From Shewanella glacialimarina (lineage in GTDB: Bacteria; Pseudomonadota; Gammaproteobacteria; Enterobacterales; Shewanellaceae), in contig NZ_CP041216.1 of the NCBI RefSeq assembly GCF_020511155.1, forward strand, positions 372,001 to 436,000: a stretch of DNA of 64,000 nt, read 5' to 3'. Below, one piece after another: positions 1-64,000 of the stretch. Below the pieces are notes generated by a model that saw only the letters and a list, made by a program, of their open reading frames with translations, did no database searches and was not told the origin of the DNA. A program made the position numbers and the translations under genes. The stretch's first letter is position 1. Each line of letters begins with the position of its first letter.

Positions 1-689
1 ATCGTCGTACTATTGAGCGCCGTATTACAGCGATGCAAGATTGGTTAGCAAACCCTGAGTTAATGGAAGCTGATAAAGATGCAGAATATGCTGAAATTAT
101 CGAAATTGACTTAAACGACATCAAAGAGCCAATCCTTTGTGCGCCAAACGATCCTGATGATGCAGTATTATTATCAAGCGTGGCACAAACTAAGATTGAC
201 GAAGTGTTTGTTGGTTCTTGTATGACTAACATAGGTCACTTCCGTGCGACCGGTAAGATGTTAGAAAAGTTTGCTACAACACTGCCAACACGTTTGTGGA
301 TTGCACCGCCAACTAAGATGGACCGCGATCAATTAACCGAAGAAGGTTATTACTCAATCTTCGGCCGTGTTGGTGCTCGCATCGAAATCCCTGGTTGTTC
401 TCTATGTATGGGTAACCAAGCACGTGTTGCAGAAGGTGCTACTGTAGTATCAACTTCTACGCGTAACTTCCCTAACCGTTTAGGTACTGGCGCAAACGTA
501 TACTTAGCATCTGCTGAGTTAGCAGCAGTTGCCGCGTTATTGGGTCGCCTACCTTCAGTTGAAGAGTATCAAACTTACGCTAAAGAATTAGATGCAACGG
601 CAGCTGATACTTACCGTTATTTGAACTTCGATCAAATCGACTCTTATACTAAGAAAGCCGGCAGCGTGATTATCCAATCAGCGGTTTAA
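1..689 (+). CDS. acnB: Aconitate hydratase B, C-terminal part (5' end outside window)
   Basis: This is the C-terminal part of the bifunctional aconitase/2-methylisocitrate dehydratase of the TCA cycle, a cytosolic [4Fe-4S] enzyme. The open frame runs in from the left edge (first full codon at base 3), so the gene is cut by the window and not truncated biologically. The Fe-S ligand region is visible as GSCMTNIGHFRA followed by GCSLCMGNQ, and the active-site loop as STSTRNFPNRLG. These are characteristic of the AcnB branch. The reading frame ends cleanly at TAA and is followed by a strong hairpin with a T-tract, so acnB is probably the last gene of its transcript. Identification is confident; only the N-terminal portion cannot be assessed. 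Confidence 0.97.
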   Translation, partial: RRTIERRITAMQDWLANPELMEADKDAEYAEIIEIDLNDIKEPILCAPNDPDDAVLLSSVAQTKIDEVFVGSCMTNIGHFRATGKMLEKFATTLPTRLWIAPPTKMDRDQLTEEGYYSIFGRVGARIEIPGCSLCMGNQARVAEGATVVSTSTRNFPNRLGTGANVYLASAELAAVAALLGRLPSVEEYQTYAKELDATAADTYRYLNFDQIDSYTKKAGSVIIQSAV

Positions 690-714
690 GCTTGAACTAG
701 TTAATCGTTGAATT

Positions 715-745
715 AAAAATGCCAGCAGAAATGCTGGCATTTTTG
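715..745 (+). terminator. Rho-independent terminator of acnB
   Basis: A 13-bp perfect inverted repeat (AAAAATGCCAGCA / TGCTGGCATTTTT) with a GAAA tetraloop, followed by a T-rich run, lies 26 nt after the acnB stop. It is symmetrical enough to work in both directions, so it may also stop transcription from the minus-strand gene that follows. Confidence 0.9.
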
Positions 746-822
746 TTTGTGATGCTAAATGTTTCAGTTATGGAGTGGACTTATAGTTTTGGAAATATAA
801 TTGAAGGTTATACTGATTAATA

Positions 823-1442
823 TTAAGGCTTATTTTCAATGTTTAAGGCAAATTTCGTAAGTTTATCACTAAAGTGAACTGCAATTTTTTGGACTATTTT
901 TAAGTAATTATTGTCCTTGCTTATTTCGGCATACAAGTTAATTTTTAATGATGATGGATGGATTAGTTTTGAGCAAAGCTTATAAATGCTAGATAATCAT
1001 TTAGATAACCATACTTATCTGCTAGGGGTTTTATTTGAAATGGGCCTTTCGATTCATACTTGCTTTCTTCGTGGGCTTTGTCCTTAAGTTGCTGCATATT
1101 TTCTAGTATAGAAGTATCAAGTCCATTAGATTGAAATAAAGAAACGAAGCCTTTGTTAATGTCTGTAGAATCTTTGTGTGACTGCCCAATCCAGTTGCTT
1201 AATGCTATTTCATCTTCAGAAATATGCCGTAAAATTAAGTATAGTTCGAATATATTTCGTGTATGTAGACTGGATGAGGTTAAATCGTCAATTTTGTTGA
1301 TCAGATCATCAATTTCTATAGCAGAAGCTTTCAATATTGCATAAAAAGCTTGGTTGAAAATAGTGTGCTCATAGGACTCGATTTCATTTGCTAAGGTATT
1401 TATCTTATTTAAGCATAAATTTAAATTATCTGAATTAGTCAA
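823..1442 (-). pseudogene. Small DUF5677-like gene broken by a single-base frameshift
   Basis: The open frame from 1442 gives 159 residues and stops at 963. An adjacent frame continues from about 985 to a stop at 823. If one T is restored in the short T-run near 983-987, the product becomes about 206 residues and reads through as DYLAFYKLCSKLIHPSSLK. That joins the two halves into the pattern Y-x-L-x-S-K-x-[IV]-H-P-S, which I associate with DUF5677-type proteins, and the first half carries the matching RNIFELYLILRHI segment. The gene is very AT-rich, has no signal peptide and stands alone. Function is unknown. The frameshift is read directly from the sequence; the family call is an inference. 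A sequencing error or a naturally short protein are the alternatives. Confidence 0.6.
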
Positions 1443-1733
1443 TTGATCTCTTTAAAATGTAGAATACTGTAGTGAATAATAATTATAGTGCATTATTTTT
1501 TATATTAAGTGGAAAATAATTTTGTATCTATTATCAGATCTGATCGAGCTAGTAAGTAACCCTACTGAGAATTAACATTAAAGCCTCTCCAAACGATTTT
1601 TTGATTACATTTATATAAGTCCAGAACTTGAATCTAACTAATTGCCTGTCGCAGGTTTATGTGCAGATAATCCAACGAGACGCCGGCTGTTGATTTATAA
1701 AGAAGCATCCATGTGGGCTTGACCAAAACCAAT
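1443..1733. other. Intergenic AT-rich spacer
   Basis: I see no gene here. It holds the presumed promoter of the frameshifted gene to its left and merges on the right into the repeat patchwork. A short GC-rich stretch around 1640-1690 resembles repeat debris. Confidence 0.5.
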
Positions 1734-1804
1734 AACATCCTTGTTAAACTGCCAGTTCGGCATCCATGCCTCTCGCTCAAAACGTTTCACACCATGAAAC
1801 TTCG
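1734..1804 (-). repeat. Inverted copy of the 71-bp module found at 2367-2437
   Basis: Read on the minus strand, this segment matches the insertion inside the second direct repeat. Shared blocks are CGAA-TTTCATGG, TGAAACG, GCGAGA, CATGGATGCCGAACTGGCAG and ACAAGGATGTT, with scattered mismatches. A short open frame on the minus strand (1695-1898) crosses it but looks like translated repeat, not a gene. Confidence 0.7.
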
Positions 1805-1835
1805 CCTTGGTTTTGGATACTCGCTGGCTCATCTG

Positions 1836-2134
1836 CACCTGAAATTTTTGTTTCTTCGATTTGGCATTGTTGGTGGCTACATTTAAAAGCAAAAGCAAAA
1901 GGCTGGATTCCCGATAAGAGATCTCGGGAATGACGGTTTGAACATTACTTCAAGTGAGGGTAAATCGAAGAGATAGAATATCAGGCGCAAGCGCGGCTGT
2001 GACCGTCGATGGCAGGGATGCCATCGTTGAGCTTACATGGACGTACTTGCAGCGTGTCACAGAAGTGCTTGCGCTAAAGCCTGCGGCAGGCAATTGATTA
2101 CAGTAATGGTACTGTATAAATTTAACGATCAAAT
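1836..2134 (+). repeat. Direct repeat copy 1, palindromic intergenic element
   Basis: Shared with 2191-2569 from CACCTGAAATTTTT to the end TTTAACGAT-AAATA. Inside it are a hairpin ATTCCCGA...TCTCGGGAAT, a long imperfect stem formed by GCGCAAGC...CTGTGAC and GTCACAG...GCTTGCGC, and a perfect small hairpin GATGGCA-GGGA-TGCCATC in its loop. Copy 1 carries one extra AAAAGC unit near 1888. The structure suggests a non-coding mobile or REP/MITE-like element. I recall similar sequences from Shewanella intergenic regions, but no search was run. Confidence 0.75.
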
Positions 2135-2190
2135 AGCAAAACTGCCATGAAATTAATTATCTCTATTTAGATATTCACAGAATAACGCCA

Positions 2191-2569
2191 CACCTGAAAT
2201 TTTTATCTCCTCTATTTGACATTGTTGGTTGCTACACTTAAAAGCAAAAGGCTGGATTCCCGATAAAAGATCTCGGGAATAACGGTTTGAACATTACTTC
2301 AAGTGAGGGTAAATCGAAGAGATAGAATATCTGGTGCAAGCGCGGCTGTGGCCGTCGATGGCAGGGCGAATTTTCATGGTATGAAACGCTATGGGCGAGA
2401 GTCATGGATGCCGAACTGGCAGTTACACAAGGATGTTGTTTAAAATCGTTGAGCTTACAGGGACTTATTCTATATAAAGAGTGCAGCGTGACACAGAAGT
2501 GCTTGCGCCAAAGCCTGCAGCAGGCAATTGATTACAGTAATGGTACTGTATAAATTTAACGATTAAATA
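2191..2569 (+). repeat. Direct repeat copy 2, interrupted by a 78-bp module
   Basis: This is the same element as copy 1, with two differences. The small GATGGCA hairpin is split after GATGGCAGGG by a 78-bp insert (2367-2444) that is the inverted relative of 1734-1804. There is also a short extra stretch (TATTCTATATAAAGA) near 2465. The repeat runs right up to, and slightly into, the 3' end of trmH: the TAA stop of trmH (2563-2565) lies inside the shared block. Confidence 0.75.
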
Positions 2570-3267
2570 ACTAAATCAGCATTAGGATCCGGTTCTCGCA
2601 TCCTTTGCCACCAGGTTGCATTGGCCTCTATTTGTCCTTGCTGATCAATTTTCGGATAAGGGATATTTTTACGTCGACAGGCTTTTGCATAAACTGGGTG
2701 GCCTTGCTCGAACAACATTTTCTGACAATAAGCCTCATCTAAATGACGAGTGCCATACATGCCTGCTTGTTCACGTTGGCGTTGTGCTTCATACATGATC
2801 AATGCAGAAGCGACCGATACATTGAGCGATTGCACCATACCAAGCATAGGGATAATGATATGTTGGTTAGCAATCGCTAGCCCTTCATCACTGACACCGT
2901 CACGCTCGTTGCCCATGATGATCACCGTTGGTTTGGTGTAGTCTATTTCGCGAAAGTCGACGGCGGTGTCAGAAAAGTTGGTAGCCAGCACTTGCATGCC
3001 CTGAGCAGTAAACTGAGAAGCCGCTTGGCTCATGTTGTCATACACTATGGTTTTTACCCATTGCTGACTCCCAGAGGCTGTATTGCCTGATACTCGCATT
3101 TGAACGTCAGGCCATACAGCATGAACTTGATGTATACCCACGGCATCTGCGGTGCGAATAACCGCAGCAATGTTTTGGGTTTTATGGACAGTATCTAAAC
3201 ATAAAGTGAGATCAACCTGGCGGTTATCTAGCATTTGATTAATACGGGCGAAACGTTCAGGGCTCAT
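2563..3267 (-). CDS. trmH: tRNA (guanosine-18-2'-O)-methyltransferase TrmH
   Basis: Methylates the 2'-OH of G18 in the tRNA D-loop using S-adenosylmethionine. The 234-residue protein has the SPOUT (trefoil-knot) fold signatures: N-x-x-A-x-x-R-x-A-[DE] near the N-terminus (KTQNIAAVIRTADAVG), the middle motif GNERDGVSDEGL, and the knot motif MLGMVQSLNVSVASALIMYE. Length matches the TrmH family. It lies 96 nt downstream of ridA on the same strand, consistent with the spoT-ridA-trmH order I associate with relatives. The last codons and stop lie inside a repeat element, but the protein appears full length. Paralogous SPOUT rRNA methylases are the alternative; the context supports TrmH. Confidence 0.93.
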   Translation of the reverse strand: MSPERFARINQMLDNRQVDLTLCLDTVHKTQNIAAVIRTADAVGIHQVHAVWPDVQMRVSGNTASGSQQWVKTIVYDNMSQAASQFTAQGMQVLATNFSDTAVDFREIDYTKPTVIIMGNERDGVSDEGLAIANQHIIIPMLGMVQSLNVSVASALIMYEAQRQREQAGMYGTRHLDEAYCQKMLFEQGHPVYAKACRRKNIPYPKIDQQGQIEANATWWQRMREPDPNADLVI

Positions 3268-3363
3268 AATAAATATTCGGTAAAATTTTAGCTAACAACA
3301 AGTAAACAAAAGGGCGCATAAGCGCCCTCTATACTGAGTAATATTGGACGTTAATGACAGAGC

Positions 3364-3747
3364 TTATAGCTCCATAATGCCGTCCATTTCAACCAATGAG
3401 CCTTTTGGTAGCTCTTTTACCCCAATAGCAGCACGTGCTGGGTAAGGCTGTTGGAAGTAGCGACTCATAATGTCATTCACTGTGGCAAAGTGTGACAAGT
3501 CAGTTAAGAAGATATTTAACTTCACTATGTCTGACATTTTTCCGCCAGCAGCGTCACACACCGCGGTTAAGTTTTCAAATACTTGCACAACCTGTGCAGA
3601 AAACTCATCGCTTACCATGGTCATGGTTTTAGGGTCTAACGGAATTTGACCAGATAGATAAACAGTAGTGCCGACCTTTACAGCCTGAGAATAAGTGCCA
3701 ATCGCCTGCGGTGCTTTGTCAGTAGCAATGATAATTTTTTCAGCCAT
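3364..3747 (-). CDS. ridA: RidA/YjgF-family 2-iminobutanoate/2-iminopropanoate deaminase
   Basis: Hydrolyses reactive enamine/imine intermediates released by PLP-dependent enzymes such as threonine dehydratase, protecting other PLP enzymes. The 127-residue protein is the usual length. It carries the family signatures [19 protein letters not shown] near the N-terminus and [21 protein letters not shown] at the C-terminus, with the catalytic Arg of the PARAAIGV motif and the conserved Glu near the end. The trimeric cytosolic fold is known for the family. It is separated from spoT, its expected upstream neighbour, by the plus-strand cassette at 4021-6892. It therefore probably has its own promoter in the AT-rich gap at 3748-4020. 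Confidence 0.95.
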
Positions 3748-4020
3748 CTTGTGCTCTCTTGTTGTTTATTATCGGTAAATTCAGTTATATAATGTATCTA
3801 CTTAAGGGTGAACGAGCAATAGTATTTAAATATGTTTTGATTTTAAATATATTGCTTTATAGCCCTGTAAATGGATAACTCTCGTAAAAGGGGTATTGTA
3901 TTAAGTAATAACACCCATCACTAAGTGTTACTTCGTGCTTGAAAACCAATCATTTATAGCTATATAAAAAATAGATAAAGCGCCTTATTATATAGCATTT
4001 AAATTTCAAGGATGATTAAC

Positions 4021-5235
4021 ATGACATGGAAAAACATCAATACAGGCGTTAACGCGCAGTCAGGAGAGACTTTAGCACCCCATAGTTTAATGGGTTTAGA
4101 TCATCAAATGGCTTTAGAGCATGGCGTGCGCTTGCCACAAAACTTTAATTGTAAAAAAGTTGAATTCACATATCAAGCACTGGTCATGCTGCAAAGCCTT
4201 AATGATTATGACCAGAAACAAGTGATTAAAGAAATTGAGTTTATCAGTATACACCCCACAGCAGCGTCTTCTATTAAGCAAAGCCGAAACCCCTTCAGGC
4301 ATATGCGCCGTACTAATATCCCCTTCCGTAACTATCATTATTTCATCGACTATAAAATAGCCGCTAACGGCCAAGTGCAAGTCACCGATATATTATTTGA
4401 TAAGCAATTATATGGCAGCAAAGATCGTCATACTGATGAACGTACCATGTTGTATCGAGTAGAAAGGATTGGCGTTGGGGAAAAATATGATGGCGCGAAA
4501 ACAGATGATGAAATAAAAGTACTGATCAATGAATGGGGGCGCCCAACACCAAGTACACAAGTGAATACTGCCCATGCTGCGGTTAATGGTATGTTAAATG
4601 AGTTTGCTAAAGCGCAGTGGTTAATGGGCACCCATTTAGACAGTGCTTATCAAAGCGATAGTATAAAAGCCTATACCTTGTTTCATAATCCCAGTGATAA
4701 AGCCGTACGTGATTTATATGAATGTGCTTTTGACAAAGGTCAAAGTAATACTTCGCATAATGCTCAGCACTTGGCGGCGGTGCTAAAACAAAATCAGCAA
4801 TTAGGCAAAAAGGTCAAGTGGGTCGCCCACAGCCAAGGGGCGATTATATTTTTATCAGCGTTGCAATATTATCGAGTCAATTATCAAGGGCAATTAACGG
4901 GTCAAGAGCTAGCGATTCATGGTAGTGGTGCTAATGTGGCCGACTTGCAACAAGTTGCTAAGTTAGTGGGGTTGAAAACTCATCAGCCACGAAATAATCC
5001 GTTTGACGTGGTGCCCAATATTGCCGGTAAAAATGATCTGTCAAAAAGTAGTTTTGCGCGGTCGTTAAAATTTGCTAGCGCATTGCTAGGCTCACCTGGT
5101 GTAAGTCCGCATACCTTGCCATTTCTCGGGGTGAAAACCTATCACCAGCAGCTAGTGATGCTAGGTGATCATAAACGGGCTGCATATGTTAAAAAATATA
5201 TAACTAAAGCGGAACAGATGAGCCAACTATTATGA
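4021..5235 (+). CDS. Putative antibacterial toxin: alpha/beta-hydrolase (lipase-like) domain with a RelE-like N-terminal segment
   Basis: 404 residues from ATG 4021, chosen because AAGGA (4008-4012) sits 8 nt upstream; an in-frame ATG at 4012 overlaps that site. The C-terminal half has the nucleophile elbow VKWVAHSQGAIIF with Ser about residue 271, then plausible catalytic Asp (NPFDVVPN) and His (KTYHQQL). The preceding YTLFHNPSDKAVRDLYECAFDKG resembles hydrolase domains at the tips of polymorphic toxins and type VI lipase effectors. Residues about 35-120 resemble a ParE/RelE-like fold, ending in NYHYFIDYKIAANGQVQV, which is a weak call. There is no signal peptide and no PAAR, Rhs or VgrG part. 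The stop overlaps the next start by 4 nt, so the three genes form one operon. The role as a secreted phospholipase is inference; a housekeeping hydrolase is possible. Confidence 0.6.
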   Translation: MTWKNINTGVNAQSGETLAPHSLMGLDHQMALEHGVRLPQNFNCKKVEFTYQALVMLQSLNDYDQKQVIKEIEFISIHPTAASSIKQSRNPFRHMRRTNIPFRNYHYFIDYKIAANGQVQVTDILFDKQLYGSKDRHTDERTMLYRVERIGVGEKYDGAKTDDEIKVLINEWGRPTPSTQVNTAHAAVNGMLNEFAKAQWLMGTHLDSAYQSDSIKAYTLFHNPSDKAVRDLYECAFDKGQSNTSHNAQHLAAVLKQNQQLGKKVKWVAHSQGAIIFLSALQYYRVNYQGQLTGQELAIHGSGANVADLQQVAKLVGLKTHQPRNNPFDVVPNIAGKNDLSKSSFARSLKFASALLGSPGVSPHTLPFLGVKTYHQQLVMLGDHKRAAYVKKYITKAEQMSQLL

Positions 5236-6077
5236 AAAAATTAATCAAAGCGTTAGGGCGAGGCTTTGTTGGTGGAGCAGACTTTACTCAGTTGATTACA
5301 GAACGATTTATTTTAGAAGATAAAATTCTTAAAGTCACCATTCCGATAAGTAATGTTGCCGCAAGACAAACTCCTAAAGAAGTCAATTATCCGTATCGTA
5401 ATAAAAATTGGTTTAGTACACATCAAAGAATATATAGCCATCAGACCTACGTGCATATCTATACACGTGTTTGGGTATATTTACCGATAATTGGTATTTT
5501 ACCCAGTAGTGAATATGGCATGCTAGGGTGTTCTTTTCATATAAGAAAGGCCCCCAAGGGGGTGAATGCTCTCGATAATAAGGCTTTAGGGCTGTGGCTT
5601 AATCAAGAGTATGATGAATATTATAATCACCCGGAGCCTGGAGAGAGAGGAATAGGTTGGAATACTAAATTGAGAAACGAAATGAGTAAGCATAAGACCT
5701 TGGATGATGAAACCATGCAGATTCAAACAAATGCATATATAAATGCCAGTGGTTACCCGGCCATTCCTGCAGCAACTATGGTTGATGTTAATAATACACA
5801 ATGGGTATTCTTTCAATTACTGAAGCCAAATCACCGAAGTCGGACAGATATGTATTGTTTAGGTCTGGATGAAGGCCATTATTTGGTCGTTGATTTCAGC
5901 CATCAAGTTGACCGCTCAGACAAGCACAAAAAGTGGCGCAAGGCTGCCAATCAAACCCAACAAAGGGTGATGGAAATGGTGTCATTAACTGATTATGTTG
6001 CAGAGGAGCCACAAACGCTACTAACCAATGATACTTCGTCAGCTCCACAAACTTCATTTGGGCAAGAAACGGCATAA
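5232..6077 (+). CDS. Candidate immunity/partner protein, paralogue 1
   Basis: Unrecognised 281-residue protein. It starts inside the ATGA overlap with the hydrolase gene and ends in a TAATG overlap with its own paralogue, so it is translationally coupled on both sides. Features are GRGFVGGADFTQL at the N-terminus, a hydrophobic segment VYLPIIGILPSSEYGM near the middle, a YDEYYN motif, and a charged tail with SDKHKKWRKAANQTQQ. There is no signal peptide, lipobox or convincing membrane helix, so a cytoplasmic location is likely; this is unlike the periplasmic lipoproteins that commonly protect against lipase effectors. The immunity role rests only on operon position and tandem duplication. A co-effector or adaptor is possible. 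Confidence 0.5.
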   Translation: MKKLIKALGRGFVGGADFTQLITERFILEDKILKVTIPISNVAARQTPKEVNYPYRNKNWFSTHQRIYSHQTYVHIYTRVWVYLPIIGILPSSEYGMLGCSFHIRKAPKGVNALDNKALGLWLNQEYDEYYNHPEPGERGIGWNTKLRNEMSKHKTLDDETMQIQTNAYINASGYPAIPAATMVDVNNTQWVFFQLLKPNHRSRTDMYCLGLDEGHYLVVDFSHQVDRSDKHKKWRKAANQTQQRVMEMVSLTDYVAEEPQTLLTNDTSSAPQTSFGQETA

Positions 6078-6892
6078 TGGGTTTATTGAAGAGTTTATGG
6101 CGAGGCTTTGTTGGCGGTGCAGACTTTACTCAGCTAGTCACTGAGCGGTTTATTTTAGAAGATAAACTGTTAAAAATAACTATGCCAGTCAGTAATATTG
6201 CTACGGAAGAGCCCCCAAAAGAAGTTAATTATCCTTATAGAAGCAACTATTGGTTTGGTCAGAAACAAAAAACTCACACCCATGAAACTTATGTTCATAT
6301 CTATACTGAGTTGTGGATGTACTTACCTATTATCGGTATTCTACCGAGTAGTGAATATGGTATGCAGGGCTGCACATTTAGAATAAAAAAAAACCCTGAT
6401 GGTGTTAATGCGCTTGATAATGAGGCTCTAGGAGTTTGGGTGATACAAGAATATGATGAATATTATAATGACCCTATTCCTGGAGATAAAGCTCGAGGTT
6501 GCAATACCGAGTTAAGAGCTGAAATGAGTAGACATACAACGCTATCGGATGAGGTGATGGCGGAGCAACTGGAGGCTTATATTAGTGGCAGTGGCTATCC
6601 GCCGATTCCTGATGCAACCACGGTACAAATTAATAATACTGAATGGGTATTTTATCAACTGGTCAACCCCCGTTTAAGAAGTAGAAAAGACATGTATTGT
6701 TTAGGTTTAGATGAAGGCCATTATTTAGTGGTGCGTTTTAGCCATCGTGTAGACCGTTCTGATAAGCATAAAAAGTGGCGTAAGGCGGCCAATCAAACCC
6801 AACAAAGGGTGATGGAAATGGTGTCATTAACGGATTATGTTGCAGAGGACCGACAACTGCTACTAACCAATGATACTTCGTCAGTTGAGTAA
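6077..6892 (+). CDS. Candidate immunity/partner protein, paralogue 2
   Basis: A 271-residue paralogue of the preceding protein, about two-thirds identical by eye over the body (shared GFVGGADFTQL, FILEDK, PKEVNYPYR, TYVHIYT, LPIIGILPSSEYGM, QEYDEYYN). The last 90-100 coding bases are almost identical at the DNA level, which suggests recombination between the copies. Relative to paralogue 1 it acquires an earlier stop (TNDTSSVE then TAA), and the homologous tail continues untranslated. Duplicated divergent immunity genes behind a single toxin are common in polymorphic toxin loci; applying that here is inference. Confidence 0.5.
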   Translation: MGLLKSLWRGFVGGADFTQLVTERFILEDKLLKITMPVSNIATEEPPKEVNYPYRSNYWFGQKQKTHTHETYVHIYTELWMYLPIIGILPSSEYGMQGCTFRIKKNPDGVNALDNEALGVWVIQEYDEYYNDPIPGDKARGCNTELRAEMSRHTTLSDEVMAEQLEAYISGSGYPPIPDATTVQINNTEWVFYQLVNPRLRSRKDMYCLGLDEGHYLVVRFSHRVDRSDKHKKWRKAANQTQQRVMEMVSLTDYVAEDRQLLLTNDTSSVE

Positions 6893-6941
6893 GCTTCACC
6901 TAGGCAAGAAACGGTATAATGGGTTGATTAAAAAAAATTAA
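6893..6941 (+). pseudogene. Scar of a third paralogue copy
   Basis: Directly after paralogue 2, the bases repeat the junction between paralogues 1 and 2: GGCAAGAAACGGTATAATGGG here against GGCAAGAAACGGCATAATGGG before 6077. The new ATG at 6919 would read M-G-stop-L-K-K-I, against M-G-L-L-K-S-L in paralogue 2, and homology then disappears. This marks a lost or partially duplicated third copy. Confidence 0.6.
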
Positions 6942-6947
6942 AGTTTG

Positions 6948-6978
6948 ACTAACAAGGTGTAAATCACACCTTGTTAGT
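6948..6978. terminator. Convergent terminator between the toxin cassette and spoT
   Basis: Perfect 13-bp inverted repeat ACTAACAAGGTGT / ACACCTTGTTAGT with a 5-nt loop, placed between the plus-strand cassette and the minus-strand spoT. On the minus strand it is followed after a short spacer by a run of eight T, so it most likely serves spoT; the T-tract on the plus side is poor. Confidence 0.75.
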
Positions 6979-6990
6979 ATTGTCTTGGGT

Positions 6991-9096
6991 TTAGCGATTA
7001 CGTGAGGTACGCAGTACTTCAGGAAGTACTCTGATACGGCGCATCACATTGGCTAAATGTACCCGATCATTGACCGAAATACGCAAATTAATTAAGTACA
7101 CTCGGCCATCGCGCTCTTCGGTACTCAAGTTATGAATATTTGACCCTGCTGAAGCAATAATCGAGGTGATTTTTGCCAATGCACCTTGATGATTGACAAT
7201 TTCAACGCGCAAGTTAGCATGATATTCAACCCCTTCAGTATTATCCCAATGGACAGAGATATACTTGTCTGGTTCGCCTTGATAACCACGGATGTTAGAG
7301 CAGCTTTCCATATGCACAACCAACCCTTTACCTGGACTGACATGGGCAATAACCGCATCACCAGGTATTGGGCGACAACAATTTGCATAGGTAACTAACA
7401 TGCCCTCAGCACCACGTATTGGCATGGCATGGCCATCTTTATTGTTGTGTGATTCTAGCTTTTGGCCGAGTAAGCGCTGTGCTATCACTATGCTCATCGC
7501 ATTGCCCAAACCAATATCGGCTAACAATGAATCTAAGTTAGTATGTTTGGTTTCTTTGATAACTTTTTCGATCAAATCTGCAGGAATACTGTCAAACTTA
7601 GTTTCGCCCAATGCATGATTCAATAAGCGGCGTCCAAGTGTGATGGCATTGTCACCCTTTAAACTTTTCAATACTTGACGAATTTTACCGCGAGCTTTAC
7701 CGGTTACCACAAAGTTAAGCCATGCAGCATTAGGGCGTGCACCTTTTGCAGTAATAATTTCAACCGTTTGACCTGAAATTAACGGTTGGCTTAGTGGGTA
7801 AGCTTGGCGATTCACTTTTGCGCCCACGCAGGTATTGCCCACATCGGTATGCACTTCATAGGCGAAGTCGACAGCGGTGGAATTAACCGGCAACTCTAAA
7901 ATACGGCCTTCAGGAGTGAACACATAAATTTCGTCAGGGAAGAGTTCAGTTTTAACGTTTTCAACAAATTCGAATGAGCTAGACGCACTTTGCTGTAATT
8001 CAAGCAAGCTTTGCATCCATTTTCGGGCTCTGACCTGGGTGGTATTTTGCTGGCTAGCATCGGTTTTGTTTTTATACATCCAATGAGCAGCAACCCCTTT
8101 ATCAGCCATTTGGTCCATTTCTTCGGTGCGTATTTGCACTTCAACTGGCACAGCATGGGGTCCAAATAACGAGGTGTGCAATGATTGATAACCATTGGCT
8201 TTAGGTATCGCGATATAATCTTTAAAGCGGCCTGGATGGGGTTTGTATAATCCATGCATGGCGCCGAGAACTCTATAACAGGTGTCAATGCTGTCAACGA
8301 TGACTCTGAAGGCGTAAATGTCCATTACTTCTTCAAATTGCAGCTCTTTGTTGCACATTTTACGGTAAATGGAGTAAAGATTTTTTTCTCGGCCTTTGAC
8401 CTTGCCTGCTATACCAGCATCTTCTAATCGCGTTTCAATGGCACCTTCGATACCAATGATTAATTCCTTACGATTTCCTCGTGCAGATTTAACCACTTCT
8501 TTGATCACTCGATATCGCATTGGGTAATAGGCTTGAAAGCCTAAATCCTCTAACTCTATTTTGATATTATGAATACCAAGACGGTTGGCGATAGGTGCGT
8601 ATATTTCAAGGGTTTCGCGGGCAATGCGACGACGTTTATCAGGACGCAGCGCGCCTAAGGTGCGCATGTTATGGGTTCGGTCAGCCAGTTTGATAAGAAT
8701 AACCCGAATATCTTGGGTCATGGCCATCATCATTTTACGAAAGTTTTCCGCCTGCGCTTCTTTCTTATCGCGAAATTTGATCTTATCTAGCTTTGATACA
8801 CCTTCGACTAATTCCGCCACATCAACACCAAACAACTCAGCAAGTTCTTCTTTGGTGACAGGGGTGTCTTCGATGGTGTCATGAAGCAGGGCAGCCATTA
8901 ACGTCTCATAATCAAGACGCATGTCTGCCAGGATGCGCGCAACCGCAACCGGATGGGTAATGTAAGGTTCGCCACTTGTGCGCATTTGCCCTTCATGGGC
9001 ATCGCGCGCGACCAAATAGGCCTGCTTGAGTAATTCTACTTGCTCCGGCTCTAAATAAGCGGAAGCTGATTCTTTGAGACCTTCAAACAGATACAA
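6991..9096 (-). CDS. spoT: Bifunctional (p)ppGpp synthetase/hydrolase SpoT
   Basis: Makes and degrades the stringent-response alarmone (p)ppGpp; in this group it responds to fatty-acid, carbon and iron limitation. The 701-residue protein has the full RSH architecture. The N-terminal HD hydrolase (ALLHDTIEDTP, ILIKLADRTHNMRTL) occupies roughly residues 45-145. It is followed by the synthetase region (KDYIAIPKANGYQSLHTSL), the TGS domain (DEIYVFTPEGRILELP), a helical region with a Cys-rich CCRPIPGD segment, and a C-terminal ACT domain. An intact HDxxED motif argues for a hydrolase-competent SpoT and not RelA. It follows rpoZ by 13 nt in the gmk-rpoZ-spoT operon. The next gene in relatives, ridA, is displaced by the inserted plus-strand cassette. 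Confidence 0.97.
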   Translation of the reverse strand: MYLFEGLKESASAYLEPEQVELLKQAYLVARDAHEGQMRTSGEPYITHPVAVARILADMRLDYETLMAALLHDTIEDTPVTKEELAELFGVDVAELVEGVSKLDKIKFRDKKEAQAENFRKMMMAMTQDIRVILIKLADRTHNMRTLGALRPDKRRRIARETLEIYAPIANRLGIHNIKIELEDLGFQAYYPMRYRVIKEVVKSARGNRKELIIGIEGAIETRLEDAGIAGKVKGREKNLYSIYRKMCNKELQFEEVMDIYAFRVIVDSIDTCYRVLGAMHGLYKPHPGRFKDYIAIPKANGYQSLHTSLFGPHAVPVEVQIRTEEMDQMADKGVAAHWMYKNKTDASQQNTTQVRARKWMQSLLELQQSASSSFEFVENVKTELFPDEIYVFTPEGRILELPVNSTAVDFAYEVHTDVGNTCVGAKVNRQAYPLSQPLISGQTVEIITAKGARPNAAWLNFVVTGKARGKIRQVLKSLKGDNAITLGRRLLNHALGETKFDSIPADLIEKVIKETKHTNLDSLLADIGLGNAMSIVIAQRLLGQKLESHNNKDGHAMPIRGAEGMLVTYANCCRPIPGDAVIAHVSPGKGLVVHMESCSNIRGYQGEPDKYISVHWDNTEGVEYHANLRVEIVNHQGALAKITSIIASAGSNIHNLSTEERDGRVYLINLRISVNDRVHLANVMRRIRVLPEVLRTSRNR

Positions 9097-9109
9097 GTGG
9101 CGCTACTCC

Positions 9110-9388
9110 TTAAATTACACGACCTTCCGCAATGGCGGCAACAGCAGCTATTTCAGCAGCTTCGCGTTCACGGACAGTTTGACGCTCATCAGCATCTAAA
9201 GTATTAGAGGTGACTAAACCTAATTCGATTTCGCGTAAAGCGATAACCGTTGGCTTATCATTCATCTCTTCAACCATTGGATCTTTACCTTGCACAGCGA
9301 TTTGGCGTGCACGACGCGCTGCAACCAGGATCATATCAAAACGGTTGCCGATTTTATTTACAGCGTCTTCTACAGTTACGCGAGCCAT
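9110..9388 (-). CDS. rpoZ: RNA polymerase omega subunit
   Basis: Small subunit that helps assemble and stabilise RNA polymerase by holding beta', and forms part of a ppGpp site on the enzyme. The 92-residue protein begins [28 protein letters not shown], which is diagnostic, and contains the [13 protein letters not shown] segment. It lies between gmk and spoT with short spacers, the standard gammaproteobacterial arrangement, so its expression is linked to the stringent-response enzyme downstream. Confidence 0.98.
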
Positions 9389-9449
9389 GTGTGGAAACTC
9401 CAGTGTTATCTATGGGGAAAAAATGACGCAAAATTGTACACTAAGACAA

Positions 9450-10073
9450 TTAGTTTGCCAATAGATCGACAAGCATATCATTGTGAGTGTGTCTCTGACT
9501 AGCACAGGTTAATCTTTGACTGCTAATGATGGCTTTTAAATTGTCCAATGCAGTGTCGAAATTATCATTAATGATCACAAAATCATATTGAGTATAGTGT
9601 GACATTTCTGAGACAGCTTGAGCCATACGACTATCAATAACCTCTTGACTATCCTGGCCTCGACCAGTTAAACGGCGTGCAAGCTCGGTTTTTGATGGCG
9701 GTAAAATAAATACCCCAACGGCTTCAGGCATGAGCTTTTTAACTTGCTCGCCACCTTGCCAGTCTATATCTAAAAAAACATCTACACCTTTGGCTAAGGT
9801 TTGTTCGATAACAGTGCGTGACGTGCCGTAGTAATTACCAAATACTTCAGCCCATTCAAAAAAGGCATTTTCAGCGATTAACGCTTTAAATTGTTCAACT
9901 GTGACAAAATGATAGTGTTGACCGTTAACTTCACCTGGTCGTGGTTGGCGAGTGGTATGAGATACAGATACTTGCATATCACTGGGATTATCTTTTAAAA
10001 GTGCGGAGATGAGAGACGATTTTCCTGCACCGCTAGGGGCTGACACAATAAAAAGATTTCCAAGAGTACTCAT
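9450..10073 (-). CDS. gmk: Guanylate kinase
   Basis: Phosphorylates GMP to GDP with ATP in purine nucleotide salvage and synthesis. The 207-residue cytosolic P-loop kinase shows the Walker A motif [11 protein letters not shown] close to the N-terminus, the GMP-binding segment [20 protein letters not shown], the [13 protein letters not shown] segment, and the lid region RLTGRGQDS. It is the first gene of the gmk-rpoZ-spoT operon; its promoter must lie in 10074-10258, shared divergently with the DUF805-like gene. Confidence 0.98.
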
Positions 10074-10258
10074 AGTTTTGCTGTTCTCACAATACGGTTA
10101 AGAAAGTTTAATATTATAACTCAACAAAAACTGCCTACATAGCCATAAAATCTCTGCTGATTGAGATTGAAATTCAGTACTCTCTTTTTACACAGATTCA
10201 TACTAAAATACCCCCGCGACCCAAACGGGTTGCCTTGCTTACGATTCAAGGATTTTTC

Positions 10259-11572
10259 ATGCAGTTAAACACGCTTTGGTGTTATCAAGGCCGCGACAAT
10301 GCCTTCCGCTTTTTGGCCATCATTTTAGCCAGTTTTAGTTTTTTGTTTTTAGTCGGGATAGTTTTTCCGCAAAGCATGATTATTTTATTTGCAGCACTGC
10401 TAACAACGACAGTGATTAGCTTGTCTGCGCTCAGACGTTTACATGATGCAGGTAAACCCATTTTTTGGGTGTTACTTGCTGTCTTGCCACACTTATTATT
10501 TGTATTGAGTTGTTATTTGTTTTGGCCTTTTGCTGCTATTGCAGGAGTAGGTTTATTAGGTATTGCTTGTAGTGTTTTTATTAGCTTCTTTCCCGCCATT
10601 AGTCAAAAAGTGCCTTATGTTGAAGGTTATTATGGCCCTAAAGCACAGGTTAAGTCGGAATTAGGTGGCGTGAGAAAACGCCGTGAACCACAGGTTTTTG
10701 GCCAGGCTGCTCGTGCGGATGTTAAACCGATGGCTGCTGAAGTGCATCATGTTGCTGATGATGAGCGGGGGAAAAATGAAGTATCAGATATAGGTGCGCA
10801 TCATGCCTCATTTGATCATGCAGAAGTTGAGGTTAATGAAACCGAACATACAAACAGCAAACATATCGACATTAATACTACCGACGAACCTTTAGTCGCG
10901 CCAATGCGTTTTTCTGCAATTGATCAAGCACCTGAGTCAATGTCTGCTTTTAAGCAATCTTGGCAGGCATCTCATCGTTTTGATGTTGATCGTGATGCGC
11001 TTGATACCGGCTCGGTGACTGAGTTAATCAAATCCTGGTTAAATCGCTTAAAGGAGCATCATATTCCAGTGATTCTGGGCGCTAAGGTGTTAGGTGTATT
11101 ACTGGTATCGGGTTTAATCGTATGGTTGCTAGTCAGTCTTACTAATAGCGGTGACAGTGATGAAAAAGCTATTGCCAAGGTTAACGTTACCCAATCAGAA
11201 AAAATCGACAGAGTCAGCGCTAAGTTGCCTGATGGTTTTTGGATAGTCATGCAAGACAGCATATTTATTGTGCGCTGGCTCGGTGATACAGATACGGCAA
11301 AAAACCTCTGGCGACTCAATACCGCCCAAGGCGATAAAACCTGTAGTGAGCTCGTTTTTAACGATGGTAGTGAATATAGGCCTATTAGTGTTGATTTAAT
11401 GAGCGATGAGGCCACTGAAGCGCGTTTTTCACCTTTAGATAACAAATCTATTATTAATCATATTGCAATGCGTGGTAGTTTTAAGCTTTGTGGCTATGAC
11501 TTTAGCTTAAAGGGCAGTCAAGCTACGTTAATGCAGCATCAAGAGTTTGCTGATTATCTACCGTCAGATTAA
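10259..11572 (+). CDS. DUF805-like inner-membrane protein with C-terminal periplasmic domain
   Basis: The start at ATG 10259 is preferred because AAGGA (10248-10252) sits 6 nt upstream; an in-frame ATG at 10235 lacks a site. The N-terminal 120 residues have about four membrane segments and the motif SALRRLHDAGKP, typical of DUF805 membrane proteins. A charged, low-complexity cytoplasmic linker with many His and Glu follows (about residues 130-270). Another transmembrane helix (VLGVLLVSGLIVWLLVSL) precedes a roughly 120-residue globular domain with two Cys (KTCSELVF and FKLCGYDF) that could form a disulfide. Function is unknown. The stand-alone position between gmk and the kinase gene gives no functional hint. 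Confidence 0.75.
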   Translation: MQLNTLWCYQGRDNAFRFLAIILASFSFLFLVGIVFPQSMIILFAALLTTTVISLSALRRLHDAGKPIFWVLLAVLPHLLFVLSCYLFWPFAAIAGVGLLGIACSVFISFFPAISQKVPYVEGYYGPKAQVKSELGGVRKRREPQVFGQAARADVKPMAAEVHHVADDERGKNEVSDIGAHHASFDHAEVEVNETEHTNSKHIDINTTDEPLVAPMRFSAIDQAPESMSAFKQSWQASHRFDVDRDALDTGSVTELIKSWLNRLKEHHIPVILGAKVLGVLLVSGLIVWLLVSLTNSGDSDEKAIAKVNVTQSEKIDRVSAKLPDGFWIVMQDSIFIVRWLGDTDTAKNLWRLNTAQGDKTCSELVFNDGSEYRPISVDLMSDEATEARFSPLDNKSIINHIAMRGSFKLCGYDFSLKGSQATLMQHQEFADYLPSD

Positions 11573-11621
11573 CTGAATATAATTAATACGATATAACTTA
11601 AAAAGAATATGGAGCGTATGA

Positions 11622-12689
11622 GTGAGTGATTTTATTAGGCAGCAAGTGCTGCCTCATTTTGGTATTGGTTTAGATAAAGTCACCATCTCAACGCTTGGAA
11701 ATGGACACATCAATCAGACATATTTAGTACGTTGGCCCAAGGGCGAATTTGTTTTACAAAGAATAAATACCGATGTATTTACCCAGCCAAATATACTGAT
11801 TGAAAATGCATTACATGTAAGTGAACATCTTCAACAGCAAGTAGAACAAGGCTATTATCAATTACAAGTTGTTAAGCCTGTGATCGCGCAAGATAAACAA
11901 TATGCTATTAATCTTGGCGATGATGGTTATTGGCGGGCGATAACTTACTTGCCCAATAGCCATACTATTGAAGTGGTCACTCACACCGAACAAGCAAAAA
12001 TGGCGGCCGGTGCCTTTGGTCATTTTGCCGCGGCATTGAGTTCACTAAACCCAGATTGTATTAATGATGTTATTAAAGATTTTTTGAATTTTCCTTTTAG
12101 ACTACAACAGCTACAGCAAGCGGTCAGTGATGATAAATGCCAGCGCTTGTCAGAATGCCAATATTGGGTTGATTTGGTTTTTAGTCAACATGCGTTATTC
12201 GATGAGCTTGAGCAGGTTGAATTGCTATTACCTTTGCGTGTTTGCCATAATGATACCAAAATCAACAATATGCTGTTTGATGAGCGTGATATGTCAAGTA
12301 TGGCCATTATTGATTTGGATACCTGCATGAAAGGGTATTTGATGTATGACTTTGGTGACATGGTGCGTGCTTTTTGTTCGCCAGAGGAAGAAGATTCCAC
12401 CGCATTAGATAAGGTTATTGCACGACCAGAGATTATTGCTGCGGCCAGTGAAAGCTACATCAAAGCACTAGAGGGTGTGATCACTCCAATTGAAAAGCGG
12501 AGCTTATGGTTAGGTATAAAAGTCATGGCATTGATGTTGGGTAGTCGTTTTTTAGCCGATCATATCAATGGCGATGCTTATTTCAGTATTCATAGACCTA
12601 ATCATAATTTAGATCGTGCAGCTAACCAGTTAACGATTTTTAAAAGTTTGCTGGGGCAAGAAGCCAAATTAAAACCACTTTTCGAGTAA
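11622..12689 (+). CDS. Phosphotransferase of the APH/choline-kinase fold, NahK-like
   Basis: 355 residues from a GTG start. GGAG (11611-11614) lies 7 nt before it; an ATG four bases earlier (11618) is in another frame and hits TGA after three codons. The kinase signatures are VCHNDTKINNMLFDE (Brenner motif with catalytic Asp) and MAIIDLDTCMKGYLMYDFGDMVRAF (metal-binding D, then the conserved YDFGD). This pattern resembles N-acetylhexosamine 1-kinases and related sugar kinases more than antibiotic kinases. The N-terminal TLGNGHINQTYLV is the nucleotide-binding loop. It lies 44 nt upstream of a HAD phosphatase gene and may be cotranscribed. Substrate is not determinable from sequence. Confidence 0.8.
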   Translation: MSDFIRQQVLPHFGIGLDKVTISTLGNGHINQTYLVRWPKGEFVLQRINTDVFTQPNILIENALHVSEHLQQQVEQGYYQLQVVKPVIAQDKQYAINLGDDGYWRAITYLPNSHTIEVVTHTEQAKMAAGAFGHFAAALSSLNPDCINDVIKDFLNFPFRLQQLQQAVSDDKCQRLSECQYWVDLVFSQHALFDELEQVELLLPLRVCHNDTKINNMLFDERDMSSMAIIDLDTCMKGYLMYDFGDMVRAFCSPEEEDSTALDKVIARPEIIAAASESYIKALEGVITPIEKRSLWLGIKVMALMLGSRFLADHINGDAYFSIHRPNHNLDRAANQLTIFKSLLGQEAKLKPLFE

Positions 12690-12733
12690 TTATCAGTTAA
12701 CTCAACATATCAATTAATGGGTGAATGTAATTA

Positions 12734-13417
12734 ATGCATATTTCAAAATATCAGTGGATTTTATTTGATGCCGATGAAACCTTGTTTCATTTCGATGCTT
12801 TTGCTGGACTGAAGTTATTATTTTCAAAATATGATGTTGAATTTAGTCATGCAGATTTTGACCATTATCAAAAGGTAAATAAACCTCTTTGGGTTGAATA
12901 CCAAAATGGGGTCATTGATGCCAAAACGTTACAGACGCAACGATTTGTTGAGTGGGGAATAAAGCTAACCGTTCAGCCTGAGCAGTTAAATCATGGTTTT
13001 TTGGCGGCAATGGCCGACATTTGCGAACCTTTACCTGGTGCTAGGACGCTTATTGATGCTTTAGTGGGTAAAGTTAATTTAGGTATTATTACCAATGGCT
13101 TTACTCAGCTTCAACAAATACGCCTGCAAAAAACCGGTATGGAAGCGGCATTTTCTCAAGTGATTATTTCTGAGCAAGTGGGAAAAGCGAAACCCGATAA
13201 AGCGATATTTGATCATGCTTTTGAACGAATGGGCCATCCTGAAAAGCATCAAGTGTTAATGGTTGGGGACACATTACAGTCAGATATTTTGGGCGGTATT
13301 AATGCCGGAATTGACACTTGCTGGTTAAACTCTGCGGATGTAGTGGCTGATAGTAATATTACACCTCACTACCAAGTTGGCTCATTAACCGAATTACATC
13401 AACGACTATTACCATAA
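12734..13417 (+). CDS. yjjG: HAD-family pyrimidine 5'-nucleotidase YjjG
   Basis: House-cleaning phosphatase that removes phosphate from dUMP, UMP and damaged pyrimidine nucleotides. The 227-residue protein starts with the HAD motif I ILFDADETLFHFDAF, whose Phe-Asp-Ala-Asp-Glu-Thr form is typical of YjjG. Motif II is LGIITNGFTQLQQIRL, motif III includes the Lys of GKAKPDKAIF, and motif IV is VLMVGDTLQSDILGG. An alpha-helical C1-type cap lies between motifs I and II. A terminator follows 30 nt downstream. Confidence 0.9.
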   Translation: MHISKYQWILFDADETLFHFDAFAGLKLLFSKYDVEFSHADFDHYQKVNKPLWVEYQNGVIDAKTLQTQRFVEWGIKLTVQPEQLNHGFLAAMADICEPLPGARTLIDALVGKVNLGIITNGFTQLQQIRLQKTGMEAAFSQVIISEQVGKAKPDKAIFDHAFERMGHPEKHQVLMVGDTLQSDILGGINAGIDTCWLNSADVVADSNITPHYQVGSLTELHQRLLP

Positions 13418-13446
13418 TTAATCGATTCTCATATTCAAACGAACAT

Positions 13447-13490
13447 AAAAAAGCCGTATTAAGTTTTAACTGAATACGGCTTTATCATTT
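13447..13490. terminator. Bidirectional terminator between yjjG and mrcA
   Basis: Inverted repeat AAGCCGTATT / AATACGGCTT with a 12-nt loop and A-rich and T-rich flanks, between two convergent genes. It can serve both. Confidence 0.8.
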
Positions 13491-13500
13491 TCATAATTAG

Positions 13501-16050
13501 CTATTGGAATAAATCTTCCGCAACGCTATCAATAAATGTCTCACCAGAGCTTTGAGTTTCTATCGCATATTCTTTGGGCTCAGTGCCAGCAACAAAATAT
13601 TCAAATGCGGTTGTGTGATCAGTCTTTCTTGTGAGCTTACCTGTTTCTAAATCAATACGAACAGAGACAATGCCTTTTGGTGGTTCAGCCGATACTTCGG
13701 TTGTGCCTTTTAATGCTTTATTCATAAAGTCATTCCAGCCAGGGCCAGCGGTTTTTGCGCCGGCTTCTCCGCCTGATATTTGATCAGGAGCACCGCTAGC
13801 CATCCAACTGGCACGCCCTAGTTGACGGCCGTGGTCATCAAATCCTACCCAAAATGTCGAAGTTAACGTAGGGTTAAATCCACTAAACCAAGTGTCACGA
13901 GATTCGTTGGTTGTTCCTGTTTTACCTGCAATGTCATGGCGTTTAAGTAACTTAGATGCACGCCACGCAGTACCATTCCAACCAGTACCTTTACTCCAAT
14001 CTCCGCCGCCCCATATAACACTTTTAAGCGATTCGGTGATCAAAAAGGCAGTTTGCTCTGAAATGACTTGCTTAGCATAGCGGCCATTTTGACGATTACA
14101 GACTAATTCAGTATCTGAATTAGCGGCTGATAATTCTTGATTCATTGCAGCAAAAAAATCGCTGCTAGTCTCATCGTTAGATGGCTCGCTAATCGATTGC
14201 TCATTTAAACCGGATGAACAAGCTAGAGTAGGAGATGCTTGCTCAATGACATTATCGTATGAATCTGTTACGTGGTCGATAAAGTAAGGTTCAACTAAAT
14301 AACCGCCATTGGCAAACACGTTAAATGCAGTGGCTACCTGTAAAGGTGTCACCGAAGGTGAGCCGAGTGCTAAAGACTCATTACGCGGTAAATCTTTGGC
14401 ATCAAAGCCAAATTTAACCAGCTCATCAATAGCATTTGTCAAACCGGCATGTCGAAGTGCGCGCACTGACATGACGTTAATTGATTGTGCTAGACCTACG
14501 CGCAATCGGGTCGGACCACCGTATATATCTGGCGAGTTTTTAGGGCGCCAAGCTGTTCCTTGACGCGTGTCAGGCTTATTAATCGGGGCATTATTAATTA
14601 AGGTGGCTAAGGTCCAATCTTGTTCAAGGGCTGTTGCATAAATAAATGGCTTAATATTTGAGCCGAGTTGACGCTTGGCTTGGGTCACTCGGTTAAACTG
14701 GCTTTTACTAAAACTAAATCCGCCGACAAGTGTGCGAATAGCCCCATCAAATGGGTCTAAACTTACCGTTGCACTGGAAACCTCAGGGATTTGCGATAAT
14801 TGCCAGAAGCTGCCGTTATTACGCACATAGACTTGCTGTCCCTGCGATAAAATATCAGTAGCAAGCTTAGGCGGTAAACCTTGACGTTTATCTGTGATAA
14901 ATTTACGTGCCCATTTTAGTCCAGGCCATTCAATGGTTATTTCAGTACCATCGGCAAGCATTACCTTTGCTTGCTGCTCAGCAACAGTCATTACCGCCGC
15001 GGGTAAAATACCTTGCATTGGTGGCGTTTGGGCTAACTGTTCAATAATCTCAGTACGCTCAAGTGGCGTTTCTGTCCAGAGTTGCGAAATTGGACCGCGA
15101 TACCCATGACGTTGATCGTATGCGAATACGTTATCTCGTAATGCATCCTGAGCCATTAACTGTAAATCAGATGAAATAGTGGTGTAAACATTATAGCCAT
15201 TGGTATAAGCCGCTTCTTCACCGTATTTCTGGATCATGTAATCGCGGGCCATTTCAGAAATGTACGGCGCATATAAGTCAATTTCTGCACCGTGATATCG
15301 CGCCGTTAGTGGGGCATTAGTCGCTTCTTGATATTCAGCTTCAGTAATGTTGTTTTTCTCTAACATTCTGCTTAATACCCAGTTACGACGTGCTTTAGCT
15401 CTAGCTGGATTGCGGATTGGATTGGCTGCTGATGGTGCTTGCGGCAAGCCTGCAATCATTGCCATTTCTGGTAATAACAACTCATTTAAGTTCTTACCAT
15501 AATAAACTTGCGCCGCCGCCCCAACACCGTATGCACGGTTTCCTAAAAATGAGCGATTTAAATATAAGGTTAAAATTTCATGTTTGGTGAGGGCTTTTTC
15601 AATTTTTAACGCGAGAAAAATTTCTTTTACTTTACGAATATATGTTTTTTCGTTTGATAAGAAAAAGCCTCGAGCAACTTGCTGGGTTATAGTGCTTGCA
15701 CCTTGGCTTTTTTTGCCTGTAGTAATTAAAATAGTCGCAGCACGAATTATACCGATTGGGTCAATACCTTTATGTTCGAAAAACCTCGCATCTTCGGTAT
15801 CAAGTACTGCATTGATAAGTTGTTGTGGTACGTCTTCAAACTCAACAGGTACTCGACGTTTCTCACCAAATTGAGAAATGAGTTTTCCGTCACTACTATA
15901 TATACGCAGTGGTGTTTGTAATTGAACTGTTTTTAGTGAGTTAACATCAGGTAAGTCAGGTAAAACATAAAAATATGCTGCAGCAATAGCACCTACACCA
16001 AGTAAAGAGAGACTAAAAAAAGCAATTAGTAATCGTTTAAACCACTTCAC
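13501..16050 (-). CDS. mrcA: Penicillin-binding protein 1A, bifunctional peptidoglycan synthase
   Basis: Class A PBP that polymerises lipid II and cross-links stem peptides. The start is taken at GTG 16050 (VKWFKRLLIAFF): a frame open to 16149 would add 33 residues without family resemblance and bury the signal anchor, while GGAA lies 7 nt before the GTG. That gives 849 residues. Seen in order are an N-terminal membrane anchor, the GT51 glycosyltransferase (EDARFFEHKGID, QGASTITQQVARG, KEIFLALKIEKALTK), an OB-like insert, and the transpeptidase with GSNIKPF (SxxK), SINVMS (SxN) and KTGTTNE (KTG). It is divergent from pilM, a pairing I recall for many gammaproteobacteria. LpoA, its outer-membrane activator, is encoded at 30292-32118. 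Confidence 0.95.
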   Translation of the reverse strand: MKWFKRLLIAFFSLSLLGVGAIAAAYFYVLPDLPDVNSLKTVQLQTPLRIYSSDGKLISQFGEKRRVPVEFEDVPQQLINAVLDTEDARFFEHKGIDPIGIIRAATILITTGKKSQGASTITQQVARGFFLSNEKTYIRKVKEIFLALKIEKALTKHEILTLYLNRSFLGNRAYGVGAAAQVYYGKNLNELLLPEMAMIAGLPQAPSAANPIRNPARAKARRNWVLSRMLEKNNITEAEYQEATNAPLTARYHGAEIDLYAPYISEMARDYMIQKYGEEAAYTNGYNVYTTISSDLQLMAQDALRDNVFAYDQRHGYRGPISQLWTETPLERTEIIEQLAQTPPMQGILPAAVMTVAEQQAKVMLADGTEITIEWPGLKWARKFITDKRQGLPPKLATDILSQGQQVYVRNNGSFWQLSQIPEVSSATVSLDPFDGAIRTLVGGFSFSKSQFNRVTQAKRQLGSNIKPFIYATALEQDWTLATLINNAPINKPDTRQGTAWRPKNSPDIYGGPTRLRVGLAQSINVMSVRALRHAGLTNAIDELVKFGFDAKDLPRNESLALGSPSVTPLQVATAFNVFANGGYLVEPYFIDHVTDSYDNVIEQASPTLACSSGLNEQSISEPSNDETSSDFFAAMNQELSAANSDTELVCNRQNGRYAKQVISEQTAFLITESLKSVIWGGGDWSKGTGWNGTAWRASKLLKRHDIAGKTGTTNESRDTWFSGFNPTLTSTFWVGFDDHGRQLGRASWMASGAPDQISGGEAGAKTAGPGWNDFMNKALKGTTEVSAEPPKGIVSVRIDLETGKLTRKTDHTTAFEYFVAGTEPKEYAIETQSSGETFIDSVAEDLFQ

Positions 16051-16236
16051 GCATGTATTCCAAAAAAGCTTAAATAGGGCGCTAGTATATAAGCCGCAAC
16101 CATTTTGGTGAAGTAAAAACGTATAAACAAAAAAATTGTGTTTGTACAATATAGAAACATTTTGTACAAATAAGTGTAACGAGATGATTTTGTGCTACTA
16201 TATTTTAAAACAATAAAAGAATTGTGATGACGGAAT

Positions 16237-17316
16237 ATGCTTTCTAAATTATGGAAGCGTCAAGCTCCGCAAATGGTGGGTGTCGATATAGGCTCCCATG
16301 AAGTAAAAGCCATATTGCTAAGTAAGACTGCTGATGGATATAAAATTCAAAATTATGCAACTGTGCCAATTAAAAAAGGTGCCGTTGCCGATCATGATAT
16401 TCGCGATTCTGAAGCCGTATTAGAATCGTTAAGACAAGTGAAACGTTCTTTGCCCAAAGGGGTGAAGTTCGCGTCTGTTGCTGTTTCTGGGTCCGCGGTT
16501 ATGACCAAAGTGATTTACATGGATGCTTCATTGAGTGAAGAAGAAATGGAAGCACAAATTGAGATCGAAGCAGATAACTTGATCCCCTATTCACTCGATG
16601 AAGTCAGTATCGATTTCGAAACACTTAGTCAAAACAGCACCGACCCGACAAAGGTGGATGTTTTACTGAGTGCTTGTCGTACAGAAAATATTGACTCACG
16701 TGTTGATGCTTTAGATGCTGTCGAATTAGATGTGAAAGTGGTTGATGTTGAAGGGTATGCGTTAGGTCGCTCAGCTGAGTTGATTTACGCACAACTTCCA
16801 GAAGGCGCTAAAGACAAAACCATTGCGATGGTAGATGTCGGTGCTAATATCACTACATTTGCCGTTGTCGATCGCGGTGAAACGACTTTTATTCGTGAGC
16901 AAGCATTTGGTGGGGAGCTATTCACTCAGTCTATTTTATCCTTTTATGGTATGTCGCATGCCGAAGCTGAATTAGCTAAAGTGAGTGGCAACTTACCTAG
17001 AAACTATATGTTTGAAGTGTTATCCCCATTTCAAACTCAACTGCTGCAGCAAATTAAGCGTACTTTACAGATATATTGCACAGCCAGTGGCCGTGAAAAA
17101 GTGGATTACGTAGTTTTATGTGGCGGAACAGGTAGATTAGAAGGTATGGCAACCGTATTAACTAATGAACTTGGCGTTTATGCCATTGTCGCGGATCCTT
17201 TTCAAGGCTGTTTGTATGCCGATGAAGCAATTAAATCCCAATTACAGCCATCAATTAATAAGTTCATGGTAGCAAGTGGCTTGGCGCTGAGGAGTTACGC
17301 TCAATGGCGAACATAA
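16237..17316 (+). CDS. pilM: Type IV pilus inner-membrane platform protein PilM
   Basis: Cytoplasmic actin-like ATPase-fold protein that binds the N-terminal tail of PilN and links the pilus alignment complex to the assembly motors. The 359-residue sequence has the FtsA/actin-like phosphate motifs MVGVDIGSHEVKAI at the N-terminus and IAMVDVGANITTFAVV in the second half, plus VLCGGTGRLEGM. It is the first gene of pilMNOPQ and overlaps pilN by 13 nt. The promoter lies in the 186-nt gap shared with mrcA. Confidence 0.96.
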   Translation: MLSKLWKRQAPQMVGVDIGSHEVKAILLSKTADGYKIQNYATVPIKKGAVADHDIRDSEAVLESLRQVKRSLPKGVKFASVAVSGSAVMTKVIYMDASLSEEEMEAQIEIEADNLIPYSLDEVSIDFETLSQNSTDPTKVDVLLSACRTENIDSRVDALDAVELDVKVVDVEGYALGRSAELIYAQLPEGAKDKTIAMVDVGANITTFAVVDRGETTFIREQAFGGELFTQSILSFYGMSHAEAELAKVSGNLPRNYMFEVLSPFQTQLLQQIKRTLQIYCTASGREKVDYVVLCGGTGRLEGMATVLTNELGVYAIVADPFQGCLYADEAIKSQLQPSINKFMVASGLALRSYAQWRT

Positions 17317-17888
17317 ATTTACTCCCGTGGCGCGAAGAAGCACGGGAAAAACAAAAGCGTGACTTTATTGGTATCCTCGCGCTAGTCTTTCTAGTGACAT
17401 CATTATTAGTCTATTTGTTTATTAGCTACATTGAATTAGTGACCGATGATCAACGTCAGCGGAATAGCTATTTAATGTCTGAGATTTCCTTATTGGATAC
17501 TCAGATTGCAGAAATTAGCGAAATAACCAAACGTAAAAAAGATATTGAACGTCGAACTGAAATTATTTTAGCGCTTCAGCAATCTCGTAACTTACCCACT
17601 CATGTATTAGATGAGTTGGTTAGGATCGTTCCACCAGGCATTTATTTATCGAGTATTGAGAAAAAAGGCAGCACCCTTTGGATTGAAGGTCGCAGCGAGT
17701 CAAATAATAACGTTGCGAATATGATGAGGAAAGTAACAACTTCTGAGTATTTATCGGATCCAAGCATGCAGTCTATTATTTCTCAAAATGAAGAATTACG
17801 CCAATTGCAGCGGTTCAAGCTAAAAGTGTCTATTACTAATCAGTTCGGTAATCAAGCCCTTGATATGCAACAAGGAGCGAAAAAATGA
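17304..17888 (+). CDS. pilN: Type IV pilus assembly protein PilN
   Basis: Bitopic inner-membrane protein that binds PilM through its cytoplasmic tail and pairs with PilO in the periplasm. The diagnostic N-terminal tail MANINLLPWREE precedes one transmembrane helix (IGILALVFLVTSLLVYLFI), a coiled-coil rich in Glu, Arg and Lys, and a small ferredoxin-like periplasmic domain. It is 194 residues, the usual length. It overlaps pilM by 13 nt and pilO by 4 nt, indicating tight translational coupling. Confidence 0.96.
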   Translation: MANINLLPWREEAREKQKRDFIGILALVFLVTSLLVYLFISYIELVTDDQRQRNSYLMSEISLLDTQIAEISEITKRKKDIERRTEIILALQQSRNLPTHVLDELVRIVPPGIYLSSIEKKGSTLWIEGRSESNNNVANMMRKVTTSEYLSDPSMQSIISQNEELRQLQRFKLKVSITNQFGNQALDMQQGAKK

Positions 17889-18502
17889 ATTTAGATTTAG
17901 ACCAATTTAATGATATTGATTTTGAAAATATTGGTGGCTGGCCTAAGTTAGTCAAGCTCGTTTTTGCAGCGTTCTTATCCATATGCGTTATTGGTGCCAG
18001 TTATTACCTGTTTATTGCCGATACCATTTCAGTAATGGAGTCAGAACAAAATAAAGAAATCGAATTAAAAGCTGATTTTGAAACTAAATATCGATTAGCT
18101 GCTAATCTAAAGTTATACCGCGAGCAACTTGTTATTATGGAAATGCAATTTGCCGAGTTATTAAAAATGCTGCCTTCTGAAAATGAAATGCCAGGATTAC
18201 TTGATGATATAACTTTTGCAGCAACTGATGCGGGTTTAAGAATAAACAGTTTAGACTGGGATAATGAAATTGAGCGTGATTTCTATATCGAATTTCCTAT
18301 TAGATTAAATGTCGAGGGTGATTATCATGAAATAGGCAATATGGTTAGTGGGGTTGCAAAGCTCCCGCGTATTGTTAGTTTGCATGATTTTACTATTACC
18401 TACAAAGAAGGCGGTGGTTTGTCTATGGCTATTTTAGCTAAAACCTACCGCTTTAAAGAAGGTGCAGAGTTACCTAAAGAAATTGCTAAGGGGAAGAATT
18501 AA
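17885..18502 (+). CDS. pilO: Type IV pilus assembly protein PilO
   Basis: Bitopic inner-membrane partner of PilN in the periplasmic alignment ring. The 205-residue protein has an N-terminal cytoplasmic stretch (LDLDQFNDIDFENIGGWP), one transmembrane helix (KLVFAAFLSICVIGASYYLFI), a coiled coil and a periplasmic domain containing LLDDITFAATDAGL, the typical PilO segment. It follows pilN with an ATGA overlap and is immediately followed by pilP (no spacer). Confidence 0.95.
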   Translation: MNLDLDQFNDIDFENIGGWPKLVKLVFAAFLSICVIGASYYLFIADTISVMESEQNKEIELKADFETKYRLAANLKLYREQLVIMEMQFAELLKMLPSENEMPGLLDDITFAATDAGLRINSLDWDNEIERDFYIEFPIRLNVEGDYHEIGNMVSGVAKLPRIVSLHDFTITYKEGGGLSMAILAKTYRFKEGAELPKEIAKGKN

Positions 18503-19021
18503 ATGAAACTCTTACCCGTGTTTATTGGTGTTAGCTTGTTATTAACTGGCTGTATTGGTGACCGCAGTGATTTAGAGTTGTTTGTTACAACCACTAAAGC
18601 ACAGCATGTTGCCCGTATTCCGCCACTAACAGAAACACCAAAGTTTGAGCATTTTTCATATCAAGCTGAATTAATGCGCAGCCCTTTTGTTCCGCCTTCA
18701 AGAGAGTTAACCGAAGAGGTTATTGATACGTCAAAAGACTGTTTACAACCCGACTTGACAAGACGTAAAGGCAGATTGGAAACCTACGCACTAGATAATT
18801 TAAGAATGCGTGGTACGTTAAGTGAAGACGATAGTATTTGGGCATTAATTGAATCAGCCGATGCTAATGTTTATCGCATGGGTGTGGGCGAGTATTTAGG
18901 GCTTTATCATGGTCGAATTTCAAATGTAACGCCCCAATATATCGAAATTATAGAATTAATTCCTGATGGTTCAGGTTGTTGGGCTGAACGTCCTAGCAAC
19001 TTAGAATTATCAGGCAAATAA
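18503..19021 (+). CDS. pilP: Type IV pilus lipoprotein PilP
   Basis: Inner-membrane lipoprotein that connects PilNO to the secretin PilQ. The 172-residue precursor starts with a short signal peptide and lipobox LLTGC (lipidated Cys at about 17). A proline-rich, extended segment (VARIPPLTETPKFEHFSY, RSPFVPPSRE) comes next, the part known to contact PilNO. The C-terminal beta-domain holds the pattern LRMRGTLSEDDSIWALIE and GEYLGLYHGRI. Confidence 0.95.
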   Translation: MKLLPVFIGVSLLLTGCIGDRSDLELFVTTTKAQHVARIPPLTETPKFEHFSYQAELMRSPFVPPSRELTEEVIDTSKDCLQPDLTRRKGRLETYALDNLRMRGTLSEDDSIWALIESADANVYRMGVGEYLGLYHGRISNVTPQYIEIIELIPDGSGCWAERPSNLELSGK

Positions 19022-19043
19022 CCATGCGAAGGATGAGCGAATA

Positions 19044-21092
19044 ATGAAATCTTCTGCCGCGATGAGAAAATCAATGACGAATTCATCAATAATAAAAACC
19101 CTTCTAGGGTCAGTGCTGTTAATTTGTGCCATGCCGAGTGCTTTTGCGGCTAATCGCCTATTGGATGTGAAATATCATTCAATCGTCGATCATCAATTAG
19201 AATTAGAACTGGTATTCGAGTCTGAAATTACTTCCCCTACAGTGGATCTTTCAGCCAATCCGGCCGAAATTATTTTAAACTTTGATGACACCATCTCTAG
19301 CTTAGCCAAAGATAAATTACCGATAGATAGTGTGGGTGTGAAGCATCTAACAGCACAGCAACGAGCGAGCGATCTTTCAGTTATTGTTGCGCTTAAAAGT
19401 GTTAAGCCTTATCAGGGTAAAATTGAGGGTAATACTTATCGTTTGACAATTAACGATGGGGTATCAGGGCCTTCTAGTGCAGATAATCCATTTGTGAACT
19501 CGATACAAAGTATTGATTTTAGAAGAAATGCTAAAGGTGGCGGCGAATTATTATTTAATCTCAGTAATCGCTCTGTGGCTGCCAATGTTGAGCAGGTTGG
19601 CGCTAAGCTCGAAATTAAATTATATAATACTAATATTGGTGATGACTTATTGTATGTCATGGATGTTCAGGACTTTGCGACTCCAGTCAGTAGTTTTGAA
19701 ACATTTAAAGAAGACTTAACCTCACGAGTTTTAGTCGATGTGGGTGGCAACTATGAATACAATTACAAGCAAGATGGTAATGTATTTACCGTTAGTATCG
19801 ATAAGATAGAAAGAGTATCTGTTGCTAAAGAGGCTAAGAAATATAATGGCCGCTCTTTATCATTAAATTTCCAAAATATTTCAGTCAGAACTGTTTTACA
19901 AATTATCGCCGATTATAATAATTTTAACCTAGTGACGAGTGACACCGTTGAAGGAAATATTACCCTACGTCTAGATGATGTACCTTGGGATCAGGCATTA
20001 GACTTAATTTTGCAAACCAAAGGACTTGATAAACGTATTGAAGGTAATATTTTGATGGTTGCGCCGAGTGAAGAATTGGCTATCCGTGAAAGTAACGACC
20101 TTAAAAATAAGCAGGAAGTAAAAGAGTTAGCGCCATTATACTCTGAGTACTTACAGATTAATTATGCTAAGGCGGTAGATATTGCTGAGCTATTAAAAAG
20201 CACTGATTCCAGCTTATTATCTACCCGTGGCAGTGTGGCTGTTGATGAACGTACTAACACTTTATTGGTGAAAGATACTGCTGAGATTTTAGAAAGTATT
20301 CATCGTTTAATAGAAGTGCTCGATATTCCAATTAAGCAAGTGCTGATTGAAGCACGTATGGTTACTGTTAAAGATGATGTTTCTGAAGACTTAGGTATTC
20401 GCTGGGGCATCACAGATCAGCAGGGTACGAAAGGCTCTTCAGGTTCACTTGAAGGTGCGGGAAGCATCGCTGGTGGGCTTGTTCCAAGCTTAGATGATCG
20501 CTTAAACGTTAACTTGCCAGCGGCGATTTCGAACCCAACTAGTATTGCCTTCCATGTGGCAAAGTTAGCCGATGGTACCGTGCTTGACCTAGAGTTAAGT
20601 GCATTAGAGCAAGAAAACAAAGGCGAAATTATTGCAAGCCCACGTATTACAACCTCAAACCAAAAGGCTGCTTATATTGAGCAAGGTGTTGAGATTCCTT
20701 ATGTGGAGTCAGCGTCAAGTGGTGCAACATCAGTTACCTTTAAGAAAGCGGTGTTGTCGTTACGTGTGACCCCACAAATTACCCCAGATAACCGTGTAAT
20801 TTTGGATCTAGAAATCACCCAAGATTCACAGGGTAAAACTGTTCAAACCCCTACAGGTGAGGCTGTGTCTATCGATACGCAGCGCATTGGTACTCAAGTG
20901 CTTGTGGATAACGGTGAGACGATTGTATTGGGTGGTATTTACCAACAGAACTTAATTAGCCGTGTGAGCAAGGTGCCAGTTTTAGGTGATATACCTTTAG
21001 TTGGCTTCTTATTCAGAAACACATCTGATAAAAACGAACGCCAAGAGCTATTGATTTTCGTGACCCCTAAGATTATTTCTGAAAAGTTATAA
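19044..21092 (+). CDS. pilQ: Type IV pilus secretin PilQ
   Basis: Forms the outer-membrane channel through which the pilus passes. The 682-residue protein has a signal peptide ending ...AMPSAFA-A, two AMIN domains in the N-terminal third that bind peptidoglycan, N0 and N1 domains (ISVRTVLQIIADYNNFNLV; YAKAVDIAELLKSTDSSLLSTRG), and the C-terminal secretin domain (VLIEARMVTVKDD, VPVLGDIPLVGFLFR, ELLIFVTPKI). GAAGG lies upstream of the start. It is the last gene of the pil operon, followed by a terminator, so aroK has its own promoter. Confidence 0.97.
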   Translation: MKSSAAMRKSMTNSSIIKTLLGSVLLICAMPSAFAANRLLDVKYHSIVDHQLELELVFESEITSPTVDLSANPAEIILNFDDTISSLAKDKLPIDSVGVKHLTAQQRASDLSVIVALKSVKPYQGKIEGNTYRLTINDGVSGPSSADNPFVNSIQSIDFRRNAKGGGELLFNLSNRSVAANVEQVGAKLEIKLYNTNIGDDLLYVMDVQDFATPVSSFETFKEDLTSRVLVDVGGNYEYNYKQDGNVFTVSIDKIERVSVAKEAKKYNGRSLSLNFQNISVRTVLQIIADYNNFNLVTSDTVEGNITLRLDDVPWDQALDLILQTKGLDKRIEGNILMVAPSEELAIRESNDLKNKQEVKELAPLYSEYLQINYAKAVDIAELLKSTDSSLLSTRGSVAVDERTNTLLVKDTAEILESIHRLIEVLDIPIKQVLIEARMVTVKDDVSEDLGIRWGITDQQGTKGSSGSLEGAGSIAGGLVPSLDDRLNVNLPAAISNPTSIAFHVAKLADGTVLDLELSALEQENKGEIIASPRITTSNQKAAYIEQGVEIPYVESASSGATSVTFKKAVLSLRVTPQITPDNRVILDLEITQDSQGKTVQTPTGEAVSIDTQRIGTQVLVDNGETIVLGGIYQQNLISRVSKVPVLGDIPLVGFLFRNTSDKNERQELLIFVTPKIISEKL

Positions 21093-21108
21093 CATACAAT
21101 AAAATGAT

Positions 21109-21144
21109 AAAGGCCAGCTAACTCTAAGCTGGCCTTTGCTTTTG
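21109..21144 (+). terminator. Terminator of the pilMNOPQ operon
   Basis: Perfect 11-bp inverted repeat AAAGGCCAGCT / AGCTGGCCTTT with a 7-nt loop, followed by TTTGCTTTT, 16 nt after the pilQ stop. Confidence 0.9.
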
Positions 21145-21316
21145 ACTACATTGTGGACTTTTATTGAATATAATTGCCACCATCACTTGCCAGCAGTAGC
21201 CTTAAGCTGAGATAATCCTCCGTCAAGTCTCAGTAGAGCAAGGTAATATTTTAAGCGGTCGGCTGTATCTTTAGTCGATCAGGCATTCTTTTATATAAGA
21301 TTCAGACGTATACGAA

Positions 21317-21832
21317 ATGGCTGAAAAACGTAATATTTTTCTAGTAGGCCCTATGGGCGCAGGTAAAAGCACAATTGGCCGTCATTTGGCTCAAATGCTG
21401 CATTTAGAATTCCACGATTCTGACCACGAGATTGAACAACGTACAGGCGCTGATATCGCTTGGGTGTTCGATGTTGAAGGTGAAGAAGGTTTCCGTCGTC
21501 GTGAAGCACAAGTTATTGCCGATCTTTCAGAGAGGCAAGGTATTGTGTTAGCAACTGGTGGTGGCTCGGTTCAGAGTAAAGATATTCGCAATTATCTTTC
21601 TGCTCGCGGAATTGTGGTGTATTTAGAGACGACTATCGATAAACAAGTTGCTCGTACGCAACGTGATAAACGTCGTCCATTACTGCAAGTTGATGACCCA
21701 CGCGAAGTTCTTGAGAACTTAGCAGAATCGCGTAATCCTTTGTACGAAGAGATTGCCGATGTCATCGTAAAGACAGACGAACAAAGTGCGAAAATTGTCG
21801 CAAATCAAATAATTGAGCAACTCGGTTTTTAG
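21317..21832 (+). CDS. aroK: Shikimate kinase I
   Basis: Phosphorylates shikimate at O3 with ATP in aromatic amino-acid synthesis. The 171-residue P-loop kinase has Walker [13 protein letters not shown], the shikimate-binding segments FHDSDHEIE and the Arg-rich [13 protein letters not shown], the LATGGGSV loop, and the lid [11 protein letters not shown]. It opens the aroK-aroB-damX-dam cluster, with aroB starting 8 nt downstream. Confidence 0.97.
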
Positions 21833-21840
21833 GTAAAGTA

Positions 21841-22917
21841 ATGCAACAAATTCAGGTCGATTTAGGTGATAGAAGTTATCCTATTTATATAGGCCAGAAT
21901 TTGATGCATGATAGCGCGCTTTTTAGCCGTTACCTTGCAAACAAGAATATACTCATCGTTAGCAATGACACTATTGCCCCTTTGTACTTATCTACATTGG
22001 AACAGGCAATGGTGTCTTGTGCGTCAGTTGAAAAAATCATTCTGCCTGACGGCGAGCAATTCAAAAACCTTGAGCATCTGGATATTATTTTTTCAGCTTT
22101 GTTAGAGCGTAACTTTGCTCGTGATTCAGTTCTCGTTGCTTTAGGTGGTGGGGTTATCGGCGACATGACCGGTTTTGCGGCTGCATGTTATCAGCGTGGA
22201 ATCGATTTTGTTCAAGTGCCGACGACATTATTGTCTCAAGTTGATTCTTCTGTCGGTGGAAAAACGGCTGTAAATCACCCCCTTGGCAAGAATATGATAG
22301 GCGCATTTTATCAACCTAAAAGCGTTATCATTGATACCAATTGCTTAAAAACCCTTCCTGCTAATGAATTTTCTGCTGGTATGGCAGAAGTCATCAAATA
22401 TGGCATTATTTGGGATGGAGAGTTTTTTTCTTGGTTAGAGCAAAATGTCGCCGCGTTAAAAGCGTTAGATACACAGGCGTTGGAATATACCATAGCCAAA
22501 TGCTGCCAGATTAAAGCTGATGTTGTTACACAAGATGAAACTGAACGCGGAGTTAGGGCGTTACTTAATCTTGGCCATACCTTCGGTCATGCTATAGAAG
22601 CTGAAATGGGCTATGGTACTTGGCTGCATGGTGACGCTGTTGCAGCAGGCACAATTCTTGCTGCATTGACTGCGCAAGAACTCGATTTAATAGATGAGTC
22701 AATAGTTTGTCGTATTAGAAATTTATTTGTTGCATTTGACCTACCCGTTAATGCTCCTAAGTCGATGGATTTTGATAGTTTTATTAAGCATATGCGGCGT
22801 GACAAGAAAGTATTAGCTGGTAAGATCCGATTAATTTTGCCAACTGCTTTAGGTGAGGCAGATGTTTTCAGTGATGTTAGTGAAGACTTACTTGAGCGGG
22901 TGATCAACCGCGCATAA
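21841..22917 (+). CDS. aroB: 3-dehydroquinate synthase
   Basis: Converts DAHP to 3-dehydroquinate, the second step of the shikimate pathway, using NAD+ and a divalent metal. The 358-residue protein shows the NAD-binding [21 protein letters not shown], the substrate loop [14 protein letters not shown], and the metal-binding positions in [10 protein letters not shown] and the [12 protein letters not shown] and [10 protein letters not shown] histidines. It sits 8 nt after aroK and 7 nt before the DamX-like gene, so the cluster is probably one transcript. Confidence 0.97.
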
Positions 22918-22924
22918 TTGACGT

Positions 22925-24340
22925 GTGGTGGATTTTTTGACTTCAGCATTATTATTACTGCCAACCCAAGAAGAGCTCGTTGAGCGACTTCAGCATACCG
23001 CCAGCTATAGTGGCCAGTTACTGTTATTATGTGGCCAAAAAGGATCGGGTAAATCTACCTTAAGTGCAGCACTAGCCAGTGAACTTGATGATTATAATTC
23101 GGCGCTTGTTCTTTGCCCTCAGCATGCTGCTTCAGCAGAGATCCGACGTAAAATTCTGGTTCAATTAATTTCTTCGCCTATTTTCGACGATGAAATCCCC
23201 CTGATGGATACCATTATGCGTATTCAATCAACGTTGACTAAACCCTTACATATCATTATTGATGATGCCCATTTATTGCCAAAAACCTTATGGGCAGAAT
23301 GCATTCTGCTATCAAAAATTCAATGTGGCGGCTCAAATGTGTCAGTGACTATGGCAATGGATTCCTCTTATCTTTCAAAATTAATGGCTGAGCTATCCAA
23401 TGACATGCGTCAGTTATTATTGCCTATTACCATTGAGCCATTGCCGATAGCAGAGCGGGATGGTTTATATCAAAGCTTACTAATGAGATCCGGTAGTACC
23501 TCTTTTATCGCGAGAGATATTATTCATCGTCAGCTGGAGAATCAATCTGGAACACCCTTTGAAGTCGTTGAGTTATTACAGTTAGCGATAACCGAGCCGA
23601 AACAAAATAGCCCTGCTTGGGGGATGAAAATCAAACTAGCCTCGTTGTTAATGCTTGTGACTGTGTTGGTAATAATGGGATACTTTGTTAAAAATGAGCC
23701 AAGGTTTAATCGAGTAGAATTAACCCAGCCACAGAAGCAATTGACCGCACTTCAGCAGCAACAACGAGACAGCGCTGAAGCCTTTATCGTATTCTATGGT
23801 AAGACATTGATATCATCTATTAAGCCAGCGACAAAAAATAATCAAACTCATCCTCCTTTTGCGATACAGAGCATTAAACTACCTGGTATAGAAAAGGTGA
23901 GTCACAATAGGGATACTGCGCTTGAAATAGGCTCGACAGCGCTTAATAACAACGAATCTATCGCAGATGCTAAAAGCTCTGCAGCTGAACCGAAAGCCGC
24001 TAGTTCGGATATCGCAAGTGTTGTAAAAGATGTTCGCAAGCCAGTGCTCACAAAGATAAATGATAACAATGATCTACTTAATAAGGGCTATACGCTTCAG
24101 TTGGCCAGCGTGATAGATAAGAAGTCATTGGAATCAATAATAACTAAAATCGGTAATAAAGAGTTCGTTTATATCGCTAAACATAATCAGCGATATGTGT
24201 TGTTGTTTGGTCAGTATTTTTCTCCACAAGAGGCTCAACAACAGGCTGAGCGGTTACAAGCTGAGTATGGCATAAGTGCTCCTTGGGTGAGAAAGTGGAC
24301 CGATTTAAGCGAATATAGAATTGAACTGGAAAGTCGATGA
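22925..24340 (+). CDS. damX: DamX-like cell-division protein: ATPase plus SPOR domain
   Basis: About 471 residues from tandem GTG codons at 22925/22928; no strong ribosome site, so the exact start is uncertain. The N-terminal AAA-like ATPase has Walker A CGQKGSGKSTLSAAL and Walker B HIIIDDAHLLPK. A single transmembrane helix near residue 245 (LASLLMLVTVLVIMGYFV) leads to a low-complexity periplasmic linker. The C-terminal SPOR domain (YTLQLASVIDKKSLES through QYFSPQEAQQQAERL) binds septal denuded glycan. The position between aroB and dam matches damX, a septal-ring protein. The product thus couples an internal P-loop module to septal peptidoglycan binding. Confidence 0.88.
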   Translation: MVDFLTSALLLLPTQEELVERLQHTASYSGQLLLLCGQKGSGKSTLSAALASELDDYNSALVLCPQHAASAEIRRKILVQLISSPIFDDEIPLMDTIMRIQSTLTKPLHIIIDDAHLLPKTLWAECILLSKIQCGGSNVSVTMAMDSSYLSKLMAELSNDMRQLLLPITIEPLPIAERDGLYQSLLMRSGSTSFIARDIIHRQLENQSGTPFEVVELLQLAITEPKQNSPAWGMKIKLASLLMLVTVLVIMGYFVKNEPRFNRVELTQPQKQLTALQQQQRDSAEAFIVFYGKTLISSIKPATKNNQTHPPFAIQSIKLPGIEKVSHNRDTALEIGSTALNNNESIADAKSSAAEPKAASSDIASVVKDVRKPVLTKINDNNDLLNKGYTLQLASVIDKKSLESIITKIGNKEFVYIAKHNQRYVLLFGQYFSPQEAQQQAERLQAEYGISAPWVRKWTDLSEYRIELESR

Positions 24341-24401
24341 TAAATAAGTGCAAACAGAGTACAATCTTCAGCTTTAATTTTAGCTGCAAGTAACTCACTT
24401 T

Positions 24402-25244
24402 ATGACAAAAAAGCATAGAGCCTTTCTAAAATGGGCGGGTGGAAAATTTAAACTCGTCGATGAATTGTCGAAACATCTACCAAAAGGTCAGCGATTAGTT
24501 GAGCCTTTTGTTGGTGCTGGCTCAGTGTTTTTAAATACCCACTTTGACGACTACTTGTTATGCGATATTAATCAAGATTTGATTAATCTTTATGAAATAG
24601 TAAAGCAAAAGCCAGACGCTTATATCAAGGCGACCAAAGCATTATTTGTTGCTGAAATGAATAACAAAGAAGCCTATTATCAGATACGTACCGATTTTAA
24701 TTTAAGCCGTGATCCTTTTACCCGTTCGGTATATTTTTTATATTTAAATCGATTTGGATTCAATGGTTTGTGCAGATATAACCGCAAAGGTGGCTTTAAC
24801 GTACCTTTCGGCTCATACAAGAAACCTTATTTCCCTGAAGCTGAAATTCGCCATTTTTCAGCCAAAGCCAAACAAGCCACATTTAAATGTATTGGTTATG
24901 AAGGTGCATTCGCTTTAGCAAAAGAAGGTGATGTTATTTATTGTGATCCTCCTTATGCTCCATTATCGACCACCGCAAGTTTTACTACCTACGCAGGTCC
25001 AGGATTCAGTTTAGATGATCAGGCATTACTTGCCAGACATTCACGTCATACAGCCCATAGACGCAATATTCCTGTGCTGATCAGTAATCATGACATTCCG
25101 CTGACCAGAGAGCTTTATCGTGGCGCAAAACTTGCCACAATATCTGTGCAAAGAAATATTAGCCAAAAAGGTGCTTCGCGAATTAAAGTAGATGAAATTA
25201 TGGCGCTGTATGACCATCACTATTTTGACGATGAAGAAAGCTAG
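24402..25244 (+). CDS. dam: DNA adenine methyltransferase (GATC)
   Basis: Methylates adenine N6 in GATC for mismatch-repair strand choice, replication timing and gene regulation. The 280-residue orphan methylase has the SAM-binding motif FLKWAGGKFKLVDEL at the N-terminus, the PFVGAGSVFLN motif I, and the catalytic DPPY at residues 182-185. The length and DNA-contact region NRKGGFNVPFG are typical of Dam. It lies downstream of damX in the conserved order. No cognate restriction enzyme is nearby. Confidence 0.97.
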   Translation: MTKKHRAFLKWAGGKFKLVDELSKHLPKGQRLVEPFVGAGSVFLNTHFDDYLLCDINQDLINLYEIVKQKPDAYIKATKALFVAEMNNKEAYYQIRTDFNLSRDPFTRSVYFLYLNRFGFNGLCRYNRKGGFNVPFGSYKKPYFPEAEIRHFSAKAKQATFKCIGYEGAFALAKEGDVIYCDPPYAPLSTTASFTTYAGPGFSLDDQALLARHSRHTAHRRNIPVLISNHDIPLTRELYRGAKLATISVQRNISQKGASRIKVDEIMALYDHHYFDDEES

Positions 25245-25254
25245 GTTTGAGAGA

Positions 25255-25434
25255 TTAGCTAAGGACTTGCTGTACAATAAAGATTAACGTTAAAACCATC
25301 ACTATAGCTAAAGCAATGCCCATTAGAATAAAAGGCACAGGTGAAGTTTTTTTAAAATCTCGCTGACGATTACTATCGGTTTGCACCCCAAAAAATGCGG
25401 CAATCGTACTGCTAAATATCCGCCAAAAAGACAC
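25255..25434 (-). CDS. DUF2970-type small membrane protein (GTG start)
   Basis: A 59-residue protein easily missed because it begins with GTG. It reads MSFWRIFSSTIAAFFGVQ and then TDSNRQRDFKKTSPVPFI before a single membrane helix (LMGIALAIVMVLTLIFIV) and QQVLS. The FxGVQ-xxxNRxRDF pattern followed by one helix is the DUF2970 pattern as I know it. The start lies 2 nt after the stop of the upstream minus-strand gene, so it is expected to be translated by coupling. Function is unknown. It ends 10 nt from the dam stop, convergent to it, with no terminator visible between them. Confidence 0.8.
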   Translation of the reverse strand: MSFWRIFSSTIAAFFGVQTDSNRQRDFKKTSPVPFILMGIALAIVMVLTLIFIVQQVLS

Positions 25435-25436
25435 GG

Positions 25437-25802
25437 TTAAATTTGCTCAGGCTTATTTGATGCAGGTATATCCGCAAGCGGTTTATCTTTATGACCATAT
25501 AATAATTCAATTAAGTCGATAAAATGGAACTGACTTGAACGACTATTGCCAGAGATCCAATTTTTCCAACTTACATCATGTTCTTTGGTTGCGCAGCGGT
25601 TGACTGGGTGGCTAGAGGGTAAACTTGCATTATAATTTACATCCGTATCACAGGCGCATGCCTGATCAATACTCTGTTTGGCTGACGATGAAAATGCAAA
25701 GCTAATTAGCACAACCAAAGTTGAAGTCGTCACCATAGCAGCGATAGATTTTACTGATTTGGTGCTAAGGTACGAAAATAAACGATGTGGACGTAATTCC
25801 AT
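25437..25802 (-). CDS. Hypothetical membrane-anchored protein with Cys-rich motif
   Basis: Unrecognised. The ATG at 25802 is preferred over an upstream ATG at 25865 because AAGGA lies 7 nt before it; this gives 121 residues. The N-terminus has a basic stretch and one hydrophobic segment (MVTTSTLVVLISFAFSSSA) that may be a signal anchor or signal peptide. It is followed by ACACDTDVNYN, a further Cys (NRCATKEHD) and a soluble tail with WKNWISGN. It forms a two-gene operon with the DUF2970-type gene. Three Cys in an exported context could make disulfides or bind metal; this is speculation. Confidence 0.6.
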   Translation of the reverse strand: MELRPHRLFSYLSTKSVKSIAAMVTTSTLVVLISFAFSSSAKQSIDQACACDTDVNYNASLPSSHPVNRCATKEHDVSWKNWISGNSRSSQFHFIDLIELLYGHKDKPLADIPASNKPEQI

Positions 25803-26188
25803 GAGGGGATCCTTTCCATTAATTAACGCCAGCATATTGCTGACATTGTACGCTTTTACTTTCAATAAACTTAAACTTAATATTAAATTTTTTTATAAAA
25901 AATTTAATACTTAATTAACAATGTGTTAGTTTGCTTGATTTGTATTTAGCTTCTATAGAATTGATAGCTAATTAGTCATGCTATTGCATTGGTACCACAA
26001 GCTGAACCTGAAACAGTGCCAACATCTTTGTTATTATACCAAATCCGTATAGTTTATGAACATATACAGCATATTTATTTTTAAAATCAAACTTGTTGCA
26101 TACCTGCGGCATTTTTTTATCGTTTAACTAGAGGCTTTTCGTCTCAAAGGGTAAACTATTACTTCATTTATTTTGCTGCGAGACCAAG
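25803..26188. other. Divergent intergenic region before rpe
   Basis: No gene seen. It must carry the promoters of the minus-strand small operon and of rpe-gph-trpS. The most striking item is a 12-bp perfect A/T inverted repeat at 25882-25908 (ATTAAATTTTTT, 3-nt loop, AAAAAATTTAAT). It is too AT-only for a classical terminator and may be an AT-rich protein-binding or curvature site. Confidence 0.5.
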
Positions 26189-26857
26189 ATGCAACCTTAT
26201 TTAATTGCTCCATCAATCTTATCTGCTGACTTTGCCCGCTTGGGTGACGATGTTAAAGCTGTACTCGATGCGGGTGCAGATGTGGTGCATTTTGATGTAA
26301 TGGACAATCATTATGTCCCTAATCTGACTATAGGCCCAATGGTTTGTACGGCATTACGTCAATATGGGATCACTGCGGATATTGATGTTCATTTAATGGT
26401 TAAACCCGTTGATAGAATAGTGCCTGACTTTGCCAAAGCGGGTGCATCAATTATTACCTTTCATCCAGAAGCGTCTGAGCATGTTGATCGTACCTTACAG
26501 TTGATTAAAGAGTCAGGATGTAAAGCGGGTTTAGTGTTTAATCCTGGTACACCATTGCATTACCTAGACCATGTAATGGATAAGCTAGATGTTATTTTGT
26601 TGATGTCGGTTAACCCAGGTTTTGGTGGGCAGTCGTTTATTCCGTCAACATTAGATAAATTACGCCAAGTTCGTCAACGTATTGATGCCAGTGGTTTTGA
26701 TATTCGTTTACAAGTAGATGGCGGTGTTAAGGTTGATAACATTGCTGAAATCGCGGCAGCAGGTGCAGATATGTTTGTAGCGGGTTCGGCTATTTTTAGT
26801 CAACCTGATTATAAAACGGTCATCGATGAAATGCGCAGTGAGTTAGCAAAAGTATAA
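26189..26857 (+). CDS. rpe: Ribulose-phosphate 3-epimerase
   Basis: Interconverts ribulose 5-phosphate and xylulose 5-phosphate in the pentose phosphate pathway. The 222-residue TIM-barrel protein has the start [13 protein letters not shown], the metal/catalytic segment [41 protein letters not shown] and the phosphate-binding VDGGVK and AGSAIF. It heads rpe-gph-trpS (gaps of 42 and 33 nt). Confidence 0.97.
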
Positions 26858-26899
26858 TCTATAACGTCAACTTTATTAGCAGTAAATAGTAGCCCAACC

Positions 26900-27580
26900 A
26901 TGACAAATTTTGATCAAATACGTGCCATAGCCTTTGATTTAGATGGCACCTTAATTGACAGTGTGCCTGATTTGGCGGCCGCAACCAATGCAACATTACT
27001 TGAATTGGCTTTGCCACAAGCAAGTGAAGATCAAGTAAGGGGCTGGGTAGGCAATGGCGCTAAAATGCTTATGCACCGAGCGCTCAGCTTTGCACTGGCT
27101 AAAGAGGTTGATGAATCGCTATTATCAGACACTATGCCTAAGTTTATGCATCACTATGGTTTGTTTCTGGAAAAATATAGCCGCTTATATCCTAATGTAT
27201 TGTCGACGCTAACGGCTTTAAAACAGGCTGGCTATCGTTTGGCTGTGGTAACGAATAAACCCTATCGTTTCACTATTCCGCTACTAGAAGCGTTTGGTTT
27301 ACGTGATTTTTTTGATCATGTGTTAGGGGGGGATTCATTAGCAAAAATGAAGCCTGATCCATTACCCCTTAATCACCTTTTGCAGCAATGGCAAATTGAA
27401 CCACAACAGTTGTTGATGATAGGCGACTCTAAGAATGATATCTTAGCAGCTAAATCGGCCAATGTTGCAGTCATAGGGTTAACTTATGGTTATAACTATG
27501 GTGAACATATTCGTTTAAGCGAACCGAATGAAGTGTGTGATGACTTTGGCCAAATCGGTCAGTTTTTACTTTCTAAATAA
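26900..27580 (+). CDS. gph: Phosphoglycolate phosphatase
   Basis: HAD phosphatase that removes 2-phosphoglycolate, a by-product of DNA 3'-end repair. The 226-residue protein shows motif I AFDLDGTLIDSVPDLAAATN, motif II LAVVTNKPYRF, the Lys of MKPDPLPLNHLL, and motif IV MIGDSKNDILAAKSA. The cap insert carries GWVGNGAKMLMHRAL, the usual Gph signature. It lies between rpe and trpS, as in many gammaproteobacteria. Confidence 0.95.
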   Translation: MTNFDQIRAIAFDLDGTLIDSVPDLAAATNATLLELALPQASEDQVRGWVGNGAKMLMHRALSFALAKEVDESLLSDTMPKFMHHYGLFLEKYSRLYPNVLSTLTALKQAGYRLAVVTNKPYRFTIPLLEAFGLRDFFDHVLGGDSLAKMKPDPLPLNHLLQQWQIEPQQLLMIGDSKNDILAAKSANVAVIGLTYGYNYGEHIRLSEPNEVCDDFGQIGQFLLSK

Positions 27581-27613
27581 TTTTACAACACAGTAATTGG
27601 AGCAACAAAACCC

Positions 27614-28612
27614 ATGACTAAACCCATAGTTTTCAGCGGAGCACAGCCATCAGGCGAGCTCACCATAGGTAATTATATGGGCGCGCTACGCCAGTGGGTG
27701 GCAATGCAAGACACACATGATTGTATTTATTGTGTCGTTGATTTGCATGCAATTACTGTTCGTCAAGATCCTGCGAAATTACGTGATGCGTGCTTAGATA
27801 CATTAGCGCTGTATCTAGCCTGTGGTGTAGACCCTGATAAAAGTACCGTGTTTGTCCAGTCACATGTGCCGCAGCATACCCAGTTAAGTTGGGCGTTGAA
27901 CTGTTACACCCAAATGGGTGAGCTAAATCGCATGACCCAGTTTAAAGACAAGTCACAAAAGCATGCTAACAATATTAATGTCGGTTTATTTGGTTACCCT
28001 GTATTGATGGCGGCAGATATTTTATTGTATCAAGCGCAATCAGTGCCTGTAGGGCAAGATCAAATGCAGCATCTTGAGCTGACACGTGATATTGCCACTC
28101 GCTTCAATAATGCCTATGGCGATACTTTTACCGTGCCTCAGGCATATATTCCAGAACACGGCGCTAAGGTAATGTCATTACAAGAGCCGCTGAAGAAAAT
28201 GTCTAAGTCTGATGATAACCGCAATAATGTGATTGGTCTGCTAGAAGAGCCAAAGGCAATTCTGAAGAAAGTTAAAAAAGCCATGACAGACAGCGACGAG
28301 CCACCAGTGGTGCGTTTTGATGTTGAAAATAAACCCGGTGTATCGAATCTATTGAGCCTGATGTCAGGTGTAACAGGTAAGTCGATTGCGACTTTAGAAG
28401 CTGAGTTTGAAGGCAAAATGTACGGCCATTTAAAAGTTGAAGCAGGTGAAGCGGTTGTCGCTATGCTTGAACCGTTACAGGAACGTTTTAAGCAGTATCG
28501 TGCAGATGAAGCTTATCTTGAGCAGGTGATGAAGCAAGGGGCTGAAAAAGCCAAAGCGCGCGCCCAAGCAACTATAGACTTGGTGTATAAGAAAATCGGC
28601 ATGATTGTATAG
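27614..28612 (+). CDS. trpS: Tryptophanyl-tRNA synthetase
   Basis: Class I aminoacyl-tRNA synthetase charging tRNA-Trp. The 332-residue protein has the HIGH-like motif [17 protein letters not shown], the active-site [18 protein letters not shown] and KMSKS as [13 protein letters not shown]. Length is standard. GGAG at 27599-27602 is a suitable ribosome site about a dozen nt upstream. Last gene of rpe-gph-trpS, followed by a strong hairpin. Confidence 0.98.
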
Positions 28613-28626
28613 GGTTTCTTATGCAT

Positions 28627-28654
28627 AAAAAAGCACCTTTTTAGGTGCTTTTTT
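28627..28654. terminator. Bidirectional terminator between trpS and dolP
   Basis: Perfect 12-bp inverted repeat AAAAAAGCACCT / AGGTGCTTTTTT with a TTTT loop between convergent genes; U-tracts exist on both strands. Confidence 0.9.
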
Positions 28655-28683
28655 GATTTATACAATTAGGTTTTAAAGTTCGA

Positions 28684-29891
<1,208 letters not shown>

Positions 29892-29968
29892 TTAACTACC
29901 GGGGTGTATTGTCGCCAAGTCTGTGTCGATATAATGCCATAAATCAATGCTGTGGTAACTATTGATGC

Positions 29969-30295
29969 TTAAAAACATCCCTGAATCCAACTTATTTGTG
30001 TGTTATTTATGGCAATAACATCAAATCGGCAAGGTGGATTAATGCCTTGTTGTTGCAAATAAGCGTTAGCACTGAGGCGAATGCGATTAATTTGCTTAGC
30101 GCTCAGTGCATTTATTGCTCCGCCAAAGGCTTGAGTTTTACGATATTTCACTTCAACAAACACTAAAGTCTGTTGCTGCTTCATAATGAGGTCAATCTCG
30201 CCGAACTTGTAGCGCACATTTGCAGTAACAAAGGTTAATCCTTGTTGCTGTAAATATTCTCTAGCATGTTGTTCAGCGAGTTCGCCTGATGTCAT
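29969..30295 (-). CDS. yraN: YraN / UPF0102 endonuclease-like protein
   Basis: Small 108-residue protein with a restriction-endonuclease-like fold. The motif [23 protein letters not shown] contains the E-x-D and E-V-K residues of a PD-(D/E)xK active site, and the N-terminus has the typical [16 protein letters not shown]. Cellular role is not established; suggested roles are Holliday-junction or DNA-repair related. The start overlaps the lpoA stop by 4 nt (ATGA), so it is coupled to the envelope operon. Confidence 0.93.
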
Positions 30296-32118
30296 AGTGG
30301 CGTGAGTTTACCTTTTTCGTATTTGCCCCAGGTTAATTGACGGTCAATTAACCCATTAGGTTTTAGCGACAATGCACCGCTTCGGCCATTAAATTGGTAT
30401 CCTGGAAATGCACGCATTTGGGCTAACCGGTTCACTAACTCGAGCGCGTCATACCCCATAACATATAGACGTTTTTGGCTGTTATTCCAGGTAGACCATA
30501 AAGATTCAACCATACGAGTTTCGTTACTTGGCTGCATTAACCAAGGTATGTCGCTGATCATCACTTTATTTAACTCTTGTGCCGACTGGGTTGATTCGTT
30601 CTCTAAGCGGCCGCGACTCGAAGTATAAAGTGCAACAGGTTCTGCAAATACACTGAAGTTAACGTCTAAAAAGGCTTTTAATAACGATAAATCTTGGTAA
30701 GCCGCAACCATATAGATAGCATCTATATCTTGGCGAGAGCGAAAATCAGCTTCAAGTTTGCTGCCCAGTATCTCTTTCATACGAGTAATTCTTGCCTGAC
30801 TGTCTTTAACCCCTAAGGCTTCCTGCACGGTGAGTTTCATTTGGTCGCCGCTATCAAAATAATGAATTTCAGCGTTATTTTCTGTTAACGATAACCAGGT
30901 TTGATTAAAGCTTTCAGCCATACGTTTACCAATGGCGTCATTACTGGTTAGCAGTAAAGGTATCTTAACCCCATCGGCGTACAATTTACGCGCGGCATCA
31001 CTGGCTTCTTGCGCGGGTGATAACGAGAAATAAAATTGATTAGACTGTGGCTCAAACTGCTCTAGTTGATTTAAATACAGTTGCGGAATAAGTTGCTCTT
31101 TACTTTGGTTTAAGCGTTGCAACTCTTCCACTTCATTAGGCAATAATGGCCCGATAATAAAGTCTGCACCGGTATCAGTTGCTTGCTGATAAGCTGCTTT
31201 GATGCCTATTTGGCTATCAATAAAATGCAGAGTGACATTGCTATCAAATTCGGCCATATAGCTGGCCATAATGCCCATTTTTATAGGTTCGGCAACAGCC
31301 GCTCTTGGGCCTGAAAGCGGTAATAGAACCGCAATATTTTGCGGGCGATAAGGTTTAGCATTGAGTGCTTTTTCTAAATCAGACGGTAATTTTACCGCAC
31401 CTGGATGATGTGGGTTATTGCGTTGCCATTCGCCTAAATAACGAACCAGCTGAGTGGGCTCAACTGCATAGTGTTTAGCGATATAAGCGAGTTGTAGCCA
31501 GCCTGAAAATATTGGGTTTGCCGGTTCACGCATGAAGCTTTTAATGGTTTCTTCATGTAAGGGCTGTAACACTTTCCAAATAACGTCATTAACCTGAGTC
31601 GATTCAGATTTAGGCAAATAGTTACTTAACAAACTTAATTGTCTAATTTGATCGATAGGTTGTTGGATAGCCTTATAAAGGCGGGCTTTATACTGATGAT
31701 ATGTCGCCATTTGCCAACGGGGCAGTTTCCAATGGGGTGGATATTGTAATGTGTTTAATGCAGCCTGCGCATTTTGAGTCTTTTCATCAATACGCGCATT
31801 TAAGTAAATGTGCTCAGCCTGAATGGTAGACACTTTCACCATATTTTTTAGCATCGATGACAAAATGCTACGAGCAGAACTGTAATTACCATCATTAATA
31901 TACGCATGGGCTGCTAATAACAGGTTGCGATCACGTTTTTCAGGTAAGCTGCTTTTGCTGGCTTCGGATAAATAAACACTTGCTGGTTGCTCTACAGACA
32001 CTAATGACGTATTGACTACTTGATCAATACTTTCGGTTTTAGTGGCTGAACAACCAATCAATAATGCTGGTAGTGTCAGTGCCAATAGAAATTTAATTGA
32101 AATCAGTCTTTTTAACAC
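30292..32118 (-). CDS. lpoA: Outer-membrane activator of PBP1A, LpoA
   Basis: Lipoprotein that reaches through the peptidoglycan to stimulate the transpeptidase of PBP1A (mrcA, also in this window). The 608-residue precursor starts at GTG, has a signal peptide with lipobox LLIGC, an N-terminal TPR-like helical domain (about 40-250) and a C-terminal periplasmic-binding-protein-like domain beginning [23 protein letters not shown]. Length and architecture match LpoA. First gene of the operon, divergent from rsmI with about 90 nt between them. Confidence 0.93.
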
Positions 32119-32207
32119 AGGGCTTCACTCTGGTAAGATATTGGCTTTAGTTTAACCTGCTCTTACGCTGGGCGAAAGACTTGTGCAAAGAGATTATTGA
32201 GGTAGTT

Positions 32208-33050
32208 ATGGATCAAGCCGCAGCACTTTATATTGTGCCCACCCCCATTGGCAATTTCGCGGACATGAGTAGCCGTGCAATTGAAGTGTTAAATCAAGTT
32301 AGTTTGATAGCATGTGAAGATACTCGGCACAGTGGCAGATTGTTAAGTCATTACGGTATTGAAACCCGTAAAACAGCCTTACATGACCACAACGAGCGTG
32401 ATCGTGCCCAGTGGATTGTTGAGCAATTACAATCAGGTCAATCGGTTGCGCTTATTTCAGATGCTGGCACACCGCTAATATCTGATCCAGGCTATCACCT
32501 AGTTAAACATGTTAGAGAAGCTGGTCATAAAGTCATTCCACTGCCGGGGCCTTGCGCGGCAATTACTGCACTAAGTGCTTCTGGACTTCCCTCAGACAGA
32601 TTCAGTTTTGAAGGTTTTTTACCGGCGAAAGAAAAAGGCCGTATTGATAAATTAACAGCGCTTAAAGAAGACCCGCGTACGTTAATTTTTTATGAATCAC
32701 CACATCGTATTGTCCACAGCCTTACCTCGATTGTTACCGCGCTGGGCGCCGATCGCCAAATTGTTATGGCCAGAGAAGTCACTAAAACCTTTGAAACCTT
32801 CTTATCAGGCACTGCTGAAGAAGTACTGGCGATGGTTATCGCAGATGAGAACCAGCAAAAAGGTGAAATAGTTATTATGTGTCATGGCTTTGCCCAGGCC
32901 GATGATGAGGCGATTCCCAAGGTCGCTATTGACACTTTGACTCTGCTTGCTGCTGAATTGCCGCTTAAAAAAGCCGCCGCAATAGCCGCGCAAATACATG
33001 GTTTTAAAAAGAACGCATTGTATAAAATCGGGCTTGAACTCGGCTTATAA
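32208..33050 (+). CDS. rsmI: 16S rRNA (cytidine-1402-2'-O)-methyltransferase RsmI
   Basis: Methylates the 2'-OH of C1402 in the ribosomal decoding centre. The start at ATG 32208 is chosen because GAGG lies just upstream; the frame stays open from 32181 but that extension lacks homology. The 280-residue protein shows the tetrapyrrole-methylase-fold motifs [56 protein letters not shown] and [10 protein letters not shown]. It is divergent from lpoA, the usual arrangement, and sits directly before rnpB. Confidence 0.95.
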
Positions 33051-33081
33051 TTTAAGTCATATCGATAAAGTAAACTATGGA

Positions 33082-33110
33082 TTGGTTTGTTGGCAGGCTT
33101 ACGCTATAAT
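33082..33110 (+). promoter_or_regulatory. Sigma-70 promoter of rnpB
   Basis: A -35 box TTGGTT (33082-33087) and a consensus -10 box TATAAT (33105-33110) are separated by exactly 17 nt, and the RNase P RNA begins about 6 nt later. Confidence 0.85.
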
Positions 33111-33116
33111 CCGCGC

Positions 33117-33470
<354 letters not shown>

Positions 33471-33476
33471 TATAAT

Positions 33477-33512
33477 AAAAGGCCTCACAGCGATGTGAGG
33501 CCTTTTGTTTTT
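33477..33512 (+). terminator. Terminator of rnpB
   Basis: Stem AAAAGGCCTCACA / TGTGAGGCCTTTT followed by GTTTTTG, just after the P1 helix of the RNase P RNA. Confidence 0.92.
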
Positions 33513-33781
33513 GCGCTTATGTCTATATACGCAGTAGCCGTTCTAACTCGCATGTTATGAAGGTTGGTATTATTTACGGCATAAGCTAATTTTATCAAAG
33601 ATATCATCAGCCTTGTTGTCTAGTGGCTAAATCTAACTAATTTATCAAAGTGCTCATAAACGGTTTGTGAGTGAAATTAACGCTTTAGAAAAGATCTTTT
33701 TAACCATTAGTGATTCTACTGGCGAAATCTTTCTGAGTAGTCCAATATCATAACTCTATAATTTTAATATCTTAGGTGATT
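33513..33781. other. Intergenic region before the hybrid kinase
   Basis: AT-rich, without a gene that I can support. The direct repeat TTTATCAAAG occurs at about 33590 and 33640, which may be a regulator site for the kinase operon; no regulator is assigned. Confidence 0.35.
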
Positions 33782-36700
33782 ATGGATTTGTCTTTGGAGT
33801 ACAACACTGCCGTTAAGCGGGGCTTCGCAGTGCTATTTTTGGGCTTAATCATCAGTGCCGCTTTGGCCTGGGTAGTTAATGAGCGTAACTCTGCTGAAAT
33901 CAATAAGTCACTTCAAACTGCTTCAGAACAAATTAGTTATCAAGTATTGAGCCGTATCACTCTTTATCAATATGGCCTTCGCGGTGCTCGTGGAATGATT
34001 GTTACCGCTGGCGAAAATGAAGTATCTCGTGAGGCATTTGCTCGCTACAGTGCAACGCGAGAGGTTGACAAGGAGTTTCCTGGCGCGCGCGGATTTGGTT
34101 TTATTCGTATCGTTTCACCCGAGCAGCAAGCGTCTTTTCTTACCCAGGCTCAACAAGATAGTTGGCCTAATTTTGCTATTCGTCAGCTTGCTCCCCACGA
34201 TAATGACCGTTATGTGATTCAATATATTGAACCGGTTGAACGTAATATTGCTGCTGTTGGTCTTGATATTGGCTCAGAGCTGCAACGCCGAGAGGCAGCC
34301 GATGCCGCAATACTATCTGGTGACGTGCGTTTGTCTGGGCCAATTACCTTAGTGCAGGTGACAGGCAAAGCGTTACAATCTTTTTTAATTTTGATGCCAA
34401 TATACCGCAGTGTAGTTACTCCTTTAACACCAGAAGCTCGCAAAATGGAAGCATATGGTTGGAGCTATGCGCCTTTGGTGGCCGATGAGGTATTGAGCGG
34501 ATTAGCTTTATACCAGCAAACAGCTCAGCTAAAGCTGACGGATGTAACTTCGCAAGATAACCCCAGTACCTTTTATACAACTGAGGCAGCAACAGCGGCT
34601 GCTGTTACCCACTATCAATATACGGTGAACAAGAATGTTTTTGGCCGTACATGGCAATTTACGATCAGTGCCTATCCAGAATTTATCAATAACTTACACC
34701 TTAATCATGCCAGTGTTGTATTTATTTATAGTGTGCTTGTCAGCATTTTATTGGCGGCATTGGTTGTGCTGTGGTCTATTGGCTTACAACGTAAACAACA
34801 AGTGTTAACTGAACAGGCAAGGCTGGCCAATATGCTAGAGCATTCGCTTGATGGCATCATTAGTTATGATCTCGACGGTTATATCACCAGCTGGAATCGA
34901 GGTGCTGAGTTACTGTTTGGCTACAACGAGTCCGAGGTGCATGGGTCACTCAGTACTGAGCTGATTGTACCGCCTGAAAAAGCTGAACTTGAAAAGTGTT
35001 GGTTTGCGAAAGTGTTAGCTGGAGAGGTTATTTTAAATCAAGTTTCATCTCATCTGTGCCAAGATGGTAAAATTTTAGCAACATCTATGACCGCTATGAC
35101 GATAGTTGATGAACAGGGTGATATTGTCGGTGTCTGTCAAACTATTCGCGATATTACGGCGCAGCAAGATGCAGAGCTGCGGATTTTAAAGTTAAATGAG
35201 AGCTTAGAATTTAAGGTTGCCAACAGAACGCAAGAGCTGCAACATGCTCTATCTGAAAATAGAGCCCTGCTTAAATCAATTAATGATCAACTACTTTCGG
35301 TTGTCACTGATATTGACGGTGTTATTTTAGAGGTCAACGACTACTTTTGTCGAATGAGTGGCTATTCTCGCGAGCAGCTCATAGGGAAAAACCATTCAAT
35401 ATTACGCTCTGGTGAACATGATGCTGTATTTTGGCAAGGCATGTGGGCACAGATTAATTCGGGGCAATCCTGGCACGGTGAAATTTGTAATTTAGACCAA
35501 CAGGGTAGTAGACATTGGTTTGATACCATTATTGGCTCAGTAGCCGATGACAATGGCAATATCGAACGCTTTATTGCACTCAGTACCGATATTACTGAGC
35601 GTAAATTTGTTCAGTTAGAGAAAAACAAACTTGGATCACTATTAACCAGTGTATTAAATGCCGCTTCAGAAATGTCAATTATTGCCACAGATGAACAGGG
35701 TATTATTAGTATATTTAATTGCGGCGCAGAAAGTTTATTAGGCTATGACGCTAAATCGATAGTTGGGTTATCTAGCCCTGCTTTTTTACACCTCCCTGAG
35801 GAAGTTGAAGCACGCTCAATTGAATTATCACAACACTATGGTTTGGCCATTGAAGGCTTTGATACTTTTGTTTATAAAGCCAGAGTTGAAGGACCTGAGA
35901 CGCGTAATTGGACTTATGTAAAAAAAGATGGTTCCCATTGCCAAATTTCTTTGTCTGTGACTGCGATGCGTGACAGTGATGGTCAGTTACTCGGTTATTT
36001 GGGTATCGGGGTTGATGTCACCCAGTCGCTGCTGCAACAAGAGGCCTTGATCTCTGCAAGTAACCATCTGAGTAAGGCTGCTGAGGTCGCTAAGCTAGGC
36101 ATTTGGACTTTAAACGTACTAGACAATAGTTTGCAGTGGAATGATCGTATGTTCACCATTTACGATCATCCTCTGAGTTTACGAGAACAAGGAGTAACAT
36201 ACCAACATTGGTTGATGCGGGTTCATCCTGATGACCTCCAACGGGTAAAGCAAAAACTGGATGATGTGATAGCCGGTATTGGAAAATTTGACCCTTTATT
36301 CAGAGTGGTGAGTGCTGATGGTGAAGTGCGTTATATTCAAGCGGCTGCCGAGATTGAAAAAGACAAGCATGAAAATGTTGTTAGAGTGATTGGTATTAAT
36401 ATTGATATTACCGAACAACGTGAAATAGAAGAAACGCTTCGCACAGCCAAAGAACAAGCTGATGCAGCTAGTGCTGCAAAGTCGGTATTTTTAGCCAATA
36501 TGAGTCACGAAATTCGTACTCCAATGAATGCGGTGCTGGGTTTGTTACAGTTAATGCAGCATACCTCCATGTCCACTCAGCAAGAGGATTATATTGCTAA
36601 GACTCAAACTGCTGCTAAGTCTTTGTTGGGTTTATTAAATGACATTTTGGACTTTTCTAAAATTGAAGCCGGTAAGTTACAACTTGACCCGCAGCCCTGC

Positions 36701-38710
36701 GAGATAGAGATGTTAATGCGCGACCTTGCCGCGGTGTTATCAGGACATTTTGGTAATCGTGATGTTGAAGTGATGTTTAATCTTGACCCCGCTATCCCAT
36801 CTTGGCTGCTTATCGATAAGCTAAGATTGCAGCAAGTGCTAATCAATTTAGCCGGTAATGCGCTGAAATTTACCCAACAAGGGCAAGTCGTGATTGGTAT
36901 TGAGTGCCTTGAATCAACAGCCAATAATAACAAGCTGCGTTTTTCGATTACCGACACAGGGATAGGCATCAGTGAAGAGCAAATTAGTCGCATTTTTACC
37001 GGATTTGAACAAGCTGAATCTTCTACAACTAGGCGTTTTGGAGGCACAGGTCTGGGGTTAGCCATCAGTAAACGTTTGGTAGAATTGATGGACGGTGAGT
37101 TGTTAGTCACCAGCCAAGTCGGCAAGGGAAGTCGCTTCTGGTTTGATGTCACTTTACCGCTAATACCTATGACCGCAGAAGCTTCAATCGATATTCAGGG
37201 ATGTCGAATTTTAGTGGTAGATGACAATCATACCACTACGGACATTTTACAAAGTATCTTGGTTAATTTTGGCTGCGTAGTCGAGTGTGCTTATAGTGGT
37301 GCAGAAGCGATAGTTAAATGCAAACAGGCAAATAATGCTCGACAGCCGTTTGATGTTGTACTAATGGATTGGAATATGCCTGAACTTAATGGCATTAATG
37401 CCGCGAGGTTATTACGGGCTTCGGTGCAAGGTCAGCAGGGCCAGCAAGGTATGGCGCCGGCGGTGATAATGTTGACGGCTTACAGTGAAGAAGTCTTCCG
37501 TCAAGATGATAAAGAGTCAAGTGCGCCATTTGTGCACTTTTTAACTAAGCCTGTAACGTCTAAGCTTTTGGCTGAGTCCATTAGCCAAGTGATCCGCGGT
37601 GAGCTGATGGCTTTACCGGTACCGTTAAAACTGCACAAGCAAAAGCGCTTGTCTGGATTAACTATTTTAGTGGTAGAAGATAATCAATTAAATAGGCAAG
37701 TGGCCGATGAACTACTTACCCTAGAAGGCGCTAAGGTCGTGTTAGCTGAAGGTGGTATTAAGGGCGTGTCTTTGGTTACCCAAGCAAAACAGACATTCGA
37801 TATCGTTATTATGGATATGCAGATGCCTGATATAGATGGTCTAGAGGCGACTCGACGCATTCGAGAAGATGCCCGTTTTGATCTGTTGCCTATTCTTGCT
37901 ATGACGGCTAATGCCTCGCAGTCAGACAGAGTCGATTGTATCAATGCCGGCATGAACGATCACATAGGTAAGCCTATTGATATGCAGAAGTTAGTGCCGA
38001 GTATTTTGGCCCTTGTCGGACGTGAATTTACCTCAGTTGCAATCGATAATATTGTAGGCAAGGAAGAGACATCTGTTGTGCTTGAGCCTAAAGTTCCTGC
38101 TGAGGGGGAGCATTTATTAGATAGTCTTGAACAGATACTGAGCCGATTTGGAGACAATGAAGTTTTTTTCAAAAAAATGGCCAAAGGATTTGAGGCTGAA
38201 ATAGATAAACAGTTATTACTGTTTACAGCTGCGATTAGGCAAGCCGATCCATTAATTAGCGCCGCAGTTAGCCATGGAATTAAGGGCGTTGCCAGTAATT
38301 TTGGCGCAAAAACCTTAGCTGATTTTGCGGCTTATTTAGAACAGCAGTTTAAACACGGTAACCCTCAAGTGCGACAAGTTGAACGCTGGACGGAGAAGTT
38401 AACTTTATTAGCTCAACTCAGCGTTAAGCAGCTGTCTGAGTATATATCTGAGACGCTATCAAATGAAGCACCAGCAGTTGACCCACAAGTGCAAGGTTTA
38501 CCTGAAGATATTGAACTTATTAACAATAAAATCATGTTGTTGAAGCAATATTTACAACAAAACAACCTGGATGCTATTTACCTAGTGGACGACATGGCCG
38601 CTTCATTGTCTTATCATAGGTGTTGGACCGAGTTATATTCCCAAGTTCAAGCGCTTGATTTTGAAAATGCTTTGGCATTACTTGCGGTTATCGAGACGGA
38701 GGTAGGTTAA
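33782..38710 (+). CDS. Large hybrid histidine kinase: CHASE, four PAS, HisKA, HATPase, two REC, Hpt
   Basis: 1642 residues from ATG 33782 (AGG 5 nt upstream; a GTG two codons earlier is possible). Order: transmembrane helix near 15-35, periplasmic CHASE-like sensor (about 40-300; GLRGARGMIVTAGENEVSREAF and ARGFGFIRIV), second helix near 315-335, four PAS domains (about 350-880; the second with NDYFCRMSGYSREQLIGKNHSILRSG, the fourth PAS_3-like), HisKA with H909 (NMSHEIRTPMNAVLG), HATPase (RFGGTGLGLAISKRL), REC1 with D1196, REC2 with D1345 and a C-terminal Hpt with H1498 (SHGIKGVASNFGA). All phosphorelay residues are present, so it should signal H-D-H. Its stop overlaps the start of the REC-GGDEF gene, the obvious output. 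The ligand is unknown. Confidence 0.92.
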   Translation: MDLSLEYNTAVKRGFAVLFLGLIISAALAWVVNERNSAEINKSLQTASEQISYQVLSRITLYQYGLRGARGMIVTAGENEVSREAFARYSATREVDKEFPGARGFGFIRIVSPEQQASFLTQAQQDSWPNFAIRQLAPHDNDRYVIQYIEPVERNIAAVGLDIGSELQRREAADAAILSGDVRLSGPITLVQVTGKALQSFLILMPIYRSVVTPLTPEARKMEAYGWSYAPLVADEVLSGLALYQQTAQLKLTDVTSQDNPSTFYTTEAATAAAVTHYQYTVNKNVFGRTWQFTISAYPEFINNLHLNHASVVFIYSVLVSILLAALVVLWSIGLQRKQQVLTEQARLANMLEHSLDGIISYDLDGYITSWNRGAELLFGYNESEVHGSLSTELIVPPEKAELEKCWFAKVLAGEVILNQVSSHLCQDGKILATSMTAMTIVDEQGDIVGVCQTIRDITAQQDAELRILKLNESLEFKVANRTQELQHALSENRALLKSINDQLLSVVTDIDGVILEVNDYFCRMSGYSREQLIGKNHSILRSGEHDAVFWQGMWAQINSGQSWHGEICNLDQQGSRHWFDTIIGSVADDNGNIERFIALSTDITERKFVQLEKNKLGSLLTSVLNAASEMSIIATDEQGIISIFNCGAESLLGYDAKSIVGLSSPAFLHLPEEVEARSIELSQHYGLAIEGFDTFVYKARVEGPETRNWTYVKKDGSHCQISLSVTAMRDSDGQLLGYLGIGVDVTQSLLQQEALISASNHLSKAAEVAKLGIWTLNVLDNSLQWNDRMFTIYDHPLSLREQGVTYQHWLMRVHPDDLQRVKQKLDDVIAGIGKFDPLFRVVSADGEVRYIQAAAEIEKDKHENVVRVIGINIDITEQREIEETLRTAKEQADAASAAKSVFLANMSHEIRTPMNAVLGLLQLMQHTSMSTQQEDYIAKTQTAAKSLLGLLNDILDFSKIEAGKLQLDPQPCEIEMLMRDLAAVLSGHFGNRDVEVMFNLDPAIPSWLLIDKLRLQQVLINLAGNALKFTQQGQVVIGIECLESTANNNKLRFSITDTGIGISEEQISRIFTGFEQAESSTTRRFGGTGLGLAISKRLVELMDGELLVTSQVGKGSRFWFDVTLPLIPMTAEASIDIQGCRILVVDDNHTTTDILQSILVNFGCVVECAYSGAEAIVKCKQANNARQPFDVVLMDWNMPELNGINAARLLRASVQGQQGQQGMAPAVIMLTAYSEEVFRQDDKESSAPFVHFLTKPVTSKLLAESISQVIRGELMALPVPLKLHKQKRLSGLTILVVEDNQLNRQVADELLTLEGAKVVLAEGGIKGVSLVTQAKQTFDIVIMDMQMPDIDGLEATRRIREDARFDLLPILAMTANASQSDRVDCINAGMNDHIGKPIDMQKLVPSILALVGREFTSVAIDNIVGKEETSVVLEPKVPAEGEHLLDSLEQILSRFGDNEVFFKKMAKGFEAEIDKQLLLFTAAIRQADPLISAAVSHGIKGVASNFGAKTLADFAAYLEQQFKHGNPQVRQVERWTEKLTLLAQLSVKQLSEYISETLSNEAPAVDPQVQGLPEDIELINNKIMLLKQYLQQNNLDAIYLVDDMAASLSYHRCWTELYSQVQALDFENALALLAVIETEVG

Positions 38711-39645
38711 TGTTAGATTCTGAAGTACTTAGTTTGGCTGACGATAATAAAGGTAAGATCTTGATTGTTGATGATCAGCCGTTAAATATAAAAATATTAC
38801 ATCCGCTATTTCATCAAGAGTTTGATGTCTATATGGCTACTGGTGGTAAACAGGCCATTGAGGTGTGCCAAAAAGTTAAGCCTGACGTGATATTGTTAGA
38901 TATTGAAATGCCCGGAATGTCAGGGCTGCAGGTCTGTGAAGAGATAAAAAACAATCCCATAACCGCCAATGCTGCAGTGGTTTTTGTGACAGCGCACTTT
39001 GATGAAGAGTTAGAAGTTAAAGGGTTTCAATTAGGTGCTGTTGATTTTATTCATAAACCAATAAACAGCATTATTACCACCACAAGAGTTAAAAACCAAT
39101 TTTTACTCAAGCGCCAATCTGATATTTTACGAGCGATCGCCCTGCTCGATAGCTTAACTGGATTAGCTAATCGCCGTCAATTTGAACGGAGCTTACCTGA
39201 ATCGTGGCGCCATTGTATTCGTCACAATAAGCCTTTGTCATTGGTCATGCTGGATGTCGACTTTTTCAAACGCTACAACGACACCTATGGCCATCAAGAA
39301 GGTGATAATTGTCTTCGCTCGGTCGCACAAGCTATTTATGGCATAGCAATGCGTCCCTATGATCTGGTCGCTCGATACGGTGGTGAAGAGTTTGTTTGTA
39401 TTCTACCTGACACTGACAGTGAAGGTGCAGTCTCTATTGCTCAGAAGATGGTACAGGCAGTGCAGGCATTAGCTATTGAGCATACTGACTCTAGTATTTC
39501 ATCTACTGTGACTATTAGTGCGGGCGTTGCCACCATTTTGCCGACGCTAGACGAGACATGGGAACAGGTACTCAAAGAGGCTGATATGCAGCTATATGAA
39601 GCTAAGGCAGCTGGACGTAATCAAGTTAAGGGCATAGCTTTGTAA
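38710..39645 (+). CDS. Response regulator diguanylate cyclase (REC-GGDEF)
   Basis: Probable synthase of cyclic di-GMP controlled by phosphorylation. The 311-residue protein has a REC domain with the phosphoacceptor D64 (VILLDIEMPGMSG) and a switch Lys in FIHKPINS. The GGDEF domain begins DSLTGLANRRQFE and has intact GGEEF at 224-228 and an inhibitory RxxD site (RPYD, 215-218) exactly five residues before it. It should be catalytically active and product-inhibited. It starts in a TAATG overlap with the hybrid kinase gene, so the two are translationally coupled and very likely a cognate pair. Confidence 0.93.
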   Translation: MLDSEVLSLADDNKGKILIVDDQPLNIKILHPLFHQEFDVYMATGGKQAIEVCQKVKPDVILLDIEMPGMSGLQVCEEIKNNPITANAAVVFVTAHFDEELEVKGFQLGAVDFIHKPINSIITTTRVKNQFLLKRQSDILRAIALLDSLTGLANRRQFERSLPESWRHCIRHNKPLSLVMLDVDFFKRYNDTYGHQEGDNCLRSVAQAIYGIAMRPYDLVARYGGEEFVCILPDTDSEGAVSIAQKMVQAVQALAIEHTDSSISSTVTISAGVATILPTLDETWEQVLKEADMQLYEAKAAGRNQVKGIAL

Positions 39646-40027
39646 GGCGTGTTTAATCAATTAGCATCCCGATGGTGAGTTCAATAGATTGAGCTTGATT
39701 TCACACTCAGTCTTACAATTCATCAATACAAATAGTAACAGCCCACAGGGCACTGTTTTATCGATCACAGCGGCCGAAACTGGATTGAGTTAAGCCATTC
39801 GTCGAGGCCACTTTAACCAACCGAAAAACATCATCTTTAGAGACCACAATCAGTATGAGTCATAAGTGAGTGACTCTCTTTGTCTCTCATTCAGCAAAAA
39901 AGCTAAAAATGTGAAGTTAAATAGGGATTTGTTAGACCTTAGTCTAGCAGCTCGAGCCTTGACCTCGCACGGTAAGTCGTTGACACTTCTAAGCTACAAT
40001 AATGCCTCTCCCTACTGGACAAATATT
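39646..40027. other. Intergenic region before the CstA-type gene
   Basis: No convincing gene. An open frame in phase with the transporter runs from 39866, but its first 54 codons look non-coding. TTGACA occurs at 39980, but no -10 box is correctly spaced. A short palindrome-rich stretch (GATCACAGCGGCC) lies near 39764. Confidence 0.45.
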
Positions 40028-41494
40028 ATGCTTATATTTTTCATATGTATTGCGTTGCTGGTCCTAGCTTATAAATTCTACAGCCCATTTGTAGAACGAC
40101 AAGCTGGAATAGACCCCACCGCAAAAACGCCGCAAGCTCGATTTAATGATGGTGTGGACTATGTTGAAGTTCACCCTGTAAAAGCTTATTTAATTCAATT
40201 TTTAAACGTTGCAGGCGTAGGACCAATATTCGGTCCTATTCTTGGCGCTTTATATGGCCCCGTAGCCTTAGTATGGATTGTCATCGGTAATATCTTAGGT
40301 GGCGCGGTACATGACTATTTTTCGGGTGTATTGAGTATTAAAGAGGATGGTAAAAGTTTACCTGAAATTGCAGGTCACTATTTTAATATATTCTTTAAAG
40401 GTTTAATGCTGGTCTTTACTGCTATGTTACTGTTTTTTGTGGGCGTGGTATTTATCATGAGCCCAGCAGGACTATTAAGTAATTTAAGCTATTTTGAAGG
40501 CACATTCTTAAGCGGAAATACCTTTTGGGTATTGGTTATTTTAGTTTATTACTTTCTAGCGACCTTATTACCTATTGATAAGATTATCACTAAGTTATAT
40601 CCGGTATTTGGGCTGTTAATGATTGTGATGACCCTGTCGTTGGCTGTGGCACTATTAATCAATGCACCGCATTTACCTATGGCCGGAGATTTTCTAGCGT
40701 ATTTTGACCATAGCCATTATAACAATGATTTATTAGAACCTAATCCTGACGGGTTACCCACATGGCCATTATTATTTGTCACCATTACCTGTGGTGCTAT
40801 TAGTGGTTTTCACTCGACTCAAGCACCCATTATGGCGCGCTGTTTAACCAATGAGAAATATGTCCGCCCAGTGTATTTTGGCGCCATGATGTCAGAGGGT
40901 ATTGTGGCGTGTGTATGGGCTACTGCAGGTATTGCAGCATTCCCAGGTGGTTATGTTGAGCTTAAAGAGATTTTGGCTCAGGGCGGCCCTGGGTTAGTGG
41001 TTAATCAGGTTGCAACCACTTATTTAGGTGTAGCGGGTGGCATTATGGCAATTATTGCCGTGGCCATTTTCCCTATCACCTCTGGTGATACCGCGTTCCG
41101 TTCATTGCGCTTAACCATTACCGATGCGTTTAATATTCCGCAAAGTATGCGTAACCGTTTATTGTTGGCTGTGCCGATTTTAGTGATTGCTTATTTCATG
41201 ACGAAGATTGACTTCACATTGATCTGGCGTTATTTCGCCTTCTCAAACATGTTGTTATCAACCAGTGTATTGTGGCTAGCGACTAAGTATTTGTTTGACC
41301 GTGGCACTTTCCATTGGATTGTCAGTTTACCGGCGATTATTGGTACCAGTATTACGGTATCTTATATTATGACCGCAGGTATTGGTTTTGGCCTACCGAT
41401 GGAATTAAGTAAGCCAGTCGGTATTGCGGTTGGTGTGGTGTCATTGATTGCACTTGTACTCGCACATCAAAAGCGTAAAACTGCAGTGGTATAA
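40028..41494 (+). CDS. CstA-family carbon-starvation (peptide/pyruvate) transporter, short form
   Basis: Polytopic inner-membrane transporter related to CstA and BtsT, which import peptides or pyruvate under carbon limitation. The start at ATG 40028 begins the first membrane helix (MLIFFICIALLVLAYKFY); an in-frame ATG at 39866 adds an unlikely soluble leader. The 488-residue product contains the family signatures FLNVAGVGPIFGPILGALYGP, GNILGGAVHDYFSG, GAISGFHSTQAPIMARCL and FPITSGDTAFRSLRL, and about 13-15 helices. It is much shorter than E. coli CstA (about 700 residues), lacking C-terminal material, so it belongs to a short subfamily. It stands alone with a terminator behind it. Substrate not assigned. 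Confidence 0.85.
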   Translation: MLIFFICIALLVLAYKFYSPFVERQAGIDPTAKTPQARFNDGVDYVEVHPVKAYLIQFLNVAGVGPIFGPILGALYGPVALVWIVIGNILGGAVHDYFSGVLSIKEDGKSLPEIAGHYFNIFFKGLMLVFTAMLLFFVGVVFIMSPAGLLSNLSYFEGTFLSGNTFWVLVILVYYFLATLLPIDKIITKLYPVFGLLMIVMTLSLAVALLINAPHLPMAGDFLAYFDHSHYNNDLLEPNPDGLPTWPLLFVTITCGAISGFHSTQAPIMARCLTNEKYVRPVYFGAMMSEGIVACVWATAGIAAFPGGYVELKEILAQGGPGLVVNQVATTYLGVAGGIMAIIAVAIFPITSGDTAFRSLRLTITDAFNIPQSMRNRLLLAVPILVIAYFMTKIDFTLIWRYFAFSNMLLSTSVLWLATKYLFDRGTFHWIVSLPAIIGTSITVSYIMTAGIGFGLPMELSKPVGIAVGVVSLIALVLAHQKRKTAVV

Positions 41495-41512
41495 AAAACA
41501 GTTTTTGTAATT

Positions 41513-41542
41513 AAAAAGACCTTGCGCTTGCAAGGTCTTTTT
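41513..41542. terminator. Bidirectional terminator between the transporter and receptor genes
   Basis: Perfect 13-bp inverted repeat AAAAAGACCTTGC / GCAAGGTCTTTTT with a GCTT loop, between convergent genes. Confidence 0.92.
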
Positions 41543-41547
41543 TGGGG

Positions 41548-43692
41548 TTAAAAATTGGCTTTAACCCCTAGGTTAACAGTAGTGCCCAGAGATTTAGTAT
41601 TATAGCCATTGTAAGTATATGCCTGTGAACGGGCTGAGAAATAATCTTCATTTAATAGATTTTCAATACCAAGCGATAATTGCCAGCTGTCAATTTGATA
41701 GCTGCTGCTCAGGTTCACTACATTGTAATGTTCAATTGGCCCCTGTGCTCCAACGTACGCACCATTGACCTGTTCAAAGCGTTTACGATCGCCTACATAC
41801 ATATAATTTAAGCCGATGCTGGCCTGCTGAATAGGCTGCCAGTTAAGGTAAGCAGTAAATTTAGGTGCGGCAATAATGCCGCCATCTAGGTAAATGTCAG
41901 CATCGGTATCTTTACCTTCTACCCAACTGTAGGACATTCCGGAACTTAGGTTGTCGAGTATTTGGTAGTCAAGTTGTGCCTCATATCCCCATATTTTTTG
42001 TGGTGCACGCACTGGCATATAAACCCCTGTAACCGGGTCAAATTTGTTACTGGTGCCAAGTTCAGATTCACTCTTGTAAGCCGCAACTTCATAGCTTAGG
42101 TCGTTTAATTGACCAGACAGTCCGATTTCATAATTATCAACAACCGAGGCTTGTGTTTGTACTAGGTTGATATCATTAACGGTAGCGGCTCGTAGTAATC
42201 TGCCTAAATCTGAAATATCTGCACCTTGAGAAAAACTAACAAATGGGCTGAATTGAGGGTTGAAGTTATATCTTAGCCCCAAATTGTAGGTGGTAGAGTC
42301 ATAGCTTAAGTCGCCACCTTTTACGTCAAATGGCACAGAACAGGTGCTAGGGGTACTGCATAACTTGAGTGTTTGATAGTTATCAACGGCTAAGTCGACA
42401 CTGTCTTGTCTTACGCCTGCTTTTATAATCCAGTCATCGGCAATAATAAACTTGGTTTGTAAGTAGGCCGCTAAATTATACATGTCCATTTCTGGCACCC
42501 AAATACGGCCATCTTCTAGCGGTTGTGAGCTCACATCTTGTAGCGCATCGATACCATAAATGAAGGTTGCTGCAACGTGTTCCCAGTCGGCAGCTGTGGC
42601 CAAATTAACGCGCAAGCCTGTTTTTTCAGATTTAATCAGTGATTGTCCACCATCATAACCTTCGCTAGGGTTAGCTAAGCTAGCTGAATAGAAAAACATG
42701 TTCTCTATTGTTTGAAGGTATCCATCTAATGTGAGTTGGGTGTTATAAAAAATGTCCTGGTCGACGTATTTCAACATTAAATTATGATTGCCTCTAGGGC
42801 CTTGTGGCACCCCGGGTTTTGCAATGCCTTGAGTGTTATGAATAGCATAGGTTTTTACGCCACTATTAACACTGCCAATTACATCAATCAAATCTGCATC
42901 TTGCTGGGCTTCATAATAGTTGTAAGTGAGTTGTACAGACTTATCATCGTCTAGCTGGTAAGCGAGTTTAGTGAAAAGGTTATTTGATTGGGTTTCAGAC
43001 AAACCATAGATCAAGCCAATAATATCGCCTTCAGCATCTCGCTCTAAACCTGTTTTTTCACTTATTGCACTCAATACATAACTAAAATCATCTAGTGTGC
43101 CGTCTATCGAGGTATCAAGCCTTACACCTGCGCTGTCGTCTAGCTTTACCGCGCTAAATTTGGTTGAAACGCCCAGATTAATATTTGCTTTGTCAGTGCC
43201 CGCATGTTTGGTGATGTAGTTGATAATGCCACCAGAGGCACCATTACCATAAATTGAGGTTGCCCCTTTAATCACTTCAATACGTTCTATTGCACCTGGG
43301 TCGATAGAGCTTATCCCCAGTTGGCCATTACGCAGAGGGGTAGATTGCGGGACACCGTCAATCATAACCAATGCGGCGCGACCACGTAGTGTTTGCCCTG
43401 AATTACTTGAGGTCCCCGTGCTAGGGGCAAGGCCTGGCACACGAAAGGCGAGTAAGTTTTGTAGCTCACTGGTCACTTGCATATCTTGTGCTAGGGTTTG
43501 TTGATTTATTAACGTAACCGATGACGGGACTTCGTCTATGCGCTCAACAGCGCGACTGCCAGTTATGATCATCCGTTCCATTGATTTGTTGCTAGTCTGA
43601 GCCTCATCGGCGATAGCGCTGGCTGATGATAAAGACATTAAGCATAATGCCCAGCGCGTCGCAGTCGCTAATTTACTAGGGGTAAATAACAT
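41548..43692 (-). CDS. TonB-dependent outer-membrane receptor, probably ferric-siderophore type
   Basis: Imports an iron chelate or similar ligand across the outer membrane with TonB energy. The start at ATG 43692 has AGG 7 nt upstream and leads directly into the signal peptide; an earlier ATG at 43722 would overlap the regulatory palindrome. The 714-residue precursor has a signal peptide, a TonB-box-like MERMIITGS, a plug domain (SSVTLINQQTL, TLRGRAALVMIDGVP, IERIEVIKGATSIYGNGASGGIINY) and a 22-strand barrel ending in Phe (GVKANF). A Fur-box-like palindrome lies just upstream, which points to iron control. No biosynthesis or ABC-transporter genes are adjacent, so the ligand is unknown. Confidence 0.9.
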   Translation of the reverse strand: MLFTPSKLATATRWALCLMSLSSASAIADEAQTSNKSMERMIITGSRAVERIDEVPSSVTLINQQTLAQDMQVTSELQNLLAFRVPGLAPSTGTSSNSGQTLRGRAALVMIDGVPQSTPLRNGQLGISSIDPGAIERIEVIKGATSIYGNGASGGIINYITKHAGTDKANINLGVSTKFSAVKLDDSAGVRLDTSIDGTLDDFSYVLSAISEKTGLERDAEGDIIGLIYGLSETQSNNLFTKLAYQLDDDKSVQLTYNYYEAQQDADLIDVIGSVNSGVKTYAIHNTQGIAKPGVPQGPRGNHNLMLKYVDQDIFYNTQLTLDGYLQTIENMFFYSASLANPSEGYDGGQSLIKSEKTGLRVNLATAADWEHVAATFIYGIDALQDVSSQPLEDGRIWVPEMDMYNLAAYLQTKFIIADDWIIKAGVRQDSVDLAVDNYQTLKLCSTPSTCSVPFDVKGGDLSYDSTTYNLGLRYNFNPQFSPFVSFSQGADISDLGRLLRAATVNDINLVQTQASVVDNYEIGLSGQLNDLSYEVAAYKSESELGTSNKFDPVTGVYMPVRAPQKIWGYEAQLDYQILDNLSSGMSYSWVEGKDTDADIYLDGGIIAAPKFTAYLNWQPIQQASIGLNYMYVGDRKRFEQVNGAYVGAQGPIEHYNVVNLSSSYQIDSWQLSLGIENLLNEDYFSARSQAYTYNGYNTKSLGTTVNLGVKANF

Positions 43693-43720
43693 ATGTGTAC
43701 CTATTGTGAATAATTTTGGC

Positions 43721-43741
43721 AAATGATATTAGTTATCATTT
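43721..43741. promoter_or_regulatory. Fur-box-like palindrome upstream of the TonB receptor gene
   Basis: Perfect 8-5-8 palindrome AAATGATA-N5-TATCATTT, with TGATA/TATCA half-sites like the Fur consensus GATAATGAT-AATCATTATC. It lies about 30 nt before the ATG at 43692, in the position of a promoter operator. Regulation by Fur is inference. Confidence 0.75.
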
Positions 43742-43825
43742 ACGTTTTCAGGTTATTTTCACAATATTTACATTCACGAGACATTTATGCTCGATGCTAG
43801 GCTTAGCATCAAACGTGTTACCGAG

Positions 43826-45499
43826 TTAGAAGTGGTCTTTAATTTGGAATCGAAACTCCCAGCTATTCAAGTCTTGTCCATTAGTGAACGGCTTGGCAAT
43901 ATCAATGTGGGCAATATTACCGTAACTTGATTTAGATGAATAAATTCGAGCGCCAATACCAATACTGCCTATAGGATCATTTACTTCATTAAATGCATCT
44001 GTCCCACCAAATGCCTGACCAACATCGGTAAATAAAGCCCAGCCCAAATCGGCGAGTTGATATAAATTGATATTAGGATAATTTCTTAATTCAGCGGTCA
44101 ACACCCACTGATTATCACCGTGTTGATAATCATTAGGGTAGCCTCTAATACCGGTCTCATCCCCTAAGGCGAATGTACGGTCAAGGTAGTTATTTTTTGA
44201 TGCTGCAACGACTGCTTTGGTGTAAGCGGTCCATTTATCTGTAATGTTATAAAAGTATTCAGACGCTAACGAAACATTATAAAAATCATCCTGGCTGGTG
44301 GTTAAATCAGCCTCGCCCTGCAGTTTGATTAAAAATAAATGGTTATCTGACTGCCATCCTCTGCTGCTGAGAATATTTAAGTGATATCCCAAATTAGCGT
44401 TATCGGCAAGATCATTGGTTTCAAAGCCAAGCTTAGCCGAATGGTGCCAACCTAAATTAAAGTCTTCGTTATTGCCGATAAGGTGAATGTTATTAAGAAC
44501 AGTAAAATCATCCTGTAGATATTCATAGCCTATCCAGGGGTAGATAAAGTCACGATCAACGGGTAATTCACTTAGCGGATACGTTTCAAGATTTTCAAAT
44601 TTATTGCTATCTTGAGTCAAACCCAAAGTCACCCGGCTAAGTTGATCCTGATCACGGGTTAACAACCAACCATAGGTTAGGTTAGCAAACTCGACATTAT
44701 GTTTAAATTCATTCACGTCGACACCATTTTGTCTAATGATGTCTGTTCGCTCATCTTGTACCCAAGATGTGCCATACATGTGCTTAGTATCTAAAGCATA
44801 AAAGGGTTTGTAAAAAGCCAATGCTGTGGCTTGGCCATCACTATTATCGTAAAAATCTGCTGCAACAATGGCATGTTTGATTGCTGTTACCGGTGCGCTA
44901 AAGGCAAATTTGTAGCCTGTTCTGTCATCGCTAGCTTGATATTTCACCCGAGTATTAATACCTAAACCGAGTAAGTTATCCTCCTTAATACCAAAAGAGT
45001 ACTTAGTGCCGCCGCCATTTTTGCTTAAACTCACAGTCGGTAACAGTGACCAGTTATCCCATGTTTCAACCAGCATGGTTTGGTCGGTGGTATTATCGGC
45101 GTCTGGCGCCTTTTGGGTAACGGTAATTTTTGCATCACGAATATAAGATTCTGACCGTAAAAGACGCTGTGCTTCTTCAATATCTTTTTGACTAATATCA
45201 TCACCCACTTCAAAGCTTAAATTTTCTATGATAGTTGAGTCGGTAGTATTGATATGCAGATAGTTTGCCCAATGATGAATAAAGAATGATTCTGGGTCAG
45301 ATTCATCAAAGATTGGATTGCTTTGAACCACTATTTTACTGACTTTAACCGTCGATTTTTGCTTATCTTTTTCTGCAGAAAAGGCCGTTTCAGGTGGTGG
45401 TGTTAATGATGTGTTATTTGAATTAATGTCAGCGGTATAAGCTGCGAATGGTAAAGTTGAACACGCGATACTCAGTAACACTAAACAGGTTTTTGGCAT
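43826..45499 (-). CDS. Omp85-superfamily outer-membrane protein (BamA/ShlB-like, short)
   Basis: 557-residue precursor with a signal peptide ending ...FAAYTADI, a POTRA-like segment around residues 85-145 (TTDSTIIENLSFEVGDDISQKDIEEAQRLL style), and a C-terminal 16-strand barrel. It carries the Omp85 fingerprint GDETGIRGYPND (the G-x-R-G-[FY] loop), FTDVGQAFGG, and a terminal Phe (FQIKDHF). With one POTRA it is smaller than BamA or TamA and no secreted TpsA partner is adjacent, so the substrate is unknown. It is separated from the TonB receptor gene by its own regulatory gap and is probably transcribed independently. An unusual feature is the conserved VETWDNWSLLPTVSLSKNGG after the POTRA. Confidence 0.75.
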   Translation of the reverse strand: MPKTCLVLLSIACSTLPFAAYTADINSNNTSLTPPPETAFSAEKDKQKSTVKVSKIVVQSNPIFDESDPESFFIHHWANYLHINTTDSTIIENLSFEVGDDISQKDIEEAQRLLRSESYIRDAKITVTQKAPDADNTTDQTMLVETWDNWSLLPTVSLSKNGGGTKYSFGIKEDNLLGLGINTRVKYQASDDRTGYKFAFSAPVTAIKHAIVAADFYDNSDGQATALAFYKPFYALDTKHMYGTSWVQDERTDIIRQNGVDVNEFKHNVEFANLTYGWLLTRDQDQLSRVTLGLTQDSNKFENLETYPLSELPVDRDFIYPWIGYEYLQDDFTVLNNIHLIGNNEDFNLGWHHSAKLGFETNDLADNANLGYHLNILSSRGWQSDNHLFLIKLQGEADLTTSQDDFYNVSLASEYFYNITDKWTAYTKAVVAASKNNYLDRTFALGDETGIRGYPNDYQHGDNQWVLTAELRNYPNINLYQLADLGWALFTDVGQAFGGTDAFNEVNDPIGSIGIGARIYSSKSSYGNIAHIDIAKPFTNGQDLNSWEFRFQIKDHF

Positions 45500-45811
45500 C
45501 GAGACGTCCTTTAATTATTATTTTTAGAGCAATTGTTACTAAAATGGTCGTTAACATTTTGCTGGTGTTTTGTTTTTGTTGTCAGCATGTTTAATAACAC
45601 ACCTGAATTGGTGTAGAGTCAAGTGTTTACCGTATTTGATTGGTATTGTTTTTGATATTGGTTATTAAAAAAACTACACAGACAGGATTAGCTATAAATG
45701 GGTAACTAGAATGGTTAATGATTCAGTAGGTAAAATACTATTGTGTAGCGAGAAAAATTAAGCAGGCCGAAAAATAGCAGCCTGCAGTATTTATCTGAGT
45801 ATTGCTCCTGC
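45500..45811. other. Intergenic region between the Omp85-like gene and the thrE-like gene
   Basis: AT-rich, no gene or clear hairpin seen. It holds the 5' region of the Omp85-like gene and the 3' region of the exporter gene. Confidence 0.45.
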
Positions 45812-47032
45812 CTATAAAGATCGTCTAGGCGGCACTATCACGTTAGCAAAAATAAGCCCTGCGATAAGCGACATAAAGATTAAAAATATTTGCGAACCCA
45901 GGTGTGCCTGATTCAACATAGTTTCACCAGAAATCAACGCATTAAGGCCGATATAAGTTTTACTGCCGGGCACCAAAATAACGATGCCTTGCAACAGCGC
46001 GATAGAGGCAGGCGCTTTCATCCAACGTGCATACAAATTGGAGTAAATACCTACCGCCAGAGCGCCTACAAAAATACCGATGGATTCGCCTAAATAAAGG
46101 CCGCCTAACATGGCTGAGAAAAATGCCACTATGCCGGCAAAAACACCCCATGGCGAATCTTTAAGGCGAGCTTTAAATATAATCACCAGTGACATAGAGA
46201 GCATGGGTACCGCGGACCAAATGGCCCAACGAGGCAGTGGTTCAGGATCAATGTAAATCGCTTCGCCAAAAATGGCTTTACCTATGGTCATCCCAAGTAC
46301 GGCGCCAAAATACAGTTTAAACAACTGCATAACGGCATCCATGATGCGTGCCGTGCCTGATATTAAATCGCGTGCGGCTAACTCAGCTAACCCTAAAGTC
46401 AGTGCTAAACCAGGGACAAAGATGATGATCCCAGATAAAATAGTCACAGGTAAATTAATGCTGGCATCAAATTGCGCAATACCACAGGCCAGGATAGCCA
46501 CAACAACGGCAGCCAAAGGCTCTAGCATTTCGGCAACACGTTTAGAGCGCTCAGCCCAAAACACTAAACTGTATACAATTAGCCCCAGCATGGCAGACCA
46601 GAACACATCATGCCAACCCGTACCCATTAACATAGCAAAGGCACCGGCACTTGAGCCAAAGGCTAATAAAGTAAGCTTGTGGCCGTAAGGGTTGGGTTTG
46701 TTAGCAATTTCTTCTAAACGGTCAAGCGCCTCTTGCAATGTGCGTTGGCCAGAACTTAATTCTTCAACTAATTCAAAGGTACGCGCCAGTGAGCCTAAAT
46801 CTAAATCACCGGGTTTTACGCGGGCAACATGGTTGTATTCTTGTTCAGTATCATGTTGTAAAACAAACGTCATAGACGTGGGAGATATAAGAAAATAACC
46901 TTCAATACCAAGGGTGTGGGATACCGTCTGCAAATGGGATTCAAGGCGATAAGCTGGCGTACCAAACTTGTGTAATGCTTTACCTAATTTAATGATAAAT
47001 CTACGTTTTTCGATAAAGTCTTGATTATCCAC
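45812..47032 (-). CDS. Threonine/serine exporter ThrE family
   Basis: Inner-membrane exporter with about ten helices. The N-terminal cytoplasmic domain (RFIIKLGKALHKFGTPAYRLESHL, typical of ThrE/DUF1212) is followed by a membrane part with LLAFGSSAGAFAMLMG, GLALTLGLAELAARDLISGTARIMD and a second ThrE_2-like half with LVPGSKTYIGLNALISGE. The 406 residues correspond to both halves fused, as in Corynebacterium ThrE. No regulator is adjacent. The substrate is predicted only by family. Confidence 0.85.
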   Translation of the reverse strand: MDNQDFIEKRRFIIKLGKALHKFGTPAYRLESHLQTVSHTLGIEGYFLISPTSMTFVLQHDTEQEYNHVARVKPGDLDLGSLARTFELVEELSSGQRTLQEALDRLEEIANKPNPYGHKLTLLAFGSSAGAFAMLMGTGWHDVFWSAMLGLIVYSLVFWAERSKRVAEMLEPLAAVVVAILACGIAQFDASINLPVTILSGIIIFVPGLALTLGLAELAARDLISGTARIMDAVMQLFKLYFGAVLGMTIGKAIFGEAIYIDPEPLPRWAIWSAVPMLSMSLVIIFKARLKDSPWGVFAGIVAFFSAMLGGLYLGESIGIFVGALAVGIYSNLYARWMKAPASIALLQGIVILVPGSKTYIGLNALISGETMLNQAHLGSQIFLIFMSLIAGLIFANVIVPPRRSL

Positions 47033-47219
47033 TGGCCGTCAGTCACTCTTAATTAATCTTGGGTTAATAATGCAGCGAATAGTAACCGATCCGTTGTTAT
47101 TAATCGATAAACTATTTGCCTTCAATACCAGCCGTTAAAATTTTAGCTGGTTTTTATCAAGGTGATAGTTTACTCATTTATGGTTATGATAGTGTTACAA
47201 AAATTGACTGGAGCAAAAA

Positions 47220-47615
47220 ATGGCTTTATTGGTAACAGGTTTGTATGCGAGTTTGACCGGATTACTGGTGATCGCGCTTGCTTATCGCATTGTTAAATTA
47301 CGACGTTTACATTCTATTGGCATTGGTGATGGTGGTAATAAAGACTTATCGTTAGCAATGCGAGTGCATGGAAACTTATTAGAAAACGCGCCACTGGTAT
47401 TAATTTTACTTGGGGTGGCAGAAGCAAATGGCATGCCTGTTTATTTACTTCACTGTTTTGGTACCGCTTGGATTGTGGCGCGTTTACTACACGCCATAGG
47501 ATTAACTCAAGGAAAAGGCGGTTATCATTTTGGCCGTTTCTGGGGAGTATTAACCACCTGGATCGTCACCTTAGGTTTAGTGATAGCTAATATTGGTTTC
47601 TTTATCGGTTTTTAA
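47220..47615 (+). CDS. MAPEG-family membrane protein
   Basis: 131-residue integral membrane protein with four helices of the MAPEG (glutathione S-transferase/eicosanoid) family. The pattern MRVHGNLLENAPLVLILLGVAEANG contains the conserved N-x-x-E-x-x-P, and RLLHAIGL is the second conserved block. The family is often linked to glutathione conjugation, but the substrate of bacterial members is usually unknown. GGAG at 47210-47213 provides the ribosome site. Stand-alone gene. Confidence 0.88.
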   Translation: MALLVTGLYASLTGLLVIALAYRIVKLRRLHSIGIGDGGNKDLSLAMRVHGNLLENAPLVLILLGVAEANGMPVYLLHCFGTAWIVARLLHAIGLTQGKGGYHFGRFWGVLTTWIVTLGLVIANIGFFIGF

Positions 47616-47824
47616 TAAACCAGCCACTTTTCAAGTTATCAGTAATAACATACAGAAATAAGTGGAAATTTTTCTATTTCCACTTATTTTATAGGGTTTT
47701 AAGCTCTGGTGAAAACATAAAATTATTTCACCTTTGCTGTTTTTTTAGTCACACTTACCCCTTGCCAACTGCTATACTCCGCGTCCGCTTCTTTGGCGTA
47801 TTTTTCCAATTTTAGGTCATACAC

Positions 47825-50152
47825 ATGCAAGTTGAGTCTACATTATTTAGTTATCCCAAATTTTGGGCCGAAAGCTTTGGTGCGGCGCCATTTTTACCTA
47901 TGTCCCGCAAAGAAATGAATAAGTTGGGTTGGGATAGCTGTGACATTATCATTGTGACTGGTGACGCCTACGTCGACCATCCTAGCTTCGGCATGGCCGT
48001 TATTGGCCGCATGTTAGAGGCTCAAGGTTATCGGGTGGGGATCATTTCTCAACCCGACTGGTCAAGCAAAGAAGACTTTATGCAGCTGGGTCGACCAAAC
48101 TTATTTTTTGGTGTCACCGCTGGCAACATGGATTCGATGATCAACCGGTATACCGCTGACCGTAAATTACGCCATGACGATGCTTACACCGCCGGAGATA
48201 TTGGTGGTAAACGCCCTGATCGCGCCGTGACGGTTTATGCCCAGCGTTGTAAAGAAGCATTTAAAGAAATACCTGTAGTAATAGGCGGTATAGAAGCGAG
48301 TTTACGCCGTATTGCTCATTATGATTATTGGTCAGACAAAGTCCGTCGCAGCGTGATTTTTGATGCAAAAGCCGACATTTTGATTTACGGCAATGCCGAG
48401 CGTCCTTTGATGGAAGTTGCTCGCCGTATCGCCAGTGGTGAAGCTATTGGCGATATTGATGATGTGCGTGGCACAGCTGTCATGCGCAAAGAAGCTATGC
48501 CTGGCTGGCGCGGCATGGATTCACGCAAAATTGATCAACTGCATAAAATTGAACCTATACCCAATCCTTATGGAGCTGATGACGTTGGCTGTGCCAAACT
48601 ATCTGGGCCAACGGATAACAAAATTTTTGACAACGATGCGCCTAAAGCGATCAGCGTACAACCGCCTAAACCAAAACCTTGGGATAAAACCTACGTACTG
48701 CTGCCAGCCTATGACAAAGTAGCAAGTGATAAGTATTTATACGCCCACGCATCACGTATTTTACACCAGGAGCAAAATCCAGGTTGTGCCCGTGCGTTAT
48801 TCCAGCCACACGATGCCAATCGTGGTGTGTGGGTTAACCCACCAGCTTGGCCGTTAAATACCGATGAAATGGATGCGGTATTTGATTTACCATACCAGCG
48901 CATTCCGCACCCTGTGTACGGCAAGGAAAAAATTCCTGCTTACGACATGATTAAAACCTCAATCAATATCATGCGTGGTTGTTTTGGTGGTTGTTCATTC
49001 TGTTCGATTACCGAGCATGAAGGGCGAATTATTCAAAGTCGCTCGCAAGAGTCGATCATTAAAGAAATTAAAGATATTCAACAAAAAGTGCCGGGCTTTA
49101 CCGGGGTTATTTCTGACTTAGGCGGCCCAACAGCTAACATGTATCGCTTAGGTTGTACTAGCGAGAAAGCCGAAAAAACCTGTCGCCGTTTATCCTGTGT
49201 TTACCCATCAATATGTGGCCATTTAGGCACAGATCATAAACACACCATCGACTTGTATAAAGCGGCGCGTGAAGTGCCGGGTATTAAAAAGGTATTGATT
49301 GCATCTGGGGTTCGTTACGATTTAGCTATCGAAAACCCAGAGTATATTAGAGAGTTAGCTAAGCACCATGTGGGCGGCTATTTAAAAATAGCCCCTGAAC
49401 ATACCGAAGATGGCCCATTAAGCAAGATGATGAAGCCGGGTATGGGCACCTATGATAAGTTTAAAGAATTGTTCGACAAGTTCTCTAAAGAGGCAGGTAA
49501 AGAACAGTTTTTAATCCCTTACTTTATTTCTGCGCATCCAGGCACTACCGATGAAGACATGGTCAACCTGGCGTTATGGCTTAAAGGTCAAAAATTTAAG
49601 TTAGATCAGGTGCAAAATTTTTATCCTTCACCTATGGCCAATGCGACCACGATTTATCACACTGAGTTAAACTCACTTAAAAATGTGAAGCACACCAGTG
49701 AGATAGTGACAGTACCTAAAAAAGGTCGTCAGCGTAAATTACATAAATTCTTATTACGTTATCATGACCCAGCAGGCTGGCCGATGATCCGTGAAGCCTT
49801 GATAGCCATGGGTAAAGAATCGCTTATTGGTAATAGCCCAAGCTGTTTAGTGCCACCCGAAACCCGCAATGAGCAAACAAAACTTAAGTGGGGCCAAAAG
49901 CCTGCTAAGTCGTCTGCCAAAGCCGATGGTAAGCAAGATGGCCAAAAAGCCATGACCCGTTTTTCATCAAATCAATTTGATGATCGCAAGGGCGAAGCCA
50001 AAGCAGATAAAAAGCCCAAAGCGGCGAATGGACCCGCTAAAGCTGGCACAAGCAAAGCTGGTTCAGGCAAAGCTAATGCTAGTAAATCTAATGCCAGTAA
50101 AGCGGGTGGCAAAAGCAATGGCTGGGCAACACCGTCAAAGCATACACGCTAA
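47825..50152 (+). CDS. ygiQ: YgiQ-family radical SAM protein (UPF0313)
   Basis: 775-residue member of the YgiQ family, with N-terminal DUF3362-type/B12-binding-like part ([18 protein letters not shown]) and a radical SAM domain. The [4Fe-4S] ligands lie in GCFGGCSFC around residues 385-392 (CxxxCxxC), followed by a TIM-barrel core ([20 protein letters not shown]). The reaction catalysed is unknown. The last roughly 60 residues are low-complexity, rich in Lys, Ala, Ser and Gly (repeated KA, SK, NASK), an RNA-binding-like tail that varies between relatives. Stand-alone, followed by a strong terminator. Confidence 0.92.
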
Positions 50153-50182
50153 GATGCACTAGTTAGGTTTATTTGATTCATC

Positions 50183-50215
50183 AAAGCCGTACAGTTTAAC
50201 TGTACGGCTTTTTTA
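50183..50215 (+). terminator. Terminator of ygiQ
   Basis: Near-perfect stem AAAGCCGTACAGTT / AACTGTACGGCTTT followed by TTTTA, about 30 nt past the stop. Confidence 0.9.
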
Positions 50216-50336
50216 TTAGCTAAATTTGGGGCTAGGCTCAATTATTTAAACGACTTCCTTTCGGTGCATTTATTCAGGTTCAATTCAAAAAAAACTGCTA
50301 TGGTTGCCAATCTTACCCATACCAATAGGCATAATA

Positions 50337-50930
50337 ATGACAACAACTCCTATCAAATCAGCCCTATCTTTATCATTACTTACGACAGCACTTTTTTCCG
50401 TTGCAAGCCTTGCGGCGGATGACATTCAAAATCAATATTTTGATGCCTTATCCGCCCACTGTGGTAAAGCATTTGAAGGCGTGGTTACCGCAGGTAGCAG
50501 TGCTGATGATGGTTTTAGCGGCAAAAAATTGGTGATGCATGTACGTGAATGTAGCGACACCGAATTAAAAGTGCCATTTCATGTTGGCGATGACCATTCT
50601 CGTACTTGGGTGATCACTAAAACTGAAACCGGTTTACGCTTAAAGCATGATCACCGTCATAAGGATGGCACAGAAGATAAAGTGACCATGTACGGTGGCG
50701 ATACCGCAGATTCGGGCACGGTTACCCAACAATCTTTTCCGGTTGATGCTGAGTCCATTGCCAACTTTAAGCAAAACGGTCTAGATCAGTCAGTGACCAA
50801 TGTATGGCACATGTATATTGAGCCAAACACCTTTACTTACCGCCTAACTCGCGAAGAGCGTAACTTTAGAGTCGACTTTGACTTGACCAAACCCGTCGCA
50901 TTACCGCCAACGCCTTGGGGGCATAAGTAA
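50337..50930 (+). CDS. Small secreted protein of unknown function
   Basis: Start taken at ATG 50337, with AGG 7 nt upstream, which opens a signal peptide (SALSLSLLTTALFSVASLA then ADD); an in-frame ATG at 50304 would delay it. The 197-residue product has two Cys (SAHCGKAFEG and VRECSDTEL) that likely form a disulfide in the periplasm, many His and Asp (FHVGDDHSRTW, LKHDHRHKDG), and ends PPTPWGHK. I recognise similar conserved hypothetical proteins in marine gammaproteobacteria but no function. Lipocalin-like beta structure is plausible. Stand-alone. Confidence 0.7.
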   Translation: MTTTPIKSALSLSLLTTALFSVASLAADDIQNQYFDALSAHCGKAFEGVVTAGSSADDGFSGKKLVMHVRECSDTELKVPFHVGDDHSRTWVITKTETGLRLKHDHRHKDGTEDKVTMYGGDTADSGTVTQQSFPVDAESIANFKQNGLDQSVTNVWHMYIEPNTFTYRLTREERNFRVDFDLTKPVALPPTPWGHK

Positions 50931-50964
50931 GTTTTTGCTGAAAGCATGCAGGTTCTAGAAATAC

Positions 50965-51245
50965 TTAACGTGTAAACTTTCTGCGGTGCGTCACAGATTG
51001 CTTAAAAGATAACAGCAAAATCGCAGGATTCCATCCTGCACCGGCCAAAAGGGTATCTACAGCAATACCCTCTTGGAACACCCTGCCGCCCCAGACGAAA
51101 AATGCTGAAAAGCGCATCTTTTCGATGGGTATCGATCCAGCTTTTACCCACGTCGGCCATTGTCGACAATCCCTAACGCTTCCGACGGGCCGTCCCTGGC
51201 CCAACGTAAGCTAGCGTGGCATCCATGCCAAGCTCACGGAATTGT
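50965..51245. repeat. GC-rich hairpin-dense intergenic element
   Basis: Clearly more GC-rich than its flanks. It contains several hairpins in series: GCAGGAT-TCC-ATCCTGC, GGGTAT-(8)-ATACCC, GGGCC-GTCCCT-GGCCC and GGCAT-CC-ATGCC. No open frame looks protein-like. I recall sequences of this type repeated in Shewanella genomes, but a search was not run. Mobile non-coding repeat or structured RNA are the two readings. Confidence 0.55.
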
Positions 51246-51264
51246 CTCGATGACCTCAATTCAA

Positions 51265-51599
51265 ATGAAGTCTGATAGTGATATACTGATACAAGTAGTT
51301 ATTTTTAATGGAAAATTTAGTTTCAAGTGTGACAAAAACCTTGAATTAAACCCACAAATCAGATTAAAGTATAGCCACTTAAGGGTAGGCTTAGCTCGAA
51401 ACAATCATCGAGCACGCCATTTAGGGAAGAAGAAGCCATTCAGCGGTGATGTGTCAATCGACTGATTTATAGAGATCACTCTGACCCAGTTATTGCAGTA
51501 GGTATTTTCGCACTAGCGCTTCCTATCAGTTTTTTGTTGATTGTATTATTTAGATTTATTCAAAAATGGGGTACTCATTTCAGAGCACCCCAAAGGTAG
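51265..51599 (+). pseudogene. Possible frameshifted small membrane protein
   Basis: A plausible frame (MKSDSDILIQVVIFNGKFSF onward) runs from ATG 51265 to TGA 51463 and ends KKPFSGDVSID. In the next frame the sequence continues without a stop to TAG 51597 and encodes LIYRDHSDPVIAVGIFALAL, then PISFLLIVLFRFIQKW, which looks like a genuine membrane helix with basic flank. Adding one base near 51462 joins the two into about 111 residues. No ribosome site is evident. It ends 3 nt from the convergent YHYH gene. Chance is a real alternative; no family recognised. Confidence 0.35.
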
Positions 51600-51602
51600 C
51601 GG

Positions 51603-54446
51603 CTAGTTATTATTTATGTTTAGGTCTTGAGGCGTACCCCTAAAACACCCTACGTTATAAGGGAAATCATATGTCCAGTGGTAGTGGAACATATTACGAG
51701 TTTCACCATCCCATTCTATTTCATGGGTATGACCATGGCATTCATCCAGATCTGCTGATGTTAACACCTTTCCATCTTCTCCTCTTGGACCAAAAATACC
51801 AAAGCCATCTTGGATATATCCCATCAGTTTAGAGTGTCCGCCATTATCTGGATCTAGCTTTGCTGATACATTTTCAGCAAGATAGTGGTAGTGGTATGTT
51901 TCAGTGCCGTCAGTATGCCCACCACTGCTGTCTAGCATTTCATAGGCAGAGGCATCGGTGCCAACAGTTGAAGCGCCTTGATAAATAGCAGAGCCAGTAA
52001 GTGAAATGCCATTGGCCCCAAACCCAACACAGTTAGGCTGGGCATTGACGCTTGGAATAGCATCAAAGCTTATTTGGATATTGTGTGATCGAATCAAATT
52101 TGGGTTTTTATCATATCCATAGGCGACAGTGCCACGCTCAATGGGGAAGGTGCCGGTCGCTGTTGTTGGCAGGTTGTTTCCGGTGATGAGGCGCTTTCCT
52201 TGGCCATCAAGCGTCACGCTGAACTCACTGGCAAAATAACTTTCACCCTCAACTTGGGGTTTAAGAATATAGTTCCAGGTACCATCTGCATTGGTCCAGT
52301 CGTCGGAAGGCGCTGCTCCAGCACCATCTGCAGGAAGCCGACAAAGCCAGAGTTTACCGACTTCAGGCGTATCATCGCCATTTATCCGCTGCAGAATAAG
52401 CGGGTCACCAATGGGAAGGTGGGTTAAGTCGGCATTCACCTTGCTGTCGTTACAAGTGACGCTAACATCGGCGATATTGGAGCTCATGGTGCCGGACCCA
52501 TTATTAATGTTACAGGTGTGATTATCGGGTAGGGTAATTAACTGGATATTATACGCAGCGCTTTCGCTCACGGTTTCTGTGAATGTAAATCTTGTTGCAC
52601 CAGCAGAAATTGCTAAGGTTTCATTACCATTAAAAAGACTCAAGCCATCGGCGTGAAGCCCTGAAATTTCGCCCGCTAATATCAATTCACTGGCCGAATC
52701 CTTGTTTAAAGATAACAACTCTTCCCAGCCAACGCGTTCAGCGCGGTAGATCTTGTTATTGTTAACATGTAATTCCCAAACAACTTGCGATGGATTAGCG
52801 GCGGTCACTTCAACCAAATAAGCATTGTCATTACTGCCTGGTCCTCCAGCCGTGATCAGAATATTACCATTGGGCAGTTCATCAACATCCCCTAAAGATT
52901 GAGTATACTTATCAACAATATGCTCCCAAACTTGGGTTGCTGTCTTGGTATCAGCATTAACTCGATACTTAACGGCACGGCTGTTATTCTGCGAACCCGC
53001 TAACTCAGCTTCGTTACGATTATCAAACATCAGATAGTCTCCGTTGGCGGTTTGCATCGGCGCGTGTTGCGCTGACATCCAACTGCCTTGTTCTAGACTG
53101 ATAAATTTGTCCTGTAACGACTGTTTTTGGGTACCTTCAGCGCTGCCAAGGATCCAGTTAATATCGCCACTCTGGTGATTAATATTGACGACCCAGCTTT
53201 GAGATCGAACGGAGAGTAACAGCGAACCATCGTCTTGCTGCTGTATTGCATTGGCATGTGTCCACTCCATTGCACCATCAACGACACGTGTCGATAATGC
53301 TCCGGGGAAACGTTCGGTATCGAGATGGTCGAAGCTCGACCATTGCCATACTAAGGTTCCTGAAGGGTTATATTCCTCGATACGATCACCTTTTAGTGAG
53401 TTGCCATTAACATCTTCAAATTCGTTAACCAACACCACAATATTGCCATTATCTAAAATGCTTGCTTCGTGATGGTAGGTAGGGAGTGGGTAAGAGGATA
53501 AAATATTACCTTCTATGTCTATTACCCACACTTCGCGCCTCAGCATTAACATTATTTTGCCATCGCCAAGGTATTTGATGGCAGGAGAACTCGCTAACAT
53601 AGGAACATCAGTGTTGTGTAAATACCAAACAACTTGACCTGCTTCATCTACGCCAATAAAACGGGCATCTGTATCAGCCACCGAAAAAAAGGTAACGCCT
53701 GGATAGCTATTATCACTGCTAGTTTTTAATTGAATATCAGGCAAGCTAAAGGGGAGGCTGGGCGTGGTGTAAGCTTTTGGTTCGCTGCTTGTTACTTCGC
53801 CGGATTGACTGGTGATCACGGCGGTGAATTGGTAGTTGGTTTCTGGCCTTAACCCAACCACGGTTAAATCATGGGTTAGTGCAGCTGCAGACTTTGAGGT
53901 TGCTCGGCTTGGTGTATCTACCGACTCAAATTGAATGGACACCTCAGTGACTTCACTTGTAGTCACATTTGCATTAACCATTAGCACATTGCTGTCGTGA
54001 GCACTGAGACTAAAGTCAAAATCAACAGTAGTTCCATCACTATTAGCCTTCGTAGCAGTGATTGTCACCACATCGGCAGGGCTATTAACCTTGCCATCAT
54101 TCACAACCAGTGAAATATTATAGCTACCATCAAGATCGCTAGTGAAACTTGGACTCACGCTACTGGGACTACTCAATGTTGCGCCGCTACCGCTTGGTAT
54201 ACCCGTTAGCATCCATTGGTAAGTCAGTGAGTCGTTATCAGGATCTGAACTACGGTTTCCATTGAGGGAGACAAGGCTACCCGTAGTGATATTTAGGTTG
54301 TCGCCAGCGTCTGCGATAGGCGCACTATTTGTGATCCCCGTATCAGTGCCAGGATCATTAGCAGTTTCAGCGCCTCCTCCGCAACCAGATAGTAAACTCA
54401 AACTAGTAACTAAAATGGGTACTAATATTCGATGATTAACTTTCAT
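51603..54446 (-). CDS. Lipoprotein with PKD-like, arylsulfotransferase-like propeller and C-terminal YHYH domains
   Basis: 947 residues from ATG 54446, preceded by AAGGAG at 6 nt; an earlier in-frame start would add 16 residues before the signal peptide. Order: signal peptide and lipobox LLSGC, Ser/Thr/Asp-rich linker, PKD/cadherin-like Ig domain about 35-130 (PIADAGDNLNITTGSLVSLNG, SSDPDNDSLTYQWML), a FN3-like domain about 135-225, an arylsulfotransferase-like propeller about 230-600 (VVWYLHNTD, HHEASILDNGNIVVLVNEF, EWTHANAIQQQDDGSLLLSVR, INWILGS, SAQHAPMQTANGDYLMFDN, PNGNILITAGG), then a YHYH domain (TDGTETYHYHYLAEN, DECHGHTHEIEW, NMFHYHWTYDFPYNVGCFRG). Catalytic His for sulfotransfer cannot be confirmed. 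Its role is unknown; a surface enzyme or metal-binding lipoprotein is plausible. Confidence 0.8.
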   Translation of the reverse strand: MKVNHRILVPILVTSLSLLSGCGGGAETANDPGTDTGITNSAPIADAGDNLNITTGSLVSLNGNRSSDPDNDSLTYQWMLTGIPSGSGATLSSPSSVSPSFTSDLDGSYNISLVVNDGKVNSPADVVTITATKANSDGTTVDFDFSLSAHDSNVLMVNANVTTSEVTEVSIQFESVDTPSRATSKSAAALTHDLTVVGLRPETNYQFTAVITSQSGEVTSSEPKAYTTPSLPFSLPDIQLKTSSDNSYPGVTFFSVADTDARFIGVDEAGQVVWYLHNTDVPMLASSPAIKYLGDGKIMLMLRREVWVIDIEGNILSSYPLPTYHHEASILDNGNIVVLVNEFEDVNGNSLKGDRIEEYNPSGTLVWQWSSFDHLDTERFPGALSTRVVDGAMEWTHANAIQQQDDGSLLLSVRSQSWVVNINHQSGDINWILGSAEGTQKQSLQDKFISLEQGSWMSAQHAPMQTANGDYLMFDNRNEAELAGSQNNSRAVKYRVNADTKTATQVWEHIVDKYTQSLGDVDELPNGNILITAGGPGSNDNAYLVEVTAANPSQVVWELHVNNNKIYRAERVGWEELLSLNKDSASELILAGEISGLHADGLSLFNGNETLAISAGATRFTFTETVSESAAYNIQLITLPDNHTCNINNGSGTMSSNIADVSVTCNDSKVNADLTHLPIGDPLILQRINGDDTPEVGKLWLCRLPADGAGAAPSDDWTNADGTWNYILKPQVEGESYFASEFSVTLDGQGKRLITGNNLPTTATGTFPIERGTVAYGYDKNPNLIRSHNIQISFDAIPSVNAQPNCVGFGANGISLTGSAIYQGASTVGTDASAYEMLDSSGGHTDGTETYHYHYLAENVSAKLDPDNGGHSKLMGYIQDGFGIFGPRGEDGKVLTSADLDECHGHTHEIEWDGETRNMFHYHWTYDFPYNVGCFRGTPQDLNINNN

Positions 54447-54851
54447 TTGACACTCCTTTTTTATCATTAGTACATAGTTCACCTCGTTCTGCATTTACCT
54501 TTACTCAGCTTTATTTATCTTTACTCACCTTTACTCCTTTAAGATGCCTAAATAATGATGAACTCAGCGATTGCGATAATGACCCGAGTGATGTCTGAAT
54601 TTAGTGGGGTCAGTGTAAAAGATAAGTTAACCCATTATCTTTTATCTTGTTTGGTATAGCTTTTTCCTGCAGCTATCAATGAAGCTAAATCGTGTATTAG
54701 TCTTAGGGTCAGTATTAGTCGGGTCAGGGTAAACATTTATCGCAGATGATTGTAGTGCCATTCTGCTTCTGGTTATTTCCGCAGGTTGCGGTGTTATCTT
54801 TAACTCATTCATTGAATTATAGCTGTACATAAAATTGGTAAAGAAACAAAC
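54447..54851. other. Intergenic region with repeated GGGTCAG motifs
   Basis: No gene supported. The motif GGGTCAG occurs three times within about 125 bases near 54608, 54709 and 54722 (GGGTCAGTGTAAA, GGGTCAGTATTAG, GGGTCAGGGTAAA), and CTTTACTC-like T-rich repeats occur at 54500-54540. These look like debris of a repeat or transposase-associated element. Confidence 0.4.
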
Positions 54852-54880
54852 AAAAATGGCTACCTCAGGTAGCCATTTTT
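54852..54880 (-). terminator. Hairpin, perfect AAAAATGGCTACC stem
   Basis: Perfect inverted repeat AAAAATGGCTACC / GGTAGCCATTTTT with a 3-nt loop, 50 nt past the stop of the SYLF gene and in the correct position to terminate it. Confidence 0.85.
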
Positions 54881-54930
54881 ATTGGATAAAACTCACTGGA
54901 TGAAACTAAATCATCGCAGTTTAACTTGTG

Positions 54931-55509
54931 TTACTTAGCATCAAAAGTAAACGACTGCCCCGCTAATGCGGCTTCGTACATTAAGCCACCTTTTGCTGCG
55001 GTGAAGATAGCCATATTATTGATGTAAACAGCGTTTGCCGCATGATTACTGCCAGCTTGTCCCGCGCCTGCTGAGTTACCTGTCGTACCGACTTGAGCAC
55101 TGGCACCGACGTTAATTGCTACCGCAGAGGCCTGGGCGCTAAACTCAAAACTACCGCTGGTAAAGTCATTATAGGCTTGAGCATTTTTGAAGAAGATGAT
55201 TTCGCTATAAGCTTGGCCACCTAGCTGAAAACCAATCGATATTTGCGTTAAGCTTGAGTCACCAGTGTGCACACCACTTTTATACACACGACCTTTACCA
55301 TAGGCTGCGCCAATGCCAATGCCACCTTTTCCTACCGTGGGGAAAAGCGCGTAACCATATGCGGTATTAAAAAATGCTTGGGTTTCAGTCGCTTTTTTGA
55401 AATTAGTAATCGCATCGGGATAACTTGATTCATCAGCATAACTTACAGGGCTTAATAACAAAGATAAGCTAACCATAGTTGTACTAAGCAGGGTGAGTAA
55501 ACGTGTCAT
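54931..55509 (-). CDS. SYLF-domain (Ysc84-like) secreted lipid-binding protein
   Basis: 192-residue precursor with signal peptide (LLSTTMVSLSLLLSPVSYA-DE). The SYLF domain is recognised from AFFNTAYGYALFPTVGKGGIGIGAAYGKGRVY, QISIGFQLGGQAYSEIIFF and GLMYEAALAGQSFTF. In eukaryotes the domain binds phosphoinositides; bacterial members are periplasmic and of unsettled function. Stand-alone between a terminator and the S9 peptidase gene. Internal Ala/Gly/Ser-rich segment (INVGASAQVGTTGNSAGAGQAG) resembles a flexible loop. Confidence 0.85.
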   Translation of the reverse strand: MTRLLTLLSTTMVSLSLLLSPVSYADESSYPDAITNFKKATETQAFFNTAYGYALFPTVGKGGIGIGAAYGKGRVYKSGVHTGDSSLTQISIGFQLGGQAYSEIIFFKNAQAYNDFTSGSFEFSAQASAVAINVGASAQVGTTGNSAGAGQAGSNHAANAVYINNMAIFTAAKGGLMYEAALAGQSFTFDAK

Positions 55510-55647
55510 AAATACCTCAATAGGGTGTATTTGTGTCGTAATAATATGAGTAAGCTAACATACTGAGCATACTCAATACCGTGAAAAATGAATATTAATT
55601 AAGCCAAGCTACTCTTATTTTAACTATTTACCCGCTTTATCGACTTA

Positions 55648-57711
55648 TTATTTATCCAGCACATAATATTCAAACCACTTTTTGTCCCACTCCATTTTGG
55701 CTTTGCGGTGCTGATAAAGGTTAAGTCCGTGCCCCTCGCCAGGATAAACAATCATCTCTACCGGGACATTTAAGTAGTGTTTTAAACTGCGATAAAGCCC
55801 TTGGGCATGGCCGACCGGAACACGTTGGTCATGTTCGCCAATATGAATAAGTGTAGGGGTGTTAATGTTATTGGCATAGGTTAAAGATGAGGCTTTATCA
55901 TAAGCGTCTGGCTGCGCCCAAGGCAGTCCTTGCATAAAGTTAATCACATGACCTGGAGTGTCTTCTTGCATCCACTGTAAACGCTGGTCGAACACACCTG
56001 CACCTGAACTAGCTGCTTTAAAGCGATTAGTGGTACTGATTAACGCATTAGTCAGGTAGCCGCCATTACTCCAGCCCATTACCGCCATTTTCTCGCCATC
56101 AACAATGCCATCAATAATTAACTTATCGACACCGGCCATAATATCAGCCACCTCGATTTGATGCTCTTTACCGACAAGATCGGTTAAAAACTTATCGCCA
56201 TAGCCTGTAGAGCCGCGATAGTTAGGCGATAGCAGTGCCCAACCGCTAGCTGGAAATGTTGCACGCCCATATGAGCGATGCTGCAATGAATAAGGTGTGG
56301 CAGCGGTAGGGCCGCCATGAATTTGCACCACTAAAGGTAATTTACCCTGGGATTTTTTATAACCGTAGGGCAGTTCTAAAATACCTTCAACAGTTGCCCC
56401 ATCGGGGGCTTTCCAGGTGACTACTGATATTTGCGGTAACTGCCAGCTATCGACTTGCGGATTGATATTAGTTAAGCGTTTAAATTGGCTGCGTTTATAG
56501 TCGGCGTCGGCGATAAATAAGTCATGAAAATGGGTCAAGCTATTATGGCTAAATACCACTTGTTTACCTGATGCGCCAAAACTGTAGCTACCTACTACAG
56601 TATCACCGGCTAACACGCTACGTGTATCGCCTACTTTACCTTTATTTATTTGGCTGCAGAATAATTGCGTGCGGGCCGATTGTGCGCCGAGATAACATAA
56701 CTCATTACTTTTGGGGCGCCATTGAATATCGCCACCTTGAAAGGTAGTTTTGCCTATTGGCTTAAGTTCTATTGTTGGCGTATTTGCTTGGGTATTGACC
56801 ACAAATAATTTGCCAGGATAACCATCAAAATCGATTCTAAAAGCCAGTTGCTGGTTATCTTGATGCCAATCTAAACCCAATAACCAACCATAAGGCGAAG
56901 GTGCTTGTTGGCGCCATTGTTTATCATCTATGACTTTATTACTGGCGGTTTTAACATCAAAAATTTCAATGTTAGACCAACCTTCATAATAAACCAGTTC
57001 ATTGTCGCTGGTGGTAATACGGGCGATTTTACTGCCGCTGTCATTAACATTGAATTGCCAAACCACTTTGTCATCATCTAGCACTGTTTTCTGTTTGAAG
57101 TTAGTGAGATCAAGCACCTTCAATGGATTAGTGTCGCGTTTACCATGGGCATACTTAGGCGCAGAATAATTGGCGCGCATCTCTGCCCATTGATCAGTAT
57201 CTGTGGATTCTTTATTGGCTAAAAAATAAAGAGATTTACTGTCAGCACTTAATTGGAATGCGTTGACCCCCAATTCTTCTTTGGTCATAGGCTGAATAGC
57301 TAGGTTAGCTAATGTGATGCGAAAAACTTGGTTTTTGCCGTTAAACGGGGCTTTAGCATTGTCTTTTTTATCGGCAGAGATAAAGTAAATAAACTCGCCA
57401 TCATGGCTCCATACTGGGCTTGATTCATTGTCATGGGTAAAGGTTAGGCGTTGGCTTTTTTTATCTTGGGTGTTAATCAGCCATAGATCAGATTGGGCTT
57501 TATCTAACGCTTCGTCCCAACGGCTTTCCAACCAAACGGCTTGTTTGGCATTAGGGCTAATCGCCACATCTTGCATTTGACCTATGTCGAAAAAATCATC
57601 AATGGTAATCGCGTGAGTACGAGGAGTAGTTGCGGGTGCAGCCTGTGCATCAATAGCCAAAGGGCTTGAAAGCAGTATTGCCATCATGCTGATGTAAGAA
57701 TAAATACGCAT
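55648..57711 (-). CDS. S9-family prolyl oligopeptidase (acylaminoacyl-peptidase-like), exported
   Basis: Serine peptidase cutting small peptides. The 687-residue precursor has a signal peptide (MMAILLSSPLAIDAQA-AP), an N-terminal beta-propeller of WD/TolB-like repeats (SPVWSHDGEFIYFIS, SKIARITTSDNELVY) and a C-terminal alpha/beta-hydrolase domain. The nucleophile is in MGWSNGGYLTNAL, the acid in HIGEHDQRVPVGHA, and the His in YPGEGHGLNLYQ (about residue 661). The catalytic triad is intact. A membrane-protein gene ends 9 nt upstream of its start, so the two form an operon. Periplasmic peptide scavenging is the likely role. Confidence 0.92.
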   Translation of the reverse strand: MRIYSYISMMAILLSSPLAIDAQAAPATTPRTHAITIDDFFDIGQMQDVAISPNAKQAVWLESRWDEALDKAQSDLWLINTQDKKSQRLTFTHDNESSPVWSHDGEFIYFISADKKDNAKAPFNGKNQVFRITLANLAIQPMTKEELGVNAFQLSADSKSLYFLANKESTDTDQWAEMRANYSAPKYAHGKRDTNPLKVLDLTNFKQKTVLDDDKVVWQFNVNDSGSKIARITTSDNELVYYEGWSNIEIFDVKTASNKVIDDKQWRQQAPSPYGWLLGLDWHQDNQQLAFRIDFDGYPGKLFVVNTQANTPTIELKPIGKTTFQGGDIQWRPKSNELCYLGAQSARTQLFCSQINKGKVGDTRSVLAGDTVVGSYSFGASGKQVVFSHNSLTHFHDLFIADADYKRSQFKRLTNINPQVDSWQLPQISVVTWKAPDGATVEGILELPYGYKKSQGKLPLVVQIHGGPTAATPYSLQHRSYGRATFPASGWALLSPNYRGSTGYGDKFLTDLVGKEHQIEVADIMAGVDKLIIDGIVDGEKMAVMGWSNGGYLTNALISTTNRFKAASSGAGVFDQRLQWMQEDTPGHVINFMQGLPWAQPDAYDKASSLTYANNINTPTLIHIGEHDQRVPVGHAQGLYRSLKHYLNVPVEMIVYPGEGHGLNLYQHRKAKMEWDKKWFEYYVLDK

Positions 57712-57720
57712 GGTATTCCT

Positions 57721-58623
57721 TTAAGTTGTCGAGTCTTTGTGTTTATCGGCACCATCGTCAGCGATGACATCTTGCAGATAACTGAGTTCATCAGCATCTA
57801 AAATTTGTTGGTTATTCATTGTATTGTTTGAATCTGATTGTATCGCGCGGCGGCTGAAGTAGGCGGTGCGAGTGACTTGATGCAAGCCATAAAAGGCCAG
57901 AATATACATAGTTACTAATAAACTTAAGCGGGTTATGGCTTGGGGTAAAATAGAAACCATACTGCCTGAGTAAAAAGGTAAATAGACAATAGTTAACCGC
58001 ACTAACCAATTTATTAGCATGCCAAGAGCCAAAATAGTAATCCAACGAAGGCGTATTTCACTGAGTAATGGGTCGCCGATGTTGTTGTTTTGTTGGTTTG
58101 TTTGCCGCAAAAGGCGATAAATCATTGTAAAATAAAAACCAGTTTGAATTATCATCAAACCCGGCAGAATAAGCACAAAAGCATTGATATGGCTTAACTC
58201 TGCTAGCGAATGTATTGCCGTATTACTGGCTTGTAGATTAATGCCTAAGCCAAAAAATATCGCCGAGCAGGTTAGTATCGTCGCTAACATTGCAGCCATA
58301 AAATGTTTGAAAAAATTAGCCTGGTAATTATCGCCATGTAAACTTTGTTTACTGTAAATATACAGCAAAGGCATCAATAAAAAATAAATGGGGTAACACA
58401 GGGTAAGCAATAGGTGGATGGGTATTGTACTGGACTCTTGAGTGAATAATCCGGTAAGAAAATAGAACCCAATTAACCCTAAGATACCCGCAAGTGATTG
58501 GTTATCCGTTGTTTGACCTTGATAACTATAACGAATAAACAACGCTACCCCTAAGCAATGAACACCGCCTAGTAAAGATAGCCACCAATAGGCCTGGATA
58601 AAAAAAGTTTGATAGTCTGTCAT
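57721..58623 (-). CDS. Polytopic membrane protein resembling the 7TM half of AraC-type sensors, no DNA-binding domain
   Basis: About 300 residues with seven hydrophobic segments (for example HCLGVALFIRYSY, AGILGLIGFYFLTGLF, LLLTLCYPIYFLLMPLLYIYS). The start at ATG 58623 is preferred over the GTG two codons earlier. It resembles the seven-helix sensor domains of membrane AraC-type regulators, but the protein ends with a short polar tail (YLQDVIADDGADKHKD) where an HTH would follow. Its stop is 9 nt from the peptidase start and no second frame can supply an HTH, so it is a stand-alone membrane protein. It is the first gene of the peptidase operon. Role unknown. Confidence 0.6.
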   Translation of the reverse strand: MTDYQTFFIQAYWWLSLLGGVHCLGVALFIRYSYQGQTTDNQSLAGILGLIGFYFLTGLFTQESSTIPIHLLLTLCYPIYFLLMPLLYIYSKQSLHGDNYQANFFKHFMAAMLATILTCSAIFFGLGINLQASNTAIHSLAELSHINAFVLILPGLMIIQTGFYFTMIYRLLRQTNQQNNNIGDPLLSEIRLRWITILALGMLINWLVRLTIVYLPFYSGSMVSILPQAITRLSLLVTMYILAFYGLHQVTRTAYFSRRAIQSDSNNTMNNQQILDADELSYLQDVIADDGADKHKDSTT

Positions 58624-58691
58624 TATCACTCTCAGTGTTGAAAGTGAATGTTACCCCAAAATATCCTATAGGGGGTAATAAACCTCGTTGG

Positions 58692-59078
58692 TTAGCCCAA
58701 TTTTCGTTGGTGGCGATTACTAACACCTTCAGGTGGTTTACCTGGTCCAGGCTTACGTTCAGCCAGTAAATGTTTTATTGCCATTATTGGATGTGGGATT
58801 AGCATTCTAGGGCCGGCAAATATCATTATTTCACGTGCTTTTTGTTTCATTTGAGGTTTGTAACAATGCACCGGACATTTATTGCAGGTGGGTTTAGCTT
58901 GACCATATGGGCAGCGGTCAAGGCGGGTGTCGGCATACGCTAAAAAGTCGCTACAAGAATGACAAGCTCCGTGGTCTGGTTTCATCGGATGATGTGCTTT
59001 ACAGTATATCTCGACCATCGCGGTCATGGTGCGAAATTCATACAGTAACTTGCCTGACAGTAACTCAGAAACGGCCAT
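58692..59078 (-). CDS. YgbA-like protein (nitrous oxide-stimulated promoter family)
   Basis: 128 residues with many Cys and His: IYCKAHHP, CHSCSDFLAYADTRLDRCPYG and KPTCNKCPVHCYKP. This Cys pattern plus the FAGPRMLIPHPIMAIKHLL tail matches the YgbA family (Pfam nitrous oxide-stimulated promoter). E. coli YgbA is NsrR-regulated and linked to recovery from nitrosative stress. Cys clusters suggest zinc or iron binding; not established here. No NsrR site is obvious in 59079-59399. Stand-alone. Confidence 0.85.
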   Translation of the reverse strand: MAVSELLSGKLLYEFRTMTAMVEIYCKAHHPMKPDHGACHSCSDFLAYADTRLDRCPYGQAKPTCNKCPVHCYKPQMKQKAREIMIFAGPRMLIPHPIMAIKHLLAERKPGPGKPPEGVSNRHQRKLG

Positions 59079-59399
59079 CGCTATACCTTAGTGTTTTGCT
59101 CAACTATTGACAGTGTAGGGTGCTCAATAAGGTGACACAAGTCTACAAGTGCAAGCCGTGACATGTGGCAAATAAATGGCAAAATTGCCTGGCTAATCAC
59201 AAAAAGTGCGTTGTTCAGCACAAACTCAATGCTTTGTTACAGTTAAATCGCTTAAATACTTGATTTGTTGGTAGTGATTAGATTATTAATAACACTGTGT
59301 GCTCAAAAAAACAGCGTTGTTTTTCGGTAGGCATCAGCCATATTGTAGCGAGCACAACAACTACACGCGGTTAAGCGCGTTTAAACAGGGTGATATTGA
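59079..59399. other. Divergent intergenic region
   Basis: No gene seen. It lies between two divergent genes and must hold promoters for both. A short AAAAACA-GCG-TTGTTTTT-like imperfect palindrome occurs near 59310; nothing else stands out. Confidence 0.4.
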
Positions 59400-60161
<762 letters not shown>

Positions 60162-60277
60162 CCGCAATAAAACGGTTGCGGTTACAGCGGTGCACTAAGT
60201 TGGCTTGAGCTTTGCGGCCAGCTCGCAAAAGGCAAACAGACTCTGGTAATTTCGAGTATCATGTTGCTCACTGAAGT

Positions 60278-60306
60278 AAAAAGCGGACATCAGTCCGCTT
60301 TTTTTA
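60278..60306 (+). terminator. Terminator upstream of the small lipoprotein gene
   Basis: Perfect stem AAAAAGCGGAC / GTCCGCTTTTT with an ATCA loop and a long T-tract, about 115 nt after the (Pro-Glu) protein stop; it probably ends that transcript. Confidence 0.88.
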
Positions 60307-60380
60307 TGCATTCTCATTACCATGATGGATTCGACTTTTTATTGCTGAATCGCTTCTATAAAGTGACCCTAGGGATTTAT

Positions 60381-60716
60381 ATGACCGCCAATCTACTGAA
60401 TAAACTTATCGCGTTAACGCTCATGCTTAGCCTGTTTTTACTGGGTGGTTGTATTCGAACCCCTGAGTGGACCTTGTTTTATTTTGCTGATGCCACCGAT
60501 AAAACCGATCTTACCTTAAAGCATGATGTTATTAATGGTTATTACGACACACTTGAACAGTGCCAGGCGAAAGGTTCAGGTCTGCTGCGTATTCAAGGCA
60601 TGTCGATGACAGAAAATGTTGATTTTATTTGTGGCCAACAATGCCAAACGTTAGATGATAATCCAGTAGATTGTCAGCAATCTATTAGTGACAAAGACTT
60701 TTTGAAGCAGTTGTAG
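60381..60716 (+). CDS. Small lipoprotein of unknown function
   Basis: The start at ATG 60381 is supported by AGGGA 5 nt upstream; a longer frame from 60261 would run through the terminator. The 111-residue precursor has a signal peptide and lipobox LLGGC (Cys about 24). It is followed by a compact domain with several Cys (LEQCQAKGSG, FICGQQCQT, PVDCQQS) suggesting disulfides. No family recognised. Next gene is selO, 60 nt away. Confidence 0.65.
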   Translation: MTANLLNKLIALTLMLSLFLLGGCIRTPEWTLFYFADATDKTDLTLKHDVINGYYDTLEQCQAKGSGLLRIQGMSMTENVDFICGQQCQTLDDNPVDCQQSISDKDFLKQL

Positions 60717-60777
60717 TTAGGCACAATTGTCATGTGCAGCAATTGTTGTGAACAGAGATTGTAATAAGGATTTCATC

Positions 60778-62259
60778 ATGCGCTTTAAGCAGGATTTTTT
60801 TGAGCAATTAGAAGGTTTTTATAGTCAGGTATATCCGCAAGCCATTTCTAACCCGCATTGGTTAGGGTGGAGCGATGACGCCGCCGCATTAATTGGTTTA
60901 GATAAACCCAATGATGAATTATTGATGCAGCTTTCGGCTAATCATGCCGCAGAAGGCGCCAGTTATTATGCCCAAGTGTATAGCGGTCATCAATTTGGTG
61001 GTTACACGTCGCAACTAGGTGATGGGCGTTCGATTATTTTAGGTGAGGCTATTGGCCCTGATCACGCCTGGGACGTGGCATTAAAAGGCGGTGGGCCAAC
61101 ACCTTATTCACGCATGGGTGATGGCCGTGCGGTAATGCGATCAGCGGTGCGAGAGTTTCTTGTGTCTGAATCTTTAGCGGCATTGAATGTGCCGACATCT
61201 CGTGCTTTAGCTGTTATTGGCTCTGATTTACCAGTATGGCGCGAAGGTCAAGAAACCGCTGCAATTACAGTTAGGCTGGCTAAAACTCATATTCGCTTTG
61301 GTCATTTTGAGTATTTCAGTTATACCGGTAAAGGCGATAACACCAAGCTAACACAGCTGGTGGACTTTACTATTAAGCAGCATTTCCCGCATTTATCGAC
61401 AGACAACGCAGGCTATGTGCAGTGGTTTAGTGAGGTGGTTGCCGCGACCGCTAAAATGGTTGCCCATTGGCAAAGTGTTGGTTTTGCCCATGGTGTTCTC
61501 AACACCGACAATATGTCGATTTTAGGCGACAGTTTCGATTTTGGCCCCTTTTCATTTTTAGATACTTTCAAAGAAGATTTTGTCTGTAATCATTCGGATC
61601 ATGAAGGTCGTTATGCATTTGGTCAACAACCAGGTGTGTGTTTCTGGAATTTACAACGACTCGCCCAGGCACTGACACCGCTGATAGCGTCTGATGATTT
61701 AGTCCAGGCATTGAATCAATACCAGCGCCATTTAATCGATCATTATTTATTACTGATGGGTAATAAATTAGGCTTACCTATATTTGAGTTCACTCAGGAG
61801 CAGTCAAGTAATGCCGCTAAAACTGAGCAGCAACAACAAGACTTGCAGTTAGTGGATAAGTTCACCTCTTTACTTGAAGCAAATCAATTAGATTACACTA
61901 ACAGCTTACGTCGCTTTGGTGAGTTAGACTTAAACAGTCAACATGCCAGTTTACGTGATGATATGGTTGATTTAGCTAAGTTTGATCAATGGTTTGCAGC
62001 TTACCAGCAACGTGTTGGTAAAGTGGATGATGTCTTCAATTGGCAGCAGGCGAGAAACGCCGCTAATCCAAAGTATATTTTGCGTAACTACCTAGCCCAA
62101 GAAGCCATTATTGCCATTGAAGAAAATGGTGATAACACTAAGCTAGCGCAATTACATCAGTTATTACGTCAGCCCTTTGCCGAGCAACCAGAAATGGAAG
62201 ACTTTGCTAAACGTCCACCCGACTGGGGACAGGGCTTAATTATGTCGTGCAGTAGTTAA
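60778..62259 (+). CDS. selO: Protein adenylyltransferase SelO (YdiU)
   Basis: Pseudokinase-fold enzyme that AMPylates proteins, linked to redox stress. ATG 60778 is chosen because AAGGA (60766-60770) lies 7 nt upstream; a longer frame reaches 60727 without a site. The 493-residue protein shows [50 protein letters not shown] and the active-site [19 protein letters not shown]. The C-terminus is MSCSS: this Cys occupies the position of the selenocysteine in some homologues. No UGA codon interrupts the gene. Confidence 0.93.
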
Positions 62260-62271
62260 TTGAGAAGTGAA

Positions 62272-62574
62272 ATGAACATAGAGTCAGCCACGTTAGACCG
62301 CGAAAATTTAAGTTTATTAATTAGTGCTAACATTAATTTTGAGCAATTTGCCGATTTTGCCGAACCATTAGCAGCGGCATTAGATTGCCAGATCCGTGAG
62401 CGTCAGTGGGGCGCTGATCGTCATCAATGGCTATTGGATTTTGAAGGCAGTCAGTTATGGCTGCATTATGAGTTTTATGGTGACATTTGCTGGCTAAGCA
62501 CCGAACGCCAAGATGAGTTCGACGTGCTAGTGTATTTACATAGCTTACTACAGCCCTATATTCAGTCTAAATGA
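62272..62574 (+). CDS. DUF3630-like small protein
   Basis: 100 residues from ATG 62272; a TTG four codons earlier is the alternative. The acidic protein has several Trp (ERQWGADRHQWLLDFEGSQ, LWLHYEFYGDICWL) and the WLSTERQDEFDVLVYLHSLL tail. I associate this with DUF3630 of Shewanella and relatives. Function unknown; it overlaps neither neighbour and lies 12 nt after selO, so it may be cotranscribed with selO and srkA (41 nt gap). Confidence 0.65.
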   Translation: MNIESATLDRENLSLLISANINFEQFADFAEPLAAALDCQIRERQWGADRHQWLLDFEGSQLWLHYEFYGDICWLSTERQDEFDVLVYLHSLLQPYIQSK

Positions 62575-62614
62575 CTAACCTAATGCGATCAGAAAACAAC
62601 AATAAGCGAATAAT

Positions 62615-63604
62615 ATGAGTGAACAAGCTACAGAATTTCATTACCAAGCGTTAACACCTGATTTAATTCTTGATGCTATTGAAAGTATCGGCATTTATCC
62701 TGAAACAGGCTTATTAGCATTAAACAGTTATGAAAATCGGGTATATCAGTTCCGTTGCGATGACGCCAAACGTTATGTGGTGAAGTTTTATCGCCCTAAT
62801 CGTTGGACCGATGAACAAATTCAAGAAGAGCATGACTACTCGCTCGAACTGGCTGAAAACGAAGTGCCTGTTGCTGCGCCGCTGATCATAAATGGCCAGT
62901 CGCTACACCATTATAAAGGCTTTCGCATGGCGTTATTTGACTCCATTGGTGGGCGTGCATTTGAGGTTGATAATCTTGATCAGCTAGAGGCTGTAGGGCG
63001 CTTTATTGGCCGCATTCATCAATATGCAACTAGGCAGCCATTTGTGCACCGTGAAGTACTAAATCCGCAAATTTTAGGGGTTGAGCCGTTAAATTATTTA
63101 CGTGAAAGTGGTATGGTTGCCCCTTCGATGGCCAACGCATTTTTTACCGTGGTAGAGCAAGTGCTGGACAAGACGATGACCATTTGGCAACGTCAGTCGT
63201 TTAGTCATATGCGTTTACACGGCGATTTACACCCAAGTAATATTCTATGGACACCCAATGGCCCAGGATTTGTTGATTTAGATGATGCAAAACAAGGCCC
63301 AGCGGTGCAAGATATTTGGATGATGTTAACCGGTGATCGCCAACAACAAACATTGCAGCTGGATATTTTACTTGAGGGATACCAAGAGTTTGCTGATTTT
63401 GATACACGCCAGTTAAGTTTAATTGAGCCTTTACGGGCACTGAGAATGATCAATTACAACGCTTGGCTGGCTAAACGTTGGAAAGATCCGGCATTTCCAA
63501 TGAACTTTCCATGGTTTGGGGATCTCAAATACTGGGAGCAACAAACACTGGCATTTAAAGAGCAATTGGCCGCATTAGATGAAGCGCCATTGAGCTTATT
63601 TTAA
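62615..63604 (+). CDS. srkA: Stress response Ser/Thr kinase SrkA (YihE)
   Basis: Eukaryotic-like kinase that protects cells against death under stress in E. coli. The 329-residue protein has the kinase catalytic motif RLHGDLHPSNILW and metal-binding FVDLDDAKQGPAVQDIWMM, plus the N-terminal ENRVYQF and VVKFYRPNRWTDEQIQEEHDY (ATP-binding Lys). It is the gene before dsbA, as in E. coli yihE-dsbA. Here a 176-nt gap separates them, so dsbA may have its own promoter. Confidence 0.92.
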   Translation: MSEQATEFHYQALTPDLILDAIESIGIYPETGLLALNSYENRVYQFRCDDAKRYVVKFYRPNRWTDEQIQEEHDYSLELAENEVPVAAPLIINGQSLHHYKGFRMALFDSIGGRAFEVDNLDQLEAVGRFIGRIHQYATRQPFVHREVLNPQILGVEPLNYLRESGMVAPSMANAFFTVVEQVLDKTMTIWQRQSFSHMRLHGDLHPSNILWTPNGPGFVDLDDAKQGPAVQDIWMMLTGDRQQQTLQLDILLEGYQEFADFDTRQLSLIEPLRALRMINYNAWLAKRWKDPAFPMNFPWFGDLKYWEQQTLAFKEQLAALDEAPLSLF

Positions 63605-63780
63605 ACACCCTACAGTGGTGAAGGTTAAATAAACTTCATTTTTACTGGTTGGTGTAAATTGTTACAAATACAATCGAGCTATGATTATGAATTTAATCAA
63701 TACTGAAGGTAAGATGTCAGCATTGATTTATGGTTAACCCAATACATTACCAATATATGCGCTACGCAAAAGGAACTAAA

Positions 63781-64000
63781 ATGAAAAAAGCATTATTAAT
63801 GGCTGCAGCATTACTGTTTACACCATTGGCTGCAACAGCAGCAGATTACCAAGAAGGTGTGCATTACACTGTGATTAATGAAGGTCCTGGTTCTGCTAAG
63901 CCAGAAATTACCGAGTTTTTCTCATTTTTCTGTGGTCATTGTTATAACTTCTCTAAAACCGTTATTCCAAACATTAAAAAGACGTTACCTGAAGGGGTTG
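63781..64000 (+). CDS. dsbA: Thiol:disulfide interchange protein DsbA (5' part, cut by window)
   Basis: Periplasmic oxidase that puts disulfide bonds in exported proteins. The visible 73 codons show a signal peptide (MAAALLFTPLAATA-AD), YQEGVHYTVI and the active-site CGHC at residues 51-54 within FFSFFCGHCYNF. AAAAGGA lies upstream of the start. The gene continues beyond the right edge. Confidence 0.95.
   Translation, partial: MKKALLMAAALLFTPLAATAADYQEGVHYTVINEGPGSAKPEITEFFSFFCGHCYNFSKTVIPNIKKTLPEGV

Follow-up and report, generated by a model that had tools for sequence, protein, structure and literature searches.

Both of the protein families that meet here were already known. One is that of the arylsulfotransferases (ASSTs), best known for their work with phenols, with sugars named too, in PMC13426309. 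The same paper lists the active-site residues of Escherichia coli AssT as His252, His356, Asn358, Arg374, Thr501 and His436, the last of which is transiently sulfated. The other is the YHYH domain, described in phages. PMC7824862 has YHYH fused to tail proteins; it predicts that three His together with one Asp form a Zn site, and proposes a metal-dependent hydrolase associated with the tail. PMC7029224 groups the YHYH of pelagimyophages with carbohydrate-binding and host-recognition domains, and one paper places the domain in diatoms. Its distribution in our own searches takes in bacteria, an archaeal MAG and viral contigs; those searches found no YHYH relative that was solved or had a tested function. 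What is new is the fusion of an ASST with a YHYH domain in one protein. It is encoded in a 64,000-nucleotide stretch of DNA from Shewanella glacialimarina, the whole of which we call the window.

Layout of the gene and its conserved residues

The gene is an intact open reading frame on the minus strand that starts with an ATG at 54446. Its features are as follows, with E-values from Pfam-A and the AssT equivalents from an alignment against the residue list in PMC13426309.

54453..54456, minus strand: GGAG, a likely ribosome-binding site, six bases separating it from the ATG at 54446
51603..54446, minus strand: whole gene, a predicted lipoprotein of 947 aa made of PKD, ASST, Ig-like spacer and YHYH (ORF translation, Pfam-A)
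54381..54446, minus strand: signal peptide and lipobox LSGC (19-22), residues 1-22, with Cys22, read by eye from the translation
54057..54308, minus strand: PKD domain, residues 47-130 (K319L-like PKD, 5.6e-13)
53766..53984, minus strand: Arylsulfotran_N (PF17425), Ig-like, residues 155-227 (2.6e-7)
52743..53729, minus strand: Arylsulfotrans domain (PF05935, predicted propeller), residues 240-568 (8.2e-64)
53469..53471, minus strand: His326, equivalent of AssT His252
53250..53258, minus strand: His397 and Asn399, equivalents of His356 and Asn358
53205..53207, minus strand: Arg414, equivalent of Arg374
53064..53066, minus strand: His461, equivalent of His436, the transiently sulfated catalytic histidine
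52446..52700, minus strand: Ig-like spacer, about residues 583-667, with Cys645 and Cys665, bounds approximate (similar repeats elsewhere in the genome)
51606..52439, minus strand: YHYH domain, residues 670-947 (Pfam-A, tblastn, alignments)
51744..51932, minus strand: conserved His/Asp set of YHYH, D839, H844, H852, H854, D880 and D901 (two alignments)

A sequence-only reading of this stretch had put PKD, arylsulfotransferase and YHYH domains on one protein, and Pfam-A agrees, with E-values for the four domains that exclude chance matches; NCBIfam returned nothing above its cut-offs in the 947-aa protein. The parts list given then was right as far as it went, but it missed the spacer at ~583-667. 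Its FN3-like domain does exist under another identity: fn3 falls below its cut-off, and the region is the Ig-like PF17425 of the ASSTs themselves, hence the standard N-terminal domain of the family and not an extra module. The spacer has no Pfam-A hit and resembles repeats of another ORF in the genome, 1296 aa long. At the N terminus GGG directly follows LSGC, again as read by eye, and the two-part lipoprotein is presumably located in the envelope; for the outer membrane or cell surface proposed in the sequence-only reading, this lipobox is the sign seen. The genome holds a single match to the ASST family and a single match to YHYH, both in this gene. We also looked for compositional foreignness and dropped the idea: the GC content of the gene, 0.454, is in line with that of five flanking genes (0.454, 0.448, 0.449, 0.435 and 0.387).

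The enzyme half carries the marks of a PAPS-independent ASST, with PF05935 matched over its full length (model positions 5-374 of 374) and PF17425 matched before it. A profile of 11 ASSTs, the window's and ten relatives, matches E. coli AssT (3ELQ) at 2.7e-46. By this alignment five of the six active-site residues listed in PMC13426309 are kept, the sulfated histidine among them. The sixth, Thr501, aligns with Leu518 in an uncertain register, and Leu is found there in the nearest ASSTs too. The earlier reading had allowed that the propeller might prove bare of catalytic residues; as far as the alignment goes, His461, His326, His397, Asn399 and Arg414 are all in place, and the domain is likely to be enzymatically active. 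There is no cysteine in the propeller stretch. A full-length structure prediction from 16 rows reached a mean pLDDT of 43, too low for use; homology to 3ELQ points to a six-bladed propeller fold. Scans of genome_contigs and viral_contigs with the single protein gave no relative, nor did a scan of viral_contigs with the ASST alignment.

The YHYH domain reaches well beyond its Pfam match (PF14240, residues 835-889, 1e-10, scoring 42.3 bits where the cut-off is 25): tblastn and alignments carry it from about 670 to 947. D839, H844, H852, H854, D880 and D901 are invariant in 105/105 rows of one alignment and 15/15 of another, and in the first the invariance near 880 and 901-904 is partly a matter of selection, because its rows were gathered by two peptide patterns that cover those residues. 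The 15-row alignment is a wider set gathered without those patterns. The residues 904-908, HGHTH, are conserved only in part: H904 is kept in 105/105 and 9/15 rows, H906 in 87/105 and 6/15, and H908 in 78/105, falling outside the four commonest letters at its site in the smaller alignment. H921 does better (105/105 and 12/15), and further Tyr are conserved besides the His/Asp set. The earlier proposal of YHYH and HGHTH as metal clusters survives in its first half, where the invariant His/Asp set would fit a metal site, and fares less well for the partly conserved HGHTH. H844, H852 and H854 with D839, D880 or D901, all invariant, agree with the three-His/Asp Zn site predicted in PMC7824862, and are probably the residues meant there.

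AlphaFold2 models the YHYH domain with confidence (mean pLDDT 94.5, pTM 0.92). The model has no fold relative in the PDB, with a best Foldseek E of 1.3 and a Z below 2 for all 578 chains compared, which does not prove a new fold, and no solved relative was found in the PDB by sequence either. Viral YHYH proteins were matched by the fold search, as expected (Cyanophage S-RIM14 in BFVD, E 2.4e-8). YHYH also exists as a protein of ~300-400 aa without a partner domain, and in two proteins it is fused to a PEBP-like domain (PF01161).

YHYH in the company of sulfuryl-ester enzymes

The ASST-YHYH fusion is rare in the genomes we sampled. Outside the window's own genome there was none in 118 genomes of relatives (E 1e-20), none in 369 of the same class (E 1e-10) and none in 398 of the same phylum (E 1e-8); these samples overlap, each includes the window's genome, and the queries were the full protein or the portion that spans ASST and YHYH. 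Other matches in them were to the PKD, ASST, spacer or YHYH part alone. In five congeners the ~10 kb stretches that hold the neighbouring Ysc84 gene are without the fusion gene. Scanning genome_contigs with an alignment of YHYH gave at least 427 relatives, and among the best 80, which were kept as loci, there was one more fusion, in Aliikangiella sp. G2MR2-5 (L052:3276-5834). This is the same ASST-spacer-YHYH lipoprotein, 69% identical overall and 81% in YHYH, and it too keeps the equivalents of His252, His356, Asn358, Arg374 and His436; it differs from the window's protein in having no PKD domain. Between the two, pN and pS are 0.18 and 0.78 in the propeller and 0.10 and 0.70 in YHYH, and with synonymous sites near saturation only the direction counts: both domains diverge mostly at synonymous sites. 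The sequence-only reading had called the whole combination unusual. That is true of ASST with YHYH and is not supported for the rest, the FN3-like part being standard in ASSTs and PKD being absent from the Aliikangiella fusion.

The picture widens in Bacteroidota. The tree built from 105 YHYH domains puts the window's protein, that of Aliikangiella and 13 Bacteroidota proteins (L053-L065) into one clade with an SH-aLRT of 100. The Bacteroidota proteins are lipoproteins whose YHYH is 57-62% identical to the window's, and in them YHYH and its partner enzyme are separate genes, where the window has them fused. Among the best 80 of at least 427 relatives, a sulfatase gene follows YHYH downstream, strand for strand, at 11 of these 13 clade loci, and in 10 of the 11 a candidate sulfatase ATG lies 7-21 nt past the YHYH stop. 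L053 has a MauG-type gene between YHYH and sulfatase. At L059 an ASST gene (PF05935, 5.1e-28; candidate ATG 37 or 52 nt past the stop) stands in place of the sulfatase, and L057 has neither sulfatase nor ASST at the locus. The ten fully readable sulfatases carry the motif CTPTR, and the eleventh contains masked bases. For the L054 sulfatase the nearest solved relative is a kappa-carrageenan sulfatase, a weak hint at glycans.

Outside the clade the association is scarce. A profile of ten of the clade's own sulfatases, which could miss sulfatases of other kinds, found a sulfatase at one of 66 genome loci among the best 80 of at least 427 (L117, 19 nt downstream, CSPTR) and at none of 47 viral YHYH loci, over loci of varying length. 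An ASST occurs at L052 and L059 only among the 127 loci (the best 80 of at least 427, plus 47 viral). The contrast of 12/13 with 1/66 loci having a sulfuryl partner gives a Fisher p of 3e-12 among those best 80, a value that overstates the case because the 13 loci are related by descent and stood at the top of the 80 kept. We also surveyed neighbours of the 66 other genome loci, picking 124 flanking ORFs (none for L077) and scanning 122 of them, each cut at 500 aa, with two of L088 omitted as that locus is a near-copy of L080. Response regulators (6/122) and kinase domains were the commonest families. Sulfatase came up at most once in the 122, in a survey that can miss genes, since its ORF picking missed the L117 sulfatase that the profile search found. 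SCO1/SenC gave two matches among the 122, too few to use. The notion that every YHYH works with a sulfatase was rejected, 65 of the 66 genome loci outside the clade, among the best 80 of at least 427, being without one.

Closer to home, YHYH (PF14240) was found in 27 of the 398 Pseudomonadota genomes searched, the window's own included, and 26 of 29 further YHYH loci from this sample, seen with ~1.5 kb flanks only, lack a sulfuryl enzyme. L211 and L212 (in full L237 and L238), from two genomes, are single lipoproteins with a sulfatase followed by YHYH, and at L209 (in full L239) the gene for a PKD-YHYH lipoprotein is convergent with one for a sulfatase lipoprotein. Searching the other way, we ran a profile of 12 partner sulfatases against 295 genomes of the window's order at an E of 1e-60 or better. 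It gave 11 matches in 10 genomes; seven have YHYH fused at the C terminus, and the convergent pair accounts for one more. The query profile itself contains three of these 11 as rows (two fusions and the convergent pair), and the other eight divide into five YHYH fusions and three without YHYH. One of those three, L254, is a sulfatase joined to Lcl_C and MauG, and the 13 kb covered there hold no YHYH; for the other two the absence of YHYH was checked over 12 kb in one case and over a short locus only in the other. MauG, at L053 and again at L254, is a weak lead toward a copper or redox role.

In all seven fusions (L237, L238, L247-L250 and L253) the enzyme lies N-terminal to YHYH, like the window's ASST, and L237 and L238, whose N termini were read, have a lipobox as the window's protein does. 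The enzyme itself differs, a PF00884 sulfatase against the window's ASST, and YHYH sits on a different branch. The sulfatase motif is CSTTR or CTTTR wherever it lies in the locus. The sulfatase subfamily that stands beside YHYH in Bacteroidota is also the one fused to it in these seven ORFs, which come from the window's order. In the window's genome the partner-sulfatase profile has no match at 1e-5, an empty result that by itself says little; the genome does have three PF00884 matches and one FGE-sulfatase match.

On a YHYH tree of 126 rows, which leaves out 23 viral rows and very short domain pieces, accounting for the label 'sulfuryl partner' takes 5 changes or more, where shuffled labels average 22 and none of 500 shuffles came as low; loci with ~1.5 kb flanks and no partner were scored negative here, and L212 and L244 are the same gene among the 24 positives. 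The strong branches force four changes of the label, and gains and losses cannot be told apart because the deep joins are weak. By the genomic evidence, sulfuryl-ester enzymes with two unrelated folds are recurrent partners of YHYH, and the paired activity proposed in the sequence-only reading gains support from this repeated pairing with a sulfatase or an ASST.

What the fusion may do

It is about an even bet, we think, that the protein is a lipid-anchored processor of sulfuryl esters in two parts, ASST and YHYH. Going by the conserved residues and the mechanism of the family, the ASST would load His461 with a sulfuryl group drawn from an aryl sulfate and hand it to an acceptor in a ping-pong reaction. 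YHYH, tethered through the Ig-like spacer, would work with a His3/Asp metal site on that sulfated substrate or on the product, or would at the least bind it, most likely carrying out a metal-dependent step on its partner's substrate. ASST, or sulfatase in other proteins, would move or remove the sulfuryl group, and both parts would share one substrate at the cell envelope. The same pairing with a formylglycine-type sulfatase elsewhere suggests that what is conserved is YHYH together with some sulfuryl-ester enzyme, whichever enzyme that may be. A bolder, tentative generalization is that YHYH is a metal-dependent enzyme of unsolved fold, some branches of which act on sulfated esters or glycans, with AP-superfamily sulfatase and propeller sulfotransferase interchanging within the unit. 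Counting against the two-part processor are the majority of YHYH loci examined, which have no sulfuryl enzyme, the other partners that YHYH keeps, the partnerless L057 inside the clade, the alignment of Thr501 with Leu518, uncertain in register, and the three of eight independent sulfatase relatives that lack YHYH.

YHYH might instead be a binding or targeting module, a lectin for glycan or substrate with a structural metal, that brings the sulfuryl enzyme to sulfated polymers. Two unrelated enzymes share it, as they do binding modules, the L054 sulfatase has a kappa-carrageenan sulfatase as its nearest solved relative, and the pelagimyophage YHYH is listed with carbohydrate-binding and host-recognition domains in PMC7029224. 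We regard this as possible but short of probable, given the six invariant His/Asp and the further conserved Tyr, the existence of YHYH as a ~300-400 aa protein with no partner domain, and the metal-dependent hydrolase already proposed in PMC7824862. As to the residues, the point is one of number. A structural metal site usually needs fewer than six His/Asp and further conserved Tyr.

It is unlikely that the fusion is incidental, the ASST and YHYH sharing a tether and nothing else because surface lipoproteins shuffle domains freely. The ASST fusion is known from two genomes only (among the samples and the best 80 of at least 427), PKD is present in one fusion and absent from the other, and YHYH has other partners, all of which fit shuffling. 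Against it, the pairing recurs as adjacent genes and as fusions, involves two unrelated enzyme folds and turns up in distinct regions of the YHYH tree, and both domains change mostly at synonymous sites. Still less probable, to our minds, is that YHYH is a helper of its partner enzyme in folding, metal delivery or maturation and no partner at the level of the substrate. Adjacent gene order and fusion would suit a helper, as would the MauG-type gene between YHYH and sulfatase at L053 and the MauG fused to a related sulfatase at L254, but 65 of 66 YHYH genes outside the clade (best 80 of at least 427) have no such partner to help. Sulfatases need formylglycine and calcium and ASST needs neither, which makes it difficult to picture one helper role for both.

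The fusion beside known systems

YHYH together with a sulfatase or sulfotransferase was not found in the literature searched, a scope that left preprints and most subscription papers outside, and the link between YHYH and sulfuryl enzymes appears to be absent from print. A tie to sulfuryl-ester enzymes of two folds would give a widespread domain a concrete class of substrate, and the compact natural fusions offer a setting in which to study it. If the ASST works, this is also a new architecture for a group of enzymes of interest in making sulfate esters.

Set beside the phage YHYH proteins (Cyanophage S-RIM14; jumbo phages, PMC7824862), the window's domain is the same by fold search (E 2.4e-8). 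The settings differ: the papers place the phage domain in a virion context, and none of 47 viral loci has a sulfuryl enzyme. With E. coli AssT (PDB 3ELQ/3ETS/3ETT; PF05935 + PF17425) the window's protein shares the same enzyme domains and five active-site equivalents. AssT has two Cys shortly before its active His, where the window's propeller has no Cys, and its Thr501 falls on a Leu here. To the AssT plan the window's protein adds a predicted lipoprotein anchor, a PKD domain, a spacer and a C-terminal YHYH.

Ig-like and repeat-rich frames

The spacer of our predicted lipoprotein, at window positions 52446-52700, is Ig-like, contains two Cys and matches nothing in Pfam; we saw this kind of stretch again inside a 1296-aa open reading frame of the same genome (loci L004/L007). 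Elsewhere in the window, the open reading frame at 59400-60161 begins with a hydrophobic N terminus and continues into a long Glu-Pro dipeptide run; an overlapping frame on the opposite strand would translate to a Gly-Ser run.

MauG beside sulfatases

In L053, a Bacteroidota locus of the lipoprotein's YHYH clade, a MauG-type gene separates the YHYH and sulfatase genes. A 1466-aa predicted lipoprotein of genome G872 (L254:3311-7708), from the search with YHYH-partner sulfatases, has a di-haem MauG/CCP domain in the same chain as a sulfatase and Lcl_C stretches.

Other settings of YHYH

Among the viral-contig loci L163-L178, most have very long open frames, the longest of about 2,700 aa, and the YHYH match lies in mid-frame. 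Two YHYH open reading frames stand in tandem on one strand of locus L026 (1423-2484 and 2854-3375). YHYH is also fused to a PEBP-like domain (PF01161) in two proteins, L240:3326-5509 and L242:4027-6696, the latter from a member of the same genus as the window.
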